Source: a virus. From it: DNA of 29,037 nt. Each line of letters starts with the position of its first letter. The first letter of the stretch is position 1. Positions 1 through 29,037 of this stretch are shown here, piece by piece. Under the pieces are notes generated by a model. That model was given only the letters and a program-made list of their open reading frames with translations, was not told where the DNA came from and searched no databases. Where the stretch lies: positions 1-29,037 of the IMG/VR virus record IMGVR_UViG_3300025131_004927. One strand, written 5' to 3'. The position numbers and the translations under genes were made by a program.

Positions 1-1
1 A

Positions 2-601
2 CAAGCCGCTTTGCGTAACCTTATGGAGACTTTCTCTAAACATACTAGATTTATATTGACTTGTAACTATGTAGAACGGATTATCGATCCGATACAAAGT
101 CGCTGTCAACCATTTCAGATAGTTCCACCATCAAGAAAAGAAGTTGCTGTTCATCTAAACAATATACTGAAAGAAGAGAATGTTACTTTTGAAATGGATG
201 ATGTTGCTACATTAGTTAATGGTGGCTATCCTGATATTCGTAGAGTTATAAACTTTGCTCAAAGGCAAGTGGTTGATGGTACGCTGTCAATAGACCAAGA
301 TAATTTGGTTGCTGTAGATTTGAATGTGAATGTATTCTCATCACAGATTGTAAATGTTTTAAAGACACAAAGTAAAAAAGATGCTTTCGTTACTATAAGA
401 AAGATGTTGGCTGATAATCAGATATCAGACTTCGCTGATCTGTTTCGTCTACTTTATGATGAGGTAGATGATTATGGTACAGGGCATATCGCAGAATGTA
501 TTTTAACTGTAGCTAAGTATCAGTTGTCAGATGCTCAGGTAGTTGATAAAGAGATAAATGCTATGGCTATGTTAATTGAATTATTAGGAGTAATAAAATG
601 A
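2..601 (+). CDS. 44: Sliding-clamp-loader ATPase subunit, T4 gp44-like (5' truncated)
   Basis: This is the C-terminal part of a AAA+ clamp-loader subunit, which with gp62 loads the sliding clamp for phage DNA replication. The reading frame is open from base 2, before any start codon, so the N-terminal Walker A and B part lies outside the window. Visible family signatures are the box reading ALRNLME, the sensor-1 region RFILTCNY, and the SRC arginine-finger motif in PIQSRCQ, followed by a sensor-2-like region (GGYPDIRRVIN) and a helical collar domain. These are typical of gp44/RFC small subunits. A TTG at 11 is an internal leucine codon, not a start. The TGA stop overlaps the next ATG (ATGA at 598). 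Confidence 0.93.
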   Translation, partial: QAALRNLMETFSKHTRFILTCNYVERIIDPIQSRCQPFQIVPPSRKEVAVHLNNILKEENVTFEMDDVATLVNGGYPDIRRVINFAQRQVVDGTLSIDQDNLVAVDLNVNVFSSQIVNVLKTQSKKDAFVTIRKMLADNQISDFADLFRLLYDEVDDYGTGHIAECILTVAKYQLSDAQVVDKEINAMAMLIELLGVIK

Positions 602-849
602 ATATGAAAGCACAAAAATCATTACCACAACAACAATCTCAGGTACAGGTTGATTTGAATGAAGCTGAAACTATGAAGTGTGATGAGTGTGGCAACGCGG
701 TTTTCATTCCAGCATTTTTCTTAAAGAGACTTTCGCCGATTGTATCACCTACCGGTCAAGAAGCACTTATACCGATTCAGGTATATAGTTGTGGGAATTG
801 TGGTAAAGTACCAGATAAGTTAAATCAGGAAGCTAATGGCGACAGTTAA
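598..849 (+). CDS. Small zinc-ribbon protein between clamp-loader genes
   Basis: An 83-residue protein of unknown function. Two CxxC pairs (C28/C31 and C65/C68), separated by a hydrophobic and basic stretch, form a likely zinc ribbon. The N-terminus is glutamine-rich and looks disordered. An AGGAG at 586-590 with a 7-base spacer supports the ATG at 598, which overlaps the stop of the gp44-like gene. It sits between the two clamp-loader genes, where T4 itself has no gene. A role near the replisome or in late transcription is possible, but only by position. Confidence 0.8.
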   Translation: MNMKAQKSLPQQQSQVQVDLNEAETMKCDECGNAVFIPAFFLKRLSPIVSPTGQEALIPIQVYSCGNCGKVPDKLNQEANGDS

Positions 850-1285
850 AAAGAAGAGTCTATTTGACCACATAAAACAAATCACAGATGTTCAGAGTCC
901 TAATTATTGGGATGACATCTCTGATGATGATAAAAAGTCGTGGTCTAACTATATGGTTAATAGATTTCTATCTATGAAAATGGATTGGGTTGAGCTTGTT
1001 AATGAGGTTCAGAGATATCCATTACAACCAAAAGACTTATACAAAGTTTATACAGACATTTTACCAAAGAAAAAACAATGGTTAAAATATGTCAAAGGAG
1101 ATAAGAAAATGAAATATCCAAAATGGGTTTATGAAATTGTGGCTAAACACTTAGAGGTTAGTCTTAGAGAAGCATCCCAAGCGGTTGAAACATATGAGAT
1201 GTCACATGGTGGTCAAGCTGAGTTAATTGATATACTTGTTAAGTATGGTAAAACAGAGGATGAGTGTCGTAAGATTGGATTATGA
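836..1285 (+). CDS. 62: Clamp-loader small subunit, T4 gp62-like
   Basis: 149 residues, matching in shape the short gp62-like proteins of marine T4-like phages. The best signature is the NYMVNRFLS segment at residues 38-46, followed by the KKKQWLKYVK stretch near 78-87. Both resemble the MVNR...LS and KKKR..KW blocks remembered from cyanophage gp62. gp62 is the non-ATPase partner that completes the clamp loader with four gp44 subunits. AGGA at 827-830 precedes the ATG by 5 bases. The start overlaps the zinc-ribbon gene by 14 bases, so the three genes look co-translated. The family is very divergent, so the call rests on the motif plus the position after gp44. Confidence 0.75.
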   Translation: MATVKKKSLFDHIKQITDVQSPNYWDDISDDDKKSWSNYMVNRFLSMKMDWVELVNEVQRYPLQPKDLYKVYTDILPKKKQWLKYVKGDKKMKYPKWVYEIVAKHLEVSLREASQAVETYEMSHGGQAELIDILVKYGKTEDECRKIGL

Positions 1286-1917
1286 GTGTTACCGACTTCA
1301 CAGTTGAGTACATAAATCGAAAAGCGCTTGTTAGCTTTATAGAGAAAAATCACTATTCACATAATGTAAATGGGATTCAATCATATCACCACTTCGGCTT
1401 ATACACAGAGGGTAACTTTGGATTACCTAAAATGATTGGTGCTATGATGTATGCTATGCCATCAATGCCACATACAGCAGCTAAGTACAATCCTATTAAT
1501 CCCACTAGGTGTATGGAGCTGAGAAGGTTATGTTGTATTGATGATACACCCAAAAATACAGAGAGTTATTTTATAGGTAAAACTTTGAGATGGCTAAAAC
1601 AGAATACAGATATAGAGGTTATAGTTTCTTTTGCTGACCAACATTATGGTCATGCTGGTACGATTTATAAAGCTAGTAACTTTGATTATTTAGGTGAAAC
1701 TGCAGCTGGTCAGGTATTAATGGTAGATGGTAGAGAGATGCACAGCCGTTCTTTAAACCAAAAAAATCGACCTTATGGTAGAGAGTTAAAACGGAGATAT
1801 GATGAAGGTGATCCAAATATATTTTTTAAGAAGAGAAAACCAAAACATATTTATACATACTATCTAAATAAAAAAATTAAAAGACAAATAAAAAATGATA
1901 TCGCTAGAAATGGTTAA
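1282..1917 (+). CDS. mom: Mom-like DNA adenine-modification protein
   Basis: A 211-residue member of the Mom family. Phage Mu Mom converts adenine in DNA to a carbamoylmethyl-adenine and protects the genome from restriction. Visible features are an N-terminal H24-Y-S-H27, a GAMMYAMPS strand, ELRRL at 79-83, and the family core VSFADQHYGHAGTIYKASN at 115-133 followed by LGETA. These match the GNAT-like fold of Mom, and the length is close to the usual ~230 residues. The C-terminus is very basic (KKRKPKH...KKIKRQIK), suitable for DNA contact. ATGA overlap with the gp62-like gene places it in the replication operon. Substrate and product here are inferred from the family. Confidence 0.85.
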   Translation: MSVTDFTVEYINRKALVSFIEKNHYSHNVNGIQSYHHFGLYTEGNFGLPKMIGAMMYAMPSMPHTAAKYNPINPTRCMELRRLCCIDDTPKNTESYFIGKTLRWLKQNTDIEVIVSFADQHYGHAGTIYKASNFDYLGETAAGQVLMVDGREMHSRSLNQKNRPYGRELKRRYDEGDPNIFFKKRKPKHIYTYYLNKKIKRQIKNDIARNG

Positions 1918-2494
1918 TACACAATCAGCTGCAAACTTAGTAAAGAAGATTATTAATAACCATCATTCTTATGTTCCCAGTCATAAATCTGTCGGAAGAA
2001 GAATTGATTGGTTAGTATACCATTCTGATTATACTAATATATTGGGTGTTGAAAAGCCTATTGGTATGATTGGAATTGGTTCTTCTGTTTATCCTTGTCC
2101 TAAAGATATATTAAATCATTTAGGTAAAAAGGCAGATGAATATAAAGAACCAGCATATTTTAATACTATAGCGAATAACTGGAGATTCTGCATGACAAAA
2201 TCAATAAAAAATGCAGGAACACAGATATTGAAACAGGTTAGAAAACAAGCACCTATAGAATGGAAGAAAAAGTATGGAGATGATTTAAAATGGTTGATTA
2301 CCTTTGTAGCTGGTGGCAACAATGGTGCTGTATACAAAGCAGACAATTGGAAGCAGATTGGTGAAACAGCTGGATTAGCAAAAGAAAGAAAATCATTTTC
2401 AGTAAAGTGGAGTAGTGCTGAATATTTGAAAGAAACTTTTTTACCACCGACTGGTGAAAATAAGAAAATAATTTTTATAAAAAGACTTGACTAA
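1895..2494 (+). CDS. DruA/DUF4338-like protein, distant Mom paralog
   Basis: 199 residues. The block NNWRF (94-98), the following N-rich helix, and TFVAGGNNGAVYKADNW (136-152) with GETAG resemble the DUF4338 domain found in DruA of the Druantia defence system. There the typical pattern is NxRFL...LETFVD...GtcYkAaNW..vG.T.G. The same C-terminal stretch is also visibly parallel to the Mom-like neighbour (aromatic-A...G-x-[IV]-YKA-x-N-[FW]...GETA), so both probably share a GNAT-like core. The start is uncertain: ATG 1895 overlaps the Mom gene by 23 bases and lacks a clear ribosome binding site, and ATG 1910 is an alternative. A role in DNA modification is inferred from fold and position. Confidence 0.65.
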   Translation: MISLEMVNTQSAANLVKKIINNHHSYVPSHKSVGRRIDWLVYHSDYTNILGVEKPIGMIGIGSSVYPCPKDILNHLGKKADEYKEPAYFNTIANNWRFCMTKSIKNAGTQILKQVRKQAPIEWKKKYGDDLKWLITFVAGGNNGAVYKADNWKQIGETAGLAKERKSFSVKWSSAEYLKETFLPPTGENKKIIFIKRLD

Positions 2495-2516
2495 TATACT
2501 AAAAAATGTGTATATT
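2487..2516 (+). promoter_or_regulatory. Sigma70-like promoter upstream of the DUF1599-like gene
   Basis: TTGACT at 2487-2492, an 18-base spacer, and TATATT at 2511-2516. It lies in one of the few gaps between genes, just after the DruA-like gene. Transcription would start near 2523, before the strong GGAGGAG (2529-2535) of the gene at 2540. The same -35, spacing and -10 recur at 28062-28091. Confirmation needs 5'-end mapping. Confidence 0.5.
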
Positions 2517-2539
2517 TGCATGTAAATTGGAGGAGATTA

Positions 2540-2947
2540 ATGAGTGATACAATAAAAGAATCTAAAACAAAAAAGAAGTATACAAATCAGTATGGGAATA
2601 AAAAAAGTACTGATATTGTAACAATGATGGAACAAGAGTGGCCGCAGATGACTGCTGAATTTCGTAGGTTACAAAGAGAACAATATGAGTTGTTCCTACA
2701 TAAACAACACGACTATGGTCCAGGTAATATTTCAGTTGGAACACAATTACAGACGCCAGAAGAAATACAATTATCACTTACAGGTTTGTGGTTTAGGATG
2801 AATGATAAGATTCAGAGATTAAAGAATCTATTGATGAGTGGTAGAGATAATGCAGTGCAAGACGAACCATTGGAAGATGCTTTTCTTGATGTATCTAATT
2901 ATGGTATTATGGCTACAATTGTAAAGAATGGTAAGTGGGGTAAATGA
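2540..2947 (+). CDS. DUF1599-like (nucleotide-modification-associated) protein
   Basis: A 135-residue protein. The motif HDYG (57-60), then WFRMNDKIQRL (85-94), then an acidic LEDAFLDVSNY (111-121), match the layout of the DUF1599 family. That family pairs an HxxYG element with RxxDKxxRL and a D-rich helix, is all-helical, and has been linked by genome context to nucleotide or base modification. The start is taken at ATG 2540 because GGAGGAG lies 4 bases before it. An in-frame ATG at 2516 has no ribosome binding site and would overlap the -10 box. Placement after the Mom-like and DruA-like genes supports a nucleotide-pool or DNA-modification role, but the biochemical function is unknown. Confidence 0.65.
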   Translation: MSDTIKESKTKKKYTNQYGNKKSTDIVTMMEQEWPQMTAEFRRLQREQYELFLHKQHDYGPGNISVGTQLQTPEEIQLSLTGLWFRMNDKIQRLKNLLMSGRDNAVQDEPLEDAFLDVSNYGIMATIVKNGKWGK

Positions 2948-3780
2948 AGAAAATAAGTTATAGTCAATACTCATTGTGGAAACAATGTCCTTACCAATGG
3001 AAGATACAATATGTGGATGGTATAAGAGAGTATACGGACAGCATCCACACAATGTTTGGTACTTCGATGCACGAGGTCATTCAAACCTTTCTTACAGTAA
3101 TGTATAATGATACTGCTAAACTAGCAGAACAATTGCCATTAGAGGATATGTTGCGAACTAGGATGAAGCGTAACTTTGAAGAGATTGTTAAGGCTAATGG
3201 TGGTGAGATGTTTTGTAGTGAGAAAGATATGGTTGAGTTTTATACTCATGGTGTACAGATACTAGACTTTATAAAAAAGAAAAGAGCTCAGTATTTTAGT
3301 AAGAAAGGTTATGAGTTGATTGGCATTGAAGTTCCATTGAACTATGATTTACCGAACAATCTAAAATTTGTTGGGTATATAGACATAGTAATTAAAGATA
3401 CAGTTAGAGATGTGATTAAGATATACGATATAAAGACATCTACTATGGGTTGGAATAAATGGGTGAAGGCTGACAGTAATAAAACAGATCAGTTGTTACT
3501 TTATAAACAATTTTATGCTAAACAATTTAATCATCCTATCGATAAGATAGAGGTTGAGTATTTTATTGTTAAAAGAAAATTGTATGAGAAGGTAGATTTC
3601 CCACAGAAGAGAGTTCAAAAGTTTGTTCCCGCAAATGGCAAGCCGAGTATGAATAAGATGATTGCTAGATTCAAAGAGTTTTTAGATGCCACATATGATG
3701 ATGAAGGTAATATTAAAGAAGTTGAATATGAAAAGTGTGTTGGCAAGTGTAAAGCTTACAACAAATGCAAAGACCTATAA
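2944..3780 (+). CDS. PD-(D/E)XK nuclease, Cas4/RecB exonuclease type
   Basis: A 278-residue nuclease of the RecB/Cas4 branch. In order: the helix motif SQYSLWKQCPYQWK (7-20), FGTSMHE with H43, the catalytic GYID (D147) and YDIK (D162, K164), and the QLLLY motif (Q183, Y187). A cysteine at 15 plus C265, C269 and C275 near the end match the one-plus-three layout that holds a 4Fe-4S cluster in Cas4 and AddB proteins. Related nucleases are common in marine T4-like phages and are probably used in recombination or DNA processing. No CRISPR array or other Cas gene is present, so there is no reason to call it a Cas protein. It starts with an ATGA overlap. Confidence 0.87.
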   Translation: MKKISYSQYSLWKQCPYQWKIQYVDGIREYTDSIHTMFGTSMHEVIQTFLTVMYNDTAKLAEQLPLEDMLRTRMKRNFEEIVKANGGEMFCSEKDMVEFYTHGVQILDFIKKKRAQYFSKKGYELIGIEVPLNYDLPNNLKFVGYIDIVIKDTVRDVIKIYDIKTSTMGWNKWVKADSNKTDQLLLYKQFYAKQFNHPIDKIEVEYFIVKRKLYEKVDFPQKRVQKFVPANGKPSMNKMIARFKEFLDATYDDEGNIKEVEYEKCVGKCKAYNKCKDL

Positions 3781-3810
3781 TACTTATTATTATAGTATAG
3801 GAGTGAAGTG

Positions 3811-4245
3811 ATGAAAGTAAATCTGAGAATGAATTTATCTCATTTTTTAAATGAGCCATATGAAGAAGAGATTATAAATAAGCTCGGTATCATACATAAA
3901 GATTCTATAAAATATTACTTGACATTGTGGTATGAAGATGGTAAATTAAAACCAGCTGAATTAAAAAGCTTTATAAAAAAGTATGAATCCAAATTGTATT
4001 TTAAGACTAATATAGTAGTTGGTTGTGAATTGTCCACTAATGATTTTATATGGTTCGATATAATTGATAAAAATAATGCTCATAAGACTAATAGACATAG
4101 GTTTCAGTATATTTATAATAAGAAAGAAGATATACTAAATGGTTTAGATGAGTATCACAAATGCGCTAAATTCTGTACATCAGAAAAACCACCTAAAAGG
4201 CAAAAGAGGAACGACTATGAAAGTAGCAATAATAGGAAGTCGTAA
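3811..4245 (+). CDS. Hypothetical protein
   Basis: A 144-residue protein I do not recognise. It is charged, with no membrane segment; a WYEDGKLKPAEL segment is followed by a beta-rich middle (VVGCELSTNDFIWFDI) and a basic, probably disordered tail (KPPKRQKR). ATG 3811 is chosen because AGGAG at 3799-3803 sits 7 bases upstream; a GTG immediately before it at 3808 is in frame. It follows a 30-base gap after the nuclease and overlaps the next gene by 29 bases. Confidence 0.65.
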   Translation: MKVNLRMNLSHFLNEPYEEEIINKLGIIHKDSIKYYLTLWYEDGKLKPAELKSFIKKYESKLYFKTNIVVGCELSTNDFIWFDIIDKNNAHKTNRHRFQYIYNKKEDILNGLDEYHKCAKFCTSEKPPKRQKRNDYESSNNRKS

Positions 4246-4618
4246 ATACGAAAATAAGAGAAGGGTACAAGAGTTCATCTACAAGCTCAAAGAGAAATGG
4301 GGTGATGAATTAGAAATAGTAAGTGGTGGTCAAAAAGATGGCGCTGATGGATATGCTAAAAAGTATGCTTTGGAATTTGATTTAAAATATTCAGAATTTC
4401 CACCTGCTCATTATCAGTATAACCAACATTGTGTGTTGGAAAGTTATAAGTATGGTAAACCTTATGCTGTCTGGCATTACCATAGTAGAAATAAAGATCT
4501 GATTGAATATTCAGATGTAGTTGTAGCATTCATACCAAAGGGAATCACATCTAAGGGAACAAACTCAGCTTTAAACGAAGCTGTAAAAAATGAAAAAAAA
4601 TATGTAATAATAAATTAG
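4217..4618 (+). CDS. SLOG-family protein, DUF2493/YspA-like
   Basis: 133 residues with a Rossmann-like N-terminal strand MKVAIIGSR (G7, S8, R9) and SGGQKDGAD at 36-44, the nucleotide or base-binding signature of the SLOG superfamily (YspA/DUF2493 branch). Relatives bind nucleotide ligands or cleave nucleotide or base derivatives, and the family is often seen near phage-conflict and nucleotide-modification genes. The start at ATG 4217 is supported by AGAGGA at 4205-4210; upstream in-frame ATG 4148 lies deep in the previous gene and has no site. Its ligand here is unknown. The context beside modification-type genes suggests processing or sensing of a modified nucleotide. Confidence 0.75.
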   Translation: MKVAIIGSRKYENKRRVQEFIYKLKEKWGDELEIVSGGQKDGADGYAKKYALEFDLKYSEFPPAHYQYNQHCVLESYKYGKPYAVWHYHSRNKDLIEYSDVVVAFIPKGITSKGTNSALNEAVKNEKKYVIIN

Positions 4619-4657
4619 TTTTATATATTTATATATGTATATACGGAGAATAATGTT
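4619..4657 (+). promoter_or_regulatory. A+T-only leader before the RHH-like gene
   Basis: A 39-base gap rich in alternating TATATA steps (4622-4642), then GGAG at 4645-4648 before the ATG at 4658. The TATATA blocks are loosely self-complementary and could hold a -10 element or an operator for the RHH-like protein encoded next. No clear -35 box is seen. Confidence 0.25.
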
Positions 4658-4846
4658 ATGTTAAAACTAACATCCGTGAAGTTATTAGACAATCTATACA
4701 AAAAATTCAAAATAAGCAATTTAGATGATAACTTTACACTACAAAAATTAGTAAATCGCTCTATGGATTTATATGTGCATGATAAGAGCTTTAGAAATAC
4801 TATTAACGAATGGAAAAATCTTAAACCAAGTGGGAGTGCATTATGA
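4658..4846 (+). CDS. Small ribbon-helix-helix-like protein
   Basis: 62 residues. A short N-terminal strand (LTSVKLLDNLYKKF) is followed by two predicted helices containing FTLQKLVNRSMDLYVHD, the size and layout of ribbon-helix-helix DNA-binding proteins. Similar small proteins occur in marine T4-like phages. GGAG lies 9 bases before the ATG. It may regulate its own A+T-rich leader or nearby genes; no operator was identified with confidence. The fold is an inference from the pattern only. Confidence 0.6.
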   Translation: MLKLTSVKLLDNLYKKFKISNLDDNFTLQKLVNRSMDLYVHDKSFRNTINEWKNLKPSGSAL

Positions 4847-5082
4847 ATAAATGGTTAAAAGCGGAACTTGATTATTGGAAATCAGAACGTTCCCAAGCGT
4901 TAGCTACTTTAGAGTTATATTTCAATGATTCAGTTGGTATTGGAGACCATTCCGATCTTAGCGCTGAAATTCATAAATGGACATCTAAATTATCAGAGGC
5001 TGTGGAAAATTTGGATAATTTAAGAGCATATTTTGGTGAAGATGGAAAAACAAAAAATGTCAAATCATTACTTAAAGATTAG
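4843..5082 (+). CDS. Small conserved-looking phage protein
   Basis: 79 residues, mostly helical with heptad-like spacing: a WLKAELDYWKSER start, a central GIGDHSDLSAEIHKW, then SKLSEAVENLDNL. This pattern (GIG-[DE]-H...KL.EA...L) is familiar from small T4-like phage proteins of unknown function. GGGAG at 4832-4836 and an ATGA overlap with the RHH-like gene support the start. A short coiled-coil or dimer is likely; no function is assigned. Confidence 0.65.
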   Translation: MNKWLKAELDYWKSERSQALATLELYFNDSVGIGDHSDLSAEIHKWTSKLSEAVENLDNLRAYFGEDGKTKNVKSLLKD

Positions 5083-5090
5083 AGGTTTAT

Positions 5091-6485
5091 ATGGATAAAA
5101 AGAAGATTCTATTGCTGTCAGACGATTTAAGAATGTCATCTGGTGTTGGTACAATGTCCAGAGAGATAGTTATGGGTACTTTAAAACAATTTCAATGGGT
5201 TCAAGTAGGGGGTGCTATAAAACATCCCGATGCAGGTAAATTCATTGATATGAACGATTCAGTTCGTAAAGAAACTGGTATAGAAGATGCATATCTAAAA
5301 ATAGTTCCTGTTAGTGGTTATGGAACTCCCGAATTAGTAAGGCACTTAATAGCAACGGAAAAGCCGGATGCTATATTACATTACACAGATCCAAGGTTTT
5401 GGGAATGGTTATATCAAATGGAGCATGAGATAAGAATGGATATTCCAATATTCTATTACAACATTTGGGATGACTTACCTTATCCAATGTGGAATGAGCC
5501 TTTCTATGAAAGTTGTGATTTGATAATGAACATATCTAAACAAACAGTTAACATAGTTGATAATGTCAGGCAGAATGTACCTACGAATGAGTGGAACAAT
5601 ACTTATATACCACATGGAATTAATGAGAAAAACTATTATCCTATTGATGAGTTAAATATTAAAGAATGGGGTGATTTATTAAGCTTTAAACGAAATGTGG
5701 TTGATGGTAGAGAATATGACTTTGTAGTATTTTGGAACAATAGAAACATTCGTAGGAAACTTCCTGGTGATGTTATAATGGCATATAAAACATTTTGTGA
5801 TATGTTACCAAAAGATAAGGCTAAAAAGTGTGCTCTGATAATGCACACCCAGCCCAAAGATCCCAATGGAACTAATTTGCCAGAGGTAGTTAAGAATGTG
5901 TGTCCTGATTATGATGTTATATTTTCACATAAGAAATTAACTGATAAGCAGTTATCTTATTTGTATAATATGGCTGATGTTACAATCAATATGGCTTCTA
6001 ATGAGGGTTTTGGTTTGGGTACTTGTGAATCCTTAATGTGTGGAACACCAATTTCAGTAAATGTTACTGGTGGACTGCAAGACCAATGTGGTTTTAAGTA
6101 TAAAGATAAATTTCTTACTGCTAAGGATTATAGTTGGGTACATTCATTACATGATGAAAAGAAATGGAAAGATAATTCTGATTTAACTTGGGGCGAGTGG
6201 GCTAAACCAGTTTGGCCTTCAAACCGAAGTTTACAGGGTTCAATTCCAACACCATATATTTTTGATGACAGACCTCGATTTGAGGATTTTGCTGATGCTC
6301 TTAAAGAGTGGTATGATATGGGACCAGAGAAACGGAAGGAATGTGGTCTGAAAGGTCATGAATTTGTTATGAGTGACGATGCTCAAATGTCAGCAAAAGC
6401 TATGTGTCAGAACTTTGCAGATCATATGAATACTACTTTTGAAAAATGGACACCACGTAAACGATTCACAATTTTTAATGCTTAG
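5091..6485 (+). CDS. Glycosyltransferase, GT-B fold, family 4-like
   Basis: 464 residues, first gene of the glycan island. The N-terminal strand KKILLLSDDLRMSSGVGTMSR carries the glycine-rich acceptor loop. The donor half ends in NEGFGLGTCESLMCGTP, with the E305-x7-E313 pair that grips the nucleotide-sugar in GT4 retaining enzymes. There is no membrane segment, so it acts in the cytoplasm. GAGG at 5082-5085 precedes the ATG by 5 bases. Donor and acceptor cannot be told from sequence. Confidence 0.88.
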   Translation: MDKKKILLLSDDLRMSSGVGTMSREIVMGTLKQFQWVQVGGAIKHPDAGKFIDMNDSVRKETGIEDAYLKIVPVSGYGTPELVRHLIATEKPDAILHYTDPRFWEWLYQMEHEIRMDIPIFYYNIWDDLPYPMWNEPFYESCDLIMNISKQTVNIVDNVRQNVPTNEWNNTYIPHGINEKNYYPIDELNIKEWGDLLSFKRNVVDGREYDFVVFWNNRNIRRKLPGDVIMAYKTFCDMLPKDKAKKCALIMHTQPKDPNGTNLPEVVKNVCPDYDVIFSHKKLTDKQLSYLYNMADVTINMASNEGFGLGTCESLMCGTPISVNVTGGLQDQCGFKYKDKFLTAKDYSWVHSLHDEKKWKDNSDLTWGEWAKPVWPSNRSLQGSIPTPYIFDDRPRFEDFADALKEWYDMGPEKRKECGLKGHEFVMSDDAQMSAKAMCQNFADHMNTTFEKWTPRKRFTIFNA

Positions 6486-6493
6486 GAGATAGA

Positions 6494-7852
6494 ATGAGAC
6501 CATTAGTATTAGTTACAGGGCCTCCAGCAACCAGAAGTGGTTATGGTGCTCACACAAGAGATTTGATTCACGCATTGATTGGTATGGATAGATTTGATAT
6601 TCATATAAATTCTCTGAGATGGGGGAATACGCCAATGAACGCTCTTAATGAACAAGATCCCAAAGACAAGTTGATTATTGACAGGCTGTTGACAGATAAT
6701 AGTTTACCAAGACAACCAGACATTCACTTTCAAGTAAGTGTACCAAATGAATTTACTCCAGTTGGTAAATATAATATTGGCGTAACTGCTGGTATGGAAA
6801 ATACAGCTCCAAAGGCTGAGTGGATTGAAGGTTTGAATAGAATGGATATGAATATTGCTGTATCTAATTTTGTTAAAAACACATTCAATTCTGTTATCTA
6901 TGATAAGATGAATAATGAAAAACAAAAAATTGGTGAATTAAAGATGACTAAGCCAATGGAAGTTTTGTTTGAGGGCGCTGATTTAAATATCTATAAAAAG
7001 ACTAAAGAGTTTTCCAAAGAATTGGTTGATGAAATGGAGAAGATTCCAGAGAAATTCTTATTCCTCTATACAGGTCATTGGTTACAAGGTAATCTAGGTC
7101 AGGATAGAAAAGATACTGGTATGTTAGTTAAGGTATTTTGTGAAACATTTAAGAATAAGAAAAATCCACCAGCATTATTATTGAAAACAAGTGGTGCTAC
7201 ATTTTCTGTTATAGATAGGATTACGATGTTGGAAAAAATCGAAGATGTAAAAAAATCGGTAAAGGGTAAATTGCCTAATATCTATTTGTTGCATGGAGAT
7301 CTTCATGATGATGAGGTGAATGAACTTTATAATCATCCAAAGGTGAAAGCTCATATAACATTCACACACGGTGAGGGATTTGGCAGACCATTACTTGAAG
7401 CTTCTCTTTCAGAGAAACCAGTTATGGCTCCAAATTGGAGTGGTCAGCAGGATTTTCTTAATAGTAATAATGCTATTCTTTTGCCAGGAACTTTAATTGA
7501 TGTTCATGAGTCAGCTGTTCCAAAAGAAATGTTACAACCAGGTGCTCAATGGTTTGCTGTAAATTATCAGTATGCTGGTCAAATGATGTTTAAGGTTTTC
7601 AAAGAATACAAAAAATATACTTTACCAGCCAAAAGACTAGCAATATCTAATAGGTCTAACTTTTCATTAGAAGGCATGAATAAGAAATTTGAAGAAATAC
7701 TAGATCAATATCTTCCACAATTTGAAGAGATTCCACAAGCGGTGAATCTGAAACTTCCAAAGCTTAAAAAGGTGGGGAATGAAACAACTAAAGATACACC
7801 AAAGATGAATTTGCCACAACTAAAAAAGGTTAATCATGGAACAGAAAACTAA
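6494..7852 (+). CDS. Glycosyltransferase, GT-B fold, family 4-like
   Basis: 452 residues. The N-terminal loop GPPATRSGYGAHTR and the donor-site HGEGFGRPLLEASLSEKPV (E294-x7-E302) mark a GT4-type enzyme; EGADLNIY is the usual hinge region. The last ~55 residues form a repetitive low-complexity tail with two similar copies of LPKLKKV/LPQLKKV that ends in charged residues, probably a disordered linker or docking tail. AGGAG is placed just before ATG 6494. It shares architecture with the preceding gene but is clearly a separate lineage. Confidence 0.88.
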   Translation: MRPLVLVTGPPATRSGYGAHTRDLIHALIGMDRFDIHINSLRWGNTPMNALNEQDPKDKLIIDRLLTDNSLPRQPDIHFQVSVPNEFTPVGKYNIGVTAGMENTAPKAEWIEGLNRMDMNIAVSNFVKNTFNSVIYDKMNNEKQKIGELKMTKPMEVLFEGADLNIYKKTKEFSKELVDEMEKIPEKFLFLYTGHWLQGNLGQDRKDTGMLVKVFCETFKNKKNPPALLLKTSGATFSVIDRITMLEKIEDVKKSVKGKLPNIYLLHGDLHDDEVNELYNHPKVKAHITFTHGEGFGRPLLEASLSEKPVMAPNWSGQQDFLNSNNAILLPGTLIDVHESAVPKEMLQPGAQWFAVNYQYAGQMMFKVFKEYKKYTLPAKRLAISNRSNFSLEGMNKKFEEILDQYLPQFEEIPQAVNLKLPKLKKVGNETTKDTPKMNLPQLKKVNHGTEN

Positions 7853-8309
7853 TTGTCCTTTATGTAAGGATTTACATAATAACTGCTTTGTAGAACAAAC
7901 TTTGGTTGAAGAGAAGCCGTTTGAATCGTATATGTGTTTTGGTTGTGGTATGACTACCAATTCATATATGGCTATGGATAGTGAACACTTGGAAAAGGCT
8001 ACTGAAAATAATACCCAACTTATGAATGATTTAAAGATAGTAGATGAAGAAAGGGGGCTCGTCTGGTTTCCGTCAGTAGTTAATATGGGTGCCCGAGGTA
8101 TTATTTATCCAGACGGTGAAGTTACTGATTGGAGTTGGAACTATGCTAAAGTAGTAGATGTACCTGAGGAAGAACGAGATCAATATGATGGTCATGATAA
8201 AAGATTGGATATAGAAAATCCTGAAGTATTTGGTCAGTTTGAATTTATGGATGCTTGTAAAGCTATGGGAATTATGCTGGAAAATTCAGGTGATAAGGTT
8301 CAACTTTAA
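7836..8309 (+). CDS. Zinc-ribbon hypothetical protein
   Basis: 157 residues. C7/C10 and C34/C37 make a four-cysteine zinc ribbon at the N-terminus (NCPLCK...CFGCGM). The rest is an acidic domain with WFPSVVNMGARGIIYPDG and a DWSWNYAKVVDVPEEER stretch. I do not recognise a function. It starts inside the tail of the glycosyltransferase (17-base overlap) with AAAAAGG upstream, and ends in a TAATG junction. Position among carbohydrate genes does not by itself show a sugar role. Confidence 0.7.
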   Translation: MEQKTNCPLCKDLHNNCFVEQTLVEEKPFESYMCFGCGMTTNSYMAMDSEHLEKATENNTQLMNDLKIVDEERGLVWFPSVVNMGARGIIYPDGEVTDWSWNYAKVVDVPEEERDQYDGHDKRLDIENPEVFGQFEFMDACKAMGIMLENSGDKVQL

Positions 8310-8755
8310 TGGGTAAGTTAACTTATAGTTGGGGTAAAGCTAAACGAGGAGATATCATCTCATTCAGATATCCGAACAAGGAAGGTCGTATTTTAAGAAG
8401 GACTATATTAGTATTAGAACCGAAATTAATGAATGAAGCGAAGAATCCATCAAGTAAGTTTTTGATGCATGGGATACAATTAGAGGTTTCTAATCAAGCT
8501 ATAAATGCGCCGAATGTGATGCAGAATATATTGGAGTCTGCTGGTTATGTTGAGGTGGTTGATGAAGCTAAACAAGTGTATAGGGTAGAGATAGAAGGAA
8601 ATACCCAAAAGGTTTATACATCATTGAAGTCGTTAATTAAAAAACATGGAATCTACAGAACTTATAATTATGATAAGGCTAGAAAGAGTCAGGTATTTTT
8701 GGAAGATTTAAGATTACCACCAGCTTATGTAAAGGAACTTCTCGGTGAAAATTAG
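8309..8755 (+). CDS. Hypothetical protein
   Basis: 148 residues. The N-terminal half reads like a small beta-barrel (KRGDIISFRYPNKEGR, then ILVLEP and HGIQLEV), a layout often seen in SH3- or PemK-like proteins of phages. The C-terminal half is basic and helical, ending LPPAYVKELL. The start is at a TAATG junction. The function is not known; a nucleic-acid or protein interaction role is only a guess from the fold pattern. Confidence 0.6.
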   Translation: MGKLTYSWGKAKRGDIISFRYPNKEGRILRRTILVLEPKLMNEAKNPSSKFLMHGIQLEVSNQAINAPNVMQNILESAGYVEVVDEAKQVYRVEIEGNTQKVYTSLKSLIKKHGIYRTYNYDKARKSQVFLEDLRLPPAYVKELLGEN

Positions 8756-9404
8756 TTATGGTATCACAGTATATAATGAGGTTGATGAGTTAAATAGGTT
8801 ATTAGAAGTACTTGTTCACAAAACAGATGCTGAAGATGAGATAGTAATTTGTGTTGATGGCGAGGATGATGGTGTAAGGTTTGTATTAGATAGTTGGACA
8901 CAACAATATGGTCATACAAAAACCATAAAGGTATATCAGAGGAGTCTTAATAAAAACTTTGCTGCTCAAAAGAATTCAATCATAGAAAACTCTGTAGGTG
9001 ATTATGTATTTCATATAGATGCTGATGAGTATCCAAATGTGGCATTACTTCAACAGTTAAAACAAATATTAGAAATAAATGATGTAGACTTGGTGTGGAT
9101 TCCGCGAGTCAATACAATTGATGGTATGAAAGATGAACATATTAATAGATGGGGTTGGAGAGTTACAGAAAAGGGTTGGGTAAACTATCCAGACTATCAG
9201 GCGCGAGTGTTTCGGCGTTGTAGTGAAATTCGTTGGGAAAGACCACTTCATGAGGTAATAAGGGGCTATAAAACTTATTCGCATTTGCCACCACATGAGG
9301 AGTTGAGCTTGTATCATCCGAAAACAATAGAAAGGCAAGAAGAACAGAATATGTTTTACAATAAAAATTTTAGTAGAGAGATGAATGTCAGGAGGGGTGT
9401 ATGA
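8745..9404 (+). CDS. Glycosyltransferase family 2-like (GT-A)
   Basis: 219 residues. An N-terminal GITVYNEVDEL strand-loop, a VDGEDDG segment, and HIDADEYPN with the D92-A-D94 metal and nucleotide site are typical of GT2 enzymes of the WaaE/KdtX sort. These transfer a sugar to lipopolysaccharide or similar acceptors. A later WERPLHEV block contains a likely catalytic acidic residue. GTG 8745 is the start, supported by AAAGGA 8 bases upstream. It overlaps the preceding gene by 11 bases and the next by 4 (ATGA). Confidence 0.87.
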   Translation: MKISYGITVYNEVDELNRLLEVLVHKTDAEDEIVICVDGEDDGVRFVLDSWTQQYGHTKTIKVYQRSLNKNFAAQKNSIIENSVGDYVFHIDADEYPNVALLQQLKQILEINDVDLVWIPRVNTIDGMKDEHINRWGWRVTEKGWVNYPDYQARVFRRCSEIRWERPLHEVIRGYKTYSHLPPHEELSLYHPKTIERQEEQNMFYNKNFSREMNVRRGV

Positions 9405-10840
9405 TTTTTTGGAGAATTGTAGATAATAAAGTTTATCCAGTCGAGGAAACGAATACTCTTGGATTTGAAAAATCGGATGGTTTAGCTATACCAGATGAGT
9501 CTTTGGATAGAAAAGAGTTTATGGTTATGAGAACTGCTCATGGAATCGGAGATTGGGGAATCATATCAGCGATGCCGCGTTTACTTAAAGAGAAATATCC
9601 TGATTGTAAAGTCTATGTTCCGTCAATTGCTTTATTGGAAAAGTTGTTTAGTCAGTATGCTGGTAATTGGAATGCTTGGAGTAATCCATTTACTAATGTA
9701 GAGAATGTATTTAAACATAATCCTTATGTTGATGATTTTGTAGATGAGTATGATGGTGAAATATTTCACGATCACTATAGAGTCTATGATAAAGATAGTA
9801 CAGACATTCCATTGGTTGAACAGATGTTGAAGTTCTGGCAATTTAAAGAAAGTGAATATGAGGATTCTCAGCCAGAGCTATATTGGTCTGATGAAGAAAT
9901 AGAATTGGGTGATGCTATCATAAAAGAGTATATCGGCGATAATGATTTTGGCTGTCTATTGATATCAGATAGATACGATTACACTATGGATAAGATAATA
10001 TGTGATGTTATCGATCCAACATTAAAACATTTTTATTGGACTGAGAGACCAATTGAACAAACTGAATTTGATTTTATAGACAGAGCATTAGATATGAGAA
10101 ATATGCCAGTACGAATTCAGTTGTATATTAAATCCAGAGCTAGATATAATGTAGGCAATCAATGTGGAACTTCTCAATTGGTAACTAGATATTCAGAAGT
10201 TTATAGTGTGCAGAGACAATTTCCAATAGCTCATAATTTTGTTCGTGGTGAGAATCTTTTAGATGATGAGTATAAAAGAATTCATTTATCAGCTCCTGAT
10301 AAGTTTGAGTCTAAGACTACTACCTCATTAAAGTTTAAAGGTGATTTGATAGATTTTTTAGGGGATGATTTTAAAGATAAGAATGTAATTGAGATAGGAT
10401 GTTCTTTAGGATACACAACTCACGTATTAAGTGGGTACTTCAATAAGGTAACAGCTGTAGATTATGATCCAGCTAGGATTCAAGCAGCAAGGGAGTTCAA
10501 TAGTAGTAAAACAAATATAGATTACATTGTTAAAGACGTGTATGGTGCACCATGGGATTTTGATAAAGATCACCAAGTTGTTTTTATTGATTGTGTGCAT
10601 GAATATGATTTTGTAAAAAGAGATATTATAAATGCTATAAATTATTTTAATAAACCATTATTGTTTTTTGATGACTATGGGTTGTTTCCAAATACAGTAA
10701 TGAAATGTATAGACGAATTAGTGCACGGTGGAGCATTAAAGGTTATTAAGAAAATAGGGCATAAGAAAAATGTTGTCTTTGAGAAAACGGCACATAAAAT
10801 ATTGAAAGATTATGAGGGAATAATATGTCAAGTAATGTAG
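9401..10840 (+). CDS. Fusion: GT9-like glycosyltransferase + SAM methyltransferase
   Basis: 479 residues in two parts. Residues ~40-250 carry GIGDWGIISAMPRLLKEKYP, a loop and helix like the N-domain of ADP-heptose (GT9) transferases. Residues ~310-470 form a class I methyltransferase with KNVIEIGCSLGYTT (motif I near 330), TAVDYDPARI, and FIDCVHEYD. The SAM domain is confident; the GT9 assignment is weaker because the donor-binding C-half is not evident. Fusion implies that the same sugar is transferred and methylated, or that the two acts are coupled. The ATG has a strong AGGAGG upstream and overlaps the GT2 gene. Confidence 0.72.
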   Translation: MIFWRIVDNKVYPVEETNTLGFEKSDGLAIPDESLDRKEFMVMRTAHGIGDWGIISAMPRLLKEKYPDCKVYVPSIALLEKLFSQYAGNWNAWSNPFTNVENVFKHNPYVDDFVDEYDGEIFHDHYRVYDKDSTDIPLVEQMLKFWQFKESEYEDSQPELYWSDEEIELGDAIIKEYIGDNDFGCLLISDRYDYTMDKIICDVIDPTLKHFYWTERPIEQTEFDFIDRALDMRNMPVRIQLYIKSRARYNVGNQCGTSQLVTRYSEVYSVQRQFPIAHNFVRGENLLDDEYKRIHLSAPDKFESKTTTSLKFKGDLIDFLGDDFKDKNVIEIGCSLGYTTHVLSGYFNKVTAVDYDPARIQAAREFNSSKTNIDYIVKDVYGAPWDFDKDHQVVFIDCVHEYDFVKRDIINAINYFNKPLLFFDDYGLFPNTVMKCIDELVHGGALKVIKKIGHKKNVVFEKTAHKILKDYEGIICQVM

Positions 10841-11514
10841 TATATACTTCTATATTCGGTGGCTACGATGAAGTTCAGAAACAAAATTTACCAGATGGCT
10901 GGGATTGGAAATGTTTTAGTGAAGATAATAGCTTATCATTATACGAAGATAATAATAGAAACGCTAAGAGATTTAAAGTTCTACCACACAGACACTTACA
11001 GGATTATGAGTATAGCATTTTTATAGATGGTAATATGACTGTTAGGGGTAACTTGGATGAATTGATTGAGAAATATCTAAGTGATGCTAATGTTGCTTTT
11101 TTTAGTCATGGGAACAATCATCTGGATGCTAGAAATTCTGCGTATGATGAAGCTCAGACCATATTTGATTTGGGTGAGAAAAATATGAAGGTAAGTCCAG
11201 AGAGGGGTATTTTAAATTATAAAGACAATCCCTATGTTATTCAAAAACAAATGGAACGATATAGGATCTTAAGGTATCCAGCAAACAATGGTTTAATAAC
11301 AGGTATGGTAATTTTGAGAAGGCACAATGAGGATGATTGTATAAGGACAATGGAAGATTGGTGGACAGAAATAAAGTATAATAGTAAGAGAGACCAATTG
11401 AGTTTTAATTACTGTGCTTGGAAGAATGATTTGAAGTTTAATTATATGGATGGTGACTCTAGAGATAACGAATATTTTTACAGAGATACAAATCCACATA
11501 TAGGCAAAAAATGA
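10825..11514 (+). CDS. DUF616/TOD1-like putative glycosyltransferase
   Basis: 229 residues. The start NVVYTSIFGGYDEV is the hallmark YTaIFGgYD of the DUF616 family, whose plant members are TOD1/MUCI70-like glycosyltransferase-fold proteins. FIDGNMTV gives a D-x-N variant of the metal site, and an RDQLSFNY block near residue 190 is also conserved in the family. It overlaps the fusion gene by 16 bases and the next gene by ATGA. The acceptor is unknown. Confidence 0.78.
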   Translation: MSSNVVYTSIFGGYDEVQKQNLPDGWDWKCFSEDNSLSLYEDNNRNAKRFKVLPHRHLQDYEYSIFIDGNMTVRGNLDELIEKYLSDANVAFFSHGNNHLDARNSAYDEAQTIFDLGEKNMKVSPERGILNYKDNPYVIQKQMERYRILRYPANNGLITGMVILRRHNEDDCIRTMEDWWTEIKYNSKRDQLSFNYCAWKNDLKFNYMDGDSRDNEYFYRDTNPHIGKK

Positions 11515-12275
11515 AGAATGTAGTTTTCATTCCAAATATAGATTTAGGTAATGGTAGAAGTGATTCTTATTCTTATTCTGTCAAGAGTTGGAAAAGGTGG
11601 TGTGATAAGAATAATTGTGAGTTATTGATATGGGAAGATTTATTGTACCCTGTGGAGTATATGAAAATCACTTGGCAAAGGTACTATCTTTTTGATATAT
11701 TAGAGGCTAATGGTATTCAATATGATCAAGTTCTTATGGTTGATGCTGATACGATTGTTCATCCAGATTGTCCAAACTTCTTTGAAGAGACCGAAGCTCA
11801 ATATTGTGGAGTAAGAGTTGATGGTTGTTATGAATGGGTGTTAAGAAGTATTAGAGGATTTGGTGATAAATTATTTGATGGTATGAGAATACATCCTTGG
11901 AATTATATCAATGGGGGATTTCAGATTGTTAACTATAATCATAAAGATTTTTTTAATACTATGAAGTCGTATTATAATGAAAATAGTGAAAAGATTACTA
12001 AGACTATTGATGAACTAAAATGTGGTACTGATCAAACTATAGTAAATTATATGTTACATAAAGAAGAAGTAGATGTTAAGTATTTACCAAGCTGCTATAA
12101 CTTACAAGATTTATTTAGAAAGAATTTGTTGGTGGTTCATGGTCAAGAGTGGTGGACTGATGAGTTACATTATTTGGATGCTGGTTGGATTTATCATTTT
12201 AATTCAATACCACAAAATCCAATGGGTAGAGATGCTAATTATTGGATAGAAAGAACTTATGAGGAACTATTTTGA
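11511..12275 (+). CDS. GT-A glycosyltransferase, GT8/GT34-like
   Basis: 254 residues. WQRYYLFDILEANGIQYDQVLMVDADT contains the D78-A-D80 metal site preceded by the substrate-binding W-x-R helix, then YINGGFQIV and a late VVHGQEWW with the third metal-ligand histidine. This order matches GT8/GT34 retaining galactosyl- or glucosyltransferases. It starts in an ATGA overlap and ends in a TTGA overlap with the nucleotidyltransferase, so the two are likely made in fixed ratio. Confidence 0.78.
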   Translation: MKNVVFIPNIDLGNGRSDSYSYSVKSWKRWCDKNNCELLIWEDLLYPVEYMKITWQRYYLFDILEANGIQYDQVLMVDADTIVHPDCPNFFEETEAQYCGVRVDGCYEWVLRSIRGFGDKLFDGMRIHPWNYINGGFQIVNYNHKDFFNTMKSYYNENSEKITKTIDELKCGTDQTIVNYMLHKEEVDVKYLPSCYNLQDLFRKNLLVVHGQEWWTDELHYLDAGWIYHFNSIPQNPMGRDANYWIERTYEELF

Positions 12276-12697
12276 GAATGGTCGTGGGATTTACAAGTGG
12301 TTATTTTGACATCATGCATCCAGGTCATGTTATGATGTTAGAGGAATGCAAACAGTATTGTGAACACTTAATAGTTGGTGTCAATGAATATAAAACTAAA
12401 GTTAGTCAACCAGATGGTAGAGCTAAAAATGAACCTATATGGTCTCCTGATGAAAGGTTATTTATGGTGAAGTCAAATAAATATGTAGATGACGCATTTC
12501 TATATGATGGTGAACCAGCACTATATAAATACCTATCTGAAAATGTAGATATGATAGATGTTCGTATATTAGGTGCAGACCATAAAGGAAAACCATTCAC
12601 AGGAGATGATTTGCCAATCGATATAATATTCAATAGTAGAGATCATGATTATAGTACTACTAATACCATAGCTAAAATTGTTAAGGAGAGAGGTTAA
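12272..12697 (+). CDS. TagD/RfaE-type nucleotidyltransferase
   Basis: 141 residues, the usual length for TagD-like glycerol-3-phosphate cytidylyltransferases and for the nucleotidyl domain of RfaE/HldE. FTSGYFDIMHPGH carries the HxGH motif (H16, H19). The distal SRDHDYSTTN (S128-T-T130) is the second phosphate-binding motif of the superfamily. The enzyme joins CTP or ATP to a phosphorylated polyol or sugar. TTG 12272 is preferred, with GAGG at 12261-12264 seven bases away and a TTGA overlap; ATG 12278 would trim two residues. Confidence 0.85.
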   Translation: MRMVVGFTSGYFDIMHPGHVMMLEECKQYCEHLIVGVNEYKTKVSQPDGRAKNEPIWSPDERLFMVKSNKYVDDAFLYDGEPALYKYLSENVDMIDVRILGADHKGKPFTGDDLPIDIIFNSRDHDYSTTNTIAKIVKERG

Positions 12698-13446
12698 TGA
12701 ATGTAGAGTTCATATTTTCAGAATTTGGTTCAAGGTCTACTGCTAATCAGCCAGATAGTTTTACTGATGAACACAGACTAGACCCAACATATTCTTCTGT
12801 AAAGAAATTCTTTCCAGAAGCTAAGTTAACATTGTATACTGATATTAAAGAGTTAGGTAAGAATTATCCTGATGTTGAAGTGAGGTTAGTTGATATAGAC
12901 GAAAGTCCTTTTACAAAGTCTAATCATAGATGGGGCTGGCATTGTTGTGATTATTACGAAGCTAAAGGTTTATTGGAGTCAACTGCTGATGTTGCTATAT
13001 CGGTTGATTCAGACCTTATGTTTGTTTCACCAGATGTTAGAACCATTTTACCAATAACAAAAAGGTTTGGTGTTTGTGTTCCAACCAATGAAAGACAGAT
13101 GGTAAAGGTTGATGGTATACACACAAGAGGAAACGATGGTGATTATCATTTGGATGAAGATGAAAGTAGGGGTAATTTATTAACCTATGATTTATGGTGG
13201 TGTAGTTTTGATGTGAGTGATAATAGAGGTAGAGCTTGGTTGAGTGAGTTCTGTAGATTGATGGAGACTAATCCAAAAAGAGCACCATTACAGATGAGTA
13301 GGGCTAGTTGGAATACTGGTATACATCCTTATTCAATGCCACAACAATGGGGAGTTGGAAGTGGTTATATAGGATGTGGTAACGAAATTATACTACACGT
13401 AGGACATACAAATGTTCAGGATCATTATTTAGAAGAGAGGATATAG
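12697..13446 (+). CDS. Putative GT-A glycosyltransferase
   Basis: 249 residues. SVDSDLMFVSP gives a D104-x-D106 metal site after a beta strand, and an earlier HRWGWHCCDYYEAKGLLE helix resembles the substrate-binding helix of the GT8-like group. A late WNTGIHPYS and HVGH supply possible active-site and metal histidines. I do not recognise the exact family; the GT-A call rests on this pattern and on its neighbours. It sits at a TAATG junction with the nucleotidyltransferase. Confidence 0.62.
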   Translation: MNVEFIFSEFGSRSTANQPDSFTDEHRLDPTYSSVKKFFPEAKLTLYTDIKELGKNYPDVEVRLVDIDESPFTKSNHRWGWHCCDYYEAKGLLESTADVAISVDSDLMFVSPDVRTILPITKRFGVCVPTNERQMVKVDGIHTRGNDGDYHLDEDESRGNLLTYDLWWCSFDVSDNRGRAWLSEFCRLMETNPKRAPLQMSRASWNTGIHPYSMPQQWGVGSGYIGCGNEIILHVGHTNVQDHYLEERI

Positions 13447-14171
13447 TGGCTACACTTAAAGAATTAACAATTAAATATGATGTAGATGCTCTTGAATTAG
13501 GGTATACTCAACACTACGTTGATGTATTAGAAAATAATACCACACCTGAATATAATCCAAAAGACGACTTTAAAAAAGTATTAGAGATAGGTGTAGAAAC
13601 AGGAAGATCTCATAGGTTATGGTTAGAATATTTTCCTAATGCCAAAGTGTATGGTTATGATATATTTAAATATGGCGTTGAGGAATTCAATAGATTACAA
13701 GAGGGTAATCCTTATTTAGATAGGTCTATTATGTTTGAAGGAGACCAATCAAATGTTGATGATTTACAAAGATTTCTATCAGAACATGGTGGAGACTTTG
13801 ATATGATAATTGATGATGGCGGACATACTATGGAGCAAATGCAAACTTCATTAAATTATTTGTGGAACTCTTTGAAGTCTGGTGGTCTGTATGTTATAGA
13901 AGATTTGCATAGTTGTAGTAATCAATGGCCTTGGTTATACGGATACAAAGTTATACAGGATGGAGATACCTTGACTACAGATTTATTATATAGTTTACGA
14001 AATGGTGACGATATGGTTACTGAAACAAATTACATATCAGCTGGAATGATTAGTAAAATTAGAAGTGAATTAGATTGGTGTGAAACAAAAATTGGGGTAG
14101 ATAAATATACTAGTCCAAAAGGACAAACATATCAATGGCCAACTATGTTATGTTTTATGAGGAAGAAATGA
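13446..14171 (+). CDS. SAM methyltransferase, MycE/macrocin O-MT-like
   Basis: 241 residues. VLEIGVETGRSHRLW is motif I; VYGYDIF, EGDQSN, FDMIIDDGGHTMEQMQTS and GLYVIEDLHS follow in the order seen in metal-dependent sugar O-methyltransferases such as MycE and in macrocin O-methyltransferase relatives. The DDGGH and IED acidic residues would bind magnesium in that family. It would therefore O-methylate a sugar hydroxyl. It starts with GTG sharing one base with the previous TAG stop, and ends in an ATGA overlap. Confidence 0.82.
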   Translation: MATLKELTIKYDVDALELGYTQHYVDVLENNTTPEYNPKDDFKKVLEIGVETGRSHRLWLEYFPNAKVYGYDIFKYGVEEFNRLQEGNPYLDRSIMFEGDQSNVDDLQRFLSEHGGDFDMIIDDGGHTMEQMQTSLNYLWNSLKSGGLYVIEDLHSCSNQWPWLYGYKVIQDGDTLTTDLLYSLRNGDDMVTETNYISAGMISKIRSELDWCETKIGVDKYTSPKGQTYQWPTMLCFMRKK

Positions 14172-14923
14172 AAAAAGTAGCAGTAATAGTAGAGACTAGA
14201 AAACATAAAGCTCTTCACTTTGTGTTATGTAATGTTATGTCTATTTTGCCAGATGAGTGGGAGTTACAAATATTTCATGGGTCTGATAACTACGGCTATA
14301 TTAAAGACATTATGTTTGATGATGATTTTTTGAGTGATGTTAAAAAGAAAACTACATTTACTAATCTCAACATAGAGTCTATTAGTGCTGATGATTCAAG
14401 TACAGAAATTATGTTAACTGAAGATTTTTGGAATCAAGTAGTTGGTGAAACTGTATTATACTTTGAATGTGATTCGATGCTATGTCCTAATTCAGAATAT
14501 AAGGTTGAAGATTTTGAACATTTTGATTATATAGGTGGATGGTGGGGTAAGAAGTTTAATCCGCAATCTGTTAATGAATCATATGATAGAGTTATGAATG
14601 GTGGTGTATCTATTAGAAAGAAAAGTTTTATGTTGGATATTATAAAGAATGAGTTAGAACCATACTTACAAGAAGGTGGCAATCCTTGTGAAGATTATTT
14701 CGTAACAGATAGAATAAGAACCAAACCAACTGTGAGAGAGGTTTTGAATTTCTCTATAGATAATGGTTATATATATCCTTTGGATGATAAAGCTCCATTT
14801 GGATTACATAAACCTTGGGGAGTAGATGCGAGTAAAGGTCATGGTAGATATTATAAAGATATAAAACGAGTATGTGAAGGGGTAGAAATATTGGAGTATT
14901 TAAATGGCATATCGAAATGGTGA
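14168..14923 (+). CDS. DUF5672 family putative glycosyltransferase
   Basis: 251 residues. VAVIVETRKHKALHFVLCNVMSILP, then IFHGSDN, FWNQVVGETVLYFECDSMLCPNS, FDYIGGWWG and VMNGGVSIRKKS follow the DUF5672 pattern, a GT-A-like family known mainly from fungal, algal and giant-virus proteins. C-D-S in the middle takes the place of the DxD site. ATG 14168 is chosen because it gives an ATGA overlap with GAGGA 4 bases upstream; an earlier in-frame ATG (14135) lies inside the methyltransferase. Confidence 0.75.
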   Translation: MKKVAVIVETRKHKALHFVLCNVMSILPDEWELQIFHGSDNYGYIKDIMFDDDFLSDVKKKTTFTNLNIESISADDSSTEIMLTEDFWNQVVGETVLYFECDSMLCPNSEYKVEDFEHFDYIGGWWGKKFNPQSVNESYDRVMNGGVSIRKKSFMLDIIKNELEPYLQEGGNPCEDYFVTDRIRTKPTVREVLNFSIDNGYIYPLDDKAPFGLHKPWGVDASKGHGRYYKDIKRVCEGVEILEYLNGISKW

Positions 14924-15554
14924 AATGATGAGATTATATGAAGCTAGAGATTTGGGTGTTAATCCCTCATCTATACTTGATATAGGCGCACATTCAGGTC
15001 AGTTTTATAGTTGGGCTAAAGCAGTTTGGTATAATTCTTTTATTTTTATGATTGAGGCAAATCCACTACATGAAAATGCTTTGATAAATATTACAAACAA
15101 CAATAGAGATGAATACCTTATAGCAGCTTTGGGTGATGAAGAAAGAGAGGTTACTTTTTATACTCGAAGTGATAAACCACACACAGAAGGTAATTCATAT
15201 TATAAAGAAAAAAACTACTGGGATATTCCACAACTTGTACAAGAGAATATTGTTAGGTTACAGAGATTAGATGATTTGTTTGAAGCTGAAACTACATTTC
15301 AATTAATTAAGATAGATACCCAAGGTTCTGAATTGGATATTCTTAGAGGTGGTGAAAATTTAGTTAGTAAAGCATCCGCTATCACATTAGAAGTCGCTTA
15401 TACTGAATATAATGTTGGAGCACCAACGAGTTATGAAGTTGTAGACTATATGGATAGTATAGGATTTGAAGAAAAAATGAGTATAGGTGAACACTACGAT
15501 GGTGATGAGGTAGTTCAAAAAGACTTACTATTTTTAAACAAGGAGTTATTATGA
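14904..15554 (+). CDS. FkbM-family SAM methyltransferase
   Basis: 216 residues. SILDIGAHSGQF (motif I, D26-G32) and the highly typical IKIDTQGSELDILRGGE near 136-152 identify the FkbM family, which O-methylates sugars and polyketide hydroxyls. FIFMIEANP is the expected acidic ribose-binding strand. Length matches the usual core domain. GGAG at 14892-14895 lies 8 bases before ATG 14904, which overlaps the DUF5672 gene by 20 bases. Confidence 0.9.
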   Translation: MAYRNGEMMRLYEARDLGVNPSSILDIGAHSGQFYSWAKAVWYNSFIFMIEANPLHENALINITNNNRDEYLIAALGDEEREVTFYTRSDKPHTEGNSYYKEKNYWDIPQLVQENIVRLQRLDDLFEAETTFQLIKIDTQGSELDILRGGENLVSKASAITLEVAYTEYNVGAPTSYEVVDYMDSIGFEEKMSIGEHYDGDEVVQKDLLFLNKELL

Positions 15555-16729
15555 AAAGAGAGTTTTTAGATTTAGGCAAACAGCCTATTGCAAATAATTT
15601 TGTAAAAGAAGATGAGTATCATTCTGAATTCTTTTATGATTTGAAAGTTGTGTTTGATGAAGAAACTAAATTGGTTTCTATGAAAGACTTTGTAAAGCCG
15701 GAGATGATGTTCAACGAAGATTACAAATACAATACTTCAATGTCAACACCAATGGTTAACCACTTTAAATCGGTAGCTGAGATGTTAACAGAAGAATTTA
15801 GGCCAGTAAATGTAATGGAGATTGGTTCAAATGACGGACCATTTATAAGACACTTTGATCCCACAACTGCAGTTTGTGTTGAGCCTTGTGGTAATTTTGC
15901 TGATATAACTGATGATATGGGATATGAAACATATGCGGAATTTTGGAATAAGGAACTGTCTCAAAAAATAAAATCAGAGCATGGAAATATGGATTTGATT
16001 TATTCTGCTAATTGTATTTGCCACATACAGGACTTAGATGACTGCTTTAGTTCAGTCGCTAACTTACTTAGTGACGATGGTGTCTTTGTATTTGAGGATC
16101 CTTCTCTACTTAGAATGTTAGAGAGAGGTTCATACGACCAAATATACGATGAACATGCGCATGTATTCTCAGTCACAGCTTTGGATAATATATTAAAGAA
16201 GAACGGTTTAACTCTTTTTGATATAGATAATCTATCAGTTCACGGTGGTTCTAACAGAATATATGCTACTAAAGATAATTCGGTTGATGTTAAACATACT
16301 GTTTTGGATAACCTAATGAGAGAAAAAGAGTTTGGAGTTGATAATTTCCAAACCTATCAGATATTTGCTGAGAGGATTGAGAAGTCTAAAAAAGACTTAG
16401 TAGATTTATTAAACAAATTAAAGAATGAAGGTAAGAAAGTAATCAGTATTGGCGCCACATCAAAGTCTACAACTGTATTTAATTATTGTGGAATTGATTC
16501 AGATTTAATTGACTGTATAACAGATACGACACCTGATAAGCAAGGAACTTTAGCGCCTGGTTCTTTAATACCAGTAGTAGATAGAAATCATGTTAGGTTA
16601 AAAGAATATGATTACGCTTTCTTGGGTGCTTGGAACTTTAAGGATTTGATTGCTAATAAGGAAAGTGAGTTTGTAGAGAGCGGTGGTCAGTTTATTACGC
16701 ATGTGCCAGAAATAATGGTATTTTCATAA
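15551..16729 (+). CDS. Sugar C-methyltransferase, TylCIII/NovU-like
   Basis: 392 residues, normal length for deoxysugar C-methyltransferases, which methylate a 4-keto-sugar at C3 or C5. VMEIGSNDGPF is the SAM loop. QIYDEHAHVFS holds the catalytic-region Y199-D-E201-H202. The C-terminal Rossmann-like domain (ISIGATSKSTTVFNYCGI) is also present. The N-terminal domain keeps LGKQPIANNF but lacks the two CxxC pairs that normally bind zinc ahead of it. The reaction needs a keto-sugar, which the nearby dehydratase could supply. Confidence 0.88.
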   Translation: MKREFLDLGKQPIANNFVKEDEYHSEFFYDLKVVFDEETKLVSMKDFVKPEMMFNEDYKYNTSMSTPMVNHFKSVAEMLTEEFRPVNVMEIGSNDGPFIRHFDPTTAVCVEPCGNFADITDDMGYETYAEFWNKELSQKIKSEHGNMDLIYSANCICHIQDLDDCFSSVANLLSDDGVFVFEDPSLLRMLERGSYDQIYDEHAHVFSVTALDNILKKNGLTLFDIDNLSVHGGSNRIYATKDNSVDVKHTVLDNLMREKEFGVDNFQTYQIFAERIEKSKKDLVDLLNKLKNEGKKVISIGATSKSTTVFNYCGIDSDLIDCITDTTPDKQGTLAPGSLIPVVDRNHVRLKEYDYAFLGAWNFKDLIANKESEFVESGGQFITHVPEIMVFS

Positions 16730-16739
16730 GGAGATTGAT

Positions 16740-17123
16740 ATGTATTATAATGAGGATGATAGAGCTCAAAGGTTATTAGATGTTTTTGAAGTTATAGATG
16801 GACAAATAAATGTTTCATATGTTAATAGTACAGAACACATTGTCGCTTGGCATAAACACGATATACAATCAGACTATTGGACTTGTATTAAAGGTTCTTT
16901 CAAAGTAGGTATGGCTACAGAAGAAGATGGTTGTGAATTCGTTTATTTATCAGATAAAAATCCACAGGTGATTGAGATGAAGCCAGGTGTATATCATGGT
17001 TATAAAGCTTTAGAGCCAGGTTCTATACTACTCTATTATCTAACGGAGAAATATAATCCAGATGATGAGTTTAGAGTTCCAGTAGGACATTTTGGTGAAG
17101 AGTGGGCAGCGGAGAATAAATGA
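16740..17123 (+). CDS. RmlC-like cupin (dTDP-4-keto-sugar 3,5-epimerase type)
   Basis: 127 residues, a single cupin domain. WHKHDIQSDYWTCIKGSFKVGM and PGVYHGYKALEPGSILLYYLTEKYNPDDE match the RmlC-like epimerase group, which inverts C3 and/or C5 of 4-keto-6-deoxy sugars. It is shorter than RmlC itself (~185), because the N-terminal arm is missing, so it may be a mono-epimerase. AAGGAG precedes the ATG, and it overlaps the next cupin gene at ATGA. Confidence 0.8.
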   Translation: MYYNEDDRAQRLLDVFEVIDGQINVSYVNSTEHIVAWHKHDIQSDYWTCIKGSFKVGMATEEDGCEFVYLSDKNPQVIEMKPGVYHGYKALEPGSILLYYLTEKYNPDDEFRVPVGHFGEEWAAENK

Positions 17124-17536
17124 CAACTCTTAAAGATGTAAAAGAATTTAATTTAAAATCATTTATTGAGCCAGATGGTAAGTTGACTCCAATTGAATTA
17201 GATAGAGATATACCATTTGATGTGAAAAGAATGTTTTATGTGTATGATGTTCACGATCAAAATGATAGAGGAAAGCACAGTCACCATAAAACTAAACAGA
17301 TTTTAATTGCTGTAAGTGGTAGAGTAACTGTTGCTTGTGATGATGGTAAAACAAAAAGGAATTATGTTTTAGATGAACCAAGCAGAGCCTTATACATTCC
17401 AGAGATGATATGGGATGAACAAATATATCACAGCGAAGATTCAGTTTTATTGGTTTTAGCAAATACCAACTACGATTTTTCTGATTATATAGAAGATTAT
17501 GAAGAGTTTAAGAGATTAAAGAATGAAAGTAAGTAA
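17120..17536 (+). CDS. FdtA/QdtA-like 3,4-ketoisomerase (WxcM-like cupin)
   Basis: 138 residues, full length for dTDP-4-oxo-6-deoxyhexose 3,4-ketoisomerases. VKRMFYVYDV, RGKHSHHKTKQILIAVSG (R50, G51, H53, H55), ALYIPEMIWDEQ and the end block YDFSDYIEDYEEF are the family landmarks; the H-x-H pair sits where the catalytic histidines of FdtA lie. It moves the keto group from C4 to C3, setting up transamination at C3 by the DegT-type enzyme at 19587. Confidence 0.87.
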   Translation: MTTLKDVKEFNLKSFIEPDGKLTPIELDRDIPFDVKRMFYVYDVHDQNDRGKHSHHKTKQILIAVSGRVTVACDDGKTKRNYVLDEPSRALYIPEMIWDEQIYHSEDSVLLVLANTNYDFSDYIEDYEEFKRLKNESK

Positions 17537-17547
17537 GGAGAAAACAA

Positions 17548-18213
17548 ATGAAAGTAAATAGAATAGATGTACCATATCCAGCAATTTATATAGAGAATTT
17601 TTTCCCCAACGAATCATTATTAAAAGCAGTTGCTGAGAGTTATGATGATGTGTCTGATTGGGTAAGATACGATGGGGAAGATGCAGGTCAGATTCAATGG
17701 TGTAATAAATTGGGCCGTGAGAATATTCCATCGCCGGCGTTGGTTGTTATGGATTATATGGTTACTCATTTTGATCCCAATAAAGTATTTGGATTGACAG
17801 ATAATGCATTTCCAGATTTGTCTTACTATGGTGGTGGGATGATGGTTACGCCTAACAAAAATGGTGAAGGTGGTTATTTAGGAATGCATGTTGATGCTAC
17901 ATCTCATGGAATACGTAAGGATTGGCATCGAGAGTATAGTGTTATACTTGGTTTATCAGAAGAACATGATGAATCTTTTGATTTGCTTGTACATGATGGA
18001 AAAAAGAGTCATGCTAGAGTACCATATAAATTTAATAGTTTATGGGCATTCAAAGCTTCGGATGGAGCAACAACAGATTGGGAGTCTTGGCACGGTGTGG
18101 ATAAAATAACGAAGGGTCTTGATAGAAAAACTTTGGGTGTAATGTATTGGTCTAAAGGCGAAGAAGGAAGTGGCGTTAAAGCTAAATTTAATAATAATTT
18201 GGAGTTCAATTGA
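17548..18213 (+). CDS. 2-oxoglutarate/Fe(II)-dependent oxygenase-like
   Basis: 221 residues. GGYLGMHVDAT gives H114-x-D116, SWHG gives H182, and DRKTLGVMYW gives R193, the iron triad plus the 2-oxoglutarate arginine at the usual H-x10-R spacing. The jelly-roll core lies between (YSVILGLSEEHD, FDLLVHDGK). It probably hydroxylates a sugar or protein side chain. Related oxygenases are common in marine myoviruses. The stop overlaps the TTG of the next gene. Confidence 0.83.
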   Translation: MKVNRIDVPYPAIYIENFFPNESLLKAVAESYDDVSDWVRYDGEDAGQIQWCNKLGRENIPSPALVVMDYMVTHFDPNKVFGLTDNAFPDLSYYGGGMMVTPNKNGEGGYLGMHVDATSHGIRKDWHREYSVILGLSEEHDESFDLLVHDGKKSHARVPYKFNSLWAFKASDGATTDWESWHGVDKITKGLDRKTLGVMYWSKGEEGSGVKAKFNNNLEFN

Positions 18214-18938
18214 AAATATTAGTAACAGGTGGCAACGGAGAGTTTTGTAAACATTTGGTTGAGCTGGGTAAGGAACACTCATTTTTAACACCAATTAAAC
18301 AGCCCATGTATCCTGGATTGGATGTGAGAGATTATTGGAATATCGATTGGTATTTTAAACAAAAACAATACGAGTTTGATTATGTAATTCATGCAGGCGC
18401 TATTACAAGACCAATGGTTATCCACGAGGATAATCCTACATTGAGTATAAAAACAAATATTATTGGAACTGCTAATGTTGTTATGGCATGTGAGAAGTAC
18501 AATAAAAAAATAATTTACATTTCTACTGATTATGTTTATGAAGGTATAGATGGAAACTATAAAGAAACTGATGCTATGAAACCATTCACAAAATATGGGT
18601 GGTCTAAATTGGGTGGTGAATGTGCAGTACAAATGTACGATAACCATTTGATATTAAGAATGGCTATGAACAGAAAACCATTTCCACATCCAAAGGCTTT
18701 AAAGGATATGAGAAAGAGCCTTATGTATATTGAGGATGCTGCAGAGGCAACTTTGAAGTTGTTAGATGAAACTGGTATTATAAATGTGGGTGGGAAATCA
18801 CAATCTGTTTATGATTTTGTGAAAGAGGAAAGGGATGATGTTGATCCTATATACCTATCAGAAATATCTGATGTTAATATGGCTACGGATTGTTCTATGA
18901 ATACAGATAAAATGGTGGGAGCTTTGAATGAGCAATAA
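18210..18938 (+). CDS. RmlD-like NAD(P)-dependent sugar reductase (SDR)
   Basis: 242 residues. KILVTGGNGEF is the nucleotide-binding loop, STDYVYEG and Y129-G-W-S-K133 are the catalytic strand and YxxxK pair, as in dTDP-4-dehydrorhamnose reductase. It is shorter than RmlD (~290). TTG 18210 is the start, with GGAG at 18201-18204 five bases away and TTGA overlap with the oxygenase gene. It would reduce a 4-keto sugar. Confidence 0.82.
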   Translation: MKILVTGGNGEFCKHLVELGKEHSFLTPIKQPMYPGLDVRDYWNIDWYFKQKQYEFDYVIHAGAITRPMVIHEDNPTLSIKTNIIGTANVVMACEKYNKKIIYISTDYVYEGIDGNYKETDAMKPFTKYGWSKLGGECAVQMYDNHLILRMAMNRKPFPHPKALKDMRKSLMYIEDAAEATLKLLDETGIINVGGKSQSVYDFVKEERDDVDPIYLSEISDVNMATDCSMNTDKMVGALNEQ

Positions 18939-19587
18939 AATTGTTAATCACATTGAGAGTACTAAATTTTTGAGTGAAGATGTGTGGTTTTCTGAAGCTG
19001 GTAAATTTATTTATTTCAAATCATCCAGAACAGCTGGTACTTCAATTTTAAGAGGAGTTTTTCATGATAAACATAATATGAAAACTGTACCATTGGCTGT
19101 TAAAAGCTTTGATATGACTCTAACAGATAAAGAAATTAAATCTGATTATTTTACATTTACTTTTGTTAGAAATCCCTTTGAAAAAATTGTTTCGTGTTAT
19201 CATTTTATACAAAATAATCCCAGCCACGCTAACTGGCGTAGGGATATAAAATTATCTACCTTTGGAGATTTTATAGAAAATAAATTGGTAGATAAAAATG
19301 GATATGTCACAGATGGTCATTGGCTTCCATTTCATTATTATGCTTATTCAGGCGGTGAAAGAATTGTAGATTTTATTGGTAGATTTGAAACTCTCGATGA
19401 TGACTGGAGCTATATTGGGGATAAATTATATTGGAAAGATAGTAAGTTACCACATTATCAAGGACATCCTGATTGGGAAACTACAGGAGATGGCAAGTCG
19501 TACAGAGATATGTATACTGAAAAAACTAGGAATATAGTAGCAAATATTTACAGTAAAGATTTAAAGCTTTTTGGATATGAATTCTAA
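18928..19587 (+). CDS. Sulfotransferase, Sulfotransfer_2-like
   Basis: 219 residues. K31-SSRTAGTS is the 5'-phosphosulfate-binding loop and FVRNPFEKIVSCY provides R81 and S89, the 3'-phosphate-binding pair with the canonical R-x7-S spacing. FIGRFETLDDDW and the end block Y..MYTEKTRNIVANIY.KDL.LFGYEF are typical of the carbohydrate (heparan/chondroitin) sulfotransferase group. It would transfer sulfate from host-made PAPS to the glycan. No signal or membrane anchor is present, so it acts in the cytoplasm. TAATG junction downstream. Confidence 0.9.
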   Translation: MSNKIVNHIESTKFLSEDVWFSEAGKFIYFKSSRTAGTSILRGVFHDKHNMKTVPLAVKSFDMTLTDKEIKSDYFTFTFVRNPFEKIVSCYHFIQNNPSHANWRRDIKLSTFGDFIENKLVDKNGYVTDGHWLPFHYYAYSGGERIVDFIGRFETLDDDWSYIGDKLYWKDSKLPHYQGHPDWETTGDGKSYRDMYTEKTRNIVANIYSKDLKLFGYEF

Positions 19588-20519
19588 TGATACAGTTATT
19601 TAATATAAATCATCATATAATAGATACTTCTAAATTTTCTAATATACTACATGATGATGTAGTAGTAGAGTTTGAAAAGAAAATTGCAGAGTATGTGGGT
19701 GCTAAGTATGCTTGTGCTATTAATAGTGCAACCAATGCTATCTTCTTAACTTTTACTATGGATTACTTTCTGAAACCTCGTACAATTAAAATACCAAGTA
19801 TGATTCCACCTGTAGTTGCTAATGCTATTATCACAAGTCATAACAAAGTAGAGTTTATAGATAATGTTAAGTGGTTTGGTAATTCATATATTTTACATAA
19901 ATTCAGAACATACAAGGTGGTAGACTCTGCTCAGAAATTAGAGAAGAATCAATTTAGAAAGGAATGTAAGCCAGATGATGTGATGATATTTAGTCATTAC
20001 CCAACTAAACCTTTAGGTGGTATAGATGGTGGAGTAATCGTTACAGATGATTATAAAAAATATAAATGGTTTAAGGAAGCAGTATTGAACGGTATGAGTT
20101 ATGCTGAGAATAATTGGGAACGTGGTATATCTTTCCCAGGCTATAAGATGTATATGAATTCACTCCAAGCTGAAATACTGATGAGAAATTTTGAACACTT
20201 TGATAAAAAAATGAGGGTATTGGGAACTTTGGTTGATATATATAATAGAGAGTTCGGTTATGAGAATACAAGTAAACATTTGTATAGAATAGAGGTTTTA
20301 GATAATGAAAAGTTCATTAAGAATATGAAAGATGTTGGGATAGTTTGTGGTATACATTATCCAGCTCTTCATAAGAATCCAATATATAATGAAGGTGTAG
20401 AATTTAAATGTCCTAAATCTGAAAAATTAGAGAAAAGGACTGTTAGTTTGCCAATGAATGAGGGGTTAACATTTTTACAAACTGAATATATAGTAGATAA
20501 AGTAAAGGAGTTGTTATGA
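19587..20519 (+). CDS. DegT/DnrJ/EryC1-type sugar aminotransferase
   Basis: 310 residues, a little short for the family (~370). D113 (in VVDSAQKLE) and K141 (in SHYPTKPLGG) are the expected PLP-ring and Schiff-base residues, followed by DGGVIVTD; the end block GIVCGIHYPALHKNP and RTVSLPMNEGLT is the usual C-domain pattern. The missing length is mostly between the N-terminal helix and the lysine. It would put an amino group on a keto sugar, probably the product of the FdtA-like isomerase. Confidence 0.85.
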   Translation: MIQLFNINHHIIDTSKFSNILHDDVVVEFEKKIAEYVGAKYACAINSATNAIFLTFTMDYFLKPRTIKIPSMIPPVVANAIITSHNKVEFIDNVKWFGNSYILHKFRTYKVVDSAQKLEKNQFRKECKPDDVMIFSHYPTKPLGGIDGGVIVTDDYKKYKWFKEAVLNGMSYAENNWERGISFPGYKMYMNSLQAEILMRNFEHFDKKMRVLGTLVDIYNREFGYENTSKHLYRIEVLDNEKFIKNMKDVGIVCGIHYPALHKNPIYNEGVEFKCPKSEKLEKRTVSLPMNEGLTFLQTEYIVDKVKELL

Positions 20520-20650
20520 AAACATCACTTGGAGTTATTAAAGAGTTGGTAAAAAAATATCCTAATGATATGCAGTTGGGTAGTAAGGTTAGACATTTTA
20601 TTTATCAGCTGGAAAATGCGAAGAAAGATAAAAATGGGAAAGAGAAATGA
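20516..20650 (+). CDS. Small hypothetical protein, 44 residues
   Basis: ATG 20516 overlaps the aminotransferase stop (ATGA) and its own TGA overlaps the next ATG at 20647 (ATGA). AAGGAG lies just upstream of its start. It encodes a charged helical peptide beginning MKTSLGVIKELVKKYP and ending NGKEK. It fills the only space between two coupled genes. No function is recognised. Confidence 0.6.
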   Translation: MKTSLGVIKELVKKYPNDMQLGSKVRHFIYQLENAKKDKNGKEK

Positions 20651-21207
20651 GTATACCTAAACATGGAAAATATGAGTGGCTTCCTATCTTATACGATTTC
20701 ATTGTTACTTTGAAGCCCAAGCGCATAGTGGAATTTGGACCAGGTGCGGGATATACAACAATAGTTATGGCTAAAGCGTTAGATGCTCAAAAAATAGATG
20801 GTCATATAAACTCTTACGATATTTGGGATGATAAATACTGGGGTAAAAGAAGTGTAACCCAAGCTGAATATGATGCTTGGAGTGTATCAAGCTATATAAC
20901 TTTAGAAAGTTGTGACTTTTATGAGTGGATTAAAGATGGGTGTGAGGAGTTTGATTTTCTTTATTTCGATATTAACAACACTTCAGAAAAATTAACAGTT
21001 CTTTATAATTCAGTAAAAGATCAGATTAAAAATGGTTCGGTTGTATTCTTTGAAGGTGGATCGAAGGAGAGAGATTCACACGGACACAATGGTGGAAGTA
21101 TGTATGATATAAAAGACAAAGTAGGTTATAAGATATTGACTGGTAATGTTAAGTATTCAGCTTCTGCTATATATAATACTGATATGTATGATTTGGACTT
21201 TTCGTGA
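20647..21207 (+). CDS. Class I SAM methyltransferase (Methyltransf_24-like)
   Basis: 186 residues. RIVEFGPGAGYTTIVMAKAL is motif I, INSYDIW the acidic strand, and FDFLYFDIN plus VVFFEGGSKERD complete the core. The EGG-[SA]-K ending and overall layout are shared with the methyltransferase at 22827, so the two are probably diverged copies. It is a small O- or N-methyltransferase by family; the target sugar position is unknown. It ends in a GTGA overlap with the next gene. Confidence 0.75.
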   Translation: MSIPKHGKYEWLPILYDFIVTLKPKRIVEFGPGAGYTTIVMAKALDAQKIDGHINSYDIWDDKYWGKRSVTQAEYDAWSVSSYITLESCDFYEWIKDGCEEFDFLYFDINNTSEKLTVLYNSVKDQIKNGSVVFFEGGSKERDSHGHNGGSMYDIKDKVGYKILTGNVKYSASAIYNTDMYDLDFS

Positions 21208-22103
21208 GTAAGATATTAGTAATAGCAACTGGTTGGCATTTCAGTTCTCATTTCTATGAGAATATGATTAAACAGGTGGTTCCTGATGGGTGGGAAGTAG
21301 ATTACTTTTGTGTAGCACACAGACTACCCGAAGATGAGAACACAATCAAAGAAAAGGAAGATGCTAGACACTTAGATGATGGTAATTTCTTAGATGAACT
21401 AGACCAATTGATGTATGAATATCCAATAACAACTGAACAGATAAAAGAGTTGGGTTGGAAGTTTATGATTGAAGATAATACTGTAGGTGATATGGAATGC
21501 TTCAATCAATGGTCTGAGTACCATGATTATAGAAAGTATGATTTTGTTTTAGTTACACACGATGACAATCTGATTTTATCAGACCAATTGTTTGTTGATA
21601 TTGTTGGTGGTGTGAATGTACATAAGCCAATAGTAGAAAGTAGGTATGGTCAAGGTCACCAATTTGATACAGAGATTGTAAAGTTAAATGAGGATTGGTT
21701 GTTTTTAGATAATGGTTATAATAAAGAAATACCAAAAGCTTTTGAACCAAGAGGATCTTTTAGTTTTTATAAAAGAGAGTTGATAGATATGTTGCCAGAT
21801 AACAAATTTGATATGTACCAAGAGGGTGGTATGGGTATTGTTAATAGAGTTGGTAAAACAGATAGTGTAGGTCATCAAGGAATATCAGCTTGGAATACTC
21901 ATGCAGGAACATTTAGAGAATTTTTATATAATGAATTACCAGAACTTGGGTTGGTGGATAAGACTCGATGGTTATCAAATACAAAAAGGGTTAGTAAATA
22001 TTGTATCGAAGGTGAGAGAGGATTTCTGAGTAACCATAAAGCAGATGGAAATGTCTATGTAGAAGATGTTAAGAAGATAATGAAAGATATGGATTGGATA
22101 TAA
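21204..22103 (+). CDS. Hypothetical protein, possible glycosyltransferase
   Basis: 299 residues. KILVIATGWHFSSHFYENM opens like a Rossmann strand-loop, and YDFVLVTHDDNLILSD carries an HDDN that could serve as a DxD-like metal site. I do not recognise the family. The carbohydrate context makes a GT-A-like enzyme the best guess, but no donor-site motif is clear. GTG start in a GTGA overlap; TAATG junction downstream. Confidence 0.5.
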   Translation: MSKILVIATGWHFSSHFYENMIKQVVPDGWEVDYFCVAHRLPEDENTIKEKEDARHLDDGNFLDELDQLMYEYPITTEQIKELGWKFMIEDNTVGDMECFNQWSEYHDYRKYDFVLVTHDDNLILSDQLFVDIVGGVNVHKPIVESRYGQGHQFDTEIVKLNEDWLFLDNGYNKEIPKAFEPRGSFSFYKRELIDMLPDNKFDMYQEGGMGIVNRVGKTDSVGHQGISAWNTHAGTFREFLYNELPELGLVDKTRWLSNTKRVSKYCIEGERGFLSNHKADGNVYVEDVKKIMKDMDWI

Positions 22104-22825
22104 TGCAACCAATAATTCATGACAGGCACATAGTAAAGAAAGAATTTGAGAATTTAATAATGAATGGTCCTATAGAATATCAAATGCCAGATAATTTAAC
22201 AGTAGTGACTTGTAGAAATGAGGGTACATTAGAAGATAGAATTATACCACATCTATCAGGCTATGAGGAAGAATCTATCTTAGAGAGTAATATGAGATAC
22301 TTAGGTTTAGAGTTGGTTGTACTTAGAGATAGTAGATTACCTTGGAGAAATACATTTAAGTTTGAAATGCTATATAACTATCTGAACTCTGGCAAATGTA
22401 CTACTGAATACTTTATGTGCTTGGATGCTATTGATGTTATATGGATAGATGAACCACAAAGAGTGATAGATATTTTTGAGTCGTATGATTGTGATGCTTT
22501 GTTTATGTCTACCCATTCAAGAGATGGGTACAATTGTATGCCAGAAGTAAAAGAGTGGGTTGATACAATAAATTCTAAAAATAGATATTTGAATAGTGGT
22601 GTTTATATTGGTAAGACTTCATTTGTGAAAGAAATGGTTGATGCTGCTATGGATTATGCTATACCACATGGAGTAACTATGGATGGTTATAGAGAGTATT
22701 TAAATAGCGAACCATCAGACTACCCAGCGGGTTCACAAGACCAAGACATATTCAGATATATTGAACCAAAATTTTATCCACGATTGAAAGTGGATTATGA
22801 AAACCAAATGGCATATAGGAGTTAG
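22103..22825 (+). CDS. PLOD-like GT-A glycosyltransferase
   Basis: 240 residues. TEYFMCLDAIDVIWIDEPQRVIDIF has the D-x-x-D site (D108, D111), and YLNSGVYIGKTSFVKEM, AGSQDQDIFRYI and a closing YRS match the glycosyltransferase domain of procollagen lysyl hydroxylases (PLOD) and the related GT25-like group. It would transfer a sugar from a UDP-hexose. ATG 22103 is used because it forms a TAATG junction; a TTG three codons earlier (22094) is an alternative. Confidence 0.72.
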   Translation: MQPIIHDRHIVKKEFENLIMNGPIEYQMPDNLTVVTCRNEGTLEDRIIPHLSGYEEESILESNMRYLGLELVVLRDSRLPWRNTFKFEMLYNYLNSGKCTTEYFMCLDAIDVIWIDEPQRVIDIFESYDCDALFMSTHSRDGYNCMPEVKEWVDTINSKNRYLNSGVYIGKTSFVKEMVDAAMDYAIPHGVTMDGYREYLNSEPSDYPAGSQDQDIFRYIEPKFYPRLKVDYENQMAYRS

Positions 22826-22826
22826 A

Positions 22827-23558
22827 TTGAATAAAGAAATATATACAGTAAAAGATCGAGCTTTTTCAAGAGAAGAATTATTGATAGTAAAGAGACAGAA
22901 ACAACAAACTTTATTTGTATATGAATATGTAAAAGAAATAAAACCTAATACAATTGTTGAGTTGGGGGTAGGAACCGGTGGACTTACAATTGCAATGGCT
23001 GTTGGACTCAAACAAGTAAACCCTACAGGTAAAATATACTCATATGATCTACATTCACTTTCATACCTTAAAGGAATTGATTGGATGAGGGCGCGCAAGG
23101 ATGGTACGGAACATAGAGGAATAGTAAAGGAATTAGAGGAAAGAGGTTTGTCTGCTAATAATAGTTTGTGGAATGATTTATGTAGAAGATATGATTATGT
23201 TCCTTTAACTGCTAGTTTTGTGGATATGTGGACATTTACTGAAGGAGATTGTCATGAAACATTTGTAAAAAATCCAATTCCTTTTGATTTGTTATTAATA
23301 GATGCTGGACAAGGTTGGGATGGTATTTATAAAATAGTTATTGAAAATAATTTTATTAATAACCAAATAAAATCTGGAGCGAGGGTAATAATAGAGGGTG
23401 GTGCAAAAAGACATCCGTTAATTAATGAGAAAACTTTTAAAGATTTTAATAAAAAATTTAAAAAACCACCATTTAATTATGAATGTGTTGCGGTTGGGAC
23501 TAATGACACAGACAGATGGTACGATATGTCAAGTATATCAATTTTGGAATTAAATTAG
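22827..23558 (+). CDS. Class I SAM methyltransferase
   Basis: About 243 residues. TIVELGVGTGGLTIAMAVGL is motif I, IYSYDLHS the acidic strand, FDLLLIDAGQGW the acidic pocket and VIIEGGAKRHP the end of the core. It resembles the methyltransferase at 20647 in motif I and in EGGAK. TTG 22827 is preferred because AGGAG at 22817-22821 lies 5 bases before it; ATG 22797, inside the PLOD-like gene, would add 10 residues but lacks a site. Confidence 0.75.
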   Translation: MNKEIYTVKDRAFSREELLIVKRQKQQTLFVYEYVKEIKPNTIVELGVGTGGLTIAMAVGLKQVNPTGKIYSYDLHSLSYLKGIDWMRARKDGTEHRGIVKELEERGLSANNSLWNDLCRRYDYVPLTASFVDMWTFTEGDCHETFVKNPIPFDLLLIDAGQGWDGIYKIVIENNFINNQIKSGARVIIEGGAKRHPLINEKTFKDFNKKFKKPPFNYECVAVGTNDTDRWYDMSSISILELN

Positions 23559-23573
23559 AGAAGGAGAAATACA

Positions 23574-23897
23574 ATGTCAAATGATAAAGATAAGTTAAAA
23601 TTAATTGAAAATGAATTGAAAGATAAAGCTGCAAAGTTGGAAAGTAAAATGGAACCCGAGATGGAAAAAGAACTGGAAAATAAAAAAGATGTACCAGGGC
23701 TGTATAACCTTTACCAGGACACAACAGATGGAACATTAACTTTTGATGAGAATACTGAATTATTTTTAGTTATGGCTAACCTTATAAATGAAGCTTATGA
23801 TAACTATATATCATCTAAGGGATACGAAGATGGCTGTAAGGAAGCGATTTTACATTTAGTTGATGCTAAGGAAGCATTGTCAGTTACGGAATTTTAA
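23574..23897 (+). CDS. Hypothetical protein with N-terminal coiled coil
   Basis: 107 residues. The first ~45 are highly charged with K/E heptads (LIENELKDKAAKLESKMEP), a probable coiled coil; the rest holds DTTDGTLTFDENTELFLVMANLINEAY and an acidic helix. AAGGAG sits 6 bases before ATG 23574. It is one of the few genes in the island without an evident enzyme domain; an assembly or scaffold role is only a guess. Confidence 0.65.
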   Translation: MSNDKDKLKLIENELKDKAAKLESKMEPEMEKELENKKDVPGLYNLYQDTTDGTLTFDENTELFLVMANLINEAYDNYISSKGYEDGCKEAILHLVDAKEALSVTEF

Positions 23898-23900
23898 AAA

Positions 23901-24803
23901 ATGAAAATATTAATAACAGGTGGTACAGGAACAGTTGGTAAAGCCCTTATCAAACAAAACGACAATGAGTATATCAATGTCAGTAGAAATGAAGAGAAGA
24001 TAGCTGAACTAAAACGAGAGCATCCAGAAGTAAAGTCTTATGTAGGTAATATAGAAGATAAAGGATTATTGTTAAGGGTATTTAAAGATGTTAAGCCGGA
24101 TGTAGTGGTACACGCAGCTGCTATGAAACACATTGATTTGATGGAGACTAATCCTATTGCTGGTTGTAATATAAATGTGATGGGTAGTTTGAATGTGGTT
24201 GAGGCTAGTATTATTAATGATGTTCCAACCACGGTGGGTATCAGTACAGATAAGGCTTGTTTGGCTGAGAGTGTATATGGCGCTTCAAAGTATTTGATGG
24301 AACGAGTCTTTATGAATAGTAACAATGATACCAATAGATTTGCATTGACAAGGTTTGCTAATGTCGCACACAGTAATGGTTCAGTATTGCCATTTTGGTT
24401 AAAGTTAAAAGAAGATGGTAAACCACTCAAACTTACAGATCCAAATATGAATAGACTTATATTTTCACAAGAAGATTCTGCTCAGTTAATTAAGAGAACT
24501 ATTAAATGGGCAGAACTACATGGTGGTGGGTTTGTAAAGTCGTATAAGATGAAATGTGTGAATATGTTAGATTTAGCTAAAGTAATTTCTGATGATATAG
24601 AGATAGTAGGAAAGAGGCCTGGTGAAAAAACTAATGAAGATTTAGTCTCTAAAAATGAAGTGGATAGGACTTATCTCTTTGGTGATGATATTCATATTCG
24701 TATGGAAGAAAATGAGCAATACAATAAATTGACAGAACCATACAATTCAAAGTCAGCACCAAAAATGGAAGAAGAGGAGATGAAGGAATTAGTATGGGGT
24801 TAA
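23901..24803 (+). CDS. CapD/PseB-like UDP-sugar 4,6-dehydratase (SDR)
   Basis: 300 residues. KILITGGTGTVGKAL is the NAD loop; VHAAAMKHIDLMETNP, STDKAC (D117, K118) and Y126-G-A-S-K130 are the landmarks of soluble UDP-HexNAc 4,6-dehydratases such as PseB and FlaA1, where D and K in STDKA take part in catalysis. It lacks the membrane helices of long CapD/WbpM forms. It would make a 4-keto-6-deoxy sugar that feeds the cupins, aminotransferase and C-methyltransferase. The tail is acidic (EEEEMKE). Confidence 0.86.
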   Translation: MKILITGGTGTVGKALIKQNDNEYINVSRNEEKIAELKREHPEVKSYVGNIEDKGLLLRVFKDVKPDVVVHAAAMKHIDLMETNPIAGCNINVMGSLNVVEASIINDVPTTVGISTDKACLAESVYGASKYLMERVFMNSNNDTNRFALTRFANVAHSNGSVLPFWLKLKEDGKPLKLTDPNMNRLIFSQEDSAQLIKRTIKWAELHGGGFVKSYKMKCVNMLDLAKVISDDIEIVGKRPGEKTNEDLVSKNEVDRTYLFGDDIHIRMEENEQYNKLTEPYNSKSAPKMEEEEMKELVWG

Positions 24804-25777
24804 AGGATTACAAAATAGCTTGGTTTACAGAAGGTGGTTGGCAAGGCAAGGTTTCATTAGACAACCCTAATATGAGAAACGATGTATCTACTAAATGGCT
24901 GTTGGGTGCTGAACATTTTCCTATATTTCAAATACCACATGTATTACATCACTTTCCTGAGAATCATTTTGATTTTGGTATAGTGACATTACCTAAAACT
25001 AATGTGGATAAATTGATGACATTTGATATGATTGGTGATTTAAAGAAGCTATGTAAGAAAACTATATCAATGCAAGAAGGTCCTCATTGGTATTTTCAAG
25101 ACTACACAATGGAACAACAGATTTGGTGGTACAATTCTCTTACAGAGTTTGATATGTTATTTGCTCATAATTGGAAGGATGTAAATTACTATAGAGGAAT
25201 TACTGATAAACCTGTTCAAAAAATGCCGACACTAATGTTAGCTGAAAGGTTGGGTATATTACCACGAAGTGAATGGGGTGATGCTGTAATAATTGGTGGT
25301 AATATGGTTAGATGGTATGGTGGGTTTGATTCTATGATTGTGGCTCAACAATTTGATATGCCGATAGTTGCTCCATCAATGGGTAGAAAGATAGATAGAG
25401 AAGATGAGCTGGATATACAATATCTTCCTTATATGACTTGGGTGGAATGGATTCAATCTTTGAGTCAATATCATGTTGGTGTTCATATGATGCCAACACA
25501 TGCAGCTGGTACATTTACATTGAATTGTGCATTTCACGGAATACCTTGTATTGGATACAAAGGATTGGATACACAAGAGGAGTTACATCCATTGTTGTCA
25601 GTAGATGATGGGGATATGGATACTGCTATTAAATTAGCTAAAAAATTAAAAGATGATAAATTTTATGAAGAGTGTAGTCTAATGTGTAGAGAGAATTATA
25701 AGAAGTCGATGTATACAGAAGAAAGGTGTTCTGATTATTTAGAAATGATATTTGAGGATTTACATGAAAAAGATTAG
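24794..25777 (+). CDS. Glycosyltransferase, GT-B-like
   Basis: 327 residues. The C-half has IIGGNMVRWYGGFDS, an aromatic-rich donor region, then VHMMPTHAAGTFTLNCAFHGIPCIGYKG, where T..LN-C-A-F-HGIPCIG replaces the usual E-x7-E block of GT4 enzymes. The N-half (WFTEGGWQGKV) is an acceptor-type Rossmann fold. The family is not identified. It overlaps the dehydratase gene by 10 bases, and GAGGAG lies upstream. Confidence 0.7.
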   Translation: MGLKDYKIAWFTEGGWQGKVSLDNPNMRNDVSTKWLLGAEHFPIFQIPHVLHHFPENHFDFGIVTLPKTNVDKLMTFDMIGDLKKLCKKTISMQEGPHWYFQDYTMEQQIWWYNSLTEFDMLFAHNWKDVNYYRGITDKPVQKMPTLMLAERLGILPRSEWGDAVIIGGNMVRWYGGFDSMIVAQQFDMPIVAPSMGRKIDREDELDIQYLPYMTWVEWIQSLSQYHVGVHMMPTHAAGTFTLNCAFHGIPCIGYKGLDTQEELHPLLSVDDGDMDTAIKLAKKLKDDKFYEECSLMCRENYKKSMYTEERCSDYLEMIFEDLHEKD

Positions 25778-26987
25778 TTTTATACAACCAAGTAGAAATA
25801 ACCTAAAGTACTTAAAGTGGTCTTACAGTAGTATTCGTAAGAACTTAGGACACGAGCATGAGATATGCTGGGCTGATGATTTCTCTGATGACGGCACTTG
25901 GGAATGGATGCAGGGAATAGCTGAAGTAGATTTAAATGTAAAGATACATAGGAATGAAGGTCCTACAAGATTAGGACATACAATACTATATGATACATTG
26001 GTAGATATGGCAACAAACGATATCGTAATGATATACCATGCTGATATGTATGCTTGTCCTGGCATGGATGAAGAAGTCTTAAAACATCTACAGCGTGGGA
26101 AAGTAGTTTCAGCCACACGCATAGAACCACCACTACATCCCGATGGCCCTGAAAAAATATTGGTAGACTTTGGTATAGAACCCGAAGAGTTTGAAGAACA
26201 CAAGCTGATGGAATGGTTAGAAGGCGATGTGGAAGTATCTAAAGGAATTGGTAAAACTACAGAGGGTATATTTGCTCCGTGGGCAATTTACAAAGATGAC
26301 TTCTTAGCAATCGGTGGACACGACCCATTATACGCTCCACAATCAAAAGAGGATTCTGATATATTCAATCGGTTTGTATTGGCTGGTTATGATTTAGTTC
26401 AGACTTGGAGGGGGTTTGTATATCATATGACTTGTAGAGGTAGTAGGTTCAAAGATGGAGCTTTGAGAAATCCTGCTGGTCAGGTGTTTATGAAAGGTAG
26501 AGAGTCAAGCGAGTGGTTAAAACAAAACCTCAGGAGCACCCGAAATTTCATCAGGAAATGGGGTCATATGGTAAAACACGACGCACATTTGAAACCTATT
26601 ATACCACCAAAGTATGATATAGGATTTAAGGTTTACAATGCTGATAAAAATTTATTAAGAGAGTTAGAACCTTGGTGTAATTGTATTTACTTAGATTTTG
26701 GGTCTGATTATATGACAGAATATAAAAAGGAAGAACAACTGGATACAAGTTTCAATTTGGATGAGAGAATAAAAATGTATGGGAATACCGATATAACAAA
26801 GTATCACGATATTGTAATAGAGTTTGATGCACAGAAGCTCACACCACAGAACTTTCAGATAATCGTTAATATATCAGAGATGCTGCAGGATAGTGGTGAG
26901 GTTGGTGAGATGGAATATGAGATATTTAAATTCTATATTAAATCATTAGACACATATGAAGAGGAGTTGATTGTTTGCGAGTCTTAG
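25764..26987 (+). CDS. Glycosyltransferase family 2-like with extra C-terminal domain
   Basis: 407 residues. FIQPSRNNLKYLKWSYSSI, WADDFSDDGTWEWM and IYHADMYACPGMDEEV (H-x-D-x site) are GT2 landmarks; a later WRGFVYHMTCRGSRF is the usual acceptor-site block. From ~residue 285 on, a separate domain (GFKVYNADKN, then CNCIYLDFGSDY) is not part of the GT2 core and I do not recognise it. ATG 25764 is chosen because GAGGA lies 5 bases before it; TTG 25752 is in frame upstream. Confidence 0.82.
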   Translation: MKKISFIQPSRNNLKYLKWSYSSIRKNLGHEHEICWADDFSDDGTWEWMQGIAEVDLNVKIHRNEGPTRLGHTILYDTLVDMATNDIVMIYHADMYACPGMDEEVLKHLQRGKVVSATRIEPPLHPDGPEKILVDFGIEPEEFEEHKLMEWLEGDVEVSKGIGKTTEGIFAPWAIYKDDFLAIGGHDPLYAPQSKEDSDIFNRFVLAGYDLVQTWRGFVYHMTCRGSRFKDGALRNPAGQVFMKGRESSEWLKQNLRSTRNFIRKWGHMVKHDAHLKPIIPPKYDIGFKVYNADKNLLRELEPWCNCIYLDFGSDYMTEYKKEEQLDTSFNLDERIKMYGNTDITKYHDIVIEFDAQKLTPQNFQIIVNISEMLQDSGEVGEMEYEIFKFYIKSLDTYEEELIVCES

Positions 26988-27832
26988 TTACAGGTGGTGC
27001 TGGATTTATCGGTACTAATTTAATAAAGAGATTATTAAGTGATGGTCATAAGGTAGTTTCATTGGATAACTACTCTAATGGTCTAGAAGAGAATGAACAG
27101 AAGGGTTGTCAATATTTTGGAGTTGATATATCTGAAGTAGTAGATTATAATTTCTTTATAACCAAACCTGATGTTGTATTTCATTTAGCGGCTTTGCCAA
27201 GAATACAGCCATCATTTGATAAGCCAGCTCATACCTTCTATGCTAATGTGATGGGTACACAAAATGTTTTAGAATGGGCGAGACGTGATAATATTCCAGT
27301 AGTTTATGCTGGTTCATCATCATCGAATGGAGATAAGTTTGCTAATCCATATACACTCAGTAAGTCACAAGGTGAACAATTAGTAGAACTATATAGTAAA
27401 GTGTATCATTTGCCAACAACCATATGTAGATTTTATAATGTATATGGACCACATCAACTTACAGAAGGAGACTACTGTACTCTGATAGGTATATTTGAGA
27501 CATTATATAAAGAAGGTAAACCATTAACTATTACAGGCGATGGGGAACAACGAAGAGATTTTACTCACGTTGATGATATAGTGGATGGATTGATATTAGC
27601 TGCTGGGGATAATAGCGGCGAGACATATGAATTAGGAAGAGGAAAAAGCTATTCAGTTAATGAGATAGCAGCTGCTTTTGGTGAGAACTACCCGACTAAA
27701 TACATTGATGGTAGACGAGGTGAAATGAGAAAGACGTTATGTAAAGATACCAAAGCTAAAGATGTGTTAGATTGGTATCCAGAAAAAGATGTTTTGGATT
27801 TTATTAAAGAAAATTACATTTTAGATAAATGA
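26975..27832 (+). CDS. NAD-dependent sugar epimerase/dehydratase, GalE/WbpP-like
   Basis: 285 residues. RVLVTGGAGFIGTNL is the NAD loop; VFHLAALPRIQPSF, AGSSSSNGD, Y126-T-L-S-K130 and the VYGPHQ block place it among extended SDR 4-epimerases of UDP-sugars. DGEQRRDFTHVDDIVDG is the usual substrate-binding segment. It would interconvert gluco and galacto forms. TTG 26975 is the start, with GAGGAG 8 bases upstream; it overlaps the GT2 gene by 13 bases and ends in ATGA. Last gene of the island. Confidence 0.87.
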   Translation: MRVLVTGGAGFIGTNLIKRLLSDGHKVVSLDNYSNGLEENEQKGCQYFGVDISEVVDYNFFITKPDVVFHLAALPRIQPSFDKPAHTFYANVMGTQNVLEWARRDNIPVVYAGSSSSNGDKFANPYTLSKSQGEQLVELYSKVYHLPTTICRFYNVYGPHQLTEGDYCTLIGIFETLYKEGKPLTITGDGEQRRDFTHVDDIVDGLILAAGDNSGETYELGRGKSYSVNEIAAAFGENYPTKYIDGRRGEMRKTLCKDTKAKDVLDWYPEKDVLDFIKENYILDK

Positions 27833-28065
27833 CATACTATATATTATTAGACAATGATTCCATAGAAGATATATGGGATGAAAACATATTAGGAGAAGAA
27901 TCCTTTGGAACGTTTTATACAGGTAATGGTTTCAAAGCATTTCAGAATATGGTTATAAGAGAACCCAGAGCGTTAGAATCTATAACAATTATAGATGAGA
28001 AAAAGAACCCTTATTCAGTAGAAGAATTTTTAGATTTAATTAAAAAATGGAAAATAATGTCTTGA
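27829..28065 (+). CDS. Small conserved-looking phage protein
   Basis: 78 residues. YYILLDNDSIEDIWDENILGEESFGTFYTGNGF and the end VEEFLDLIKKWKI follow a pattern I associate with small proteins of marine T4-like phages. It is acidic, without membrane segments. The function is not known. It starts at an ATGA overlap with the epimerase gene. Confidence 0.62.
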   Translation: MTYYILLDNDSIEDIWDENILGEESFGTFYTGNGFKAFQNMVIREPRALESITIIDEKKNPYSVEEFLDLIKKWKIMS

Positions 28066-28091
28066 CTTGTATGGTATAAGTTGAGTATATT
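28062..28091 (+). promoter_or_regulatory. Sigma70-like promoter / stem-loop after the glycan operon
   Basis: TTGACT (28062-28067), 18 bases, TATATT (28086-28091), identical in elements and spacing to the one at 2487. Transcription would start near 28098, past the AGGAG of the GTG at 28105, so it fits the lipoprotein gene better. The same bases (28061-28085) can also form an 11-pair stem with three G-U pairs and a 3-base loop, and could act as a weak terminator, though no long T run follows. Confidence 0.4.
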
Positions 28092-28104
28092 TAGGAGATG
28101 AAAA

Positions 28105-28272
28105 GTGGCAAAATATGAGTATTACGAAGAGCTTGAAGAGCAAGCTTTTCGTAAAGTTGTAGAACCAAAAAAGAAACCAAAAAAGCAAAAGAAGTCTTGG
28201 AAAGATACCAAGAAAAAGGAAACAAATCGTGATAAGAAAAATAGTTGGTCTAATCACCCTAATAGGGTTTAG
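28105..28272 (+). CDS. Lysine-rich small protein, 55 residues
   Basis: GTG 28105 with AGGAG (28093-28097) 7 bases upstream, ending TAG at 28270. It begins MAKYEYYEELEEQAF, then a strongly basic middle (PKKKPKKQKK) and ends SNHPNRV. Such short basic proteins are common in T4-like phages and may bind nucleic acid. It overlaps the start of the lipoprotein gene by 44 bases in another frame. No family is recognised. Confidence 0.55.
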   Translation: MAKYEYYEELEEQAFRKVVEPKKKPKKQKKSWKDTKKKETNRDKKNSWSNHPNRV

Positions 28273-28753
28273 TTTATTCATTGGGTGTGAGGACGCGAAT
28301 GAAGTAGAGTCTATAGAGTTTGAATTAAACACTAGATTAACAGAAGATGCTAATGGTTATTATCATTTAACGTTAGACACAACCAATTGGCAAACTCTTC
28401 ATCGCATTGAGGGTAGAGTACTTCGTAACAATGATGGCGTGAATACAGTTAAATTTGCTTGGGCGAGTAATATGTATTGGATAATAGGTCACGATTTTGG
28501 TCATGTTATACAAAATACAGGTTCAGACCAATTGTGGTATGTTGGATATGATACTACTTTTATAACGTGGTTTAATGGATTTGAAGTACCTATTGTCAAT
28601 GGTGCTTCGTATAGTGACTATGATGGATATGTGAATACAATGGTAGCGCCAGTTAAAACAATGATAGGTGATACGGCTACAATTTATTATGGTTTTTGGG
28701 ATGAATGGAGAGCTGAAGATATTTATGGGGAGTTTAATATAATATTCGATTAG
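28229..28753 (+). CDS. Probable phage lipoprotein
   Basis: 174 residues. K3/K4 basic start, a hydrophobic core to residue 18, then FIGC with C20 as the likely lipidated cysteine (lipobox L-F-I-G-C, with F where L is most usual), followed by acidic EDANEVES. The mature part is beta-rich with many W and Y residues (WASNMYW, YYGFWDEW). Phage lipoproteins often block superinfection at the cell envelope, which is a possible role here, not shown. GTG 28229 has AAGGA 8 bases upstream. Confidence 0.75.
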   Translation: MIRKIVGLITLIGFSLFIGCEDANEVESIEFELNTRLTEDANGYYHLTLDTTNWQTLHRIEGRVLRNNDGVNTVKFAWASNMYWIIGHDFGHVIQNTGSDQLWYVGYDTTFITWFNGFEVPIVNGASYSDYDGYVNTMVAPVKTMIGDTATIYYGFWDEWRAEDIYGEFNIIFD

Positions 28754-28763
28754 GAGAAATTGT

Positions 28764-29006
28764 ATGAAATATGTATTGGTGGATAAAGGAGATAATATTA
28801 TCACCACAGCTGACCTTGCTAGTAATGTAGGGTTAAGTGGTGCAAAAACATACTTTCGTGGTATCAAACGAATAGACCAAAAAGACTTTGATAAGTTGTG
28901 GAGTGTGATGAGCAGTAGTGATTATGATAGAAAACTTAGAGCTTCTCTACAAAATAGACAAGTAGAGTGGTGGAAAGAAGATGAATATTTAGACATAGAC
29001 AAATGA
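28764..29006 (+). CDS. Small conserved-looking phage protein
   Basis: 80 residues. KYVLVDKGDNIITTADLASNVGL is followed by AKTYFRGIKRIDQKDFDKLW, then SDYDRKL and RQVEWWKEDEYLDI. The dense aromatic and charged pattern suggests a conserved small phage domain, but I cannot name it. AGGAG lies before ATG 28764. It ends in an ATGA overlap with the next gene. Confidence 0.65.
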   Translation: MKYVLVDKGDNIITTADLASNVGLSGAKTYFRGIKRIDQKDFDKLWSVMSSSDYDRKLRASLQNRQVEWWKEDEYLDIDK

Positions 29007-29037
29007 AAGATTTAACAAAAGAACAAAAACAAGCATT
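29003..29037 (+). CDS. Start of next gene (3' truncated)
   Basis: ATG 29003 overlaps the previous TGA (ATGA). Eleven codons are visible (MKDLTKEQKQA) before the window ends. Only its position and start junction support it; the product cannot be named. Confidence 0.4.
   Translation, partial: MKDLTKEQKQA

Follow-up and report, generated by a model that had tools for sequence, protein, structure and literature searches.

Organization of the locus

The DNA analysed here (hereafter the window) is a 29-kb record from a virus of bacteria. It opens with a series of genes on one strand, among them those for a protein of the Mom family (MomA) and a compact protein of the DruA/DUF4338 family (DruL), distantly related to the defence protein DruA:

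2–601, + strand: clamp-loader large subunit, cut by the start of the window (phrog_168, E 9.8e-37)
598–849, + strand: zinc-ribbon protein with CxxC pairs in its sequence; core operon gene, kept in Microcystis phage Mel-JY01
836–1285, + strand: clamp-loader small subunit, its end overlapping the start of MomA (phrog_225, E 5.7e-15)
1282–1917, + strand: MomA, Mom-family GNAT enzyme, 211 aa (Pfam PF25680, E 3.1e-45; phrog_1384, E 5.9e-57)
1895–2494, + strand: DruL, compact DruA/DUF4338-family protein, 199 aa, Mom homologue by sequence (PF14236; phrog_1384, E 9e-7)
1895–1917, + strand: 23 bases shared by the end of MomA and the start of DruL (from ORF coordinates)
2540–2947, + strand: DUF1599 protein, "Nucleotide modification associated domain 1" (PF07659, 27.4 bits, cut-off 25); kept in Mel-JY01
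2944–3780, + strand: PD-(D/E)XK exonuclease of the replication module (PF12705, E 3.7e-21; phrog_69 exonuclease)

The two ORFs of 211 and 199 aa lie exactly where the first-pass annotation had located them. The start of the DUF1599 gene, a core gene of the operon, was picked by eye (ATG at 2540, with a GGAGGA site before it). DruL also starts within the end of Mom in relatives, and the 23-base overlap suggests translational coupling. Because MomA overlaps both the clamp-loader small subunit and DruL, the three genes are probably translated as one unit. The clamp-loader setting, described earlier as an operon enclosing the pair, proved real and general, with the correction that the pair sits at the end of the clamp-loader genes and that a further Mom gene lies upstream, outside the window.

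Two features further along the window were also recorded. A YspA-like SLOG-family protein (4148–4618; PF10686, E 2e-9) is retained in close relatives. A stretch of ~24 kb (5091–29006) consists of same-strand genes whose matches are glycosyltransferases, methyltransferases, sugar epimerases, a sulfotransferase and an aminotransferase, and by these matches it looks like a phage-borne surface-polysaccharide cluster.

MomA is a canonical Mom

MomA scored 154.8 bits against the Pfam Mom family over residues 5–205 (cut-off 27.1), and its only match by sequence in the PDB was Mu Mom (8bv8, E 2e-14). Its AlphaFold model (pLDDT 86.5) aligned with 8bv8 at a Z score of 19.8 and an rmsd of 2.8 over 181 residues, and the next GNAT reached a Z score of 14.9. 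Using wild-type Mu Mom from NC_000929 as the reference, we mapped H24, R82, S95, D119, Y129 and N133 of MomA to H58, R111, S124, D149, Y159 and N163 of Mu Mom; the title of 8bv8 names S124A as an inactive mutant. The gene is under purifying selection (dN/dS 0.10–0.20). With PF25680, phrog_1384, the alignment to 8bv8 and all key residues in agreement, the identification of the first protein as a Mom, previously made from the sequence alone, is certain. For phage Mu it is established that Mom modifies adenine in the phage DNA and thereby evades host restriction (PMC6483171).

DruL belongs to the DruA/DUF4338 family

The DUF4338/DruA name given earlier to the second protein was right. DruL of the window scored 26.9 bits against PF14236, and 27.2 bits in a second search, which places it at the cut-off of 27; its orthologues reached 39.7 bits, and DruL2, a 37% identical paralogue encoded beside DruL in a related record (L007), reached 60.6 bits. 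A DUF4338 domain from a Thiodictyon plasmid, fused to an ISAs1-type transposase, scored 91.2 bits and matched DruL at E ~2e-8 and DruL2 at E 7e-18 in a small comparison set. DruL stayed below the cut-off of the Pfam Mom profile (13.7 bits against 27.1). It is also under purifying selection, with dN/dS of 0.12–0.18. One row of the dN/dS comparison, for the clamp-loader small subunit of the window against L006, was left out because its coordinates were wrong. Profile searches had been named as the check that could show the second protein to be unrelated to Mom or DUF4338, and they did not do so.

A type I Druantia system, in which druA is accompanied by druB, druC, druD and druE, was not found around DruL, whose neighbours are replisome genes, and PADLOC returned no match for the MomA and DruL proteins. 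The lack of druB–E neighbours and of a PADLOC match rules out a Druantia system at this locus.

Homology of DruL and Mom and the altered active site

The Mom protein carries the pattern SFADQHYGHAGTIYKASNF..LGETA (residues 116–141) and the second protein TFVAGGNNGAVYKADNW..IGETA (residues 136–159). Profile comparison supported the kinship that this common pattern had suggested by eye. The Mom family phrog_1384 matched DruL at E 9e-7 and the DruL copy of another record (L012) at E 1.5e-8. An hhalign comparison of a DruL alignment (A1) with a Mom alignment (A2) gave a score of 51.6 (E 4e-7), against a mean of 14.4 (sd 3.1, maximum 36.6) for 200 column-shuffled A2 controls and 11.5 for reversed A2. 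The aromatic-A...YKA...GETA pattern is thus real and beyond chance. The likeness, first described for the YKA core, spans most of the protein, including the H, R and N..S/T sites. Judged by these comparisons, DruL and Mom are homologous. A 19-sequence tree split Mom from DUF4338 at 100/100, with DruL on the DUF4338 side; because some branches are long, only this split was used. Together with BLAST, the tree rules out DruL as a recent tandem copy of MomA.

H24, R97, T109, Y147 and N151 of DruL correspond to Mu H58, R111, S124, Y159 and N163. Across MomA, DruL, DruL2, the bacterial DUF4338 domain and a second Mom (MomB, described below), the positions of Mu H58, R111, N121, S124, G156, Y159 and N163 are identical, except that S124 is replaced by Thr in DruL and DruL2. 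The Mom-type residues kept by DruL are invariant across its family, truncated copies aside. All Mom copies have the Asp of the SFAD motif (Mu D149), as does the bacterial DUF4338 domain (TFVD); among the 42 readable DruL copies the position is always A or G (A139 in the window), and in DruL2 it is K. The bacterial domain, encoded at L086 2896–4230 in fusion with an ISAs1-type DDE transposase, keeps this Asp, so the Mom-type set is complete in at least one bacterial DUF4338 member and altered at a single position in DruL.

This change makes an altered chemistry or substrate likely for DruL, which may be inactive or may do something else. DruL could be a non-catalytic protein of the Mom/DruA fold that binds DNA, a modified base or Mom itself, as a specificity factor or reader. 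Loss of the SFAD Asp from 42 of 42 copies fits such a role, as does the position of Mom, adjacent or one gene away in all close relatives. We nevertheless consider it unlikely: R97, T109, Y147 and N151 are invariant, which would be unexpected in a dead enzyme, and DruL thrives in records with no detectable Mom. The retained catalytic-type residues likewise argue mildly against the earlier suggestion that one enzyme makes the mark and the other purely reads it.

Structure prediction, proposed as a comparison of both proteins with Mu Mom, was informative for MomA, which matches 8bv8, and not for DruL, whose model was poor (pLDDT 62) and matched at noise level. For this weak model, the best Z scores in structure comparison (VIA) were 2–3.3, with GNATs and epimerase-type folds mixed and 8bv8 at 2.8, and the best Foldseek E values were 0.54 (PDB) and 0.21 (viral). 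DruL is therefore assigned to the GNATs from its sequence homology to Mom and from the DUF4338 domain of DndF, which the authors of that study call a GNAT (PMC10853773).

Mom and DruL genes are cargo in a replisome operon

A related virus record (L002/G002), at least 99.97% identical to the window over 17.5 kb, extends the operon upstream. Its gene order is PolB, sliding clamp, MomB, clamp-loader large subunit, zinc-ribbon protein, small subunit, MomA, DruL, DUF1599 and PD-(D/E)XK, so that MomB, a second Mom (Pfam Mom, E 8e-44), lies between clamp and clamp loader, upstream of the window. Mom accompanies DruL in all 11 close relatives, which amount to some six or seven lineages once near-copies are removed, and DruL adjoins Mom or lies one gene away in each. 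Five consecutive genes of the superfamily are found in L007 (5307–8547), namely DruL2, DruL, MomB, MomA and a third Mom (MomC) that runs off the contig; another record (G008) carries an unlinked third Mom.

In the isolate Microcystis phage Mel-JY01 this operon occurs with MomB, MomA and DruL missing; the identities are 48% for PolB, 41% for the large clamp-loader subunit, 40% for the zinc-ribbon protein, 50% for DUF1599 and 44% for PD-(D/E)XK. The Mom and DruL genes are thus cargo in a replisome operon, and the zinc-ribbon and DUF1599 genes, kept in Mel-JY01, are part of the operon itself and not partners of Mom. Since both are core genes in a phage without these Mom genes, we rejected a Com-like regulation of Mom by the zinc-ribbon gene (598–849) as well as a partnership of DUF1599 with Mom. 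In Mel-JY01, the stretch from DUF1599 to the exonuclease holds other genes (L091 13290–15881): an S-adenosylmethionine synthase and an ORF with the motifs FAGIGG...GGFPCQD, which we take to be a C5-cytosine methyltransferase signature. Differing DNA-modification genes therefore occupy about the same region in these phages.

The usual substrates of GNATs are amines of proteins and small molecules, which would favour a reading of DruL as an acetyltransferase of such targets and not of DNA. We regard this as highly improbable, as Mom, the characterised protein closest to DruL by sequence here, acts on DNA, and the other cargo genes of the operon encode DNA-modification enzymes.

DruL and related genes in other phages

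No Mom was detectable in 22 of the 34 virus records with DruL that were searched, most of which are fragments; a 173-kb record (G012) encodes DruL and a long DruA-like protein with no Mom match. DruL thus occurs without detectable Mom, so the two do not form an obligate pair, which also speaks against an obligate pair of writer and reader. The dedicated pairing of Mom with a DruA-like partner envisaged by the first-pass annotation does not hold, given these 22 records and the arrangement in the phage group of the window, which is Mom, Mom and DruL.

T4-like records carry DruL between gp33 and gp59/gp32. Directly behind DruL, most of them encode a conserved 244-aa protein (L022 6592–7323 and relatives; absent in L013, L014, L035 and L042). 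It has a D-x12-S-x-K pattern, could be a nuclease, and found no match in the PDB search or in any library scanned. A DruL copy 59% identical to that of the window (L044 3139–3699) lies in a neighbourhood that looks phage-like, on a contig assigned by binning to a horse-gut Bacilli genome, and DruL is therefore not limited to marine phages. A tblastn search of 50,697 phage records with DruL found no match, and neither PF14236 nor the controls matched in 195 genomes of one bacterial phylum.

Longer DruA-like genes recur in cyanomyoviruses. In 13 of 14 Synechococcus myoviruses checked, such a gene lies between the two clamp-loader genes gp44 and gp62; in S-PRM1 and S-CAM9, where the annotation lists the small subunit as a hypothetical protein, we assigned it from its size and position. 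Only S-B68 differs, with the gene near gp47, and in the pelagiphages Mosig and HTVC008M it lies near recombination endonuclease genes. The Synechococcus-phage proteins are 350–385 aa long; five of six copies scanned scored 35–46 bits against PF14236 and that of S-T4 scored 21.6. S-SSM7 has both Mom and a DruA-like gene, unlinked. That the proteins of S-PRM1 and its relatives have a DruA-like fold was noted by the Phold authors (PMC12774648), and the annotation of the S-SCSM2R copy reads "methylcarbamoylase mom"; parts of the link were thus visible before.

This distribution bears on two further readings of DruL, which we judge about equally improbable. First, DruL and the mobile DUF4338 proteins might aid DNA replication, recombination or mobility without covalently marking DNA. 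DruL and DruA-like genes do adjoin genes for the clamp loader, gp59/gp32 and gp46/47, and a bacterial DUF4338 is found fused to a transposase; Mom homology and the retained residues weigh against such a helper, as does the fact that these genes are optional in otherwise equal operons (Mel-JY01). Second, DruL might be a counter-defence mimic of DruA that disturbs Druantia, or some comparable system, in the host. Membership of the Pfam family named for DruA agrees with mimicry, and there is a precedent in the phage factor Druad1, which according to a review escapes type I Druantia because it promotes methylation of the phage DNA at specific sites (PMC12904381). A decoy, however, need not retain catalytic-type residues, and the genes stand in replication operons, not in an evident anti-defence cluster.

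A model for DNA marking at the replisome

We favour, with a probability of roughly 0.5, a model in which the phage DNA is marked by Mom, DruL acts as a further DNA acyltransferase linked to replication, and both are cargo in a replisome operon. MomA would modify N6 of adenine in the phage DNA with an acyl-derived group, which is carbamoylmethyl in the case of Mu, and by analogy with Mu this mark would protect the DNA from host restriction. DruL, from the DruA/DUF4338 branch of the GNAT superfamily, would most likely acylate DNA as well, at a target or with a product of its own. With the Mom and DruL genes inserted as cargo in the polymerase, clamp and clamp-loader operon, co-production with the replisome would let both enzymes act on newly copied DNA. 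Our analysis shows family membership, homology, residue conservation, purifying selection, the operon and which relatives have or lack the genes; the activity of MomA and DruL, the chemistry of DruL, the replication coupling and the anti-restriction role are inferred. The operon position could reflect the timing of expression alone. The first-pass annotation was thus confirmed in what it observed and partly supported in how it read this: it named the families correctly, but Mom and DruL do not form an exclusive pair, and their joint role is putative.

The common active-site plan of Mom and DruL suggests that DruA-type proteins may also be DNA-modifying enzymes. We tentatively extend this, as a possibility that we hold less likely than the model itself, to DruA/DUF4338 as a whole. 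The family would consist of Mom-type DNA acyltransferases, several of which (Mom, Mom paralogues and DruL) phages would stack on the replisome operon to put more than one acyl mark on newly copied DNA, and DruA of type I Druantia would be a base-modifying enzyme. The residue-level link to Mom makes the function of DruA/DUF4338 directly testable in the laboratory, and the DruL family provides small proteins, 200 aa in length, that are convenient to handle. The repeated placement of Mom- and DruA-type genes in clamp-loader operons by phages suggests replication-coupled DNA marking. Among the papers searched, none joined Mom and DruA. New here are the residue-level Mom–DUF4338 link, the multi-copy arrays, the cargo status established through Mel-JY01 and the recurrent clamp-loader location.

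Comparison with known systems

MomA shares family, fold and residue set with Mu Mom; it differs in its setting, a replisome operon without Com, whereas Mu mom overlaps com. DruL is also homologous to Mu Mom and retains the H, R, N, S/T, G, Y and N positions, but in the tree it branches outside the Mom group, and the SFAD Asp is missing. With DruA/DUF4338 (PF14236) it has the NxRF, TFV and Y[KR]AxNW motifs in common, a likeness read through the Pfam family; unlike DruA of type I Druantia, it is only ~200 aa long and has no druB–E neighbours. DndF contains the same Pfam domain, there fused at the N-terminus of a phosphorothioate-linked defence protein (PMC10853773), whereas DruL is free-standing. 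The Synechococcus-phage proteins are, like DruL, a phage DruA family in a clamp-loader operon; they are longer, have much diverged C-terminal motifs, and are encoded between gp44 and gp62, whereas DruL follows the small subunit. Mom adjoins an annotated type II REase in DSL-LC03, and in jumbo phages Mom domains are fused to REase domains (PMC7824862). Together with a GNAT/ABC ATPase system, these jumbo-phage fusions represent phage GNATs proposed, as here, to acyl-modify DNA bases (PMC7824862); the window differs in having neither an REase fusion nor an ABC ATPase neighbour, and its setting is the replisome operon.
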